From the NCBI RefSeq assembly GCF_029633865.1, contig NC_079214.1:16615936-16679935 (forward strand): DNA of 64,000 nt, given 5' to 3'. How positions within the stretch are numbered: position 1 is the stretch's first letter; every line of letters starts with the position of its first letter. This DNA is from Lampris incognitus (taxonomy: Eukaryota > Chordata > Actinopteri > Lampriformes > Lampridae). The notes beneath the pieces were generated by a model. It worked only from the letters and a program-made list of their open reading frames with translations, ran no database searches and was not told where the DNA came from. A program made the position numbers and the translations under genes. Of the stretch, positions 1 to 64,000 are shown piece by piece.

Positions 1-281
1 AAACCCTAGAGATGGTTGTGCGTGAAAATCCCAGTAGATCAGCAGTTTCTGAAATACTCAGACCAGCCCGTCTGGCACCAACAACCATGCCACGTTCAAA
101 GTCACTTAAATCACCTTTCTTCCCCATTCTGATGCTCGGTTTGAACTGCAGCAGATCGTCTTGACCATGTCTACATGGCTAAATGCATTGAGTTGCTGCC
201 ATGTGATTGGCTGATTAGAAATTTGCGTTAACGAGCAGTTGGACAGGTGTGCCTAATAAAGTGGCCGGTGAGTGTAGTTTC
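1..281 (-). mobile_element. Tc1/mariner-like transposon, 5' end and transposase N-terminus
   Basis: Reading leftwards from about 281, a terminal sequence of the type CACCGGCCACTTTATTAGG is followed by an ATG at 127-125. It opens a frame to the window edge with a helix-turn-helix transposase start: MGKKGDLSDFERGMVV, then a segment containing SISETADLLGFSRTTISRV. This matches the DNA-binding N-terminus of Tc1/mariner-type transposases. Only about 42 codons are visible because the window begins inside the element, so intactness cannot be judged. The family assignment rests on this motif and could be a related superfamily. Confidence 0.6.
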
Positions 282-348
282 CCCCAGCCTACAGCAGCGC
301 AACACAAAGACAAAAGCACACATCCCAAACTACAAGAACTACAAGAAC

Positions 349-548
349 CAGAGGTATAAAAATCAGGTCCAGAAAGTAAAAGCCCAAACCATGTATTTGC
401 TCTACTCATGCACTACACCAGCAGAGTCAACACCACTCCTCAGCTAGGTAGGGAAAACTAGTTAATGAAATCAGCTGGTTTAGTAACATGGTTGGAGAAA
501 ATACACGGTTTGGACATTTACTTTCTGGACCTGGTTTTTACACCTCTG
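349..548. repeat. Inverted repeat (hairpin), MITE-like
   Basis: Two arms of about 56 bp (349-404 and 493-548) are near-perfect reverse complements. The left arm begins CAGAGGTATAAAAATCAGG and the right arm ends CCTGGTTTTTACACCTCTG. They are separated by about 90 bp without an obvious reading frame. This fits a small non-autonomous DNA transposon; no target duplication was identified. Confidence 0.55.
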
Positions 549-559
549 AAGAACACCCA

Positions 560-2088
560 AAACTAACCCATATATCCAAACTAAACAAAAAGAAATCACT
601 GTCCAGGAGAACGAACGCCAGCCAGGATGACTGTGGGAACCGCCGGTCTGCATGGGCTAGCAGTTAGCTTAGCCTGCCCCGCTTCCGCGTCCTGTCAGAC
701 TGCCCTCGGTGTTTCCCCTTCGGTGCAGCTCCGGGCAGGGTCGTGGTCCTTGGGCCCACCGGACGCCCATATCGCTTCCTGTTACGTGTACGTGTTAGCT
801 GTTGGGCTTTCACAATGTCACACAGCTTTTGCTTAACAATGGCATTTTGTAATATCCATAGAAATCCACAGCGACGACATGCTGATGAGCTGCCGCCATG
901 GCTCACCCGGCTCATGCAGGCCTCTCCTTTGGATATGCACGCCAACATCAACACTTGACACACACGGCGACAAACAGTCCTCTTTGAAAGGCCGCCTTGT
1001 TACGCATGTGATAAGATGAGTAAAAAAATGGTAGCGTTATCAACAATAGAAAAGCTGGAGCTACCACATGACCTGAGCGAAATAAACACAAGTATTTGAA
1101 TTGCAACTGATTGATGGACACAAGTAAACAAACAGCATAGAATGAAGCAACTTGCAGTTATGCGATGGAGCTATCCGAAGCAAAATATGATGTGCCCTTA
1201 CTTAAAAACATACAATTTTAATCATGCAGAAGTCACATCTTTGATGCAAATTAATTACTGACTGGCAAATGCTTTACTGCCACCTGCCATCAGTTCATTT
1301 ATGTAAGGACACAAAATCGACATTGCCAAAATTGAAAAAAATCGATTAGTCAATAGACTTTGTCAATACGCTAATGGAGCGCTGTTAAGGTTTGTCAATC
1401 TATGAAATTGTTTAAGCGGTAAATCACAGCATCGTGGTGTTTTGTGGTGGCTTTCAATTGATCAACTTGTCACCGAAGGTGAAACAAAGCAGGGCCACTT
1501 TTGCACCGTTGGCACCTGCACTCAGGCTCATAATCACACAAAGAGAGCCATTTACAGATCCGTGTTTAATTTCCTGTTTGGTGTAAGACACAGGCAACGG
1601 GGGGGGGGGGGTGCTTGTGCAACTCCTGGCCTTCAAATAGAAGCCAAGAGAATTTTCTTTGGCCAGTTAAATGCATAGTATGTATTGCAGGCATCAACCC
1701 AGCCAGGAAAATTACATCTGTGTGGCAGTTGCAAATACAGTCCTCTATACCACAATCACTTATTGTTTCCCCCCTCATTGTTCATTATATTCTTTCTGTT
1801 TACAGCCACGTGGGTGTAGAGGTCAGAGAACTCATCCCTCTATGTCTTGGCGTCTAATTGGTTTGAATAGACTGCCCCTCCCTCTGATGAATTAGATTTG
1901 CTCAGCCTGTAGGGTAACCTGGATACTCTACCCTGTCTCCCACAAACCACTGGACGACAAACACCATCAATAAGCATTGTAGAATCTTACAGACGGGCCA
2001 TTGTCCCATAGCATTTACATTGAAATCCTTTGTCAAATGCGTTCAACAATCATTTGAACTTTGAGGCCATACATTGCTACAACAGATG
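560..2088. other. Gene-free stretch, nothing recognised
   Basis: A GC-rich block at about 620-790 looks like a dispersed repeat but was not matched to a family. The rest is AT-rich and only short random frames occur. A G-run lies at 1600-1610. Confidence 0.4.
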
Positions 2089-2114
2089 TATACTACTACT
2101 ACTACTACCACTAG

Positions 2115-2276
2115 CGTTATATCTAGTAGTTAGTCCGCCGCCCACTAGGAGGGGCAGTAGAAGGGAGAAGTAAGAAAATGACATGAAAAAAGCAGTGAGG
2201 AAAATAAAGAGCGCGGATGTAGGCGGTTACTGAGCAGTCGTGTCGTTTCTGCTGTCTGATATGTGGATAAATAACA
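2115..2276 (+). repeat. 5' LTR of the Gypsy element
   Basis: It is the direct repeat of 6615-6776, of equal length. It contains an AATAAA-like stretch (AAAATAAAGAG) and is followed at once by the primer-binding site at 2277. Confidence 0.85.
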
Positions 2277-2429
2277 TTGGCGACGAGGTAAAAGCAACAC
2301 TAGGAAATAACTGACCATGTCGTGAACTACGTGAGCGACGCGAAGGCAGAGTTACATCACGCGTGGGTAGGCGGCGTAGCCAGTGAGAGTGAAACCAAGT
2401 GAAGCATCGACGACAAAAAGACCCCAACG

Positions 2430-3005
2430 ATGTCGGCCTTTGGAAAAGTGGATGCATTTGATCCAACTTCGGAAAACTGGAGTAGATACGTGGACAGACT
2501 GGACTTTTATTTCGCGGCAAATGGGGTAACGGAAGAGAAGACAAAACGGGCCATTCTTCTTTGTGCGTGCGGCAGCACACTGTACGGGCTAATAATGGAT
2601 CTGGTTACGTCACTGAAACCTACTGAAGTCACGTTTGCGGTCCTAGTTAAACGTGTAGGTGAGCATTTCGATCCCAAGCCAAATGAAATTGCGGAGAGAT
2701 TTAAATTTCAGTTCTGTACAAGAGGGGCAAGTGAAGCCGTTTTATCATATGTGGTTAGATTAAAACATCAAGCCACACAATGTGGCTTCGGTAATACATT
2801 AGAGGGGCGACTGAGAGATCATTTCGTTTGGGGCATAGGCTGTGAACAGATGCAACGCCGCCTACTGGCAATCTCTGATTTGACATGGAAGTCTGCCCAT
2901 GATACAGCCATAGCACTGGAAGCAGCAGATAAAGGTGCACAAACCCTGCAGCTTGTATCCCAAGTTAATCAGGTAGAAAATCCATTGTCAGTTACACATG
3001 CATGA
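2430..3005 (+). mobile_element. gag region of the Gypsy element
   Basis: The frame starts MSAFGKVDAFDPTSENW and resembles the short gag capsid regions of fish Mag/K02A2.6-like Gypsy elements (clade assignment is inference). CCHC knuckles of the form CYRCGDPHTADNC follow just downstream. It is a fossil component of the element at 2115-6776. Confidence 0.7.
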
Positions 3006-3181
3006 CAAGGGACAACGTCAACAACATGCTACCGCTGTGGTGATCCACACACGGCTGACAACTGCAGGTTTAAAGACTTAGAGTGCCATTACTGTAAAAA
3101 ACGGGGTCATATCGCCTGTGTGTGTAGGCAGCGGACAAAGGCAAACAGACTCGGACGCTGGGCTCAAGGAAAGCTCATCTC

Positions 3182-6180
3182 ATGTCAGAGTGTTCTCCAT
3201 CGTCGGCTGTAGAGGAAGGGGAGGAACAGGCTGATTACCATTTGGCGCTGAAAGAGAGACCACATGGTCCACTAGTGATAACAGTAGAGCTGAACAACTG
3301 CCCAGTGCATTTTGAAGTGGACACGGGAGCCTTTCGTATGGTCATAGTTGAGGAATGTTTTACGAGACTACAAGCCACAATCCCAGGGTTGGAGTTGCAG
3401 CCTTCCGCAGTCATGCTGAGGTCTTTCACGGGAGAGAAGGTCGATATCCAAGGCAAAACTAAGGTGAATGTGCACTATAAGGGCCAGACATTACAGCTGA
3501 ACATGCTGGTAGTCCGCAGCCAAGGTCCGAATCTGCTGGGACGGGACTGGATGGGTGTGTTGCGGCTTGACTCGCAGACGGCGAGCTGCAACATGTTCTC
3601 TTCAAACATGACGATATCTTCAAAGATGAACTTGGGACATTAAAAGAGATGGAAGTGCGTTTCCATATTGATCAGACTGTAAACGCTCACTATTGTAAGA
3701 CCAGACCCATGCCATTTGCCATGCGATCAAAGATTGAAGCGGAGCTAGACCGACTACAAGTAAGCTACAAGCATCAAACCTGTGACACACTCAGACTGGG
3801 CTGCACCCATCGTGCCTGTACTGAAGCCAGACAATACAGTCAGAATTTGCGGCGACTACAAGCTGACTGCAAACTTAGCTTCAAGACTGGAGCAATACCC
3901 CTTGCCACAAATTGAGGAGCTTTTTGCCAAACTGGCAGGAGGCAGAAACTACTTCAAACAAGACATGTCCCATGCCTACCAACAGTTGGTGTTGACGGAA
4001 GGCTCAAGCAAGCTGGTGACGATTAACACTCACAAGGGGTTATTTCAGTACTCGCATCTCCCTTTTGGGGTTTCATCAGCCTGTGCAATTTTTCAGAGGA
4101 CAATGGAGAACTTACCTGGCCGGGATCCCACACACATAGCGGTATGTATACCTGGATGATGTGCTCATCACGGGAGTCGAAATCTGAGCCTGATCTTAAC
4201 ATGACTACAGGAAGCAGGATTCAGGCTGAAAAAGCCCAAATGTGAGTTCATGGCTCCAGCAGTTGAATATCTTGGACACAGGGTATCTGCTGCCGGTCTC
4301 CAGCCCCTGGAGAAGAAAGTAAGAGCCGCAGAGCCCAAAAATGTGACAGAGCTGTGGGCTTACTTGGGAATGATTAATTACTGTGGGCGGTTTCTTCAGG
4401 ATTTGTCATCAGTCTTAGCCCCACTTCATTACCTCCTCAAGACAGGAGTAAAATGGGTGTGGGGATCTCAACAGCATGTAGCATTCCAGAGGTCCAAGGA
4501 CCTACTGTCAGCAAAGACACTGCAGCCACATTATGACCCACAGTTGCCCCTGATCATAACATGTGACAGCTCCACGTACAGAGTTGGAGCAGTTTTGTCA
4601 CATAGGATAAAGGACAACTCTGAGAGGCCCATCTGTTTTGCGTCCTGCTCTTTGTCGCCAGCAGAAAAGAACTACTCTCAGCTGGAGAGAGAAGCGCTAG
4701 CTGTAATTTTTGCTGTGAAAAAGTTCCACCAATGTGTGTATGGCCGTAACTGCACCATCCAAACTGACCACATGCCCCTACTGGGTCTACCAGGTGAGCT
4801 AAAAAACATTCAGCCAGCTACATCACTGCACATTCAACGCTGGGCACTACCACTGGTTCAATATCAGTACATCCTCAGACACAGGCCAGGACCCTCCAGT
4901 GCAAATGCTGATGGCCTCAGCAGGCTTCCCCCCACCCCCCCCCCAGAAATGCCCAAGGACACACATAAGCCAACCGAGCTGACTTGCTTATTGAAACAGC
5001 GTAAGACACCAGTCATCAGCTGAAGCAATGGACTTGTAGGGATCCTTTGCTTGCTTAAGTGTGTCGCTTCGTTAAAGAGGGATGGCCTGCCACCTGCCCA
5101 GCTGAGGTTTTACGTCCATTCTACAGAATGCAGGCTAAGGTCTGTGTAGAAGATGGTATTCTATTCTGGGGGCTCCTTGTTGTGGTGCCACCACAAGCTT
5201 GTGAAATCCTGCTGGAGGAGCTTCATGAACCACACCCAGGAATCTCGAGAATGAAGGCTACAGCCAGAGCTCATATGTGGTGGCCTGGATTGGATAATGA
5301 AATAGAATTTAAAGTGCAAGCCTGTACCACATGTCAACAGGTTCGCAACACCCATCCCCAAGCATCAATCTCACCTTGGGAATGGCCTGGTAAACCATGG
5401 ATACGCATTCACATTGACTATGCAGGTCCATTTCTGGGGGAAATGTTCCTAATAGCAGTAGAAGCGCATTCGAAATGGCTTGAAGTTTACCCTGTCCGAA
5501 TAGCCACGTCAGCAGCAACAATTGAGCACCTAAGGGAGATGTTCAGCACTCATAGCCTTCCCCATACAGTCATGTCAGAAAACGCAGCAGTTTTTATGAG
5601 TGCTGAGTTTAAGGGATTTTTGACATCCAATGGCTTAAGACACATGACATCTGCCCCCTACAAGCCTTCCACAAATGGGTTAGTTGAAAGAGCTGTCCAA
5701 ACAGTTAAGAGGGCCCTGAAGAAAACTGTGGGATCAGGAGGATCACTAAAGATGCACATATCAAGGTTCTTGGCGGCATACAGATCAACACCACATGCAA
5801 CAACAGGGAGGTCACCAGCAGAGATGTTATTCAGCCGTCCTGTCAGAACCAGGTTTGACCTGCTAAGACCGGATGTCCATTCTAAAGTATTCCAGAACCA
5901 AGAGTGAACGATCTGTAGAAAAAACAGCACCAGGCCTACCAGAACACTGGCATCAGGTGCAGAAGTGTGGGTAAGGGATTTCACGAGCCATAAGAAATGG
6001 CTACCCGGGGTGGTGATCACCAGCACAGGTCCTCTCTCCTACAGAGTGGAGGTGGAAGACCAGGTGTTTAGACGTCATGTGGACCACCTATTATTAAGAA
6101 GAGAGTCAGACAGACGCCACCTACTCAGGGAAGACCAGCAGCAAAACCCCGAGACCAACTGGGACACTGATGGCTATTGA
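3182..6180 (+). mobile_element. pol region of the Gypsy element
   Basis: The order is protease, reverse transcriptase, RNase H, integrase, the diagnostic Ty3/Gypsy order. Recognisable pieces include HFEVDTGAF (protease), LPFGVSSA (RT), CDSSTYRVGAVLSH (RNase H), HPGISRMKATARAHMWWPG (integrase zinc-binding region) and YKPSTNGLVERAVQTVK (integrase core). It is a broken fossil. Confidence 0.75.
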
Positions 6181-6614
6181 GCTGAGCAGTCAACTCAGCC
6201 TCCGTATACAGAGCCTGGGAATCAGGTACAACAACCACAAGCTGTCGGGGTGGGGTGGGGGTGGGGGGGTTGTGGCGGAAGTGAAGCTGAGCAGCTGCCT
6301 CAGCCGCCCGATACTGAGCCCATTTTAGGGAGGAGGAAATAAGGTACGAGGGCCCTTGCCGTTCCTGTAGGTCAAGGAAACCCCCTGAAAAACTTGATGT
6401 GTAGTTAGAGTGGCCAGAACTTGTTGGGGCACAATAATCCCTGTTCTGAGTCCACCAGCACTGGGGCAGTCTACCCTCACTCTGAGTTAGCTGCTTTTAT
6501 ATTGTTCTTTCAGTGAATATGATGTTATTTGGTTAGACCCATATTTACTCATCTGTGAGTGTTCGTGGGAGTTTATTTCAAAGTAATGGTTATGCTCAAC
6601 GAGGGGTGGAGGGA

Positions 6615-6776
6615 TGTTATATTTAGTAGTTAGTCCACCGCCCACTAGGGGGGGCAGTAGAAGGGAGAAGTAAGAAAATTACAGGTAAAAAAGCAGTGAG
6701 GAAAATAAAGAGAGCTGAGGTAGGCGGTTACTGAGCAGTCGTGTCATTTCTGCTGTTTGATATGTGGATAAATAAC
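6615..6776 (+). repeat. 3' LTR of the Gypsy element
   Basis: It starts TGTTATATTTAG and ends ATAAATAACA. It is the direct repeat of 2115-2276. The 430 bp before it (6181-6614) carry no recognised domain but include a G-rich run at about 6245-6270. Confidence 0.85.
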
Positions 6777-8085
6777 AACAACTACTACTACTACTACTAC
6801 TACTTTCGGCTGCTCCTGTTAGGGGTCACTACAGCGGATCACCCGTTTCCATTTCTTCCTGTCCTCTGCATCTTCTTCTGTCACACCAGCCACCTGCATG
6901 TCCTCCCTCACCACATCCATAAACCTCGTCTTTGGCCTTCCTCTCTACAGCTTCCCTGGCAGCTCCATATTAAGCGTCCTTCTACCAATATACACAGCAT
7001 CTCTCCTCCACACATTTCCAAGCCATGTCAATCTTGCTTCTCTTGCTTTGTCTCCAAACCATCCAAATTGAGCTGTCCCTCAAATACAATCGTTCCTAAT
7101 CCTGTCCTTCTCCGTCACTCCCAATGAAAATCTTAACATCTTGAACTCTGCCACCTCCAGCTCCGCCTCCTGTCTTTTCGTCAGTACCACTGTCTCCAAA
7201 CCATGTGATATAGCTGGTCTCACTACCATCTTGTAAACCTCCCCTTTAACTCTTGCTGTCAACTTTCTGTTGCAAATCACTCCTGACACTCTTTTCCACC
7301 CACTCCACCCTGCCTGCACTCTCTTCTTCACCTCTCTTCTGCACTCCCCATTACTTTGGACAGTTGACCCCAAGTATTTAAACTCATATGCCTTTGTCAC
7401 CTCTAGTCACCATTCCACTGTCCTCCCTCTCATTCATGCATAGGTATTCCGTCTTGCTCCTACTGACTTTCATTCCTCTTCTCTCCAGTGCATACCTCCA
7501 CCTCTCCAGGCTCTCCTTAACCTGCACCCTACTCTCGCTATAGATCACAATGTCATCCGCAAACATCATAGTGCACGGAGACTCCTGCCTGATCTCGTCC
7601 ATCAACCTGTCCATCACCACTGCAAACAAGAAAGGGCTCAGAGCTGATCCTTGATGTAATCCCACCTCCACCTTGAACTCATCTGTCATTCCAACCACAC
7701 ACCTCACCACTGTCACACTGCCCTCATACATATCCTGCACCACTCCTACATACTTCTCTGCAACTCCCGACTTCCTCATACAATACCACACCTCCTCTCT
7801 CGGCAGCCTGTCATATGCTTTCTCTAAATCCACAAAGACACAATGCAACTCTTTCTGGCCCTCTCTATACTTCTCCATCAAAATTCTCAAAGCAAACATC
7901 ACATATGTAGTGCTCTTTCATGGCATGAAGCCAAACATGCTGCTCGCTAATCGTCACCTCTCGTCTTAACCTAGCTGCTATTACTCTTTCCCATAGCTTC
8001 ATGATGTGGCTGATCAACTTTATACCTCTGTAGTTGCTACAGTTCTGCACATCGCCCTTATTCTTGAAAATCAGTACCAGTATGC

Positions 8086-8126
<41 letters not shown>

Positions 8127-8640
8127 GTTGCATTTTATATGCTTCTTCTCCACTCCTCATTCATCAGCCCCTCAAAGTATTCCTTCCACCTTCTCAGCAC
8201 ACTCTCGTTGCTTGTCAGCACGTTTCCATCTCGATCCTTGATCGCCCTAACCTGCTGCACATCTTTCCCAGCTTGGTCCCTCTATCTAGCCAATTGGTAC
8301 AAGTCCTTTTCTCCTTCCTTAGTGTCTAACCTCTCATACAACTCACCATACGCCTTTTCCTTTGCCTTTGCCACCTCTCTCTTCATTTTACGCTGCAGCT
8401 CCTTGTACTCCTGTCTACTTTCTTCATCTCTCTTACTATCCCACTTCTTTGTCAACCTCTTCCTCTGTATACTTTGCTGTACTTTCTCATTCCACCACGA
8501 AGTCTCCTTGTCTTCCTTCCTCTGTCCTGATGACACACCAAGTACCTTCCTAGCTGTCTCCCTCACTATTTCTGCATTGCTTGCCCAGCCATCCGGCAAC
8601 TCTTCAATACCACCCAGTGCCTGTCTACAACAGATATGCA
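6777..8640 (-). mobile_element. RTE-type LINE, 5'-truncated (copy 1)
   Basis: The minus strand carries the linker and reverse transcriptase of an RTE/Expander-like LINE. The upstream part (about 8640-8280) has a lysine-rich region. RT core pieces include FVDLEKAYDRLPREE, GLHQGSALSPFLFAVVMD and the catalytic MMFADDIVIYSES (near 7565). A C-terminal region EFKYLGSTVQSNGECRREV lies near 7390-7320. The 3' end (6804-6830) runs into a GTA-repeat tail, and the Gypsy element at 2115-6776 lies in that tail. The frame is interrupted several times and carries a 49-bp insertion at 8089-8137. The endonuclease domain is missing. Confidence 0.8.
8081..8145. mobile_element. 49-bp retro-insertion with 8-bp target duplication
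   Basis: Inside the RTE copy, TATGCTTC occurs at 8081-8088 and again at 8138-8145. Between them is an (AATC)n run plus AAGTTGCATTTTA. On the minus strand this reads TAAAATGCAACTT(GATT)n. That is the same 3'-terminal sequence seen in longer LINE-tail insertions at about 57,281 and 60,757. It is best read as a very strongly 5'-truncated LINE/SINE copy inserted by target-primed reverse transcription. Confidence 0.65.
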
Positions 8641-8895
8641 CGTCCTAATTTGTGCAGAATTTAGTGCCAAACTGCCTTAGTTTTCTGCCAATGTCCGTCC
8701 TTCAAGGCTATGATGTGTGATGTGTTGTGCATCGATCTATGGAGATTTTTTTTTTTTGAGTTTCAGGAAATGCTCCAGCGGTGTCTATAGGCAGGATACG
8801 AGGTAACAGAGGAATTAGCAAATTCAATAATTGGCAATTCTGTCAGAAGCTCTTGACAAGCTGAGAGGCTGGTGCTGCCATTAGTTGATTACTGT
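8641..8895. other. Gene-free stretch
   Basis: Unique-looking AT-rich sequence with a short T run (8748-8757). No gene or family was recognised. Confidence 0.4.
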
Positions 8896-8908
8896 TGTCT
8901 TCTTCATC

Positions 8909-9305
8909 TGTTTTTCCCCCCTTTTTCTCCCCAATTGTATCCGGCCAATTACCCCACTCTTCCAAGCCATCCTGGTCACTGCTCTACCCCCTCTGCTGAC
9001 CCGGGGAGGGCTGCAGACTACCACATGCCTCCTCCGATACGTGTGGAGTTGCTAGCCACTTCTTTTCACCTGACAGTGAGGAGTTTAACCAGGCGGACGT
9101 AGCCCGTTGAAGGATCACGCTATTCCCCCCAGTCCCCCCGCCCCGACCAGAGGAGGTGCTCATACACATACCCACATCCGGCTTCCCACTCACAGACATG
9201 GCCAATTGTGTCTGTAGGGACGCCCAACCAAGCCGGAGGTTACACTGGGATTCGAACCCCGTGTTGGTAGGCACTGGAATAGACCACTACCCTACCCGGA
9301 CTCCC
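8909..9305 (-). mobile_element. tRNA-derived SINE, family A, copy 1 (full length, 13-bp TSD)
   Basis: Read on -, it begins with a tRNA-like head (the family B box in other copies is GGTTCGAATCC) and ends with a GGGGAGAAAAAGGGG-type 3' end. Exact 13-bp duplications TGTCTTCTTCATC flank it at 8896-8908 and 9306-9318, proving retrotransposition of this unit. The same family recurs nine more times in this window. Confidence 0.85.
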
Positions 9306-9382
9306 TGTCTTCTTCATCAGTTTTCTATTTGTTAATCATCTTTTACAGCTCTGTAAACATCCAGCCCGTTTTAAAACACACT

Positions 9383-9384
<2 letters not shown>

Positions 9385-9449
<65 letters not shown>
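9385..9449. repeat. (TG)n microsatellite
   Basis: About 32 uninterrupted TG units. Confidence 0.95.
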
Positions 9450-9453
<4 letters not shown>

Positions 9454-9485
9454 AGACATCAGCTTCATGAATCATTTCATAACTC

Positions 9486-9655
9486 ACACTACTACTTTTG
9501 AGTGTAAAATGTGTCTTTGTATGTATCTAATCTGTTTTTTGGTGGTTTGTCAGGCCAACACCTCTCTTGCTACTGAATGTGTGAGACATGAATCAACCAA
9601 AAAAAAGGATTAGATACATACAAAGATACATTTTGCACTCACACTACTAACCACC
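9486..9655. repeat. Inverted repeat (hairpin), MITE-like
   Basis: Arms of about 60 bp at 9486-9545 and 9595-9655 are near-perfect reverse complements (shared core TTTGTATGTATCTAATC). They are separated by about 50 bp. It fits a small palindromic DNA element. Confidence 0.6.
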
Positions 9656-9794
9656 TGTTTTCTGTTATTCGCCATATCATCAGAAATATAGTCCCCCCCC
9701 CATCAGCATATCTTCCATTCAACACCCTATAATTGACTCAAAAAGAAAAAAAAATTACAGAATGAGACTTCAACCTTCTTCTTTGTCCTCTCTG

Positions 9795-9965
9795 TTTTCT
9801 TTCCTCTCTCTCGCTCAGGCTGTGTGGTTGCAGTGACAATGCTGCATTATGGAAATAAATTGTTCCATTAGGTGCATTGTGTTCTGTCGTCGGCCCAGCC
9901 ACACTGGGTTATTAATGGACGTGGCCTCCGCTTTGATTAAGACAGAGGATTTATGAAAAAACACA
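9795..9965. promoter_or_regulatory. Candidate conserved non-coding element
   Basis: Non-repetitive, non-coding stretch with homeodomain-type and octamer-like words (CATTATGGAAATAAATTG, GGTTATTAATGG, TTTGATTAAG), set between microsatellites. The look is that of a developmental enhancer, but there is no alignment to support it. This is inference only. Confidence 0.2.
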
Positions 9966-10034
9966 CCCGGCTGGCATGTCCCTCTTCAGCATAGCTTTGC
10001 TCTCTGAAGTGTGCTTGCATATGTGCTTGCGTGC

Positions 10035-10090
10035 AAACACACACACACACACGCAACCCCAACACGCACGCACACACACACACACACAAG
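10035..10090. repeat. Compound (CA)n microsatellite
   Basis: Two (CA)n runs are joined by a short GC-richer spacer. Confidence 0.85.
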
Positions 10091-10446
10091 CATACAGGGA
10101 AGAAAATACTGAGGGTTGCTAACGAGGATCTTTTTTTGCATTATTAGAATCATCATTAGGCCTTCTACAGATTGAACCACGGAACCATAATAAAAATTCC
10201 TCCGGGTGATGAAACGTCTTCACATTTGTGAGCACTTCCATAAACTTGTCATCATTCATTGACAGACACTCAGATACCCAGACAAACAAGCGATAAAACA
10301 ACAGTAAATATGCCGCCTGCCCACAGACGACGACACAGTGACTCCCTGCTTCATCTGTGGCGACTAAAGCAGCAGTCATCTACCTACGCCTCCCTCCGAT
10401 GTCTCTGCAGGGCACATTCTCTTCTTCTTCTTTTTTGTGTGGATTT

Positions 10447-10857
10447 CCCCCCCCTTTTTCTCCCCAGTTGTATCCGGCCAATTACCCCGCTCTTCCAAGC
10501 TGTCCCGATCTCTGCTCCACCCCCTCTGCTGATCCGGGGAGGTGCTGCAAACTACCACATCCCTCCGCCGATATATGTGGAGTCGCCAGCCGCTTCTTTT
10601 CACCTGACAGTGAGGCGTTTCACCGGGGGGACGTAGCGCGTGGGAGGATCACGCTACCCCCCAAGTTCCCCTTTCCCCCTGAACAGGCGCCCCGACCGAC
10701 CAGAGGAGGCGCTAGTGCAGCCACCAGGCCACACCCCCACATCCGGCTTCCCACCTGCAGACACGGCCAATTGCGTCTGTAGGGTCGCCCGACCAAGCCG
10801 GAGGCGATCCCCGTGTTGGTAGGCGGCGGAATAGACCGCTACGCTACCCGGACGCCG
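10447..10857 (-). mobile_element. tRNA-derived SINE, family A, copy 2
   Basis: Same layout as 8909-9305. The tRNA-like head at the right end (about 10,857-10,800) includes CTACGCTACCCGGACGCC, and the AGAAAAAGGGGG-type tail is at the left end. A clear TSD was not found. Confidence 0.8.
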
Positions 10858-11225
10858 CTTCTCCCACGTTTTCAACCCGACCACGGGGTGCGCAGATGTT
10901 GAGCTCGAAGAGGCGCATGCACGGATCAAATTTCTGAAGACTTGGTGTCGGTCTAGGTGAAAGGGAAGGGGAACTATTCTTGTTAAAGTCTAACAAGAAC
11001 CAGGTCAGGTTTCACGCTGACGTCCTCTGATGCTAACCAGGACCTCCCTGCAGTAAACTGGCTTATGTTGTAGAATCCTTCACCTTGTGGATGTTTCGTT
11101 AATGGCGTGCGCAAAGACAGTATGTAGAATAGCAGAAAACACAAGTGGGTGGTTCCCTGCCTCTGCGTCGCGTGTTCAAGCAAGACTGAAAATACATTGT
11201 TTCATTTCAAATTATGTGCGTGGTG
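10858..11225. other. Gene-free stretch
   Basis: No gene, motif or repeat family was recognised. Confidence 0.35.
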
Positions 11226-11310
11226 TCAGATAGAGATAGATAGATGGATGGATGGATAGATGGACAGACGGACGGACAGACAGACGGACGGATAGACGGA
11301 TGGACGGATG

Positions 11311-11392
<82 letters not shown>

Positions 11393-11431
11393 CGGACGGA
11401 TGGATGGATAGCTAGATAGATAGATAGATAG
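11226..11431. repeat. (GATA)n with GACG/GGAT variants
   Basis: A central block of pure GATA (about 11,310-11,390) is flanked by degenerate GACG, GACA and GGAT units. It is a Bkm-type tetranucleotide array of about 200 bp. Confidence 0.95.
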
Positions 11432-11638
11432 AAATTGTGAAATAAGAGCGTGGGTCAGGAGCGGAAAGAAGGAGTATCATGTCACACAGATGGTGGTTTG
11501 TATGTATATACCCATTCAGACTCATGGTGCTGTGTGCACCTCGTTAAGGCTGCTGACCAATCAAACTTAACGAGTGCTCATTTAGGCATCTTTCAATTAC
11601 CATGCTACAAATGTGACCTCTGTTGCGCTAGGTTCCTG

Positions 11639-11740
<102 letters not shown>

Positions 11741-11864
11741 TTTGAGACTGTGGGGAACATATAAATGTCTGCAGTGCGCCGTGTGTCAGAATGGGTGTTA
11801 AACCATTTACTTCTTATCATGTGTCTTTCACAATTACTTTGTATGAGGTAGGTGTGCCTCTTTT

Positions 11865-11865
<1 letters not shown>

Positions 11866-11895
<30 letters not shown>

Positions 11896-12035
11896 TGTGG
11901 CTGATCCCATTTATCAGGCCAGTTAACCCTTGGCAGCAAGTTGTAATATGGAGCGAGGGCCCATAGAGGATGCAGGCACTCGCTCTAATTAAACCCATAC
12001 ACACACACGCACGCACGCACGCACGCACGCAAACA
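11866..12035. repeat. Paired (TG)n(CGTG)n and (CA)n(CGCA)n tracts
   Basis: A TG/CGTG run at 11,866-11,899 and a CA/CGCA run at 12,000-12,031 are roughly reverse complementary, so the segment could fold back. Confidence 0.6.
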
Positions 12036-12487
12036 CAGAAGCCTTTCCATGGGCACGGGAGACACTGACCTCCCACCCTCCACCCCCCACCCCTTCCATC
12101 CCAGCCATCCTCCTGCATCTCCCATCTGACGCCTGCACACCGCAAGGTGGGATGTGGGTTGCGAGTTTCCTGCCACCCCCCCTTTCTTTTTCATCTTACC
12201 CCTCCACGCGCTCCTCGACACGCTTCAGGAAGCGGCTGCTCGGCTGCTTACCGAAGCTTTGACCATCTCACCCAGCTCATGCGAGCTCAACCTTTGTCCT
12301 CGGCCAGCTGTGTCTCCGGTAGGGGAGTGTGGTGAACGTCGGAGTGTCTTTCCCCTGCACCTGGACCGAGTTTGTGGTACACAGCGACGCGTGCGAGACA
12401 AACCGCTTTGTGAGCGCAGGTACAGTTTTGCCACTTGGTGCTCCGTGTTACCACACTCCCTCCATCCGCAGGGAACGGGAGCAGCCG

Positions 12488-12490
<3 letters not shown>

Positions 12491-12557
<67 letters not shown>

Positions 12558-12578
12558 TAGTAGTAGTAGTAGTAGTAG
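12491..12578. repeat. (AGT)n microsatellite
   Basis: AGT units with two GGT interruptions. Long open frames here are repeat artefacts. Confidence 0.95.
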
Positions 12579-12876
12579 GTGGAATTGGGTGAGAAAAGTA
12601 CTACAACCGTATGATAAGACGTCACACAGTGTGCAGTAACCCCGTAGTATTTCCGGGGGCAGCTGTATCCCAGCTGCACCTCATGACGTGGCGATACCAT
12701 ATTCTGTATGTATGCGTGTTATAAATCATTATGCAGATTCTGATGCAACCACAATATGAAACATTGTGCACATGTGCTCATCCTGTGTTTCTAATGCCTT
12801 TCAAAAGGGAACCTCTTCCATAATCAAGCACTGTTGGTTGATCAAGTGCTGCACAAGATATTGCATGCTAAAAAGT

Positions 12877-13111
12877 TAGATTACTGTGGGGGTGGCGTAG
12901 CGGTCTATTCCGTTGCTTACCAACACGGGGATCGCCGGTTCGAATCCCCGCGTTACCTCCGGCTTGGTTGGGCGTCCCTCCAGACACAATTGGCCGTGTC
13001 TGCGGGTGGGAGGCGGGGTGTGGGTATGTGTCCTGGTCGCTGCACTAGCGCCTCCTCTGGTCGGTCGGGGCGCCTTTTCGGGGGGAACTGCGGGGGGGGG
13101 GTAGATTACTG
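12877..13111 (+). mobile_element. tRNA-derived SINE, family A, copy 3 (short, with TSD)
   Basis: It starts with the family tRNA-like head (TAGCGGTCTATTCCGTTGC; B box GGTTCGAATCC at about 12,939) but stops after about 215 bp in a G-rich run. TAGATTACTG occurs at 12,877-12,886 and 13,102-13,111. The short form was therefore itself flanked by a target duplication rather than simply eroded. Confidence 0.8.
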
Positions 13112-13915
13112 CCTTGAGAGTCCACTATTCCAGTGCACGTTGACTGTCAATATAACCACCTTTTCTTCCTTTTTTTTTTGGTTCTTCAGGGAAGGAGGAA
13201 TATTTTGCACCGACTCCTACAACGTTGACCCATTTGTAGGATGCAAAGTTTCCTGGCGTTTTATTCTTTCCCCCAAGGTTGTTGAAGTAATTTACACATG
13301 TTGATGGTGATCCTCACCCCCCCCTTTTCAGTCTGCACGTATGTATTTACTAAACTCTTGACCTCCATCTAATCCGGCGTGCCTCCTCTGAGCGGTGTGG
13401 GAACTTAATGCTGACGCAAACTAAACGTGTGCTTCCTCCACAACACGCAACGACAATGAATAAAGTGGCATTAGTGTGACTGAGTGTTTGCACTGGTATA
13501 AAGGCGCACAGCTGGGTTTTGTGTGGCAAACTGGGTTCAAAGAAGGGTTAAGAGCAGGGCAATCTGTCTGCTTGACAGCATCAAAAGGGCTGGCATCATT
13601 AATACAGACCCGGGATCTCGGAGGTGTACTCCCAGCGGCTCCATCCATTGTTTGCATTAATAAAGGTTATGTATGCACTTGTGCTGGCACACAGGCATGT
13701 ATGTATGTACGTGTACAGGCATCTGTGTGGGCACACACCCATGCGCACACACCGAGGATCAGCTCGAAATTCGTCTTCTGCTCCTCATCGCTCAAGCACA
13801 TGACACAACCAGCTCAAGTCAACCCAGTTCACCGGCTACGGTTTCGCAGGAGCCCCGTCTCTGTACACGAGGTGGTGTGGAGTTTGTTTGCTCAACTCTG
13901 GGTAGTGGTTTTACT
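13112..13915. other. Gene-free stretch
   Basis: A long frame (from 13,476 on +) has no recognisable domain and its end runs into a SINE, so it is not called a gene. Confidence 0.4.
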
Positions 13916-13917
13916 TT

Positions 13918-14275
13918 ACTGGGCGGTGGTTAGCGCTGTCACCTCACAGCAAGAAGGTCCTGGGTTCGAACCCCGGGGTCGTCCAACCTTGGGGGGTGGG
14001 GGTCACCCAAGGTCGTCCTCTGTGTGGAGTTTGCATGTTCTCCCCGGGTCTCCGGTTTCCCCCCCCATCACAAGAAACATGCATGCTGGGGTAAATCCTC
14101 TCCTGTCTGTGCCCCCCTGACCGAGGCACTGCAAGACCAAGTGGAGTTGGTCCCCGGGTGCTGCACGGCGGCTGCCCACTGGTCCGAGCCACACAGCTAG
14201 GATTCTGATTCTGATTCTGATTCTGATTCTGATTTCCCTATGGGGATCAATAAAGTATCTAAAAAATTAAAAAAT
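13918..14275 (+). mobile_element. tRNA-derived SINE, family B, copy 1
   Basis: Head GTGGTTAGCGCTGTC and B box GGTTCGAACCC are followed by the family body (GTGTGGAGTTTGCATGTTC; GGAGTTGGTCCCCGGGTGC). A (GATTCT)n run follows, with an AATAAAGTATC-type end. This is a very common fish repeat type. Confidence 0.75.
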
Positions 14276-14482
14276 AAATGTGGTGAAAGACCGAGCAGTT
14301 TAAATCTGTGGCGCGTGAACGGGTCGTGTTGGCTGTGCAGCCATAAGTAACCTGCGCGGACATTCCTGGTTACGCCGGAAGTGAAGGAATCGGGTCATTT
14401 TTAACGTTTGATTCCTGCCTGGTAATAACACTTATTTACATAAAAAGCATGAAAAACAGCGTGGCTACCCCTGCGCGTGTGT

Positions 14483-14483
<1 letters not shown>

Positions 14484-14541
<58 letters not shown>
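14484..14541. repeat. (TG)n microsatellite
   Basis: About 26 TG units after a GCGTGTGTGCACG lead-in. Confidence 0.95.
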
Positions 14542-14542
<1 letters not shown>

Positions 14543-14589
14543 CCATGCATACAGAGAGGGTCACGTCAACATCTCATTTATGTAATGGC

Positions 14590-14955
14590 TCCACGTTTAT
14601 TGCACCCCGACATGACTGACAGGTGGAAATGACATCAGTAACATTTCAGTCGCTGTCCTCTCTGCGGAGTAATACATCCTAAGTGATGCATATTCCACCA
14701 ACAGGCCATTTTGACTCTCATCTACTTCATCTTTAGTTTCCTCACCACCGAGTTTCACGCTCAAACAATAACGCGCGCGTTCCTCCCCTTCTCGCGTTCT
14801 CCCTTTGTTTCATTTTACAATCCCCGCAACCTCGGTGTCACTGCATTTTCCAATTGGCATAATTGAGCCGGGTCAGGCGATAAAGGCACCCATAACAATC
14901 AATAGAGGGGAAATAAAAAAACAGCCCCTCTTGTTATTACTTTTGTCCTTTTTAA
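14590..14955. promoter_or_regulatory. Candidate conserved non-coding element
   Basis: Non-repetitive stretch with words often seen in developmental enhancers (CAATTGGCATAATTGAGCC, CATAACAATCAATAGAGG) and no reading frame. Inference from appearance only; a cross-species alignment would decide. Confidence 0.2.
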
Positions 14956-15111
14956 CACCAACCCCCTAAACCCCTCCTCAAACGCACGCGCACTTACGTG
15001 GCTCCGCGGACGCGCCGTGGCGTTTCACGCGTGACAGTAAAGGGAGCGTGTCGCTGTTTGGCGAACACGGCCTTTGTAATACCTGTAAGCGGTTGGACGC
15101 CTCAAGAGTAG

Positions 15112-15187
15112 GGAAGAGGAAGAGGAAGAGGAAGAGGAAGAGAATTGGGGGGGGGGAATTGGGGGAAAGAGGAGGAGGAGGAGGAAT
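15112..15187. repeat. Purine tract (GGAAGA)n with G-runs
   Basis: About 75 bp almost free of pyrimidines on +, with GGAAGA repeats, a run of about ten G and (GGA)n. Confidence 0.8.
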
Positions 15188-15374
15188 AGGGTTGATGGAG
15201 ACGGATGAGATGTGACAGGCTGCCGCTCTTCTCAACTACTTCTCATCAGCATGACACAGCTGTCACGTCTCCATCTCGGGAAAATTAAAGCGCCTTACGG
15301 TAAACCGGCTTGCTGGAGAGGGGAGGGGAGGGGAGGGAGGGGGCTGCAAGATGCACCACCTTGTGGGGGAGTGT

Positions 15375-15377
<3 letters not shown>

Positions 15378-15405
<28 letters not shown>
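15378..15405. repeat. (GT)n microsatellite
   Basis: About 13 GT units. Confidence 0.9.
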
Positions 15406-15619
15406 AAAACGAGAGCAAGCAAGCGGCAGTCGTATGCAGATGGGCACCGGGCTCCTCTCCTCCCTCCGTGTTAGCACCAGCCTCTCCCTTTGACATGGTA
15501 ATGGCTCTAAATTGATGAACACACTTCACTCATTGGTGACAACTCCACTGCCAAGACACGCAAACACTCCCCCTCATCCATTATTATTACCCCCACCACC
15601 CCCACCCCCACCCCCCTTC

Positions 15620-15759
15620 CAATCGCCTGGGCAGGGCCTTGTTTAATCAGCTAATTTATTGCTTTTTTGTTAATGTTGATGACCATCATTGCACCTCCGG
15701 ATTATTTGGTCATCCCGTTCTCTTAATCTGCGCTAATGAACTGTTCATGACACTATTAC

Positions 15760-15762
<3 letters not shown>
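15620..15762. promoter_or_regulatory. Candidate conserved non-coding element
   Basis: Non-repetitive, with GTTTAATCAGCTAATTTATTG, TTGTTAATGTTGATGACC and GCGCTAATGAACTG, set against a (TC)n microsatellite. Inference from motif style only. Confidence 0.2.

Positions 15763-15766
<4 letters not shown>

Positions 15767-15816
<50 letters not shown>
15767..15816. repeat. (TC)n microsatellite
   Basis: About 25 TC units. Confidence 0.95.
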
Positions 15817-15817
<1 letters not shown>

Positions 15818-16581
15818 TGATGGCGGAAGGTTAAAAAAGAGACAAAAACAAAGCAAAACTAAAAACAGGCTCTTCGCGTCTCGCGTGATGCTGGCGGCAG
15901 CAGCGAGGAGGCGACTCACGCACTGTGAAACTGCAGTTAGCGTCGCTACACACCGCTGCCAGACGCCTCACGGCGCCCCTCTCTCCTCTCGCTGGGCGCA
16001 GGCAGCACCGAGTCCGGTCGGCGTGCCGGCATGCAAGAGGCCAACGCGGGACGAACCGGCGAAACCACCGGTTCGAGAACCATTTCACCCGCCTGTTCTG
16101 GTCTACATGGGGAGAACACCGCTTCTGCAGGGGGCACAAGATGCACGGTAAATCCTGCAGGTAATTAGTGGTGGGACACAATCCACCCTTCCGGTGCAGC
16201 ATGGAGAATGGGGGCGGGGGGGGGCTTTCAGAGGCTATACAGTTCAGCAAGCGCGGGAAGATGTAGGGGGCTGCCAAATGAAACGAAAAGTATTGGGGCG
16301 AGCCGGCGTGGAGGAATGAGTCGAGAGGCAGAGATCTCTTTTTAATCGCAACCCCATACGACCAAGGGAGTGCTTTTATTCAGAACGGACCAGAACGGAC
16401 CAGAACTGACAACAGCGTAACGAGTCCCCCCCCCATGTCCCAAGTGGCGACATCAGTCCCAGTCACGGTCCTACAGTCAGTTAGTCAGTAAACGGTCTCC
16501 TACTCAGTCTGAGTCCAACCCCCAAGACAACACAAGAATAACCACAACGTCAACACCACATCGTTAAAACACAATTTTAAG
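15817..16581. other. Gene-free stretch
   Basis: Frames on both strands overlap each other without a recognisable domain. A G-rich run lies at 16,211-16,224. Confidence 0.35.
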
Positions 16582-16873
16582 TCTGGGTAGCGTAGTGGTC
16601 TAGTCCGCCACCTACCAACACGGGGACTGCCAGTCCGGCTTGGTCGGGCATCCCTATAGACACAATTGGCCGTGTCTGCAGGTGGGAAGCCGGATGTGGG
16701 TATGTGTCCTGGTCGCTGCACTAGCGCCTCCTCTGGTCGGTCGGGGCGCGTGTTGGGGTGAATAGCGTGATCCTCTCACGCGCTACGTCCCCCTGGTGAA
16801 ACTCACTGTCAGGTGAAAAGAAGCGGCTGGCGACTCCACGTGTATCGGAGGAGGCATATGGTAGTCCGCAGCC
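16582..16873 (+). mobile_element. tRNA-derived SINE, family A, copy 4 (3'-shortened)
   Basis: Head GGGTAGCGTAGTGGTCTAG, then the body through GGAGGAGGCATATGGTAGTC. The B-box part of the head is shortened and the 3' end of the family is missing. Confidence 0.75.
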
Positions 16874-17734
16874 CACTACGATAGCTACCGTTGTAGACTT
16901 AGCTGGCTTGCTAGCATTGGGAAGCAGTATCTACGCACAAGCAACGGTGATATTTCATTCAAAATAAACAATTACCAGTTTATATTTAGTGAAATTGTAA
17001 GTTATTTTAAGTTAAACTGTTTCATCCGACTCGTCGTTCATCTGGCATTCAAAACCAAAGTCCAAACTCGCGGTAGCTCAGGAGGTTAGCTAGGCAAGCT
17101 GTCGCCATAGCAACGAAATACGCCCGGCGAGATTTGCGTCCGTGGCTGTATCCCATGTAGCAACAACCCCCCCCCCGCGCAGAACCGGCGACAGTCAGAG
17201 CGACCGCCCCCCCCGGTCGCTACAGTATGACGTCATCGTTTTGTCTGTAAGGTGCGTATGTAGCAGATTTGGAATGGAGCAGTTACTCACTTTATTATTA
17301 AAAATGTACATTCCACGCCCGCAGCCCCACTGTATAAAATAAAGGTATGTTTATTTTGTTTTGTTTTGTTTTTTTTTGTTTTTTGCATTTGTACGTTAGG
17401 AAAAGTTAGGCATATGTTACACAGCCACCTGCCACTACTGGGGGGGGGGTACACTCACCACGAGGGGGAGCTGCAGCCCCCTTCCCGCGCTAAAGCAATT
17501 AAAGTTTATTATTATTATTATTATTATATTATTATTATGACAGGGTTACCATGGCTGTATTATAGTAGAACTATGCTACTATAATACATCCACTGGGGTT
17601 ACTTGAATAAAGACAGGATTGAAAATCATTGGATGAACATTCCTCCGTGGCCTGGACTGAGTTTTAGATAGACTTTGCTAGAGAGTACCGGAGCTGGTCG
17701 TGTGTGTGTGTGTGTGTGTGTGTACATACACACA
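16874..17734. other. Gene-free stretch with small microsatellites
   Basis: It contains (TTA)n at about 17,500-17,537 and (GT)n at 17,699-17,723. No gene was recognised. Confidence 0.4.
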
Positions 17735-18345
17735 GAGTGTTGTGATGCGTCTAGTGCAGCAGTGTGTAGTTGGAGGGAAGGTGTATGTGTTCTTCCAACC
17801 CGCTTGTGTCCTTCCTGCCCTTAGCTTGCTGCCGCTGGCTAGCCTTTGTGGGAGCATAGTAGGGAAGCATGCTAGCGTGTAAGCCTTCCCTTGCCAGTAC
17901 ATAGCCTCTCCTTCACCAAGACTCCTGCCAGGCCTCCCCGTGGCCACACGTGGTAACTGGGGTCTTGCGGCCCCAGGCTAACTTGGCAGGGGATCTCGGA
18001 GCAGCAGTGGGCCCCAGAGATATGGTGTGCAGGCCCTGGCACCTATCAACCACTGCCCCGCTGCCTTGTGGGTGAGTCTGGGAAGACGTAAGGCTAAGGG
18101 AGCTTACCCCAACAGAAAAGAAAGCTGTGGCGGCACGCTTCGAGGCGGTTTCCGAAAAACTGGATTTCCGGCAGCCCCCTGCAGTTGTGTGGAGGTGCCG
18201 GTCGTCTAGGGATCCCCCTTGCCATCGGAACCATCTCCTCTACAATCAAGTCATGTGGCGTTGGGAGAAGCGCACCCCCCATGCCACTTTAAAAACCATC
18301 TCTGCGCAGGTATCTTCTGCTATCTGAGTCCTCAAAGGACCCACA
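17735..18345 (+). repeat. Dispersed repeat family C (unclassified retroelement part)
   Basis: It shares blocks with 36,850-37,490, including GATGCGTCTAGTG near its left end and a segment around CCAGTACATAGCCTCT. In the second copy the unit is followed by a LINE-type 3' end and a (TTA)n tail inside a target duplication, so family C is probably the body of a retroelement. At this copy the GTCTAGTG site is unoccupied, whereas the second copy has a MITE inserted in it. Confidence 0.5.
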
Positions 18346-18394
18346 AATAGAAGAAGATGGTCATCATCGGGCACGATGGACAACCAGCAAGCAA

Positions 18395-18398
<4 letters not shown>

Positions 18399-18481
<83 letters not shown>

Positions 18482-18503
18482 CGTGTGTGCGTGTGTGTGT
18501 GTG
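18399..18503. repeat. (TG)n microsatellite, about 100 bp
   Basis: About 40 uninterrupted TG units followed by GCGTGCGTGTGTGCG variants. Confidence 0.95.
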
Positions 18504-18619
18504 AAAGAGTTCAGCAGCATCAACGCCACGTCCTGGTTGCCTGTTCATAACCCTCTCGTGCTGCTTCAGCGCAATCGTGCAGCTGAGTGAAAGAATTCAT
18601 AACATCCAACCTGTACTGA

Positions 18620-19200
18620 CCTTACACAGCAAATAAAAAACTATTGATCCCACCAACCCTACTCCACCCCCACCTCCTACTTTAAAAGACTTATTGTTGA
18701 GCTCCACTTTCATCTAATCACTTGGCAAAACAGCCCGGGGTCTAAATAAAGACAGAATAAATAAAAAAGTCTCCGGGCCAACGTGTTGCTCTCACCTTTG
18801 CAGATGAAATTACCCGAAAAGCTGTTACAAATCAATATAATCAATGCAATCAGCTAACTGACACAGGCAATCTCCTGCCAGTAAGTAAAATACCCCCGGC
18901 GGAGATCTTTCAATCTCCAGCGCCATAATTGCCCCCGAGGGCGACGTTAGTGTGTAGCATTTTGTACACTTAATTAAATTAGTGAGCTCTGTGGACAGGA
19001 GAGGTGGCCGAGCTCACGGAGAACGGATAGGTCTGGCCCGCTGCCAGTAATTAAGGCAATACCTTTCCTGATTATGCCAATCCCCCTTAATGAACTCATT
19101 ATGCATTTTAACCCAAACACTCTCTGGAATTAATGAGCACAAAGAAAGCTCTTGGAGGAAAAAAACCCGCCCCCATCATAAGCACGAGCCGTAATTCATC
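18620..19200. promoter_or_regulatory. Candidate conserved non-coding block
   Basis: About 580 bp free of recognised repeats and frames, with repeated homeodomain-like words: TTAATTAAATTAGTGAGC, CCAGTAATTAAGGC, CCCTTAATGAACTCATTATGC, GGAATTAATGAGC. This style is typical of vertebrate developmental enhancers. It is inferred, not shown. Confidence 0.25.
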
Positions 19201-19227
19201 CACTCAGTGTGGTGGACGTAACATCCA

Positions 19228-19229
19228 TC

Positions 19230-19263
<34 letters not shown>

Positions 19264-19275
19264 CCTCTCTCTCTC
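19228..19275. repeat. (CT)n microsatellite
   Basis: CT units with two CCT interruptions. Confidence 0.95.
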
Positions 19276-19386
19276 ATCGTAGCCAGGGCTAATTTGGACT
19301 TGAGTGACAGCAAAAGTTCTCGGCGCATGCGCATAAAGCTTCAGGGAACAGGAGCACTCAGGACTGGTGTGGTCGTATAACAATAT

Positions 19387-19538
19387 TGTAGCGAATTCGG
19401 GGGGCAACCACAGGAACTGCCGCGGCCGGGAAGCGAACCCGTACCGCCCGCACCGCAGGAGACATCGCTAACCGCTCGACTAAAGGGTCAGACCCGCCTA
19501 CCAGCGGCCAGCGTGTCTTCTTATCCATGCACGTTACA
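19387..19538 (-). mobile_element. Solo short LTR (152 bp) with tRNA-like insert
   Basis: On - it runs from TGTAACGTGCATGGATAAG to CCCCGAATTCGCTACA, the same length (152 bp) as the LTR at 49,787-49,938. Inside lie a Pol III A-box match TAGTCGAGCGG and a B-box-like GGTTCGCTTCC about 40 bp apart. ATAT flanks both sides (19,383-19,386 and 19,539-19,542), a 4-bp target duplication. It is a fossil solo LTR of the family described at 49.2-49.9 kb. Confidence 0.7.
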
Positions 19539-19849
19539 ATATAAACCACAGCCTCCCCTGCTCGATGCACAGGCACGCTGTTCGAGACCACCGGCCCCTT
19601 CCTGGGCGCACGCGGGGCCTCAGTCTCAACACAAAACGGTTTAGACTATGAAAATGTTTACGTCACGTATGAAAAAGATTCACATTTTCAACGTGCAGTT
19701 TTTGGGGATGGCCCCGGAAGTAAGATTATGCTTCTCTATTTCACGCACACAATGCAAACAAAGACACGTGTGAGTGTAGTGTGGCGCGCGCATGCACATA
19801 CCCCCCCCCTCCACATGTAATGATTTAAAGGGACCCGGGAGCACTGCGG

Positions 19850-20120
19850 GGTGGGAGCAGCTCAGCGCTGACCCATAATGCCCGACTAATTAAATAATTC
19901 GCTAATTGATTCATCGCCAAATCAATAAAGCTTACGGAGGGTTTTGCAGGGAAAGCCAAAGTGTGTGTCTGTTACGAAACACGCGCCTTCCACCCAAACT
20001 GGCCTCGCGCTCCCTTGAACGAACGAGAACGAAAAAGCACGTGCATGAAACATGGGCGAGCACCGAGCTGACCTTGTGCACGTGTCGCATGAGATCATTC
20101 CAGACCCTCACGGGCAGATG
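19850..20120. promoter_or_regulatory. Candidate conserved non-coding element
   Basis: Non-coding stretch with CGACTAATTAAATAATTCGC and TAATTGATTCATCGCC, followed by GC-richer sequence. Appearance only. Confidence 0.2.
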
Positions 20121-20555
20121 ATAGTGAACATCAAGGCGGGGGTGGTGGTGTGTGTGTTGGGGGTGTTGTGTGTGTACATGTGTGCCAACGGTACACGCTG
20201 AGCCCCTAAGCACAGCCCCTCCATGCTGGAGCCAGCCCCAGGGCAGTCTGCAGGGCAGTCTGCAGGGCGTAGGTGTAGGTGGGCCTGCCTGCGGGCAGCG
20301 GAGGGCGCAGTTGCGGCAGCGCTGATTCGAGTGTGATGGCCTCCCGGGGTGTGCACGCGCTATGGAAGAGCGAGGCCTGCAAACTGCGGCGCTTATTACC
20401 GCGTGTGTACATCCGGGCCGCTCTCATGCACACGCATGTAGGCGCGCTGATAGCGCGAGCATTACCTTTGATAAGACGCGCGGCGACTTCCAATCTCATA
20501 TGAATCAGAATGGACCTAACGGCTGCGAGGGCTGTTGAAAGAACGGCCCGCACAT

Positions 20556-20562
<7 letters not shown>

Positions 20563-20617
<55 letters not shown>

Positions 20618-20636
20618 TTATGTACGTAATTGTATG

Positions 20637-20716
<80 letters not shown>

Positions 20717-20847
20717 TACATACAACTAGATTATGAATATAATGTATGTACCCACACAGACACACACACTAGATTATGAAGATAATTGTATGTATCCATC
20801 CACCCACCCACACACACACACACGGTTATGTACATAATTGTTGTATG

Positions 20848-20878
<31 letters not shown>

Positions 20879-21152
20879 TAGATTATGCACATAATTGTAT
20901 GTATCCATCCACCCACCCACCCACCCACGATTATGTACATAATTGTCTGTATACACACACACTCACACTAGATTATGCACATAATTGTATGTATCCATCC
21001 ACCCACCCACGATTATGTACATAATTGTTGTCTGTATACACACACACAAACACACACACACACACACACACACTAGATTATGAATATAATGTTGTATGTA
21101 CCCACAGACACACACACTAGATTATGAACATAATTGTATGTATCCATCCACC

Positions 21153-21183
<31 letters not shown>

Positions 21184-21254
21184 GATTATGTACATAATTG
21201 TTTGTATACACACACACACACACGCTCACACTAGATTATGTAGATAATCGTATG

Positions 21255-21316
<62 letters not shown>

Positions 21317-21520
21317 ATTATGAATATAATTGTTGTATGCCCGCAGACACACACAGATTATGAACATAATTGTATACCCACACAGACACACGGATTATGA
21401 ACATAATTGTATGTATCCATCCACCCAGAGATTACGAACATAATTGTTGTATGCCCGCAGACACACACTAGATTATGAACATAATTGTTGTATGCACGCG
21501 CGCGCGCGCACGCACACAGT
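20563..21520. repeat. Minisatellite: palindromic core plus (CA)n spacers, about 17 units
   Basis: The core is GATTATGNACATAATTG, whose centre ATTATGTACATAAT is a perfect 14-bp palindrome. It occurs about 17 times (for example 20,824, 20,929, 21,011, 21,183, 21,393, 21,473). It is followed by (TG)TATGTA words and separated by (CA)n or CATCCACCCACC spacers of variable length. Two long pure (CA)n blocks lie at its left end (20,563-20,612 and 20,641-20,711). Open frames across it are artefacts. Confidence 0.9.
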
Positions 21521-22778
21521 AGATTGTGACCCTTTGCATAGTATGTTGTCATAAGGAGCAGCAGTGCTTGTGTAACCGATAAGACCACCCGCAGCACGCA
21601 GCCTCTGGACAACACCGGCTCTTGTTTCTTCTGCTGAACGTGTAAATGAACATTTGCAAAAAAATTAAAAAAAAAATAAAAATAAAACCCCGTCCTTGTT
21701 GGACTCGTGCTCTTCCCGTGGCAGGCGTCCGTTTGAAGCGGACGGGGGCCGCGTGGGGAAACGACGCCTTCGCCTCTGTCGGCGCTGCGCTTTTACCACC
21801 CACCACCGCTGCACGCGGCCGCACTGACGGACAATTCACGGAGAAGTTTGAACGATGCAGCTTTATTCCGAGAAAAACGTGTAAAAACAGACCCGCTACA
21901 GTTTTTAAAAGACAACCCTTTCAAACACTCTTGCTTTCTGTGTAGTCATTAACATATCTGTAATCAACCAAAAAAAATGTTTTAGGCCAATTAAACAGCA
22001 ACGCACAACTTATTGGTATCTGTGAATGTGGAGGATAACACGTGCACATTTCTTCCTGCGCGTGCACCAGACAGCAGCACAGACAGGATACCCGGTACCT
22101 CGGTGAGTCACAAAACGTAAAACAAAACGCATACTGAGCAAAACACACATGGAGCAAGTACTTCCTATTACGGTAATTATATAACAGCCACCTCATTAAC
22201 TCACACAACAAAGCGTTAATTACTCCAGACATAACGGTCGCCTTCCTTTAACCTGGAGCACGTGACACAGCGACACCTGAGAAACTAAAGGATTCGTTTT
22301 TACTGCTAAAACAGGCGGCAGGCATCACGCAGCAGTGGTAGGAATGGACAATACTTCATCTGATGGAATGAAACTCAAAGTGCAGTAAAACTGTGACAAC
22401 ATCACTCAGTCAGAACTTCCCCAGAAGTGGAGCCGGGTTTGGGAGTCCCGAACCTCAGACAACGGGGAAGTCTTCCCTGCAACTTCCAGTACGCTCGGGT
22501 ACCTCGTCACCTTGGGTCCATGTGCACCAATTACTTTTTTTATGCTTTAAAAAAAAAGAAGGAATACGATTGATGTCTCCTGGCTGTGGTTTACAATGAC
22601 CTCACACACACACACACATATGTACAGCAACAGAGACATGGACTGACAAATGAAAACGGGCAGGCAGATAAAAGGTGTGCGATTGTGATGTTGTAGCACC
22701 TCTCTGTGTTCAAAAGCAGCACTGTCAGGTGAGGACCTTTTGGCTTCTGAGATTTAAGGTGTGGATGAAGGTAGGGTT
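21521..22778. other. Gene-free stretch
   Basis: GC-rich sequence at about 21,700-21,830 gives frames without domains, and the rest is AT-rich. No gene or family was recognised. Confidence 0.35.
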
Positions 22779-23105
22779 GCTTCACAGCAAGAAGGTCCAG
22801 GGTTGTCCAACCTTGGGGGGGGGGGGGGTCGTCCCAGGTTGTCCTCTGTGTGGAGTTTGCATGTTCTCCCCGTGTCTGTGTGGGTTTCCTCCGAGTGCTC
22901 CGGTTTCCTCCCACGGTCCAAAGACATGTAGGTCAGGTGACTCAGCCACACTAAATTGTCCCTAGGTGTGAGTGAATGTGTGTGTGTGTGTGTGTGTGGG
23001 CCCTGTGATGGATTGGCGGCCTGTCCAGGGTGTCTCCCCGCCTGCCGCCCAATGACTGCTGGGATAGGCTCCAGCATCCTGTGACCTGAATACGCGGCTT
23101 GGATA
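22779..23105 (+). mobile_element. SINE family B-like repeat with divergent 3' end
   Basis: It opens with TCACAGCAAGAAGGTCC and the GTGTGGAGTTTGCATGTTC body. It then changes to a different common fish 3' end (GATGGATTGGCGGCCTGTCC; GGATAGGCTCCAGCATCC), after a short (GT)n. Confidence 0.65.
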
Positions 23106-24059
23106 ATGGATGAATGAATGAATGAAGGTAGGGATGAGGGTGAAAGGACAGGTTCTGGTTGTAACCCAGCAGTTACGAGAAACAGGCGTGACTGTAACAG
23201 CTTAGGTCATGTCTACTTTTTGGCAGGAAATGTAATCTGGTGTATTAAACTTTGTCACGTCCTTCAAATGGAAAATGTTCTCTTTTTTTTTTGGTATTCA
23301 TTTTCTCTCCAAAATGTGAACCACATTTTTGCATCAGCTGTTGACTGCAAGGCAAAAATGCAGCATCGCTTTCCTTTCATCGCTCATATAAGCCTTTTGT
23401 CCCACGGCAGGGGCGAACAGTTCTGAGCACGGGGAGGAAGGGTTCCATTGGTATTTCCACCTGGATTTGGTCTGGCACAGAATGCCGACACACCGTGCCC
23501 AGCATGGTCTGGTGGGATGGCTTAATGACGTAGGTATTCGCTGACTGGTTTCACATTTATATCAGTTTTGTGACTCCCCATCAGGTCTCTTCACATCCTC
23601 TTCCAGGACAGCTATGTTGGCAGAAAAAGGAATAAAAAATGCCCGAGATGGTGTCATGGTCAGTGGAGGATACACTTGCACTAACTGACATCTGATAAGA
23701 CAAAAACATTCATGATCAGTTGGAAGGAGCAAAGAGAAATGAGAAAGTGTTAGCTAACCCACTGCGTCACCTGCTGTCATCATTGTAGTTCTTCCAATAG
23801 ATAGACAAAGAAAACGGTAGCCGTTTCCATGAGTCCAGAGCAGTGCGCAACGGCACGATGCAGTCCTGGTAACTGTTCGGCCTCACTGAGGAAGAGACTC
23901 CAATGACTTCAGATACAATATATACAACCCAGGGTCTGAAGCATTTAACTATGTTTTGGTGCTGGCCCTACAGTATTAAGGCTTTCAAGATATATTCATC
24001 ATTTTGTAAGCCGACCTAGAACATAGTGCCATGTGCTTGTATGGCACCACGTTCACCTG
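23106..24059. other. Gene-free stretch
   Basis: No domain-bearing frame and no repeat family recognised. Confidence 0.4.
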
Positions 24060-24388
24060 GGCATGGTGGCCCAGTGGTTAGCACTGGTGCCTCCCAACAA
24101 GAAGGTCCTGGGTTCGAACCCCCTGGCCGTCCCAGGTCCTTTCTGTGTGGAGTTTGCATGTTCTCCCCATGTCTGCATGGGTTCGGGTGCTCCGGTTTCC
24201 TCCCACCATTAAAAAGACATGCATGTTAGGGTTAATACTCCTGCCTGTACCCCTGAGCAAGGCACTGGAAAGAACTGGAGTTGGTCCTTGGGCGCTGTAT
24301 GGCAGTTGCCCACTGCTCCTATACAATAGGATGGGTTAAATGCAGAGAGGAATTTCGCTGTATTTATATACAGTGCCAAATAAAGTGT
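24060..24388 (+). mobile_element. tRNA-derived SINE, family B, copy 2
   Basis: Head GGTGGCCCAGTGGTTAGC, B box GGTTCGAACCC, family body, and an end in AATAAAGTG. It lies directly beside copy 3 in the same orientation. Confidence 0.75.
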
Positions 24389-24392
24389 CTTT

Positions 24393-24765
24393 GGGTGGCA
24401 CGGTGGCCAAGTGGTTAGCGCTGTCGCCTCACAGCAAGAAGGTCCTGGGTTTGACCTCCGGGGTTGTCCAACCTTGGGGGTCATTCCAGGTTGTCCTCAG
24501 TGTGGAGTTTGCATGTTCTCCCCGTGTCTGTGGTGGGCTTTCTCTGGGTGCTCCGGTTTCCCCCACCATCAAAAAGACATGCATGTTAGGGTTAATATTC
24601 CTGTCTGTGCCCCTGACCGAGGCATGGCAAGACGAACTGGAGTTGGTCCCCGGGTGCTGCACGGCGGCTGCCCACTGCTCTTAGCTACACAGCTAGGATT
24701 GGTTAATGGGTTAAATGCAGAGCTGAATTTCCCCAACAGGGATTAATAAAGTATATATATATATA
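24393..24765 (+). mobile_element. tRNA-derived SINE, family B, copy 3
   Basis: Head GGCACGGTGGCCAAGTGG through the TAATAAAGTATATATAT end. Tandem neighbour of copy 2. Confidence 0.8.
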
Positions 24766-26454
24766 AAAGTTTGCCTTTGATAGTGTCCATCCTCCTCAAC
24801 CATGGGGTTGTGGGATGGTGGGGCAGGGTCTTGGGTGTAAAGGGAACTGGAAGTGCCAAATTGGGAGAAAGAACATTGTGTTGGCAGTTTTAATATGGTC
24901 AAGTTTTTGGAAAGCTGTCTGCCAAGATTGTTAAATGGGATGAAAGTTTCTCTTTTTTTTGGCCCACCTCCCACCCACATCTTCAGAGGTCAACTTTGTT
25001 TTCATTTACATGTAGGATTGATGCCTCTTGAAGAGGAGGATGAACACCAAAACTGGAAAAAACAAAGACCAGAAGAAAAAGCTGGAAACATCCATAAGAA
25101 CAACACGACAAGGGTAATTAAATAAAACAGGACATAACCAAACAATAAAACAATAAACAGAAAACTAACAAAAGATCGACATTCAAAAGGAGAGGGGGGG
25201 GGAATCAAGAAAAACAATTGTAACAATAATAATAACAATAATAATAATACTAATAATTTTAAAAAAACGCTTTGGGGGGCAGATAACTTGGATAGATCTA
25301 GTCGTATATGTGTTTGCTTACATGCATGTGTTTTGACTCTGAGCCTGGCAGCACTAGTGCAGCACCCACCCACAGCTGTCCAGCGCCCCAGCCCCTGCCG
25401 CTACCAGGCCCACCCCACCAAACACGGCAGGGAGACGGAGCCCAAGATGGTGCACACTGCCAAGGACAAAGACACCCATTCCATAAGCAAGACCTGGACA
25501 AAGAGGGGGAGGCGGGGCAGCCGCCCCAACAATACGGTCCTGACCGCCAGATCCCTGCAGCCAGCCGCAACTTCCAAACAAACGAGAGGGCAGCCCCAAC
25601 CGTTGAATCCAGTCTCAGGAGAAGACGCTATGTTCAGACAATGGTTGACTGTGGGGACTGCAATGCATTACAAAGTTACAAGGTTCTTTTCTGTTCAGAT
25701 GGGGGGGGGGTTGGCTGTGCCTGGTGGACGGGGGTGTGGCGCTGGCCAGTGGGATCCAGACTCTGGGGTGGATTTTTTTTCTCCCTATGCTTATCTATGG
25801 GTCTTAGTGGAATAGTGGGCTGTACAACTTAAATGCATGCAGGGCCATGAGCAGCCATGCTCAGAGTGAAAAACAAAGTCCCAGGCTGTGAAGAAGAAAT
25901 ATTCAAGCAGCAAACTGATGTGAGGATCAGCCTAACTCCTCAGATCACTTCTATTCTGGTGAACATGGATGCCCCTCTTCTCAACAAACCCTGAAATCCC
26001 TTTCTAAACCGCTTTTAGCTGCACTTTATTTAAGCTCGACAAGACTTCTTTTTGAAGAAACTGACTTCAAAACAAGTCAATTTCCAACATTCCATATATT
26101 GCAAAAAAGGAGGGAAGGAGAAGAAAAAAGAAAAACAAAGGAGGGAGGGGAAGAGAAAAGGAAGAAAAAAAAGAAGAGAAAGAGGTACGGAGGAGAAGGG
26201 GAACAGGAAAGAAGAAAATAAAGAGAAAGGATGGGAAAAAAAGGGGAGTGGATGGATAAAACTGCGTGGCAAGCACCCTGCCTAACAGCATCCTGGTACA
26301 TGGAAGGAGCGGGACTAAGAAATGCCGGCAGTCTTATCGCAGCTGCCTTACACCTCGGATACACACCAAGGCTGACCACGTGAAGACTCACAACCAGCAG
26401 AAGAGCTAAGAGGTCCCACTGTTTCACAGAGGAGGTGAAACTGGAACAAGTTGG
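24766..26454. other. Gene-free stretch with a 150-bp purine tract
   Basis: Long GC-rich frames at 25,288-25,832 on both strands lack any recognised domain. At 26,101-26,250 the + strand is almost pure A/G. On the minus strand an AATAAA (plus TTTATT at 26,025-26,030) could be a distal poly(A) signal of stk16. Confidence 0.35.
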
Positions 26455-26901
26455 CCTAGCTGGTTGAAAAAGTGATGGCAGCTGTCATACATTACGTCCC
26501 TCTACCAGTTTAGACACACTCGGCTGAAGAAGTACTCCAGACAGCTCTCAGCGTTGACTGTGGCAGAGAAGCAGCAGGGATTAGCGGTGGAGTTGGAGCC
26601 AGGGAGCAGCTTCAATGTGTTCTTCTCTGTGGTGCTGGGTTTGGTAGCAACAGAGGTTGATGCTGAAACCGTCTTTCTACAGATCCACCTGAAGCCTGCG
26701 TTTGTGGCCAAGGGCAAACCTCAGAAGCTTTTGTGGACTCGCTGGCTGAATTGCATCAGTGATTACCTCCGCTGTCTCCCAAGGGATGAGTTTCTGAAGT
26801 TTCTACTCAAGCAGTTACACAAGACTCCATTATATCAAAAGAAGTCAAACTCAAACAGAAGTGTGCAAAGTTATTCCAAGGCGGTTTTGACCCATATGTA
26901 G
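26455..26901 (+). pseudogene. cenpl: CENP-L-like fragment (single block)
   Basis: CENP-L is a kinetochore protein of the constitutive centromere-associated network (partner of CENP-N). A translated block from about 26,480 reads TSLYQFRHTRLKKYSRQL, then VAEKQQGLAVELEPGSSFNV, then LLWTRWLNCISD. This follows the middle of vertebrate CENP-L (compare the human KEYARQL...VAEKQKGLAVEV...LWTGW pattern, from memory). After about 26,755 the similarity stops and the frame ends at 26,901 without the family's C-terminal half. No further cenpl exon was recognised nearby. It ends 16 bp from the stk16 stop codon, which is convergent. It may be a retained exon of a damaged gene or a duplicated fragment; an intact gene with unseen exons is less likely. 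Confidence 0.55.
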
Positions 26902-26916
26902 TGAGTGGGGGTGGGT

Positions 26917-29900
26917 TCAGACCATGTTAGTTTGTGTGTTGGGGCTTCGGCTCTTCAGATCTTGGACCTGATCAAGAACCAAGTTGATGTCGGGTCTCTC
27001 CTGGGGATTGGACACCATTATAGATTCAAGTAGCATCTGTAGACCCTCAGAGTAACTAGACATGAAAAAAGCACAAAACACAAATGAATAAGAATAGATC
27101 AGAGAAATCCCATTAATAGACACAATTACAAGACAAATGGGATATTTGGAAGTCTGAATCTGTTTGTATAGTACAAAATATCTGATCAGCTGCATAGGCA
27201 AGGGGAGGTAAGGCAGCAGCTGTCCTTGAGAGAGAGCTCTTCTGTTTTGAATGGCTTCATTCCTTCGCTTGACCACTAGTCCTTACACCTAAGAGCAGAA
27301 GGCTTAATTTGTTTATCACTTGAGGGCAGGGAAGAGAAAACAAAAACGGAACTTCATTCAGTCCTAGATTCCTGAGTGTCAGGATATGCAATCTATTAAC
27401 TGAAAAATCAATACTTTAAATGTGATAGGAAAAAAAATAAAGCAAAAGATCCTGTAGGCAAAGGATTTAATGACTGCAAGTATTTCAATCAATCACGATG
27501 TCCCTTCCTGCTGGCACTTAAAATCAGAAATTCTTTTATTGCCATGTGCACTAGAAATGTAGTTTGGCGTTGTTGGTTGGGTATAGTTTTGAGTACAAGA
27601 AAAATACAAAAATACTGGGGGGGGGGGGGGTTCTGTTGATTAGTCCGGCTGCAACAGGGAAGAAACTGTTTTTGTGGCATGAGGTTTTAGTCCTGATGGA
27701 TCTCAGTCTCTTGCCAGAGGGCAGAGTCTCAAAAAGGTGATGTCCAGGGTGGGAAGGATCAGCAACAATCTTCCTTGCCCACCTCAAGGTCCTGGAGCGA
27801 TGGGAGGTGCCAGCTGATCACCTTCAAATTATGCATTGCAGCCTACCCTGGTCCCTGTCAGTGGCAGCAGTGTACCAGACGGTGATCAGGCAGGCTGCAG
27901 CGCATCAGTGACAGCGACTGTGTTGCACTGAGTGGACTGTGTTGTTAACTGTTTGTGTTTTGTTTTTCTGGCTTTGTTCTTTCTGTTTTTGTATGTTTTT
28001 GGTGGTGTCGTTTTTGGGAATTTTGGGATGTTTGTTTTTGTCTTTTGTGTCGCACTGCTGTGCGCTGGGGGAAATGGAATTTCGTTTCTTTTGTGTGTGC
28101 AAGTACATGAAAGAAATGACAATAATTATTCCTGATTCCTGATCATTCGCTCGGGGGTAAAGGTGATCGGCTGCCACCTCCCATCTCTTCAAGACCTGTA
28201 TGCTAGAACCCTGCGTGGCCTGTTTCCTTAATCCCGCTCCTGCTGGATTTCTGACCATTACCCCCCACTCCCACAATGTGTATGTCCACTCCCGCCTGCA
28301 CCCGCAAACATTCTGACCATTCACTCCTGAACAAGAGTTCTATTTATTTCTCCCATCCCGCAGGGAAAACACGTTATTTTACTGTGTAGTATTAATAAAG
28401 TGATGCACACCTTTTGGTAATCAACATAGCCAAATTACATTCTAGTGCATAAATACATTCATACTAGTGCAATAATTACAGTTATTCTAGTGCAATAAGT
28501 ACACCTACTCCAGGGCAAAATTACATTGTATATTTTACTTAATATTTTAGAATGTTGTTAGCTGTGGCTTTTTGTTTTGCTGAGGTTGTTTTATTTCCCT
28601 GTTTATTTTAACACACTGTTCAGGCAGCACTCCTAATTTTGTTGTATGGGAAAAAAAGAAAGAAAGCCACTTTATTTGACGTTGTATTCTTACAACGAAC
28701 TGTATTCTTACAATGAGTTTGTTCTCTGCATTTAACATATCCTCTTGTATAGGAGCAGTACGCAGCTGCAGCGCCCGGGGACCAACTCCAGTTCTTCTTT
28801 CCATTGCCTTGCTCAGGGGCACAGACAGGAGTGTCAACCCTAACATGCATGTTTTTTGACTGTGGGAGGAAACCGGAACACCTGGAGGAAAGCCACACAG
28901 ACACAGGGAGAACATGCAAACTCCACACAGAAACGACCTGGGACAGCCTGGGGTTCAAACCCAGGACCTTCTTGCTGTGAGGCAACAGTGCTAACCACTG
29001 GGCCACCGTGCCGCCACAAAAAGGCTTTCTATTCTATTCTATGTCAACAAAGCCTTGCCTTACCCAGCGATTAAGTCATGTCTCTTCAGCAAAGTGGGAC
29101 ACATTCCTTGATAGGATCTTGTTTAATATGTGCAGGAAGAAGTGCTTTATCTCTGAAGGAGAGTTTACTTTGACCAGCGAGAATGGAGCAGGTATGTCCC
29201 CTCAACCCTGATGAATCCGATTTGTGCCCATTGTAGATCAATACTTTTCCAAATTTGTCGCAACTAAAAACGTCCAGTTCGTTTCCGTTTTTGTCAGTAA
29301 CGACTGAGAAATTTTTTCAAAATGTCAGACTTGCCTTCCTTTGTTTTTGCATTGTAATGGCCTGCTTTGATCTTCTTTTCAACATCATTTGTTGACTTCA
29401 TCCTTCTGGTTAGAGCTAGCTATATCCCGAGACCCGCAGTTTATTTTTCGACGGCTCGCAACAAAGTTAAAACTGCCCGCTCCCGTGAGATTTGCATTGG
29501 GTCCTGCGGGATCCCAATCCCAACGCAGTCCTCTACTGCACACCTCCGGGACCTTGAGGCGGGCAGGGAAGATCGTTGCCAACCACTTCCATGCAGGACG
29601 TGGCCATTGTGCAGTAAAGAAGCCTTGTGTTCCAACCAGGCGGTTCAAATCTTAATACATCTATGAAGATTTTAATGGTTTAGGACCAGAGTACATTGCA
29701 AATTCTGTCATTTTATATCCCTTCACAAGCCCTTAGGTCCTCTGCTGCTGGTTTCCTAAACACTCACAGCCCCACCAAGATGAAAATTGGCAGCTCAGCC
29801 TTTCTCAACTATAGCCCAAAAAAGCGGAACTCTATCCTAAGGATAATTTAGAGGCGGGCTCGGTTAATATTTTCAAAAGACAACACATAGCGACACGGTG

Positions 29901-32900
29901 TCCCAGTAGTTAGCGCTGTCGCCTCACAGCAAGAAGGTCCTGGGTTTGAACCCTGGGGTTGTCCACCCTTGGGGGTCATCCCAGGTCATCCCCGTGTGGA
30001 GTTTGCATGTTCTCCATGTGTCTGCGGTGGGTTTTCTCCGGGTGTTCCGGTTTCCCCCACCATCAAAAGAAACATGCATGTTAGCGTTAATACTTCCATT
30101 TGTGCCCCTAACCAAGGCAATGGGAAAAGAACTGGAGTTGGTCCCCGGGTGCAGCATGAAGCCGGCAGCCCACTCCTCCTAGCTACACAGATCACAGCTA
30201 GAATGGGTTAATTTGCAGTAACTGAATTTCCCCAAGGGGATTAATAACGGAAACAAACTTAATTAGTATATTTAACATATACATTTAACCATGCAATAAA
30301 TAAATCAATTAGCATTACTTATTATTTTTCAGCCAATTTTCATGATTATTCTAATTTTTACTTCGGCTTTTGACACTCTATTTTAAATTGTTTTCATTGG
30401 TGCTTTTTCTGTCCCTGTTCATTTTCGTTTTGTTTGTTCTTTCAACCAATTTCTATCTTTATAAATCTTTTCTAACGTAAAGCACTTTGAGCTTCATTTT
30501 ATGTATAAAAGGCACTCTACATGTTTATATTTATTAAGTTTAGTAAGAGACATGGAAAAACCAGGAATTGTTCATACCACTGTCCAATGCAGAGTGACAC
30601 CATGCCTCAAAAAAGAAACATCCTTTCTATGACAGCTTAGCAGCTCAAGCCTGAGGACTGACCTGCAAGTCTGTGGGATGGCCACAGGATTCTGGACGGC
30701 CAAGGCAACACTGTCTCCCTTCTGAAACACCAGGTCATATGGCCCCTCTAACATCATCATGCAGTAAAGGACACAGCCAAGCGACTGGAAGGGAGGATGT
30801 TAAGAGATTGGAAGGTGAGACAACGGGATTGACAGCAGAGGAGGAAGGTGAGGACAAATAAGACCAATTACTAAAATGTCTGCAAAATCACACGTTTCAA
30901 GAAAATATCACAGTTTGACCTGAGGTTTTAGAGACATCGTGTCATATACCATTAATCAATAAGGTATGAGTGTTAAATACACCATGCACAAGTAACATCT
31001 TAAAAGGAACTGAATTCTGTAAAATCTTACCCAGATATCCGTGCGCTCATCAATGATGCAGTGGCTCTCTACATTGAAGAGTTCAGGAGCCCTGTAGGAA
31101 ATAGTACACCGCTGGGCTGCCCAATCCTGAATGGTCATGGCTTCCCTGGTTCCCCTCACCTACAATCAATTCACGGTTGTTATCAATATCTTCACATGTG
31201 ACTGGTCCTTTACAGGACCTGTTCAGGAGATGAGTGCTGATAAAATGAAAATATTACATTTTCACTAAAACGGATACAGCAATGGCTAGAGGTCAGAAAA
31301 GTGAGCTCAACATCAGGTGGTTCTCTGAATCCCAGGGCTGGCTAAGATAATGGTTTTAGGGAAAGTGACAACTTTTATCAAGATGCCGTTGAGCAAAGTA
31401 CAAACCTCCAGCTGCTACACCAGAGCTGCACAATGAACAGCAGTGAAAGAATGTTTCTATGGGGTTACTCACAGGTGTAAATATGTCAAACTGCGTGAAT
31501 ATGAAGCAGGATTTTGTTGGAAAATAGCATACAAACTGAGAGGACAACTATAAAAGTTTTAGAATATTGCCTTGTAAACAGTTTTTATGCCTTAAATGCT
31601 GCTCATAAAAGAACAGACAGTACTTGTAAAAATGAAAAGGTTTGATATGGCACAGGTACAGAGTGAAATAATTTGCCAGGAGACCACTTTAACACTAAAA
31701 AAATCAATATGCAAATGACTCATGAAAAAAAGCAATTAAAAAATACAATACATTGTCGCAAATCCAAAAAAGAGCAATAAAAGTACTTAAATCAGTTTAA
31801 TCAGCTTAACCCGTCAGGCAGGTTATTCCAAAGTCAGGGCAAAGACCTATCACCTCTTCTCTTTTAATCTATTCATCTGAAATACCCACTAGTCAGCTTC
31901 ACATGAATGACTATTTACATCACAAGCGTGCCCTTGCTCTTCTTCTTTCTCTTCTCTGTCACTAAAAACAGCCATGCACTTTCTGTTATCACTACCTCCC
32001 CCATGTGGAACCATCATAGCGCTGCTATTCCTATTCTTGTCAATATTACCAACAGACTGTCCTACCCTAATTTTCATTTACCCCCTGCCCAGCCTGATAA
32101 CACGGTGCATAGAAAAACTATTTGGCATGGAGTAAATGCAAATAATTTAATTAACGTTGAATGCTCTTCTTTGAATAAGTCCATAATGGCACACATGACT
32201 CCCACCCACATTAAGGTTGCATGAGGGATTATAATGGTTGCATGAGGGATTATAATGGCGCAGCTTAAGATGCAAGAACAAAATATTTCTTCACTCTGAT
32301 CTCCAGCAATTACCATTACTCTAGAATCCTGTTTAGGACTATTGACTGTGTTGTTGGTGCTCCTCAGAACTCTGACAGGTATGCTTCTCCTGAACTTTGT
32401 GACCGATTTTTAACCTATTTTGATGACAAAATCAATCAAATTAGATCAATGATCATCACCAGTCAACCTCTTGTGAGAGCTCCTAAATCTAAGAGATTAG
32501 TAGAACCCACCCCAAGCCCATCTATTGGTTCCCAACTGCTTTGGTCTCTCCCCTCCTTAATAAAACCAAACCTAGATCCAACAACAACTACAGACCCATC
32601 TCCAAATTCCTAGTTCTTTTCAAAGTCGCTGAAAATAATTTGTATTCCACCTGCTGATTGCTCAACTCAGTAGTAAACAGTCTTTTTGAAAAATTTCAAT
32701 CAGGCTTCTGTGCCCTTCACCACACAGAGACTCCCCTCCTGAAAGTCAGCAATGACCTCTTGTTGGCAGTTGATTCAGGTAACTGCTCAATCCTGGTCCT
32801 CCTGGACTTGAGCTCTGCCTTCGACACCACTGATCATTCTGTCCTCTTAAACCCTTTGGAGGGCTGCGTAGGCACCTCCAGTGTTGCCCTTAAGTGGTTC

Positions 32901-35822
32901 ACCTATTTAACTGATAGACACTTCTCTGTTTGTATAGGTGATTCTGTGTCATCCCCGGCTCCTTTCCTTCCTTTTTCTCCCTTTATATGCTCCCTCTGGG
33001 TTACATCATACGCAACCATAACATTCGAGTTTGAATGTTGATTAATGTACATTGTCCCTTCCCAAATAAACATTTAAAAAAAATCAGTTGCATCAATATG
33101 CTGACAACACACAACTTTACCTGCCAATCAAACTTAATGACAAAACCAGCCTAAAAACCCTTCATAACTGCTTAGCAGATATCAAAAGTTGGATGTCTGA
33201 CAACTTTCTCCAGCTCAATGACATCAAATCTGCGGTCATCCTCTTTGCCTCCTACCATACTAGGGCTCAAATTGATAATAATGTTCTTGGTCCACTGGCC
33301 TCCAATTTAAAGCCCTCTGCCAGAAACCTTGGCAGTCAAATATAATTGACCCTGATCTTAAACTAGACTTACATGTAAAAAAGGTTGTCCAATCGTGTTT
33401 TTATCAATTATGGAATATCACCAAAATCAAATCGGTTGTTTCATTCACTGATCTGGTGAAGGTTGTTCATACATTTATCTCATCACGCCTTGACTACTGC
33501 AACTCCCTGTACACATCTCTCCCAAAAATCTCTCCATTCATGTGGCTGGGAGGTTCGTATCCCAGACTCGCCGTAACCAGTCACGGCCAGAGCGTCCACA
33601 GGGTAAGGCATTCATTAGGCCACCCTTACCCGAGGGATAGTGGGTGTAGATCGGTGTAGTGTTCGGGGACTCGTCATTCTCCAGCAACCCCTCTCGCCCA
33701 TCTGGGTGCCTGCAGCCAAGCAACCGAAAGCATTCTCCCTACGTCTCCTTCACGGCCTGAAGGTAATGCAATCCATGCGAGGCTTAGCATGTAAAATACA
33801 GAGAGCAGCCGACACGAGTTTGAAAGAAGCTGGTGTTACGACTATCTCCTTCCTGTGGAAACGTGAGCCACGGGAGTTATTCGATAAGAGTTCCAGCCAT
33901 ATGCCATTGGGTTAATCGGGTGTGATAAAGGGAAAAACTAGAAATAAATGTAGAAAAAAAAATCTGTCCATTGTCTCCAATTCATACAAAATGTTGCAGC
34001 TTGGCCCTTAACTGGTTCCAAAAAATGTGACCACATTACGCCCATTTTAGCTTCTTTACATTGGCTGCCCGTGTCTTTTAGAATTGATTTTAAAATCCTT
34101 TTAACCACTTTAAGACCCTGTGTAGTTTGGCACCTCCTTATATCGCTGAGCTGCTCTCCCCATATGACCAAACGCGCTGCCTGAGATCCTCAGGAAAAAC
34201 TCTTTTATCCATTCCAAAGTCACGGCTAAAAACGAAAAGTGACTGTGCATTTGTTGTTAGAACCCCCAGCCTTTGGAATTCCCTGCCCGAGAAGATCAGG
34301 TATGTTGAATCGGTGCCCCGTTTTAAGTCACTCCTCAAAACACACCTGTATAAAGCTGCTTTTAATTCTAGATTTTTGATGCTTTTTTGTTTCTACTTAT
34401 TTATTTTTTGTTTGGTTGTTTGATTCATTTTACTGTATTCATATTTGTAACTGCCCTTGTAATTCTTGCTTTGTTAATTGACTGTCTCCCCCCCCCCATG
34501 TCTTTCATTACTTTATGTATGTTGAGCACTTTGTAACTCTGTTTTAAAAGTGCTACATAAATAAAATTATTATCAAAGTTATTATTATCCCTCCAGAAGG
34601 ACTTTAGGTGGTTCGTATGATGTTAAATCTGAGTGCCACAGCTATGTGCTTGACCTACTCTAAATGCTAAAAATGCAGAGTAAAGGTTTAGAATCCATGT
34701 TTCTAAGGCCCGACTCCTCACCTCAATTCTGGCTCTGTTCATTGAACCAAGGTCCATTAAAACTGGTCTGTCATCCTCCTCCAAGAGCACGTTTGTAGGT
34801 TTCAGGTCCCTAACAAACATCATAACAGAGAATGTTTGAGTGTAAGTTTGAGTAAAAGAGGGCATAGGCAATGACAACAGATGGAAGATGAAAAATAAAA
34901 CTGTAGAATAGAGTTTTTAAAAATGTAGTTATAGTGTAAAATGAGTTTAAAAGAGTGTTTCAGCAGATATAGATCTATTTTAGAGCTCTGCCCAATCAAT
35001 AAGATCCATTACACCCACCATAACTATTCTAGCTTTATATTTTATCGAACATGTAACAGAAGATATATTCAAGTGTTTTTGAAACCATTGTTACAACAAT
35101 GGATTTGTATTCATTGTTAAGTACTTGCAATTGTGTATGCATGAATATGAGAGAAGCTATGGATGTGTGTGTTTGAGAGGAGGGGCTTTACCTGTGTGCA
35201 TAGCCTCTGTCATGAATAGCCTTAAGGCCAGAGCAGATACCATACATGATGTGCAAGATCCGTCTTTCAGGCATGAAGCTCCCTTTGTCTCTAAGCTTTT
35301 CTAGAACTGACCACAGGCTACCTTTCTGTACACACAAACACAACAACATTTTAGAACAACCCCCAACAGACTACTTTTGCAAAACATACAAAAAAAAATA
35401 GATATTGTGCCAACCTACTCTAACATAAGGCAGAAGAAGCCAGGCTTCGCTCTTGCCCCCACGGTCTACAAAGGTATGTGCAGCCAAGCTTAGGATGTTG
35501 GGGTGGTTAAACAGTTGGTGCATTTCAATCTCTGTCTGTGCCTCCTGACGTCCTTCACGGTCGTGGCACAGAATCCTCTTCAGAGCGTAGAACTGCCCAT
35601 CCTGCACCCCCTCTACCAGGTCCACGTAACTAAACCCACTAATAAAGAAACCCAGAGAGGTTGGAGGAGACAGCATTAAATGTTAGCATGGACAGGGGTT
35701 GTAATTACAGGTTGTCTTTGAAGCATTGACTCTTACCCTTCATCTAGCTTCTGGATGAAGAAATATCTCTTGTTGTCGATGGTGATAGAACCACGGGTGC
35801 ATATACACAGAGTCTGACCCAT
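26917..35822 (-). CDS. stk16: Serine/threonine kinase 16 (STK16), 7 coding exons
   Basis: STK16 (PKL12/MPSK1) is a small membrane-anchored Ser/Thr kinase of the NAK family associated with Golgi and TGN secretion. Coding exons on - are 35,822-35,737; 35,638-35,419; 35,325-35,192; 34,809-34,722; 31,159-31,031; 30,784-30,663; 27,055-26,917. All introns are GT-AG, and the exons join in frame to 305 codons plus TGA, the length I recall for human STK16. The N-terminus MGQTLCICTRG keeps the acylation residues Gly2, Cys6 and Cys8. Kinase landmarks are Gly-rich EGGFSYV (about 28-34), VAIK-type Lys49 in FYALKRIL, HRDLKPTN (Asp148), the family's DLG in place of DFG (Asp166), and YRAPELF. The C-terminus ends TQTNMV. 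Introns hold SINE B, LINE and L2 copies. It is divergent from pcnp (3.5 kb apart). Confidence 0.95.
27500..28330. repeat. Dispersed LINE/SINE-tail fragments in stk16 intron 6
   Basis: The segment around 27,520-27,600 reads as a reversed LINE 3' tail. The part at 27,950-28,135 (TTTTGTGTCGCACTGCTGTG; GAAATGACAATAATTATTCC) recurs at 58,345-58,530. Boundaries are uncertain and the family was not named. Confidence 0.45.
28655..29016 (-). mobile_element. tRNA-derived SINE, family B, copy 4
   Basis: Read on - it starts GGCACGGTGGCCCAGTGG, has GGTTTGAACCC as B box, the common body, and an end near an AAATAAAGTGGC word. It lies in stk16 intron 6. Confidence 0.75.
29655..30540 (+). mobile_element. LINE 3' fragment split by a SINE
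   Basis: The left part (29,655-29,885) resembles the end of an L2/Rex1-like reverse transcriptase ORF (LGPEY-type and LWNS-like words). The right part (30,265-30,540) has the family 3' UTR style (AAAGCACTTTGAGCTTCATT; GTATAAAAGGCACTCTAC). The SINE at 29,890-30,250 interrupts it. It lies in stk16 intron 6. Confidence 0.5.
29890..30250 (+). mobile_element. tRNA-derived SINE, family B, copy 5
   Basis: Head GACACGGTGTCCCAGTAG, B box GGTTTGAACCC, family body and CCAAGGGGATTAATAA end. It is inserted in a LINE fragment. Confidence 0.75.
32340..34590 (+). mobile_element. L2-type LINE (Maui-like), 5'-truncated, in stk16 intron 4
   Basis: RT segments characteristic of the vertebrate L2/Maui group are visible: LLVLLDLSSAFDT-type sequence near 32,800, QYADNTQLYLPIKL near 33,090, SRLDYCNSLYTSLP near 33,486. 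A C-terminal KSRLKTKSDCAFVVRTPSLW lies near 34,210-34,280, and the 3' end is GTGCTACATAAATAAAATT at about 34,550. The frame is interrupted many times and the 5' end is missing. A 419-bp element with its own target duplication is inserted at 33,539-33,957. It is antisense to stk16. Confidence 0.8.
33524..33972 (+). mobile_element. 419-bp SINE-like insertion in the L2 LINE, 15-bp TSD
   Basis: AAAAATCTCTCCATT (33,524-33,538) is repeated with one difference at 33,958-33,972. The insert begins with a tRNA-like segment (GGTTCGTATCCCAGAC as B-box region) and ends in an A-rich tail. This is a third tRNA-derived SINE type in the window, seen once. It was not matched to a named family. Confidence 0.65.
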
Positions 35823-36734
35823 CTTCTCTGGTATGCTGGTTTAAGCAAAACTATTGGAGAACTAAGAGAATAATACTGCTTGGTCACTGGCTTGAAATAT
35901 TTACATACTTAAAAAGTGTCGAACAGGACGAGCAAAACGACTCACTAAATTGAGTCAACAGAAGCGAGGACCAGTACTTGTGTACATTTTTGTTTTCCAA
36001 TGACTAATAACTGCAGTGAGCCTCACCAGCACAGCATATCGTCAACATGTAGCTTGCTGCTACCATCGCCAATACGTGGGACTATCCCAAACCTCTTAAC
36101 CTTACGTCAGCAGCCCGAACACATAAATCATATTGGTTGTTGGACTCGGTAAAGTTACCTTTTGCGTTAATTATTTGCTTTGTTAGCCTTCTGTCATGTT
36201 TCCCCCATTTCTTCCGCCTCCTCCTCTTCTTCGTGTTTTCCTCATTTGCCTACGGCTTCGTCTTCTTCCTTGACCTTTTTACGGCGGCTGGCAGTCAGCG
36301 TTAGGGTGCATTACCGCCACTTACTGCTCCGGAGTGTGGGTCAAACGATTTTAACACCCGGATAATGAGCAGGCGTCATACATACATACCGGTGGAGGCA
36401 TGGAGGTGTTTAGGAGAGATGGCAGCGGAGTTTTTAAACTAGATTGTTTCACACAATCTCGGAAAGTGAGAGGATGCCTGAGGCAAGGCAAGGCAACTTT
36501 ATTTCGAAAGCACATGTTATACACAAGGCAGACTCAATGTGCGTCACATAAAAAAAAACTTTATACAATAAAAAAAAGGATTTAACAACTAATTTATAGA
36601 CATTTAAATTAAATAGAATAAAATCAAAATGTAATGCAAGGTTTACAACTTTGCAAAAGTTAAAGTGCAAGGTTTGCAGTTTAGCAGAAACCAATGAGGT
36701 TTTTCACTGAGGAGTGGAGAAGAAGCACACTGGT
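35823..36734. promoter_or_regulatory. stk16 5' flank
   Basis: Upstream region of stk16 on -. A CT-rich stretch lies at 36,205-36,250. At 36,480-36,560 a (GGCAA)n run followed by CAACTTTATTTCGAAAGCAC is a reversed LINE-tail fragment. No TATA box could be assigned. Confidence 0.3.
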
Positions 36735-36838
36735 AAATTTTCAAGAATAAGGGCGATGTGCAGAGCTGTAGTAGCTACAGAGGTATAAAGTTGATCAGCC
36801 ACAGCATGAAGATACGGGAAAGAGTAATAGAAGCTAGG

Positions 36839-37735
36839 TTAAGAGGCTAGGTTGTGTGTCTGACATTCTTGTGTAAGAAGTGGGGTTGTTGTGAAGCGTC
36901 TAGTGCAGTGTTTCTCAACCCAGTCCTCAAGGACCCCCTATCCTGCAGATTTTCATTGTAACCCTGCATAGGTAGCCCTGCTTGCACTTACTCGACCAAT
37001 CATCTCGCAGCACTTAATTATGCAAGGTGTGCAACGTCTGACAAAATTCATTGCTGATTGGTTGAATAACTACAAACAGGTACCTATTCAGGGTTGCAAA
37101 GAAAATATGCAGGATAGGGGTTCCCCGAGGACTGGGTTGAGAAACACTGGTCTAGTGTGTTGGTGTAGTGTTCTGTGCCTGTCACGTCTCACTCTCAATC
37201 TTCACCGCTGGCTAGCAGAAATGTGAACAGAAGAGCCGAGCACACAAGTCTCCCTGCCAGTACATAGCCTCTGCGTGGCGACACGCGGTACCTGGGTACA
37301 CCTTGGACCCTGGCTGAACTACAAGGGACTCGGAGGAGGTCTGGCCCCTAGACGTGTGGTATGTAGGCCCACCAGTGTGTGGATATTCCCTGATGCCCAT
37401 GAACCAGCCCCCAGCTATGGGTTAAATAGTGTCCCTGCCTAGTGGATATCTCGGGGGAGGAATAGGCTACGGGAGTAAACCCCTACAGAAAATCAATGTC
37501 TACAGTGCTGTTGTTTTTTGTTTTTCTTGCCCTTTTGTATCTGTTTAAGTCGGAGAGTACTGCTGGCGTCGTGAGTGGCTGCCGCTTCTCCCCCTCCTAG
37601 CCCCCCTTCCCATCCACCCCTGTACATTTGTGCTATTTTATCTGTTGTCCTGTTTCACCCCGTTTATTGTAAAGCGACTTTGAGTATTAGAAAAGCGCTA
37701 TATAAGATTGATTTATTATTATTATTATTAAGAGG
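36839..37735 (+). mobile_element. Retroelement insertion (family C body, TTA tail) inside RTE copy 2
   Basis: TTAAGAGG is present at 36,839-36,846 and 37,728-37,735, immediately bounding an 881-bp insert. The insert carries family C sequence (compare 17,735-18,345), then a LINE-type 3' end (GAAAAGCGCTATATAAGATT) and a (TTA)n tail. Removing it makes the RTE reading resume, so the boundaries are well supported. A hAT-type MITE (36,906-37,149) is nested in it. Confidence 0.75.
36906..37149. mobile_element. hAT-type MITE, 244 bp, copy 1
   Basis: Ends CAGTGTTTCTCAACCCAGTC and the matching inverse GACTGGGTTGAGAAACACTG. The 8-bp target duplication GTCTAGTG lies at 36,898-36,905 and 37,150-37,157. 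The TSD length and CAGTG ends fit a non-autonomous hAT element. The homologous empty site is visible in the family C copy near 17,750. Confidence 0.9.
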
Positions 37736-38904
37736 AGAGGTGATGATTAGTGAGCAGCAGTATGGTTTCATGCCATCGAAGAGCACTACAGATGCAATGT
37801 TTGCTTTGAGAGTGTTGATGGAGAAATATAGAGAAGGTCAGAAGGAGTTACATTGTCTTTGTGGATTTAGAGAAAGCATATGACAGAGTGCCGAGAGAGG
37901 AGGTGTGGTATTATATGAGGAAGTTGGGAGTTGCAGAGAAGTATGTAGGAGTGGTGTAGATATGCACGAGAACAGTGTGACAGTGGTGAGGCGTACAGTT
38001 GGAATGACAGATGGGTTCAAGGTGGAGGTGGGATTACATCAAGGATCAGCTCTGAGCCCTTTCTTGTTTGCAATGGTGATGGACAGGTTGACGGACGAGA
38101 TCAGGCAGGAGTCTCCATGGACTATGATGTTCATGGATGACATTGTGATCTGTAGCGAGAGTAGGGAGCAGGTTGAGGAGAGCCTGGAGAGGTGGAGGTA
38201 TGCACTGGAGAGAAGAGGAATGAAAGTCAGTAGGAGCAAGATGTAATACTTATGCGTGAATGAGAGGGAGGACAGTGAAATGGTGAGGATGCAAGGAGTC
38301 GAGGTGACGAGAGTGGATGAGTTTAAATACTTGAGGTCAACTGCTCAAAGTAACAGGGAGTGCAGAAGAGAGGTGAAGAAGAGAGTGCAGACAGGATGGA
38401 GTGGGTGCAGACGAGTGTCAGGAGTGATTTGCGACAGAAAGGTACCAACAAGAGTTAAAGGGAAGGTTTACAAGATGGTAGTGAGACCAGGTGTGTTGTA
38501 TGGTTTGGAGATGGTGGAACTGATGAAAAGACAGGAGGCGGAGCTGGAGGTGGTAAAGTTGAAGATGTTAAGATTTTCACTGGGAGTGACAGAGAAGGAC
38601 AGGATTAGGAACAAGTATATTAGAGGGACAGCTCAGGTTGGACGGTTTGGAGACAAAGCAAGAGAGGCAAGCTTGAGATGGTTTGGACGTGTGTGGAGGA
38701 GAGATGCTGGGATAGTGGGGGAAGGATGCTGAATATGGAGGAGCCAGGCAAGAGGAAGGCCAAAGAGGAGGTTTATGGATGTGGTGAGGGAGGACATGCA
38801 GGAGGAAGATGCAGAGGACAGCAAGAGATGGAAACAGATGATCCGCTGTGGTGACCCCTAGCGGGAGTAGCCGGCAGTAGTAGTAATAGAGGTAGTAGTA
38901 GAAA

Positions 38905-39060
38905 TAGTAGTGTCTTGATGCGTGCTCAATAACCCAGGTAAGAAAATCGAATAAGGTTGAATGAAGGTTGAATACAATACCTGCAGTTAGTTTAGACTGA
39001 CGATGTCAGTTAGTTGAGTGATGAAACGTGTCAGGATGAACTGATTCAACCTTCTTTGAT
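38905..39060 (+). mobile_element. Penelope-like element end fragment
   Basis: It shares CATGCGTGCTCAATAA-type and GATGAAACGTGTC words, and GATTCAACCTTCT at its right end, with the ends of the Penelope-like fragment at 45,300-46,195. It is a short fragment attached to the tail repeat of RTE copy 2. Confidence 0.45.
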
Positions 39061-39279
39061 AGTAGTAGTTGTACAATATCATAAAAAAACTATAGTCTAT
39101 TAAACAATCCAGTGTTCATTAGGAAATCTATTACCCCCCTCTGTTTTCCACACAATTCTCCCCTTCTTTCCTTGCGCCCAACGGTTGAATGACCAAAAAC
39201 ACAAATAACGCCACAGCGCTTTGCTGGGACTAGCGGCTTCAACTGGAACTGCGGCATGTACGTTTGTATAAAAACAAAG

Positions 39280-41677
39280 ATGGCGGATTACAAGCATGAT
39301 AGCAAAGGTTGCACCGACGATGGAGGTGATATTTGTGCGGTTTTATGTCTAAAATAGCGTTGAAAACTAACATGTCATCTTATTTTTCTGAATTTTCTAG
39401 CAATAATCAAGTACTTTGCTGCAAATGACGCCTAACCGAGGGAATGTCCATGAACCTTTCCCTTTTCACATCTAACCTAGCTTAGCTCATGTCATCTGGG
39501 TAACCCCGGCTAATGCTAAGTAACGCCACCGTAAATACTGTGCCAGCCAATTAGCAACGGAAATGAAATTGACGTGTGTTTAGTGGACGTTAATGCCAGA
39601 TTGATAAACGGAGACGACAGTTTTCCTGCTTAAACAGTCCCCGGCGGTAACAGCAGAACGCGGTTCTGCTGGTTCGCTAACATTTTAGCTAACGGGTAGC
39701 ATTATATCTTTACAGACGTAGTTTATCGTGGGGTTTAAATCGACGACATTGTGATGAGAGTGAAGATCACTGACCTCCTTCTGTCAGCCCCCCCCCCCAC
39801 CACGCTGGAGCAGCCATTGCCCAATTTACGAAAATTTTAATTCATTGTAGCCCTTAGGTCAGTGTTTCTCAACCCAGTCTTCAAGGAACCTCTATCCTGC
39901 AGATTTTCATTGTAACCCTGCATAGGTAGCCCTGCTTGCACTTACTCGACCAATCATCTCACAGCACTTAATTATGCAAGGTGTGCAACATCTGACAAAA
40001 TTCATTGCTGATTGGTTGAATAACTACAAACAGGTACCTATTCAGGGTTGCAAAGAAAATATGCAGGATAGGGGTTCCTTGAGGACTGGGTTGAGAAACA
40101 CTGCCTTAGGTAGAGTCCTCCATAGGCGGGTAGGCAAACATGTCTGATTTCAGATGAATTTGAATTAAAGCTACCGTTAAGGCATAAATAGGTGGGAGGG
40201 AACTCGGCCGCTCAGGTAACGGTGGTAGCTCATTCGCTATTTCTCAGGCAACAGTTGCTCACCTTGGTAAGTTGTCTTGCCTCAAGCAGGGCCGGAGGAG
40301 GAGGGAGGCAGAGTGAAAACTAAGCCTGTCTCTTCTAGCACTTTGGGAGGAGGAGGGTCTACAGTCAAGCGCTCATCCCAACATCTCACACCTGAAGATG
40401 AGGATGGTACCTCAGCAGGCCCACTGGCGCCCCTCAAAATCTCCAAGATAGGCTTCGGAATAAGTAGCCAGATTGGGAAGAAGGTCAACCCCATCTCCAT
40501 CAAACTGGGAGCAACAGTGAGTTGGTTGCTGTATAGACTGATCATGTATAAATAGCCAGCACCTTCAGCCATACAAGCTACACGAACTAGTTTCCTATAT
40601 TAACAGTTGTGGAGGGATTGTAACATATTTTGACCCAGGACAACCTACCAAGCAATGTGCAATTCAGCATCACAAAAATCTGACGATGCATAAGTAACGT
40701 AATGCTCCAAAAGACATAAAATAAGACCCCAGATCTTTCTCAGTGTTTCTTGTAGTGATACGATGATACATTTATGTATATGTGAGCTGAAATAGGAAAA
40801 ATAAGGCTATTTTTTCTCACATTTTTATTTTTCCCCATTTTTTATTTTATTCGTTTGCATCTTTGGTGGTTGGGGAAGGTAGACCTTTTTGCTAGAAATG
40901 TATAACGAACTATACCGTCTTTCTCTTGCAAGAGAAAAACTTAGTTCTGCCAAAGAGTTCAACAGGCCAGGAAACCACATATTTTCTAATGAGCAATACC
41001 TCAGAGAACAGGGTGAAGGATATTGATGTCAAGAGACTGATATTCTTTTATTAACATTTTGAACTTAAACGTTTTTCTTCCAAACCTGTTCTAGAAACCT
41101 AAAGAGCCTGTGCCAACTAATCCTGCCAAGAAGCCAACACTGGCCTCGGTTTTTAATGAGGAAGATGATGTAAGTATACACAGAGACAGAAGTGTTCAAA
41201 CGTACATCAAGTGCAAATATGACTGACCGAGTTTCACCTCTTATTCAGAGTGAACCTGAAGAGATGCCCCCAGAGGCTAAGATGAGAATGAAGAACATCG
41301 GCAGGTATATACTAGCACACTACTGAGTAGATTCTTGCCTCAGCTGTGTGTACTTTTCTGTTATGAGCAATTTAATAGTCAGAAACTGGGAAGTGCATTC
41401 CACATGTGGTATTTTAGGCGATGCTCAAGCAGGGAAGGTTGTTTTATTTGAAAGTTGCATTTTGTACTGACGGTATATATCCTCGTTAATTTTATTACTG
41501 CATTCTGGGAATAAACACGAGCTCAGATTTGATGTGTGATTTGACTAACGCTCTTGTCTCTTTAGGGAGACACCAACTTCTGCAGGACCCAATTCCTTCA
41601 ACAAGGGAAAGCAGGGTTTCTCTGATCACCAAAAACTTTGGGAGAGGAAGCTGAAGGCCCAGGCAGACAAACCGTAA
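39280..41677 (+). CDS. pcnp: PEST proteolytic signal-containing nuclear protein (PCNP), 5 coding exons
   Basis: PCNP is a small nuclear PEST protein, reported as ubiquitinated through UHRF2/NIRF and linked to cell-cycle control. Coding exons on + are 39,280-39,325; 40,290-40,516; 41,095-41,169; 41,249-41,304; 41,566-41,677. All junctions are GT-AG and the exons join in frame to 171 aa plus TAA (human about 178). The start [10 protein letters not shown] follows an AAAACAAAG context. Signature segments are [80 protein letters not shown] and QKLWERKLK, closely matching the family. Exon 2 has a tandem acceptor AAGCAG (40,284-40,289) that could add one Ala. Intron 1 carries a hAT MITE, and a Tc1-like element lies just after the stop. 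Confidence 0.95.
39860..40103. mobile_element. hAT-type MITE, 244 bp, copy 2 (pcnp intron 1)
   Basis: Same length and ends as 36,906-37,149, with very few differences. The 8-bp target duplication CCTTAGGT lies at 39,852-39,859 and 40,104-40,111. Confidence 0.9.
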
Positions 41678-44045
41678 ACCACTAGCAGATCCTTAGTCAG
41701 AATGGGTTGCTTTTCTTCTGACCAGCCCATGAGTTCCATGGAGACTCAGATGATTCCTAGCTGTAACCAGAACTACAGTGAGCGCCATAATTCTTTGGAC
41801 AGTGACACATTTTTTGTTATTTTGGTTCTGTGGTCTATCACTTTGAGTGTGAAAGGATACGATGACAATGAGGTTGAAGTGCAGACTGTCAGCTTTAATT
41901 TGAAGGTCGTTTCATCCATATCAGATGAACTGTTAGAAATGACAGCACCTTTTTTACATGGCCCCCCCCTCCCCGTTTTAAGGTACTACAAGTATTTGAT
42001 GGATTGGCTTCACAGATGTGTTTCGTTAGGTAGGTGTATTCATTTGTGTCATTTGTGAATACAGAAGATAACTTGATGTCTAGTCTTCATGCTAGACTTT
42101 GCAATTGCCTTTGGAAATTGTTGTTGGGGTGTGACAACAACAAGACAGTCTCGATGCATATTAAACTTGTCATCATCAGGCTCAGAAATGAAAATCAGTC
42201 AATCAGGAACATTGCAAAAGCCCTGGGCATGCCCAAGTCAACAGTTTGGTTTCTGTGGTGAAGAAAACCCCCCTGACAACAAAAGTCAAAGTATCTTTAT
42301 TGTCCCTTACTAGGAAAATAGTTTGCAGCCAGTATAGTATATTAAACTCTCAACACAAAACATGCAAACACCAAGGCAGAGTTGACACAAAAAATGGAGT
42401 CTCAAACAAACAGGAACTGAAGATGGCTGCAGTACAGGCCTGGCAGAGCATCACCAGGGTTTTTTTTTTTTAGGGAGTTGTTCCTTATCTGATACGAGGG
42501 TCTAAGGACAGGGTGTTGTTTTGCTGTAAAGTCCCTTGAGGCGAATTTGTAATCTGTGATGTTGGGCTACACAAATAAAATGGACTTGACTTGCATGCAA
42601 AGGGTATGCAACCAAATATGAAAAGTGATTACTTTATTCTACATTATGTTAAATGGTCCCAAAAATGGGGGGGGGGGTTACTATGTACAAAAGGTTCTAT
42701 AATTTCTAAACGGTTTATCTGATATGGATTAAAAGACCCTCAAATTCAAGCTGACAGTCTGCACTTCAGCCTCATTGTCATCGTATCCTTTCAAACTCCC
42801 AAGTGCTAGAGCACAGAACCAAAATAACAACAACAAAAAATGTGTTACTGTCCAATGAACAATGGTGCTCACTATATGTTCTTCCTGGAATTTGGTAACT
42901 TCTCAGACATTCTACTGGGAACTATTTAAGCCTCGAGTGATTTTTAATCGCTGAATCCATGTTTACGATTCTGAAAATGACCAGCTGATATCAAGCGGTA
43001 CTGCTGGAGATGTGCTTGACAGCCTTCATTCTGGGATGAGATGTGCAGGACACCCTGGATTAAAGGAAAGAGCAAACAAACAAATTAGCCGAAAGACTTT
43101 ATAAACTGTCTTGAGTTATTCAGTACTCCCATATAAAGTGAGGTATTGGCTATTGAGCTTCAGTTCATGAAAAATGTACACCAAAAGGAAATTGAACTAC
43201 ATTTTTGCTGGTTAATCCAGCAATCCTGCATCTTGACGCCTCCATACCCTGTAGCTATGACACATGCTTTATAATAGTTGAAGCTGGGTACACGTTATGG
43301 GCAACAACAAAAAAAACCAACTATGTTTTGCTTGTCTGCTATTGGTGTAAAAATGTACATAGAAAGAACTGTGATGACTTTTTATTTTTCAAATTCAAAG
43401 TATGATGTAGGTGTGTTTGTTTTGTGTGTGTGAGTGGCAAAATATGTATGACGTTGACATACTCGTTTAACATGGAGGGATGCTCAGAAATTGTTTTGTC
43501 TGTTTTAAGTACAGCCCTGGTTTTGTTCCTCACCAATGTGCCACCACACTGCTGTTTTATTCATTTACACGTATCCCGTTGCATCAGTTCCTGTTCTTAA
43601 ATCTGACGAAAGTTAGATGTAGGATCACGCTGCTGATCCTCAAAAGGAAAGGATGGATACCATTGTTGTGTCAACAGTCGGCTCTCCTGGGGAGAACAAC
43701 GCAACGCCGTAGAGAATTGGTTGCTAGGGTTGTGTTATCATTGGTCAGTTTTGATTTTTTTTCTTTTTCTTTTTATGGGCAGTTGTGTTTTCCTGCCTGG
43801 ATCTTCTGCATGTTGGTTAGCACTGACTGGGCCTGTGTACGTGACATGCTTTTGTTTAGATAGACTCTTTCCCTTTTCTTCTCCAGTTCCGTCGGTGGTC
43901 GTCCCGTCCCCTCAGCATCATGGAGCCCATCCCCGCACACTTTGAACAGATATTTGTGATAGTACTCTTGAGTACTTCGCTGACTTCTCCTGTGCCTGAA
44001 ACTCCTTTTGAAATACCCTTTGAAACGGAAATAAATCATTGAATT
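41678..44045 (+). other. pcnp 3' flank / probable 3' UTR
   Basis: No other gene occupies this stretch. An AATAAA at 44,029-44,034 is the best-placed poly(A) signal if the 3' UTR is long; an ATAAAATGG-type word at about 42,570 belongs to a LINE tail. A Tc1-like transposon fills 41,778-42,874. The UTR extent is a guess without transcript data. Confidence 0.35.
41778..42874 (+). mobile_element. Tc1-like transposon with long (about 190 bp) TIRs, internally rearranged
   Basis: The left end CAGTGAGCGCCATAATTC and the right end are inverted copies over about 190 bp (shared GAAAGGATACGATGACAATG), flanked by TA. Between them are fragments of a Tc1 transposase on +. The HTH segment IRNIAKALGMPKSTVWF lies near 42,200 and a C-terminal KQELKMAAVQAWQSI near 42,415. 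The central catalytic part is missing. Foreign LINE-tail sequence is embedded at about 42,280-42,350 and 42,480-42,595. It is not autonomous. Confidence 0.75.
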
Positions 44046-44184
44046 CCTCCGTGGTTTATCTGACTCTTATTGTGGTAGAATTCTCTTTCTATTCATCGCA
44101 GCAGCCATCCTTGTCAAATAAATACATTTGGGTCACATTTACAAACTTTATAAAAACGCGTAAAGTTTTTGAATGACAAGTACT

Positions 44185-44592
44185 GCCCCCCCTTTTTTCC
44201 CCCTCCCCAATTGTACTTGGCCAATTACACCACTCTTCCGAGCCGTCCCGGTCGCTGCTCCACCCCCTCTGCCGATCCGGGGAGGGCTGCAGACTACCAC
44301 GTGCCTCCTCCGATACATGTGGAGTCACCAGCCCCTTCTTTTCACCTGACAGTGAGGAGTTTCACCAGGGGGACGTAGCGCGTGGGAGGATCACGCTACC
44401 CCCGCCTCCCCGAACAGGCGCCCCAACCGACCAGAGGAGGCGCTAGTGCAGCGACCAGGACACACACCCACATCCGGCTTCCCACCCGCAGACACGACCA
44501 ATTGCGTCTGTAGGGACGCCCGACCAAGCCGGAAGTAACACGGGGATTCGAACTGGTTGGTAGGCAACGGAATAGATCACCCGGACGCCCCT
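44185..44592 (-). mobile_element. tRNA-derived SINE, family A, copy 5
   Basis: Full family layout on -, with the head at the right end (GGGCGTCCGGGTGATCTATTC region). Flanking AATGACA words at about 44,170 and 44,593 suggest a short target duplication. Confidence 0.8.
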
Positions 44593-45018
44593 AATGACAT
44601 CAGTTACATCCGTCCACAATGGACGAAGGCCGGACCGTCTCTACGGCAGGTGGCGTTTGAGCGGGTGACGTATGAAACGTTGTCATTTTCAAAGTAATGT
44701 CAGTCTTTTCCAGCCAGTTGCCTTTAATAAACCCAGCAGTACTGGAGGGGATTTTTCTAAAGCGCTGTTCCTGTTTTTCTGTAACCACAGTTTCGGGGCT
44801 AGTTGCTGGGCATCCTGCTGTGGCTTGCCGAGTCTCTGTTAGCCGATGGAAATAACCGGTCCCACTGCCCATGGCTGTGAGACACTGGCCATGGCCCTGA
44901 ATGCCCAAATATGATGAAAATGTTTCAAGCCTGTTAGCAAACAATACAGTTACGGCTCCAAGAGTGCGAGTCCCCTTGTTTTTAGACTGCTGGAGATGAA
45001 GATAAGCGTCAGAGTGAA

Positions 45019-48000
45019 TTAGGATCCTGGGAAAACCGAGCTGATGTCTAACTTCTGCACAGCCATGGCCTTCCTCAGTGTCCCCCAGAAGTCACTGGTG
45101 GCTTTTGTTGATCTGTCCGAGGGCCAGTTCAGGGAAGGAAGGGCCCTCAGGGTCCTCTGGACCAGTAGAGGTAAAGGTGGGTTGAGCTGACCCAGGGATG
45201 CTGGTTTTCCCGTCGTCCAGATCAGCAGGACTTTGAGGTGGGAGTCTTGTAGCAGCACCTATGGGATGGGATACCAGTAACTCAGAATTTAAATTAATCC
45301 GCTATACGTCTTCATGCATGCTCAATAATCCAGGTGAGGAAGTCACAGGAAGTGGAATCAGTTCATCTGGACACGATGTTTATCGAGAGAAACGTGTCAC
45401 CACTCATCTAAGTGACCTCTTCGGTCTCAAATGACTGCAGGTGTCCCCACCCTTATAAACAGCACAGTGGCATAACGACCGAAACCAACGACCGGTTTCA
45501 TATGCAAATTCCCGTGACCATTAACTAGAGTTACAACGGCCATGTGTGCTATTCACAGAGGATTGGGGAATGGTTGCAATCACAGTATTGTAAGATGGTG
45601 ACAGATGGCGACCAAACAGACGCTGGCCAAGAGGATGGCACGACACAGAAGAGCTGACACGTCAGGCCATGACTCCACAGTCTACACCCACCTACAGGCC
45701 AGTTGCCACTCTTTCAAGGATGGAGATGTGCACATGCTTGATAGGGAGGAGTGCTGGTTTGAACAGGGAGTCAAAGAGGCCATCTATCTGAAGAGGGAAC
45801 GACCATCCCTGAATTGATGGGGGGCCTAAAAGTACATGTCACCATTTTACAATGCTGTGATCGCAACTATTCCCCAGTCCTCTGTGAATAGTACACATGG
45901 CCATTATAACTGTAGTTAACGGTCATGGCAATTTGCATATGAAGCTGATTGTTGGTTTCAGTCATCACGCCACTGTATTGCAGCGAATTCGGGGGGCAGT
46001 CCGGGAAAGCAGCCAATGTGTCTACTTATCCATGCACGTTACAGTATTGTCTATAAAGGTGGGGACACTGTATCGTTTATAAGGGTGGCGATACCTGCAG
46101 TCAGTTTAGACTGCGGAGGTCACTTAGATGATTGCTGAAACGTTCCTCTCAATAAACGTTGTGTCCAGACGAGCTGATTCAACCTTCTGTAATCTACAAT
46201 GACATATTGCTATTGCTCACTGGAGGCAAATGTTTCAACAAAGATACTTCAGTTATTTGTAACATAGCCTAACCATTAACAGTTTATATTTTTTTAAAAA
46301 GCTTGTTTTCAATCAAAAACACACAGACAAATCCAATCACAAAGTTGCCCCAACCCTCTGGTCTGACATTAGTTCACTGTTAGGTTTTCATCGGGAAACG
46401 ACTTCCTTTGAACAGGTTGTATGGGGAATGAGATGCACAGCCCACCTGGATTCCTGATTCCAGCACAAACACAGCATCGCTGTTGCAGAGGTAGTCAACA
46501 GACAGCAGGCAGATCAGCATTCTGCTCCTCTTTAACACGTGCACCACGTCATCTGTGTATGCTGCAACCAAAGAGAAGCCTATCAGCGGCCTGACTAGTC
46601 AAGGAGAGTCAGATGATAGCCCCCCCCCCCAATTTCTCCATCTCTGACCTCCACCCGGTAGAAGGTCTCTCTCTTGCAGACAGAGGCGGTAGCCCCAACG
46701 GTCTTCCAATACTCGAGGCAGTAACACCTCCGGTTGCCTCTGGGTGGCAGAGCCCTCCTCAACTGCTGGGTCTGACAGAGATGCTGTCGGATACAGAGTC
46801 ACAAAAGATTCATTTTATTAGTCTGTCGTTATCTTGCTGAAGGGGCAGTGTGCATACAGACAAACAGAGAAACACTGCTTTTATCAAGGAGGCCTACCTG
46901 TTTCATCTGCACCAGGCCCTGACGGTGAAAACCCAGTGGAGCCTTCTACACACTCCTCGGAGGGAGGGCTCCACACGTACGACAAAAATGCATCAAACTC
47001 CTTCTCTGCTCAGTGGAGTGGCCACGAAATGGAGGAAACAAAACCTTTTTAGGTAACTCATTCATAATTGGCTTATTTTGGTGTATTACAGGGTCTTGTA
47101 AAAACGGAGACTAATAATGCTGAAATGGCTCGCTCGAGGTCCCCCTCACAAGTAATTTGCTCACCAGTGTGTAAAATCGTAATGTCAATATGAATTTCTT
47201 CATACATTCAGAATGTTAAAACGTCCATACAATACAGGTATGTACAAGGGTGCACACACCAAAATAAGGCCACAGTAAAGTAAATTTGATGATTTTTGCT
47301 TTTTTTTTTTTTAACTCTTGTTAAAGTCTGTCAAATACAAAAGTGGTTGCCACCTAACTAATGTACTCCCACGGACCTTTCTTAAGAGGAAAATACAGCC
47401 GATTTAATGCCGAAGAGTCGTTTAGAGACTAGACCACATCCTGACAAGGTTTGGTGAGGATGCCCCAGCTTCACTGCCTTTCTGCAAGGCATGTTTACCC
47501 CTATAGCAATATATAGACTTATCATAAGAATATGGTGGGCAGAAAATACAGAGACACGAGTAGTGTGGGTGTTCTGTGGGACCTCTCATGGCGTGGACTA
47601 TACATCAATTATCAGCTCTAAAAAAGAGAAGCCACAACATTTCTGTACACTATCAAGCTGTACCTTAGTCCCCACATGGATACGAGCAACATTTTCATGA
47701 ATTTTTGTCATTTACCAAATTTTTATTATAAATAAACAACAAAAAAACCCTTTCCTTTCCATCCTGTAGCATATGGTTGATAGTGTAAGACGAGGCGTGA
47801 CATTTCTAGCTAACTAATTCCTGTGCAGTGTGCACACACGTTTGTGCACCTTGGTATAATATATGTATGTGTTTGTCTAATTTTTCATGCAAACAAGTGT
47901 ATTTACGTCTGTGTGTGTGTGTGTGTGTGTGTTTGCACAAGCGTATGTATATAGAGGTCATTTTTGTGCATGTGTGTGTATGTGTTTTTGTGAAATTCTC

Positions 48001-51000
48001 ACCTTCATCGTGGTTTGCTTTTGGCCAGTGTGATTTGTAGTATACGAATATTTCCAGCCATTTCATATGCACGGTTATTCCCATCCCAGTGACCAGGACC
48101 ACAAGTGCAATGGGATACAAAAATATTGCAAGCTGCTTTACTGAAACACATTTTGGCAAAAAAAAAAAAAAAGGGTTGTCAAATGTGGCCTGAACCATAA
48201 TAAGTCTAAATTATACTAGATTTAGAAAGGCTTCGAGGTCTCTGGCAATATATATTAAAGTATGTGTCATTATAAAGCAGTGTGAAACTAAATCATAAAC
48301 TTTTTAAATTGCTAAGTATTGCATTTTGGTGGATCATTTTCCCCAATTTTGCCATGCATACCTCAGTATGAGTCAATCAACTGTTATTTATCCATCACAC
48401 TGGCAACCCCTGTATCTATAGCTATGGCTGGCAGTCCCCCCCCCCCTTCACTTAGCTATTTTGAGGCTATAGTGTATTCTTACAATCACAAAAATAAAAA
48501 CTTGCAGGTAAAGCTATGGTCCTGACAGTATGAATGATTTTAGGATGACCGTCATAGTGTAGGTTTTGCATCATTGTTAATAGTTCAGACTTTATCCTGC
48601 AAAAAAAAGAAAAGAAGATCTACACCCCTTTTTTTTGCATTACAGTAAGGTTTTTTAAGACATTTTTATGATTCTAAGACAAAGTGAAGACCAAAAGTGA
48701 TGATAAAAAAAAATCCATTATCCTTGATGCAAGCATTGCTGGTTTTCTGGGGTTTTCTTTTTTTGGGTGGTTGAACTCACAGTAGCAGGCTAAACAGTAA
48801 GAATGTGTCGAGGAAGTACTAGTAGCTCCTCAGGTGGACAGTTGGAATAAATATACAGAAGTGACATGAGTAATAAAAGTACCTGTGGTTTTCCTCTGGA
48901 GCTTGATGGAGGCACTTCTGTTCCCCAGAGAGTTACTGGCAACACAGGTGTAGGTGCGCTGCAGGTGCTGTAACGACACCTCTTGTATCACGGCTGTGTG
49001 TGTTATCCGGAACTCGGTGGGGAAGTCTAGTAGTTTTTGTCTTGAGGAGAAACAGAAGTTGAGCTACCTCGCTTTCCAGCTGAAACACGTTGCGCTTGCC
49101 ATGCCAAATAACTAACGACTTGTAGCTTAGAAAGCCCCCGCCGGAAAACACGAGCAGAGGTGTAGTAAAGGATAGCACCTGCGTGCCCAAAACACGGCAG
49201 TAGCAGAGATGGGAGGATGTAATCCTGTAGGGAAAACAGTGGGGGGGCAGCCGGGACACGAACCCGGGTCGCCCGCGCCACGGGTGACTGCGCTAACCAG
49301 TTAACTAAAGGTGGTGCGGGTGACTCGGGTTCGCGTCCCGGCTGCGGCGGTTCCCCGGCTGCCCCCCTGTACTCACTACATTATTGTCAGAAGTGGGATG
49401 GTGAGAAAGAGAGGGGGTAGTATAACAAGCATGAATGCGTAGACTCGCTAGCCGGTTGGTTAACGAACGGGTCGGACCCTTTAGTCGACTGGCTAGGGCG
49501 ACCCGGGTTCTTGTCCCGGCTGTGGCGGTTCCCGCGGTTGCCCCCCCCCCGTCTGTAACGTGCATGGATAATTAGACACGTTGCCCCTTGGCTAACGGGT
49601 CGGACCCTTTTGTCAACTGGTTAACGTAGTCGCTTGCGGTGTGGGAGCCACGGGTTCGCGTCCCGGATGCGGCGTCCCGAGCTGCGGCGTCCCGAGCTGC
49701 GGCGTCCCGAGCTGCCCCCTGAATTCGCTACATTGGTGTCAGAAGTGGTATACGCGCGGACGAGCTTTCCCGAAGGAGGTGGGTAGTGTAATGTGCATGG
49801 ATAAGTAAACACGTTGGCCCTTGGCTAACGGGTCGGACCCTTTAGTCGAACGGTTAGTGATGTCTCCCATGGTGCGGGAGATACGGGTTCGCGTCCCGGC
49901 TGTGGCAGTTCCTGTGGTTGCCCCCCGAATTCGCTACAATACTAATAACCTGATGTGTGCCAACAAAAATGACACAGTTACTTAGCTCCTGTTGTAAAAG
50001 AAGCATTTGGCATGGACAAATACATTCATCTATAGCAGAAGTGTTGCATTTCGCTACACCTTCGCCTGCTCCCCCTGCACTTACTTTTGACTCTCGGCCT
50101 GCATCAGAACCATGTCTTCATTTTGGGCACTGCTGCTGTACCACTGGACCAGAGCAGAGGAGGTCCTCTCGAAACGGAAATTGACTTCACAGGTCAGATT
50201 GTGAGGCTGACCTAGAATCAGCATGGGAAACCTCGTTAACCACTCGTCACGCTCCATAGTCCACACAGGAGCGGTCACATCACCCTACTCGTTTAGGGTG
50301 TTCGTCACCCTGTTGTTCGGTCCTGTGCGCTCAGTAAGAACATTTAATTTAACCTTTAGATAACCACATTGGCTGCTCTTACCTATCTCTACTTCCTCGG
50401 TCTCATTTCCACAGGGACGGACAATAATCGGAAAGGCCTTAGAATCACTTGCTGTTAGGGTGAGAGAAATACAATCGTTTTATGATGCCACAGCATAACA
50501 GCCGAACATGGTTGGTGGAATTGGCTCACTATAGTCCTGAGGTAGTTGAGACCTCCACCACTCAGAGGATTTCGAAAGCGTTGAGACCAGTACTTACCCC
50601 CCCCCCCCTCCCCAGTTGTATCTGGTCAATTGCCCCACTCTTCTGAGCCATTCTGGTCGCTGCTCGACTCCCCTCTGCCGACCCTGGGAGGGCTGCAGAC
50701 TACCACATGCCTCCTCCAATACATGTGGAGTCACCAGCTGTTTCTTTTCACCTGACAGCGAGGAGTTTCACCAGGGGGACATAGCGCGTGGGAGGATCAC
50801 GCCATTCCCCCCGGTTCCCGCCCCGACCAACCAGAGGTGGCACAAGTGCAGCGACCAGGACACATACACCCACATCCGACTTCCCATCCGCAGACACGGC
50901 CAAATGTGTCTGTGGGGACCGCCCGACCAAGCCGGAGGTAACACGGGGATTCGAACCGGCGATCCTCGTGTTGGTAGGCAACAGAATAGACCGCTACGCT

Positions 51001-53458
51001 ACCCGGTCACCTTGACTAGCACTCGTTTGTCTCGAGCTTAGAGGGACAGAGTAAAGTTGCCTCAATGCCCCCTGCTGCTGCTTTTGTTGTGATCTTCTGA
51101 ACGTTTGCATGACTATTGTGTTACACACACACACACATACACACACACTTACGTATAACTTCTGCCTTCACTGCTCTTCTGTTTGCCCAGAGGACACCTT
51201 GCTCATTTGTGTGTGTGTCGCAGAAGTAATCACCAGCGTCGACGAGGTAGACCTGGCAGAGAACCAAGTGACCGCTCTCCTGGCACAGATCCCTGTGTGG
51301 TAGTTCAGATATTGCCTTGCCGCCCTACCGAAGAACACGCCAGGACAGACTTTTACTGGGGGACATCCCTCTATGACCCAAACAAAGTCCACTGATATGG
51401 AGTCAATAATCCTGGTTGTTTAAGTATCACAGTAATGCTCTACCACCTTGTACCATGTGATGCCTGTACCAAGGGCCCGGTCCCAGTATTGAAATGTAGG
51501 GCAGGGGATTTTTCCACCTATAGGAAAGGTCAGGGTAACCCTGCTCTCCTGTGGCTCAGGGAGGCCCGGTCTCTTCCTCTCCAGCACCTGCAGGTGAAAT
51601 ATCAGCTCCCTGCCGCTGGACAACAGGGACTTGGTCACTATGCCATGCCAATGTGCAGTACACACGTGCTGATATACATTTATGAACACATCATTACATT
51701 ACAGCATTACATGACACCAAAACAGGAGAACCCCCCCCCTCCTCCTTTTTCTCCCCAATTGTATCCGGCCAATTACCCTACTTTTTCCGGGCTGTCCCGG
51801 TCGCTGCTCCACCCCCTCTGCCGATCCGGGGAGGTGCTGCAGACTACCACACGCCTCCTCCGATACATGTGGAGTCGCCAGCCGCTTCTTTTCACCTGAC
51901 AGTGAGGAGTTTCACCAGGGGGGGGGCGTGGCACGTGGGAGGATCACGCTATCCCCCCCCCCCCCCCCCCCGTCCTGAACAGGCGACCAGAGGAGGCGCC
52001 AGGGCAGCGACCAGGACACACCCCCACATCCGGCTTCCCACCAAGCCGGAAGTAACGGAATAGACTGCAACGCTACCCGGGCGCCCAGGAGAAACACTTT
52101 TTTATGTTACTTTTCTCCATTTGCCTGTTTTCTTTTTTTTAACATTTATTTATCAAACTACATTACAAAGCAAAAGTGCTTTACTTGTAGAGTAAACGGG
52201 TCTCTCATTTTAGGGGCTGAGCAGTAAATTCAACCTGCGAAACATGTGCTGTGTACGTTGGCAGATGAGCGGGGCCTTTGCCGCGCGCTGGTATTCATTC
52301 CGGAACAGGTTGTCCCCCAAAAGCCAAAACCGAGAGGGAAGGTTTCGCGTCCACCGCGGAGAGTAACGACAACGTTTATACCACATACAAACACCTGGTT
52401 CTGATGCGTTGAGATGGAAACGGACGGTGAGTTACCCTGTGAGGCACGAGTAATTCCCAGAATGCCTCGCTTCAAGAGCTGGGAAGTTGAGGACGTTGCT
52501 TCCGCTTAAGCCGCCTCTCGCTCGCTGCTTCGCGCCGACGGGCAGACTTCTGTCTTCATCCGCCTCGTCTGTGTACCTGGACCACACTGCCTCCTGTGTG
52601 CTGGAAGCGTTGGCACACCGCATCATGAAGGCCTCTCCCTGCACGGCTCTGTAGTGGTAGACTTCTCTTGGCTTTTGCAGACCTAGGCACACGTAATTTT
52701 ACTTGGTTAGAGACCAGCTTGTCTCGTTTTTACTTACCGGTGTGGTATTCTGCAGCACATTTGCTGAGTTTGGCGCTGACCACATGAGCTCCGGACTGTC
52801 CATGTGCATGAACACACCGTGTACACACGTCAACGACTAGTGTCCCCCCAACTAGCAGTCCTGCTGAACTGCCACGCCACCCCTGCTCTGTGTGTGTGCG
52901 TGTGAGACGTTGCACCCCGCCTCCCCAGAGGACATCAGGAGCTGTAGTGCGGGGGTTTAAATGGAAGACTAAAATGAGGAGGAAAAATAAGGGGGGGAAG
53001 GGGGAGGAAAAGGTATTGGCACAATTCTCGCGGTTCCGTTTGGCGTGCCTGTCAGGAAGTACCGTTAAGATAGATGGAGATCCCTAACTCTAAGCATACT
53101 ACATCTTTGATAAAAAAAGAAGAAAAAAGAAGAGCATAAATTAACTGAAAAAAAGGAAAAAAAAGCATGAATTAAACACTGCACTTTACCCCACTGTACC
53201 ATGCTATACTGCATTATGCTGTGCTATACTACACTATACTATACCATACTATATGATGCTCTGCCCTGCTGGGCTAAATCACACTATATTGTACTACGCT
53301 GTACTTTTCTATACCTCCCTTGGTAATTCAGCAGAAAAGCAAAAAACAAAAAACAAAAACAAATAGGTACCTGTTTTTTCCCCGGGGTGCTTTTCCACGC
53401 AGCATCCTTCTAAAATCACAGGGATAATTGCAAGAATGAGAGTGTGTCCAGTTTGCAT
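45019..53458 (-). CDS. il18rap: Interleukin-18 receptor accessory protein (IL18RAP/IL-18Rbeta), 12 coding exons
   Basis: Signalling co-receptor for IL-18, recruiting MyD88 through its TIR domain at the plasma membrane. Exons on -: 53,458-53,371; 52,682-52,436; 51,615-51,447; 51,324-51,153; 50,451-50,383; 50,211-50,085; 49,040-48,883; 48,140-48,003; 47,005-46,898; 46,783-46,649; 46,561-46,446; 45,258-45,019. They join in frame to 588 aa (human 599). Signal peptide MQTGHTLILAIIPVILEG. Ig1 Cys52-Cys109; Ig2 Cys150-Cys203 with TWYKGGK; Ig3 Cys256-Cys323 with NFRFERTSS and TYTCVASNSLGNRSAS. TM about 347-367. TIR from EEKEFDAFLSYVW (390), box 2 ERDLLPGG (463-470), KRSRMLICLLS, box 3 FW (566-567). 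Matches to human IL18RAP (TWYKNGK, KDFDAFVSY) favour this over other IL-1R members. It is convergent with pcnp. Introns hold SINE, Penelope-like and short-LTR repeats. Confidence 0.9.
45300..46195 (+). mobile_element. Penelope-like retroelement fragment (GIY-YIG endonuclease end)
   Basis: The frame at about 45,605-45,817 contains HMLDREECWFEQGVKEAI and YLKRERPSLN, the conserved end of the GIY-YIG nuclease domain of Penelope/Poseidon-type elements. Flanking sequences at about 45,305-45,420 and 46,090-46,195 are inversely related (cohesive AAACGTG and GATTCAACCTTC words), as expected of terminal repeats. It is a broken fossil in il18rap intron 11. Confidence 0.65.
45979..46043 (-). mobile_element. 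Very short (65 bp) copy of the TGTAA...CTACA LTR family
   Basis: It retains both LTR ends (AACGTGCATGGATAAGTAGAC at the start on - and GAATTCGCTGCA at the end) but no A/B boxes are visible. GTAT flanks it at 45,975-45,978 and 46,044-46,047. It sits inside the Penelope-like fragment, so it is younger than that fragment. Confidence 0.6.
47822..47995. repeat. TG-rich microsatellite segment in il18rap intron 8
   Basis: Short (TG)n runs at 47,911-47,931 and around 47,970, just downstream of the TM exon donor. Frames across it are artefacts. Confidence 0.6.
49226..49938 (+). mobile_element. Tandem array of short tRNA-bearing LTRs (TRIM-like), il18rap intron 6
   Basis: The best-defined unit is LTR (49,554-49,732), 54-bp internal (49,733-49,786), LTR (49,787-49,938). 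The internal begins TTGGTGTCAGAAGTGG, complementary to the 3' end of tRNA-Leu, and ends in a purine tract CGAAGGAGGTGGGTAG right before the next LTR. A second set upstream is an LTR tail (49,305-49,380), a 40-bp internal (49,381-49,420; TTGTCAGAAGTGGGATGG and GAGAAAGAGAGGGGG), and an LTR (49,421-49,553) abutting the next one. An inverted LTR piece lies at 49,226-49,304. Each LTR contains a tRNA-like A box and B box. It has no coding capacity and is a fossil. Confidence 0.7.
49843..49896 (+). promoter_or_regulatory. tRNA-like Pol III A box and B box inside the LTR
   Basis: TAGTCGAACGG at 49,843-49,853 fits the A-box consensus TRGYNNANNNG at every fixed position. GGTTCGCGTCC at 49,886-49,896 fits the B box GGTTCGANTCC with one mismatch. 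The spacing is about 32 bp as in a tRNA gene. A CTCCC/GGGAG stem with a 7-nt loop lies between them, as an anticodon arm would. Whether it is transcribed is unknown. Confidence 0.55.
50596..51008 (-). mobile_element. tRNA-derived SINE, family A, copy 6 (il18rap intron 4)
   Basis: Full family layout with B box GGTTCGAATCC at about 50,950 on -. Same strand as il18rap. Confidence 0.8.
51119..51150. repeat. (CA)n beside an il18rap splice donor
   Basis: An interrupted (CA)n run begins directly downstream of the exon 4 donor (GTAAGT at 51,152-51,147), so donor-proximal intron sequence is a TG repeat on the transcribed strand. Confidence 0.7.
51730..52086 (-). mobile_element. tRNA-derived SINE, family A, copy 7 (il18rap intron 2)
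   Basis: Family layout with a shortened head and long C-runs. The CAGGAGAA-type word is on both flanks (about 51,722 and 52,085), a probable short target duplication. Confidence 0.75.
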
Positions 53459-55071
53459 TCCTCCTCCTATTATCTCAGAGCTATAAGCATCACTTATAGA
53501 GCTTGTCTACCATCCAGCAGATAATGAAGAAGAAAAAAAAATCAGTCCTCTGTACTTTCCTTCATATCAACCAAGGCCGCTGGACTTCTGCTTGGCTCAG
53601 GCCCATATCAGCTCCTCATCACTGAATCCGGATTTGACTTGTGGTATCAAAATATCGACAGTATCGAGCACCGTCAAACTCACGGGTTTCCTGTTTGGTT
53701 AAGCTGCACATTTCATTGATGGTTTTTCCCAGAAACCTACCCTGACAGCGTGTTTTTGCTGGGCTGCTGTAGGAAGGTGTGAACCATTTCCTGTGCTGCA
53801 GAGAGGCCAGGTCTCACTTGCACTATCCTGCTTAGTTCTTTTTACCAGGGGGGTGCCAGAAACTGAATTGGTTCATTTTTTGATAAAGAAAAATGACAAT
53901 ACTGATCTACATGCACCTATAAATTGCATCACAGAGATGCATGATATCATTCTATCACACATTCTGTAATTATATAAAGATGAAGTGAAAACAGGTTTAA
54001 GAGTCATCAGTAATTGTCAAGAAAGCACCATAGCAGATAATTTGATGTCAACATATAAAAGGGGCAGATGGGCAACTTTTTCAGCTGCTGCAAAAACATA
54101 AAACCCACCAGTATTGGTAGGACCCCACTTATTTCAACTGCAACTTCTTCAGCTGCTGCAAAAACATAAAACCCACCAGCATTGGTAGGACCCCACTTAT
54201 TTCAACTGCATCAGTTCCTGTTGACCTAGTAAACCCAACCACAATATTCTTACCTATTTCTTCTCGTCTCACTTTCAAATTAATGAAAAAAAAAGATTTG
54301 CAAGAACTGAAACAACTCGAGATGATGTCATTTATGTAGGGGGTTTTGCTGTCTGTTTTCACCAGCTTTGGGACGGCTTTTTCTTTTGTCCACCCTGAAA
54401 AACCGTGAATATTTCACCAAATCAGACAACCCTCAAAGATGAAATATGCTCTGATCTCTTATCGTATGACAAGTTTTATTGACAGAGGAAGTACAAACAT
54501 CGATGCATTACTGAAAAGAGGGGACATCTGCTCATAAAGGAAAGGGACTAGTGAAGTCAGAGTAAACAGCTGTTCTAGTTGACATCTGTCTTGTTAGTGC
54601 TAAAGACATTTTTTTTTCACAGTATCAAGATAGGGTAGAGCAATTGACAACAACAAATATGACTTCCAAGGCCTAAAATGTGTTGACTCAGCTATGGCAA
54701 AAACAAAAACAAAAAACCACAATTTCATATGTATAACCAAACTGCAAAGCCTCAAGGTAGGCCAGTGGGCACAGCTGGAAAATGTTGGTGTTTTGATTTC
54801 TGTCATGCCTACTGCATATTTAAGGCAAAAAAAATTCAAAATTTTCTCAGAAACTGTCGTAAAGTACTCAAGTAGGGTGGTTTAATTACTGATTATCATT
54901 ATCATGTAACACATGACATCAAACTATCGATGTTCGCGCCCACCGTATCGGTGAGTGCCGAGGTTACGTGATTTTTTTTCCATGTCACTTTTGCTTATTA
55001 AGTCAAACACTACAAATACAGGCAGTCCATGAAATGTGTATTGTTGACCAAAATACGCCTCACCAGATGAG
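53459..55071. other. il18rap upstream / intergenic stretch
   Basis: It separates il18rap from its upstream neighbour by 1.6 kb. A 68-bp unit is tandemly duplicated at 54,072-54,139 and 54,140-54,207 (CTGCAAAAACATAAAACCCA). No promoter element could be assigned. A TATAAA-like ATATAAAAGG lies at 54,053-54,062 but on +. Confidence 0.4.
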
Positions 55072-56533
55072 CTAACACACAGAGTAGCTGTTTAAGGGGG
55101 TCTCCATGCTACTTAGCTGCCGTGGGGCCGTTAGGTAATAGCGTAGCTGCCTCCAGAAGGAAGAGGTGAGGGACTGGGAGCCGGGGCCTCGCCAGGTGAC
55201 GCAGTTCCCCGTCTTGGCGAGGAGACGCAACGTCTCGAGGAAAGAGTTGTCTCGCTGAGGGCCTGAACCTGCCACTTCTGCCTGCTCCGTTTTGATCAGG
55301 ATCAAATGGGTCTGCCGCTCCACCAACGCTGAATGGATGGCAGTCAGCAGGCCACAACCTGAACCAGGATCTGGGGAACTTGGGATGAGGACTACTCTAC
55401 GACTCCTCTTGATGCAGCTCAACACTGCCTCCGCTATCGCTGTAACCAACCACAGTTCAGTTTAGTCATAACTTCACAATGTTGCATTCTTTTTGTTTTT
55501 TTCCCCCTTTTTATTTTTCTCCCCAATTGTACTAGGCCAATTACCCCACTCTTCTGAGCCATCCCAGTTGCTGCTCCACCCCCTCTGCCGACCCGGGGAG
55601 GGCTGAAGACTACCACATGCTTCCTCCGATACATGTGGAGTCACCAGCTGCTTCTTTTCACCTGACAGTGAGGAGTTTTGCCAGGGAGACGTAGCGCGCG
55701 GGAGGCTCACGCTATTCCCCCCAGTTCCCCCCCCCCGAAGAGGCGCCCCCCCCAGAGGAGGCGCTAGTGCAGCGACCAGGACACATACCCACATCCGGCT
55801 TCCCACCCGCAGACACGGCCAATTGTGTTTGTAGGGACGCCCGACCAAGCCGGAGGTAACACAGGGATTAGAACCAGCAATCCCCATGTTGGTAGGCAAC
55901 GGAATAGACCGCCACGCCACCCGGACGCCCACAATGTTGCATTCTGATCCCTCAAATGATTCAGTGATATTCTTTTTTTATCGATGACAGTTATATTATT
56001 GTGAATATATTCACCAGTTGCGGTGGACTACTGACCTTCTCCTGGTAAGACGTCACGATTGTAGAGACAGAGACTGTAACTGAGCTGCTCTTCCAAAACC
56101 TTCTCTATCCACCTCCTTTCATCTTCATTTAGTCCTGCGTCTGTGTCACTATTGTAACACAATATATAGGCATCATAGGTCTTCCCATCTAAAAAACAAG
56201 CAATAGTAGGTTTGGTCACTGCCGGCCTGCTATTTAAACGTTGGTAGCTCATGTTGGACATGGCTGTCTACGTGCTGGTTGTAGATACTAGTTAGTGACA
56301 ATAGGACTGGGGCAGCAGAATCACACCAGCGCTGATAAACAGAATTATTTATTGTGTTGTACATAACAAATGAAACATTAGCTTCCCACCTGAACTGCTG
56401 CTGAAGCAACCAAGAGTGTCCCGCAAAAAGAGAGTGATGTCGATTTTCTTCTTCGTATAAATAACTGTGGATGCTACAACCATTACCACCATGATGCCCA
56501 CAACGCTGAGAACCAGGGAGAAGCGAGGGCGAG
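55072..56533 (-). CDS. IL-1 receptor family member, C-terminal part (TM + TIR; 3 exons)
   Basis: Exons on - are 56,533-56,390 (TM), 56,188-56,036 (start of TIR) and 55,439-55,072 (rest of TIR, stop TAG). Phases are all 1 and join in frame. TM FSLVLSVVGIMVVMVVASTV is followed by KKKIDITLFLRD, then DGKTYDAYILCYNSD (box 1), SLCLYNRDVLPGE (box 2), CIKRSRRVVLIP, HSALVERQTHLILIK, VTWRG and SFWRQLRYYL (box 3). This is a MyD88-recruiting TIR receptor. DGKTYDAYIL and KIDI resemble IL1R1, while the HSALVER region and position next to il18rap suggest il18r1 or il1rl1; I cannot choose. Signal peptide and Ig exons were searched for up to 64 kb on - and not found, so the intron must be long or the gene truncated. 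The last TIR exon is unsplit, unlike il18rap. Confidence 0.85.
55475..55945 (-). mobile_element. tRNA-derived SINE, family A, copy 8 (16-bp TSD)
   Basis: SINE body 55,491-55,929 in the last intron of the IL-1R-like gene. CACAATGTTGCATTCT is exact at 55,475-55,490 and 55,930-55,945. Confidence 0.9.
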
Positions 56534-57095
56534 CTGTTGGGATATCACAGAGATGTAACGTCCAAACAACAAAGGAACCGTAACGAGAGTAACCGGTCAA
56601 GACATGCGTAGGACCGGGACAAAGCAACTTATTCAAGCTCGTTGAAAATGATGCAAACTTTAGAATTCAAAACAGTTTCATTAGTTAAGTAGGATCTGAA
56701 CATGTAAAAAAATTGTGTTTCTTGCTCATATGATTTGGTTGATTGACTGACTGATTGATTGATTGATCGTGCTGATCACCTGAGAATGATCAATTATAAA
56801 GTAGTACTGGATCATTGTACCGGATCATTCGTGTTAGGGTTTCTGTTGGACCTAATGTCAGACAGCATACCCACACCATACACATTTCCGATCCGATGGC
56901 TGTTCCACCTCGGCCTACTATCTACTTTTCACAGAACTTTAGAAACCCGAATAATTTAACCACCATAAAACACCCTCCCTCAAATAATTCAGTGACATCG
57001 AGCAAAATTAGTATGGATTTACTTAGGGTTCTAGTATTGTGAAAAAGGGGGGAAAGTGCAAATGCAAAAGCGCAGTGTGTAGGCATGTCCCATGT
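56534..57095. other. Intron or 5' flank of the IL-1R-like gene
   Basis: AT-rich, with a (TGAT)n run at about 56,738-56,766. No Ig-coding exon was seen on -. Confidence 0.4.
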
Positions 57096-57273
57096 GTTCT
57101 CCCCCCCCCAATTACCCCACTCTTCCGAGCCGTCCCGGTCGCTGCTCCACCCTCTCTGCCGATCCGGGGAGGGCTGCATACTACCACACGCCTCCTCCGA
57201 TACATGTGGAGTCGCCAGCCGCTTCTTTTCGCCTGACAGTGAGGAGTTTCACCAGGAGGACGTAGCGCGTGGG

Positions 57274-57414
57274 AGGATCAACCAAGTTGCCTTTTATACG
57301 GCGCTTTTCTAGCTGCCACAGCCACTCAAAGCGCTTTACATTTCTGGTCAAATCTGAACTTCAGACACCTGTTACAAGCCGTTTTCTGTACCTATTTCGT
57401 ATGCGTAAGGATCA
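57274..57414 (-). mobile_element. LINE 3'-tail insertion with 7-bp TSD
   Basis: AGGATCA occurs at 57,274-57,280 and 57,408-57,414. The 127-bp insert reads on - with AAAGCGCTTTGAGTGGCTGT and ends GGCAACTTGGT, the same terminal sequence as at 8089-8137. Confidence 0.65.
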
Positions 57415-57486
57415 CGATATTCCCCCCCCCCCCTGAACAGGTGCCCCGACCAACCAGAAGAGGCGCTAGTGCAGCGACCAGGACAG

Positions 57487-57767
57487 GGATGTCATAGGCC
57501 GTGTTATAACCCCTTGAGAGATGTCATTAATATTCGCATGTCTGTGCTACGATTGGTTGAGTACGAATACTGTCGTCATACAGAAGCGACGGAGGGTGGT
57601 TGCTCGTTGTACTGTCGTCATACAGAAGCGATGGATCAGATAGCTAACGTTAGCCGTCGGCGTCAGAGGGGAAGGCAGCGTGGGTTAGGGTTAGGTGTGA
57701 CGACAGTATCCACGCTCAACCAATCATAGCCATCTTTCAAGGGGGCAATAAACCGGTAACGTAGGCC
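57487..57767. mobile_element. Palindromic MITE with telomere-like core, copy in SINE A
   Basis: The arms are reverse complements in several blocks: CCCCTTGAGAGATG versus CCCCCTTGAAAGATG, and GATTGGTTGAGTACG plus ATACTGTCGTCA on the left versus their inverses at about 57,698-57,728. An internal GTCGTCATACAGAAGCGA is repeated (57,572 and 57,613). GGGTTAGGGTTAGG lies at 57,680-57,693. Confidence 0.6.
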
Positions 57768-57938
57768 GCAGACACGGCCAATACGCCCTCTATCCTTTGT
57801 TGGTGGACGTGTCGAAGACTGCTTTCACCATCCGCTATCGAAGGAAAACAAGTGCTTACTCAAATCAAAGGTAAGCCATCTTTATTTAACCTGAGATTGC
57901 GGTAAACACTTCACTTCGCATTCGTGTCCGCGATTAAC

Positions 57939-58222
57939 ATCGGTAGAGGCTAGTTCCCATCGATGCAGAGAACGGAAACGGAGTAGAGAACGGTCAACTG
58001 AGCATGCGCGAAATGCCTCTACCATGCCTCCACACGCCCCGCGTAGCATCCGGGCGCTAGGATTCTAGGAAGACCCACCCCTACTCTGCGTCTGATTAGC
58101 TAACTTTAACCCTAACCCCGCCCTAACCCCAACCTTAACCTACCCAAACAACGGAGGCAACGAGTACTTGCGCATGCTCAGTTGACCGTTCTCTGCATCG
58201 ATGGGAACTAGCCTCTACCGAT
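57939..58222. mobile_element. Palindromic MITE with telomere-like core, 284 bp
   Basis: Ends ATCGGTAGAGGCTAGTTCCC and the inverse GGGAACTAGCCTCTACCGAT. The inverted repeat extends about 60 bp inward (TCAACTGAGCATGCGC). The centre holds CTAACCCCGCCCTAACCCC-type telomere-like words (58,108-58,140). The left arm has a small internal duplication (AGAGAACGG). Confidence 0.7.
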
Positions 58223-58344
58223 ACATAACTTCCGCATTTCCGTCACGTTACAGATACTGTATCCTGATTGGCTACAGCCTCTACCAGTAACTGTGGTAAG
58301 ATTAACCCTTAACTTACACACCGCTCGGTCATGTTCAAACTGTA

Positions 58345-58530
58345 GTTAACCGTTTGTGTGGGTTTTTTTTTTTTTTTTTTGTTTTTTTGCTTTGTTTTCT
58401 GTTTTTGGAAATTTGGATATGTTTTTATCTTTTGTGTCACACTGCTGTGGACTGGGTGAAACGAAATTTCGTTTCTTTTGTGTCAAGTACACAATAGAAA
58501 TGACAATAAATTGTTCTTGTTCTTGGTGGT
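58345..58530 (+). repeat. Dispersed repeat tail (shared with 27,950-28,135)
   Basis: A T-rich start, then TTTTGTGTCACACTGCTGTG and GAAATGACAATAAATTG, a non-LTR 3'-tail style end. Confidence 0.5.
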
Positions 58531-58534
58531 CCTG

Positions 58535-60345
58535 TCCACCATGGTGAGAAGGTGAGTGAACCCATGGGAGGGGGGCAGGGGGCGCACCAGGTCCACAATC
58601 ACATGGTCGAAACGCCTCTCGGACACCAGGGATGGCGCCAAGGGGGCTTTGGTATGACGGTGTACCTTGGAACGCTGGCATGCCACGTAGGAGTCAGCCC
58701 AGGACGTCCTTCCTGAGGCCGGGCCAGACAAACTTGGCCCCCATCAGCTTAGTGGATGTCTTCACACCTGGGTGGGAAAGGCCATAGATAACATCAAAAA
58801 CACGGCACCGCCAGCCTGTGGGCACCATGGGGCGGGACTGGCCCATGGAAACGTTGCAAAGGAGCGTGGTGTTGGCACTGTCAAACACCACATCCACCAA
58901 CCGCAGCCCCATAGCGGCCGTCCGATAGGCCTGGATGTCCGCGTCAGTGGCTTGGTCTGCAGCCATGGCAGTGTAATCGAGTCCAAAGTGAAGGGACCCT
59001 GCCACCGCCCGGGAGAGGCAGTCAGCGACCAAGTTGTCCTTGCCAGCCACGTACCGGATGTCTGTGGTAAACTCCGAGATGGCAGAGAGCTGATGCTGTT
59101 GGCACCTGGACCACGGCTCGGAGGTCTTGGCCATGGCAAATGTCAGTGGCTTGTGGCTGATGAAGCCGGTGCAACGTTGGCCTTCCAACAGGAACCTGAA
59201 GTGTCGGGTGGCAAGGAAGAGACCCAGGAGCTCCCGGTCAAAAGTGCTGTACTTCCTCTCATTGTCTTTAAGCTGTTTGCTAAAGAAGGCAAGGGGCTGC
59301 CAGGTAGGGCAGGGCCCTGACTGCATAGTCAGAGGGGTCAGTTGTGAGGGCAATCAGGGCGGTGGGGGACGAGTGCGCCAGCAAAGCGGCGTTGGCCAGC
59401 GCAGCCTTGGAGTCGTCGAAAGCTTCGTCCATCGCCAGGGACCAGTCTACCTTGCCCTTGGCTTCCTTGCCTCGCAGGGCCTCGTACAAGGGCCGCATGC
59501 GGTGAGCTGCGCAGGGAATGAATCTATTATAAAAGTTCACCAGGCCAAGAAACTCCTGATGGGACTTCACAGTGCGGGGGCGTAGGAAACTGGCATCGGC
59601 GTCCAGTCTGGTGGGAAGCGGAACGGCTCCCTGCGGGGAGACATGGTGGCCGAGGAAGTCGATGGACGACAGGCCGAACTGGCACTTGGCTGGGTCGACT
59701 ATGAGTCCATGTGCACTGAGCCGCTCGAACAACTGCCAGAGGTGCGTCAGGGGCACCCCCGCGGACGCGCTGGCCACGAGAATGTCGTCCAAGTAAACAA
59801 ACAAGAACGGCATATCCTGTAGCACAGCCGCTGGAACGTCTGCGCTGCCCCCTTGAGGCTGAAGGGCATCCGCAGGAACTTGAAGTCCAAAACGGTGTGA
59901 TGACCACTGTCTTGGTCACGTCCCAAGGGTGGACCGGTACCTGGTGGTAGCCCCGCACCAAATCCATTTTGGAAAAGATGGTGGCCCCCGACAGGTGGGC
60001 GGAGAAGTCCTGTATGTGCGGTACAGGGTTGTGGCGTTGTTCAGGCGACGAAAATCGCTGCAGGGACGCCAACCGTCATCAGCCTTAGAAACCATGTGCA
60101 GGGGGGAGGCCCACGGGCTGTCCGAGTGGCGCACGATACCGAGGCGTTCCATGGTGGCAAACTCCTCCCTGGTGATCGTGAGCTTAGCAGAGTCGAGGCG
60201 CCGAGCACGTGCATAGACCGGGGGGCTGTCAATAGCAATATTGTGCTCCATGCCATGCTTGGCCACCGCTGATGAGAACGTAGGTGTGGTGAGGTCAGGG
60301 AACTCTACGAGCAGGCATTGATACGTGAGCATGTTTGACAGGCTG
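58535..60345 (-). mobile_element. Ty3/Gypsy retrotransposon, partial pol (fossil)
   Basis: On -, RT (FLFVYLDDILVAS near 59,795), RNase H (YSTFDRELLGLFLATRHFR near 59,225) and the start of integrase (LSHPGVKTSTKLMGAKFVW near 58,765; DHVIVDLVRPLPPSHGF near 58,600) follow each other in family order. gag, LTRs and the end of integrase are not visible. It is broken, with several interruptions, and belongs to a different lineage from the element at 2.1-6.8 kb. Confidence 0.8.
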
Positions 60346-60394
60346 AGACATGCAACAGTCAGCTTTGCTCCTGGAAAGCCTCAAGAAAGTGTGT

Positions 60395-60500
60395 TCAGCC
60401 AACACCAATCCGCAAGATGATTTGGCAAAATTTTATATTGGATGCCCTTCCTGACCCAACCACTTACCATATGGATGGGGGCACAGGTAAAGCGTTGGAA
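60395..60500 (+). repeat. SINE-type core fragment
   Basis: GATGCCCTTCCTGACCCAAC resembles the widely shared fish SINE core word GGATGCCCTTCCTGACGCAA. Fragment only. Confidence 0.4.
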
Positions 60501-61860
60501 GCCATCCCTGTATTCATGGACTTGCGCCCATGCCTGTCGCCATCAAGTCTGCTAAAGAGATACCCACCCCAAACCGCACCTATCCGAATGCAACAGTATT
60601 TATAAGTTTAGATGTATCATTGTTTAAAGAGGATTGGAAGAAAAGCAACACAGTTAAATCCATTGGTGGAATCCTGTCTAATGATGAAACAGGAAGTGAA
60701 ACAGACAGTGATGCAGAAAATGACAACTGTATCCCAGAGCCCCTTACAAGCCTTTTCCAAGTTGCATTTTTTATAGCGCTTTCATAGCTGCAACTGCCAT
60801 AAGGATGAATGATGAGGAACTTGCAGAACACAGCAAACAGCTTTACAAGGATTACGTTGAAACAAATGACCAGAAATCATATGACAAGTATTGTCATATG
60901 ATTAACAATGTATGTCAGCTGACACAACAGCAGGCTGTATCATCAGTGTGGATGCTCCACAGAGCTGGCAGAATCACTGTTTCAAAATGTCACCAAGTAT
61001 CAAGGATGCTGGAAGGCAAGTCACTTGTTAAAAGCATTAGGCAGTATAACGCACAATTCCATTCAAAGTACACAGACTGGACGGGAAATGGAGCCAATTG
61101 CTTAAAAGAGATTTGAAGTTGTGGAATCAGGAAATCATGAAAATTTCAAAAGGTACTGAAGTAGGATTGCAGATAAATGCTGAAACTCAATACCTAGGGG
61201 CATCTCCTGATGGATTAGTTAGCTGGAACTGCCATGGGACAGGGGTATTGGAGATAAAGTGCCCCTACGCTTATATAGATGGCCTGAGTGGTTGGGATAA
61301 TGATCCAAATTTCCCCATTCAAGCTGATAACTTGTTAATGAAGAAGGATCATCAGTGTTACAGCAAGATCCAACTTCAAATGGACATCTGTGATGTCCAG
61401 TTTGGATATTTATTTGTATACTCCTCAGCAAACAATCAAGGTCTACTTAGCATGGTTGGTAGAAATTAGGATTTTATTCAAACATTAAAGTCAGTTCTTT
61501 TGGGAAAGTTTTTCAAGTTGTCAGCAGAAAGATGGATATCAGCTACATCAATGATAGTTATTTTGCTTATGTACGAGACCTGAATTTGGCCCATTGATTG
61601 CTTGTGACAGTGAATTTTGTACCACAGAATGGTTTCACTACTCCTGTGTTAATATTACAAGAGCTCCAAAAGGAAAATGGTATTGCAATAACTGTAGAAA
61701 GTCTAAGAATAAAAAAAATGAACAATGTTAAGGGTTATGTTTATTCACTCTTAGCATTATGCTCATTTACAAGTGTAGATAATTTGAGATCATCAACAAT
61801 CAGTTTTTTGAATAATTCTTAAGAATTCCTTGAGAAGTCTTTGACGCTAATGTACACAAG
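60500..61860 (+). mobile_element. YqaJ/lambda-exonuclease-like domain and PHD finger, transposon-derived
   Basis: A block at about 60,805-61,470 encodes a YqaJ-type nuclease core: QQAVSSVWMLHRAGRITVS, then AETQYLGASPDGLVS and GVLEIKCPYAYIDG. The D and E-x-K positions of PD-(D/E)XK nucleases are visible (SPDG; EIK), followed by CYSKIQLQMDICDVQFGYL. At about 61,579-61,705 a PHD zinc finger is visible: FGPLIACDSEFC, EWFHYSCV, KGKWYCNNC. The pieces lie in more than one frame, so the locus looks decayed. Such nuclease-plus-PHD proteins are known as uncharacterised, often multicopy proteins in fishes and cnidarians; a DNA-transposon origin is inferred. A LINE tail fragment is embedded near 60,757. 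Confidence 0.6.
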
Positions 61861-62734
61861 ACCTGTGCTGTACTTAAACATCATACACCTTATTTCTTTG
61901 AATGCCCCTAATGTTAGGTGAGGTTTGTTTTGCATTTGAATATTTCTTAACAAAAGTCTTTGGTATTCACAAATTGAAAATGCATTCAAAACATTTTATA
62001 CAGTTAATTGTCATTTCTCCAAAGTAAAGTATTAAAAAAAAAAAGGTGTTGTAGTGACCTACTTGCAGGTTAGATATTCACCATGCAGGCCAAAGACGGT
62101 CCCTTTAAGACAGTGGGCGGGGGTTAGCAAGGGATATTGTTGGTAGACACAAGGCTGAGGTTTTTAGCAGAACGAACTGCTGACTTAGAGTTTGTTGGAG
62201 GAAATAAACGACCCCGCAGCTGTGTGGTCGAAAGGAGAAGTGGTCTTGTTTCCTTTCTTTCATCCTCCACAGTGTCATATTCAATCAGGGTCAATATTTA
62301 CCCCTGTTGAAATATTATCAAGATATTGTTATTATAAAATAATGTCTTTTTATATCAACAAACAATACTTCTATTCAGATTAACTGCAGCTGATATGACA
62401 GTCATTGCATTGTCTAGTAAGTCAACTTGCAAAATATTTTGAATGATTTGAAACTTCTTCAGTTGACTTATAACTCTCTCTATATGTATCCTCACATTTG
62501 AAAGACATCGTGATTCATCCACATCTCTGGCTGGCAGTTGACTTTTTCCTTTTGTGAATTTAGGGATCTTGGGAAAAGCACCCTTTTTGCACCCCCCCCT
62601 TCTTTATTGGATAAGCACCCATTTTGGTTTGAAGCTTGCAAAGACTTCTCTCTTTTTGCTTGTATTACTTGGTATCGGGCCTGTCTTTTTATCTTCCTCT
62701 CAGCTATAGCTTTGTTCAACACGTCTCTTATGTC
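61861..62734. other. Gene-free stretch with a possible solo LTR (62,047-62,269)
   Basis: The block from TGTTGTAGTGACC to CATCCTCCACA starts TG and ends CA. It contains AATAAACGACC near its end, as an R/U5 region might. No matching target duplication was found, so the call is weak. The rest is AT-rich. Confidence 0.3.
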
Positions 62735-62836
62735 TGTAGGGACGCCCGACCAAGCCGGAGGTAACGCAGGGCTTCGAACCAGCGATCCCCCGTGTTGGTA
62801 GGCAATGGAATAGACTGCTAAGCTACCTGGATGCCC
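62735..62836 (-). mobile_element. tRNA-derived SINE, family A, copy 10 (head only)
   Basis: It contains only the tRNA-like head (TAGCAGTCTATTCC; GGTTCGAAGCCC) and about 30 bp beyond it. Confidence 0.75.
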
Positions 62837-63797
62837 AGCATATCCCAAATGTTTTTGATAAATGTTTGACCAGAGACAGCCCTGGGACAGTGCAATACGG
62901 TTGATGAAGAGGTTGGATTAGGATGAATACATTATAAAGAGGTGGAGTTTGGGCGGGCTTCAACTTGGCCAATCAAATCAGCTCCTCTCAAACCCTTTAA
63001 ATATGCCGTGGTGCAGTGTACTATAATTTTGCTGATGGATGAAGAGCGAAGCCCAACAGAACGTTTAAATAGATGCATGAAATCCGGTGGCGGTCAATTC
63101 TTTCCCTGCACCACCGCCGTCTTCCATTTGTTTACTCCATCCCTACAAATTGTGACAAAACAAAAATTTTGTAATTTGAAGCAGCACGCAAGAAGCTCAT
63201 TATTGAACAGTCTGAGTGACATAACTTACAAATTGCCTTCAGCGTTTGCTCACCATGCGCAAGCCTGCAGAAATTTACAATATCAAATCAAATCAAATCC
63301 ATTTCATTTGTATAGCCGAATATCACAAATGACAAATTTGCCTCAGTGGGCTTAACAGCAACACAGTAGAAACAATAGATTTGTCTAGAGTCTGACAAAA
63401 TTGGAGATCTCCGCCTAACAATATCAGGGGACTTCTAAATGCAAGATAGGCCCAATCCCAATGCCCCCCCCCCAAGGCCTAAACCCTGAACGCTCACAGA
63501 TTTAATTGACGTCACCCATTACGTGCTTGAGTGTGAGAGGCTGCAATGGCTTGACATGGTATAAATAGGAATGGGACAGCACTTTGCGACATATCACGTT
63601 AGCTTGATGACGCCAAAACAGGTACTATTATGGGTTTGGGACTTTTTATTTTATATTTTTTTCACGTGCAAATTGCCGTGCATATGAAACCGATCGCCGG
63701 TTTCCGTTGTTATGCAACCGTGCTGGGTTCGGTCATTATCACATGCAGCAACAGCCTCGGCCTCTCTCCACTGCATTTCTCTGGCTCGAATACGTAT
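62837..63797. other. Gene-free stretch
   Basis: At 63,283-63,400 (AAATC)n then CATTTCATTTGTATAGCC is a reversed LINE/SINE tail. A C-run lies at 63,464-63,472. A short CAAATCAAATC frame is an artefact. Confidence 0.4.
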
Positions 63798-64000
63798 TGT
63801 AGTGAATTCAGGGGGCAGCCGGGCCGGACCGTCACAGCCGGGATGCGAACTCGGATTTCCCGCACCGCGGGCGACAACGTTAACCAGTCGACTAAAGGGT
63901 CCGACCCCTTAGCCAAGGGCTAAGCGAGCCTATTTATCCGTGATCGTTACATTGCCTCCTTCCTTCGGGATTCGGGTCCCCGTGCATCGCCACAGCCAGG
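63798..64000 (-). mobile_element. Short tRNA-bearing LTR and start of its internal region, cut by window end
   Basis: The LTR at 63,798-63,951 (154 bp) runs on - from TGTAACGATCACGGATAAA to CCCCTGAATTCACTACA. A box TAGTCGACTGG and B-box-like GTTCGCATCCC lie inside. Upstream on - (63,952-64,000) is CCCGAAGGAAGGAGGCAA, the same purine-tract style that precedes the LTRs at 49.4 and 49.8 kb, so this is a 3' LTR whose element continues past the window. Fossil. Confidence 0.6.

What the first reader, a model, noticed from the sequence alone, without database searches (positions are those of the whole stretch)
49226..49938. Miniature LTR retroelement family whose LTR contains a tRNA-like Pol III promoter
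Seen: four-plus LTR units of about 130-180 bp, each TG(TA)...(C)TACA, with an A box that fits the consensus, a B box with one mismatch, tRNA-like spacing and an anticodon-arm-like stem between. Known: plant Cassandra TRIMs carry 5S rRNA promoters in their LTRs, and ordinary TRIMs have only PBS and PPT between LTRs. I know of no described fish counterpart carrying a tRNA-like unit in the LTR. Inference: a Pol III-transcribed TRIM, or a SINE captured by an LTR.
Basis: partly seen in the sequence, partly recalled or inferred. Interest (0 to 1): 0.78.

Follow-up and report, generated by a model that had tools for sequence, protein, structure and literature searches.

The report
Tiny retrotransposon with tRNA-like promoter
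This is a very short, gene-less retrotransposon whose end repeats carry the two control boxes of a tRNA gene; thousands of copies sit in this genome, and it fits a kind of element called Helenus that was described in 2024, so it is a good example of something known, not a new kind of thing.

Summary
The 152-bp unit at 49787-49938 is the LTR of a miniature LTR retrotransposon (TRIM). Genome copies keep fixed ends (TGTAA...CTACA) and stand as LTR pairs around, most often, 53-117 bp. Right after the 5' LTR comes a PBS whose 18-nt form is fully complementary to the 3' end of this genome's own tRNA-Leu; a purine tract precedes the 3' LTR; insertions carry 4-bp target duplications (14 of 28 exact, 6.4 expected). 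The exact LTR-end+PBS 25-mer occurs 2658 times. A and B boxes lie 43 bp apart and are better conserved than the rest of the LTR interior. No copy tested is called a tRNA, and no stem clearly covaries: a promoter relic, not a working tRNA. A sister family (B) shares the promoter core.

The structural reading holds, and a SINE is ruled out. The claim that no fish counterpart is described does not hold: Kojima 2024 (PMC10886601) named this kind "Helenus" (TRIMp3), with zebrafish, sturgeon and coelacanth families, 4-bp TSDs in animals and tRNA-Leu among the vertebrate primers. Pol III transcription is untested here. The host could not be named, so whether this is a catalogued family is open.

The parts
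49236..49311 (-). inverted LTR fragment (LTR positions about 53-116 and beyond), head-to-head with the next piece
   Evidence: blastn (49248-49311 matches LTR 53-116), inverted repeats I2, I3, I8
49312..49380 (+). right half of an LTR (LTR positions 84-152), ends CTACA
49382..49399 (+). primer binding site, 2 mismatches to TGGTGTCAGAAGTGGGAT
49402..49417 (+). polypurine tract
   Evidence: read by eye
49421..49553 (+). degenerate LTR (starts TATAAC, lacks TACA end); 49466-49546 matches LTR 41-140
49554..49732 (+). LTR, full length with internal 15-bp tandem expansion (49658-49715)
49734..49751 (+). primer binding site for tRNA-Leu, 1 mismatch to the 18-mer complementary to the genome's own tRNA-Leu 3' end plus CCA
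49772..49783 (+). polypurine tract GAAGGAGGTGGG directly before the 3' LTR (then TAG)
   Evidence: like tracts before LTRs elsewhere
49787..49938 (+). LTR, 152 bp, TGTAA...CTACA
49830..49843 (+). GGGTCGGACCC inverted repeat plus TTT just before and touching the A box (LTR 44-57); role unproven
49843..49854 (+). A box TAGTCGAACGGT
49886..49896 (+). B box GGTTCGCGTCC
19387..19538 (-). solo LTR of the same family, 4-bp TSD ATAT/ATAT
63798..63951 (-). LTR of the same family with a purine tract on its upstream side (3' LTR of an element running towards the window edge)
46012..46043 (-). fragment of an LTR (positions 1-32)

Best explanation
It is a Helenus-type TRIM (TRIMp3): a non-coding, parasitic LTR retrotransposon, typically 357-421 bp long (152-bp LTR, 53-117 bp inside, 152-bp LTR). 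Shown: LTR pairs, PBS for tRNA-Leu, PPT, 4-bp TSDs, thousands of copies, conserved A and B boxes. Inferred: RNA polymerase III starts just upstream of the A box of the 5' LTR and reads through to the 3' LTR. A Gypsy-type element's enzymes then copy the RNA, primed by tRNA-Leu at the PBS and by the PPT, and integrate it, often at ATAT-like sites. Many copies have since collapsed to solo LTRs or grown into LTR-internal-LTR arrays. The window locus is an old, rearranged compound of such copies.
For: Fixed ends: 44 of 47 listed genome matches cover the 152-mer from base 5 or less to base 150 or more (40 of 4802 first-look candidates scored). LTR pairs: of 61 near-full-length copies 36 abut an internal region (21 PPT only, 11 PBS only, 4 both), 25 neither; gaps of 53-55 or 116-117 bp recur. 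Junctions: 40 of 42 listed matches run from LTR end through PBS and PPT into the next LTR (40 of 724 candidates scored). The exact LTR-end+PBS 25-mer occurs 2658 times, reversed control 0. PBS: 18 of 18 complementary to the 3' end of this genome's tRNA-Leu plus CCA (39 exact sites of the 22-mer; L063 is tRNA-Leu-CAG by ARAGORN and 52.5 bits to RF00005). TSD: 14 of 28 exact against 6.4 in shuffles, p 5e-5. Promoter: A/B boxes with 43-bp offset in 43 of 61 copies; box columns 0.965 against 0.919 conserved, 1 of 124 circular shifts as good. Sister family B with the same core: one fetched element is a whole LTR pair with its own PBS and 4-bp TSD ATAA (L065). Published class with the same features: PMC10886601.
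Against: No transcript data at all. No copy tested is called a tRNA and box matches are imperfect: the summed A+B mismatch is 1-2 in 35 of 61 copies and 3-4 in 26. The 61 copies were mostly picked by similarity to the window copy, so the conservation test is biased in sample. No autonomous partner was proven: two flanks show gag-like ORFs after a Leu-like PBS (1 mismatch in L029, 4 in L015), but the Pfam matches are below cut-off, and the Gypsy in the window has another PBS. 14 of 28 TSDs are not exact, and because of the ATAT preference exact pairs arise often by chance. Within the window alone the 13-base PBS core is not striking: 6 matches with up to 2 mismatches, 2.4 expected, 4 of 100 shuffles reach 6.
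Confidence: 0.93

Rival explanations
1. A tRNA-derived SINE family, dispersed by a LINE, that merely looks like an LTR.
For: The unit carries A and B boxes with tRNA spacing, and many copies stand alone (25 of 61 without PBS or PPT next to them).
Against: Fixed TGTAA...CTACA ends, LTR pairs with PBS and PPT, 4-bp TSDs and LTR-internal-LTR arrays; from general knowledge none of this is made by a LINE.
Confidence: 0.02
2. A TRIM transcribed by Pol II like ordinary TRIMs; the tRNA-like stretch is a fossil SINE insertion without function.
For: B box imperfect in the family A and B units scored; no tRNA structure is maintained; no expression data.
Against: Box columns are better conserved than the rest of the LTR interior, and the promoter core is what two otherwise dissimilar LTR families share. 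AATAAA/ATTAAA in 0 of 61 LTRs and TATAAA/TATATA in 0 (weak, since chance alone often gives this in 152 bp).
Confidence: 0.15
3. A tandem duplication cluster of tRNA pseudogenes or a local satellite, no mobile element.
For: The window locus is locally repetitive and inverted.
Against: Copies lie on many contigs with TSDs.
Confidence: 0.01

Closest known systems
Helenus (Kojima 2024, PMC10886601), vertebrate families such as LTR-11_DR of zebrafish and LTR1_LCh/LTR2_LCh of coelacanth
   Same: TRIM with tRNA-like A/B boxes in the LTR, PBS and PPT the only internal features, 4-bp TSD in animals, tRNA-Leu among vertebrate primers, thousands of copies and tandem arrays (LTR-11_DR), no functional tRNA
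   Different: Host not named here, so identity to a Repbase family could not be checked; two co-existing families share the promoter core but have different PBSs; copy number may be larger than the 5575 LTRs reported for LTR-11_DR, though counting methods differ and my range is 4,700-66,000
Cassandra (plant TRIM with 5S promoter in LTR)
   Same: TRIM with a Pol III type promoter in the LTR; tandem LTR-internal arrays (PMC7215508, passages)
   Different: 5S rRNA type promoter, plants; no 5S match here
Ajax (nemertean TRIM with 5S fragment, PMC10886601)
   Same: TRIMp3 design, tRNA-Leu primer
   Different: 5S promoter, 5-bp TSD
tRNA-derived SINEs (SINE2)
   Same: A and B boxes, probably the source of the promoter (Kojima's proposal)
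   Different: No LTR, PBS or PPT; integrated by LINE machinery

Membership tests
Helenus / TRIMp3 | Short (<1 kb in the paper's screen) element with two LTRs | tested here: met
   LTR 152 bp, internal most often 53-117 bp, pairs in several loci; for family B
Helenus / TRIMp3 | tRNA-like sequence with A and B boxes in the LTR | tested here: met
   6 of 3000 shuffles as good for the window copy; 43-bp offset in 43 of 61 copies. Imperfect boxes
Helenus / TRIMp3 | PBS complementary to a host tRNA just after the 5' LTR | tested here: met
   18 of 18 to own tRNA-Leu; 2658 exact LTR-end+PBS sites. For family B the tRNA was not fetched (22-mer 7 sites)
Helenus / TRIMp3 | PPT just before the 3' LTR | tested here: met
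   25 of 61 copies have the purine tract upstream (rule-based count)
Helenus / TRIMp3 | 4-bp TSD (animal Helenus) | tested here: met
   14 of 28 exact, shuffled mean 6.4, p 5e-5; 12 of 40 rows dropped because a flank ran into PBS, PPT or another LTR piece
[quoted passage not shown]
   no tRNA called, no clear covariation, T-arm outer pair non-standard in 57 of 60 copies with both letters (56 A-G, 1 A-C). The paper finds a few exceptions in bivalves and fungi
Helenus / TRIMp3 | Mobilised by Gypsy elements with the same PBS (animals) | tested here: inconclusive
   gag-like ORFs after Leu-like PBS in L029 (1 mismatch) and L015 (4 mismatches), Pfam below cut-off; window Gypsy has another PBS
Helenus / TRIMp3 | Sequence match to a catalogued Helenus family (Repbase) | not testable with these tools
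   Repbase is not held and the session allows no look-ups in supplementary files
Helenus / TRIMp3 | Transcription by RNA polymerase III (expected, unproven in the paper) | not testable with these tools
   no expression data
Cassandra / Ajax | 5S rRNA-derived promoter in the LTR | tested here: not met
   no Rfam family at gathering score in the window; no 5S hit up to E 10 in 49200-50000
tRNA SINE | No LTRs, 3' tail of a LINE, longer TSDs of variable length (recalled) | tested here: not met
   LTR pairs, fixed ends, 4-bp TSDs; a LINE tail was not searched for

The most novel reading that the evidence does not exclude
The inverted repeat GGGTC-N-GACCC followed by TTT at the edge of the A box, found in both LTR families, is the Pol III stop signal of the 3' LTR. 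Pol III would start inside it in the 5' LTR, so the hairpin forms only in the 3' LTR; start and stop then overlap by about 15-18 nt and give the R region that strand transfer needs. This would explain how a Pol III promoter can work inside an LTR, which I did not find discussed for Helenus in the parts of the paper I saw.
Probability: 0.15. Interest if true: 0.55.

Novelty: new member of a known kind. Interest (0 to 1): 0.27.

Why it matters
As a find it adds an abundant case, with two sister families that have different primer sites, to a class described in 2024 from consensus sequences. Its use is as a test bed: with thousands of copies, whether Helenus is really transcribed by Pol III, and how its RNA gets identical ends, can be asked directly with small-RNA or run-on reads. 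Annotation may also mistake such LTRs for SINEs or tRNA pseudogenes (inference).

Tried and rejected
Rejected: SINE (fixed ends, PBS, PPT, LTR pairs); functional tRNA (no call by ARAGORN, which ran with the bacterial code, or by Rfam; no clear covariation in anticodon arm, T arm or upstream stems); microRNA hairpin (the Rfam MIR6201 match of 39.3 bits at 49250-49342 is below its cut-off of 69 and comes from the inverted LTR fragment); 5S promoter.

RNA hairpin test: for the pair LTR 45-53, whole-genome counts are 6520 intact, 521 with the 5' arm changed, 138 with the 3' arm changed and 20 with both: odds ratio 1.8, Fisher p 0.014. There is no control pair, and copy age alone can give this. The arms change unequally (7.5% against 2.2%), which speaks against pairing as the thing under constraint. 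Shuffles fold the two 17-mers as well in 63 of 200 and 22 of 200 cases; a 37-mer around the family A site beats most shuffles (9 of 200 as good) but by other pairs than this hairpin. Family B pieces do fold with the hairpin. T3 is shorter than the T4 shown to work with a hairpin in PMC9278858 (passages seen).

Whether families A and B differ by promoter swapping was not settled: their internals are alike as wholes (0 of 2000 shuffles as good), but the middle parts alone are not (648 of 2000), nor are the LTR right parts (341 of 2000) or starts (104 of 2000).

Full report
WHAT WAS CLAIMED AND WHAT IS THERE. The sequence and repeat analysis show a compound locus: an inverted LTR fragment (49236-49311, -), the right half of an LTR (49312-49380), a degenerate PBS and PPT, a degenerate LTR (49421-49553), then a complete LTR (49554-49732), PBS, PPT and a complete LTR (49787-49938). 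The last two LTRs and the 54 bp between them are a recognisable element. The two LTRs are 85.3% identical over 150 aligned bases (31 gap columns), so the element is old or was rebuilt by exchange. The window also holds a solo LTR (19387-19538, -) with TSD ATAT/ATAT and a 3' LTR at 63798-63951 (-).

IT IS A REPEAT FAMILY WITH FIXED ENDS. In the window's own genome (1.48 Gb, 537 contigs) the 152-mer had 4802 first-look candidates, of which the tool scores 40. These gave 47 matches, 44 of them running from base 5 or less to base 150 or more. In 20 random 10-kb stretches (3668 N) there were 9 hits in 5 stretches. Six are family A (3 stretches), 3 of them at least 90% of the LTR length, which scales to about 23,000 near-full LTRs with a 95% range of 4,700-66,000. 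The other 3 hits are full units of a second family, B, found through a shared core.

IT IS AN LTR RETROTRANSPOSON. Of 61 near-full-length copies of family A (from loci L002-L060 and the window), 21 have the purine tract just upstream, 11 have the PBS just downstream, 4 have both (middle of arrays) and 25 neither. Internal regions of 53-55 bp and 116-117 bp recur, with other sizes too; chains of three LTRs (L039) and of six LTR pieces (L033) occur. A search with the junction listed 42 matches, 40 of which run through LTR end, PBS, PPT and next LTR start (40 of 724 candidates scored). The exact 25-mer LTR-end+PBS occurs 2658 times and its reversed control 0 times. Of 684 exact LTR 3' ends of one subtype, 189 run on exactly into TTGGTG. 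Target duplications: 14 of 28 usable copies have an exact 4-bp repeat, against 6.4 in shuffles, p 5e-5; 8 of the 14 are ATAT, and 12 of the 40 rows were dropped because a flank ran into PBS, PPT or another LTR piece. LTRs of one chain are 80-93% identical, so these copies are not recent.

THE PRIMER. The PBS TGGTGTCAGAAGTGGGAT is the exact complement of a tRNA 3' end plus CCA. The 22-mer of that tRNA end occurs 39 times in the genome. Four of the 39 were fetched: ARAGORN calls one, L063, a tRNA-Leu (CAG); three of four pass the Rfam tRNA model; L063's last 15 bases give the PBS letter for letter.

THE tRNA-LIKE PART. In the window copy the A box has one mismatch and the B box one, 43 bp apart; 6 of 3000 dinucleotide shuffles do as well. 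The B unit of L044 has 3 mismatches (31 of 3000), and a third LTR form in L016 has 2 with a perfect B box (1 of 3000) (consensuses recalled). Over the 61 family A copies the summed mismatch is 1-2 in 35 and 3-4 in 26. ARAGORN finds no tRNA in the window or in 44 loci; Rfam finds no tRNA in the window, in 20 loci or in the family B stretches. No stem clearly covaries: for the 20 pairs tested (two upstream stems, anticodon arm, T arm) the paired counts lie within 3 of 61 copies of what independent columns give, and the T-arm outer pair is A-G in 56 of 61. The box columns are better conserved than other interior columns (0.965, 25 columns, against 0.919, 65 columns, CpG columns left out; 1 of 124 circular shifts as good). 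Most of these copies came from a similarity search with the window copy, so this is support, not proof. AATAAA or ATTAAA occur in 0 of 61 LTR copies and TTTT in 2 of 61, as Pol III use would want, but chance would often give the same. The reading is a promoter kept for transcription, not a tRNA.

A SISTER FAMILY. The promoter core CGGGTCNGACCCTTTAGYCGANYGGTTAG occurs 6520 times (reversed control 0). Among the first 100 sites listed, 18 neighbouring pairs lie on the same strand 221-282 bp apart and none on opposite strands within 400 bp. Two were fetched. L065 is a complete element: 135-bp LTRs, T plus TGGTGGCAGCGGTGGGAT as PBS, a purine tract and TSD ATAA/ATAA. L066 is alike, with a 3-base insertion in the PBS and a broken right end. 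Of the three full B units in the random stretches two have exact 4-bp flanking repeats (TAAA, CTAC; L044), one (L060) has not (read by eye). The tRNA 22-mer that would pair with this PBS occurs 7 times; that it is another tRNA-Leu is recalled and was not checked on a fetched gene. LTRs A and B resemble each other mainly in the core; the internals are alike as wholes but not in their middle parts alone.

MECHANISM. Best reading: Pol III starts shortly before the A box of the 5' LTR, and enzymes from a Gypsy element copy and insert the RNA. Shown: PBS, PPT, TSD, LTR pairs and conserved boxes. Inferred: Pol III use and the partner. Two flanks carry gag-like ORFs after a Leu-like PBS (L029, 1 mismatch; L015, 4 mismatches), but the Pfam scores are below cut-off, and the Gypsy in the window (LTRs about 2115-2276 and 6615-6777) has the PBS TTGGCGACGAGG. 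How a Pol III transcript gets matching ends is open. The GGGTC-N-GACCC-TTT before the A box (T-run of three in 56 of 61 family A copies; TTT in 5 of 5 family B units looked at) could be the stop signal in the 3' LTR, as hairpins help Pol III stop at weak T4 tracts (PMC9278858, passages seen). But the run is T3, the hairpin is no better than many shuffles, the pair counts are inconclusive (odds ratio 1.8, no control) and the two arms change unequally (7.5% and 2.2%). I give it 0.15.

WHAT IS KNOWN. Kojima 2024 (PMC10886601; outline, main text parts 1-4 of 6, tables and legends; terms looked up) defines Helenus as TRIMs with a tRNA-like sequence in the LTR. They occur in fungi, plants and animals; animal Helenus has 4-bp TSDs; vertebrate families use tRNA-His, -Leu or -Lys; zebrafish LTR-11_DR has 5575 LTRs, 2618 internals and tandem arrays; functional tRNA is unlikely and Pol III use is unproven. 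A 2026 meeting report mentions them in one sentence (PMC12859917, passages). Searches for TRIMp3, 'Helenus retrotransposon' and LTR-11_DR and for Helenus with LTR retrotransposon gave no further paper on them. The rows listed by three wider searches (20, 20 and 10 rows, titles and abstract starts seen) showed no other tRNA-carrying TRIM. The features that could be tested fit, the Gypsy partner excepted (inconclusive); a sequence match to a catalogued family could not be tested.

VERDICT. Real, well built and ordinary within a class published in 2024. Nearby exon-like frames resemble Ig domains; one is weakly closest to IL-18 receptor accessory protein (E 0.0032), another to Ig domains of titin and others. 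That fits a vertebrate, but 'fish' was not verified.

Noticed in passing
window 2115-6777 (+): A Gypsy element with LTRs of about 162 bp (92-95% alike over the two matched blocks), PBS TTGGCGACGAGG, and protease, RNase H and integrase pieces in separate open frames; a different primer from the TRIM.
   Followed up: partly
window 59283-59915 (-): Remains of another reverse transcriptase with RNase H (Pfam RVT_1, RT_RNaseH_2).
   Followed up: no
window 49658-49715: 15-bp unit GCGTCCCGAGCTGCG repeated 3.9 times inside one LTR, on the B-box side.
   Followed up: no
window 49247-49345: Head-to-head LTR fragments make a foldback with 35-nt arms (89% complementary) that Rfam partly matches to a microRNA family below cut-off; a likely false microRNA call.
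   Followed up: yes
window 48830-50284 (-): Ig-domain-like exon frames, one weakly like IL-18 receptor accessory protein; the TRIM cluster lies between two of them, probably in an intron, on the opposite strand.
   Followed up: partly
L016 1547-1649: A third LTR form with a perfect B box (GGTTCGAATCC) and a PBS close to that of family B, without the GGGTC...GACCC part.
   Followed up: partly
genome-wide core sites: The 5' arm of GGGTC-N-GACCC is changed about 3.4 times as often as the 3' arm (G to A against C to T at the paired position); unexplained by pairing.
   Followed up: partly
L029 1-804 (-), L015 1-625 (-): Gag-like ORFs a short way after a tRNA-Leu-like PBS (1 and 4 mismatches): candidate autonomous Gypsy partners, Pfam below cut-off.
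   Followed up: partly
window 54072-54207: A 68-bp tandem duplication, 97% identical.
   Followed up: no
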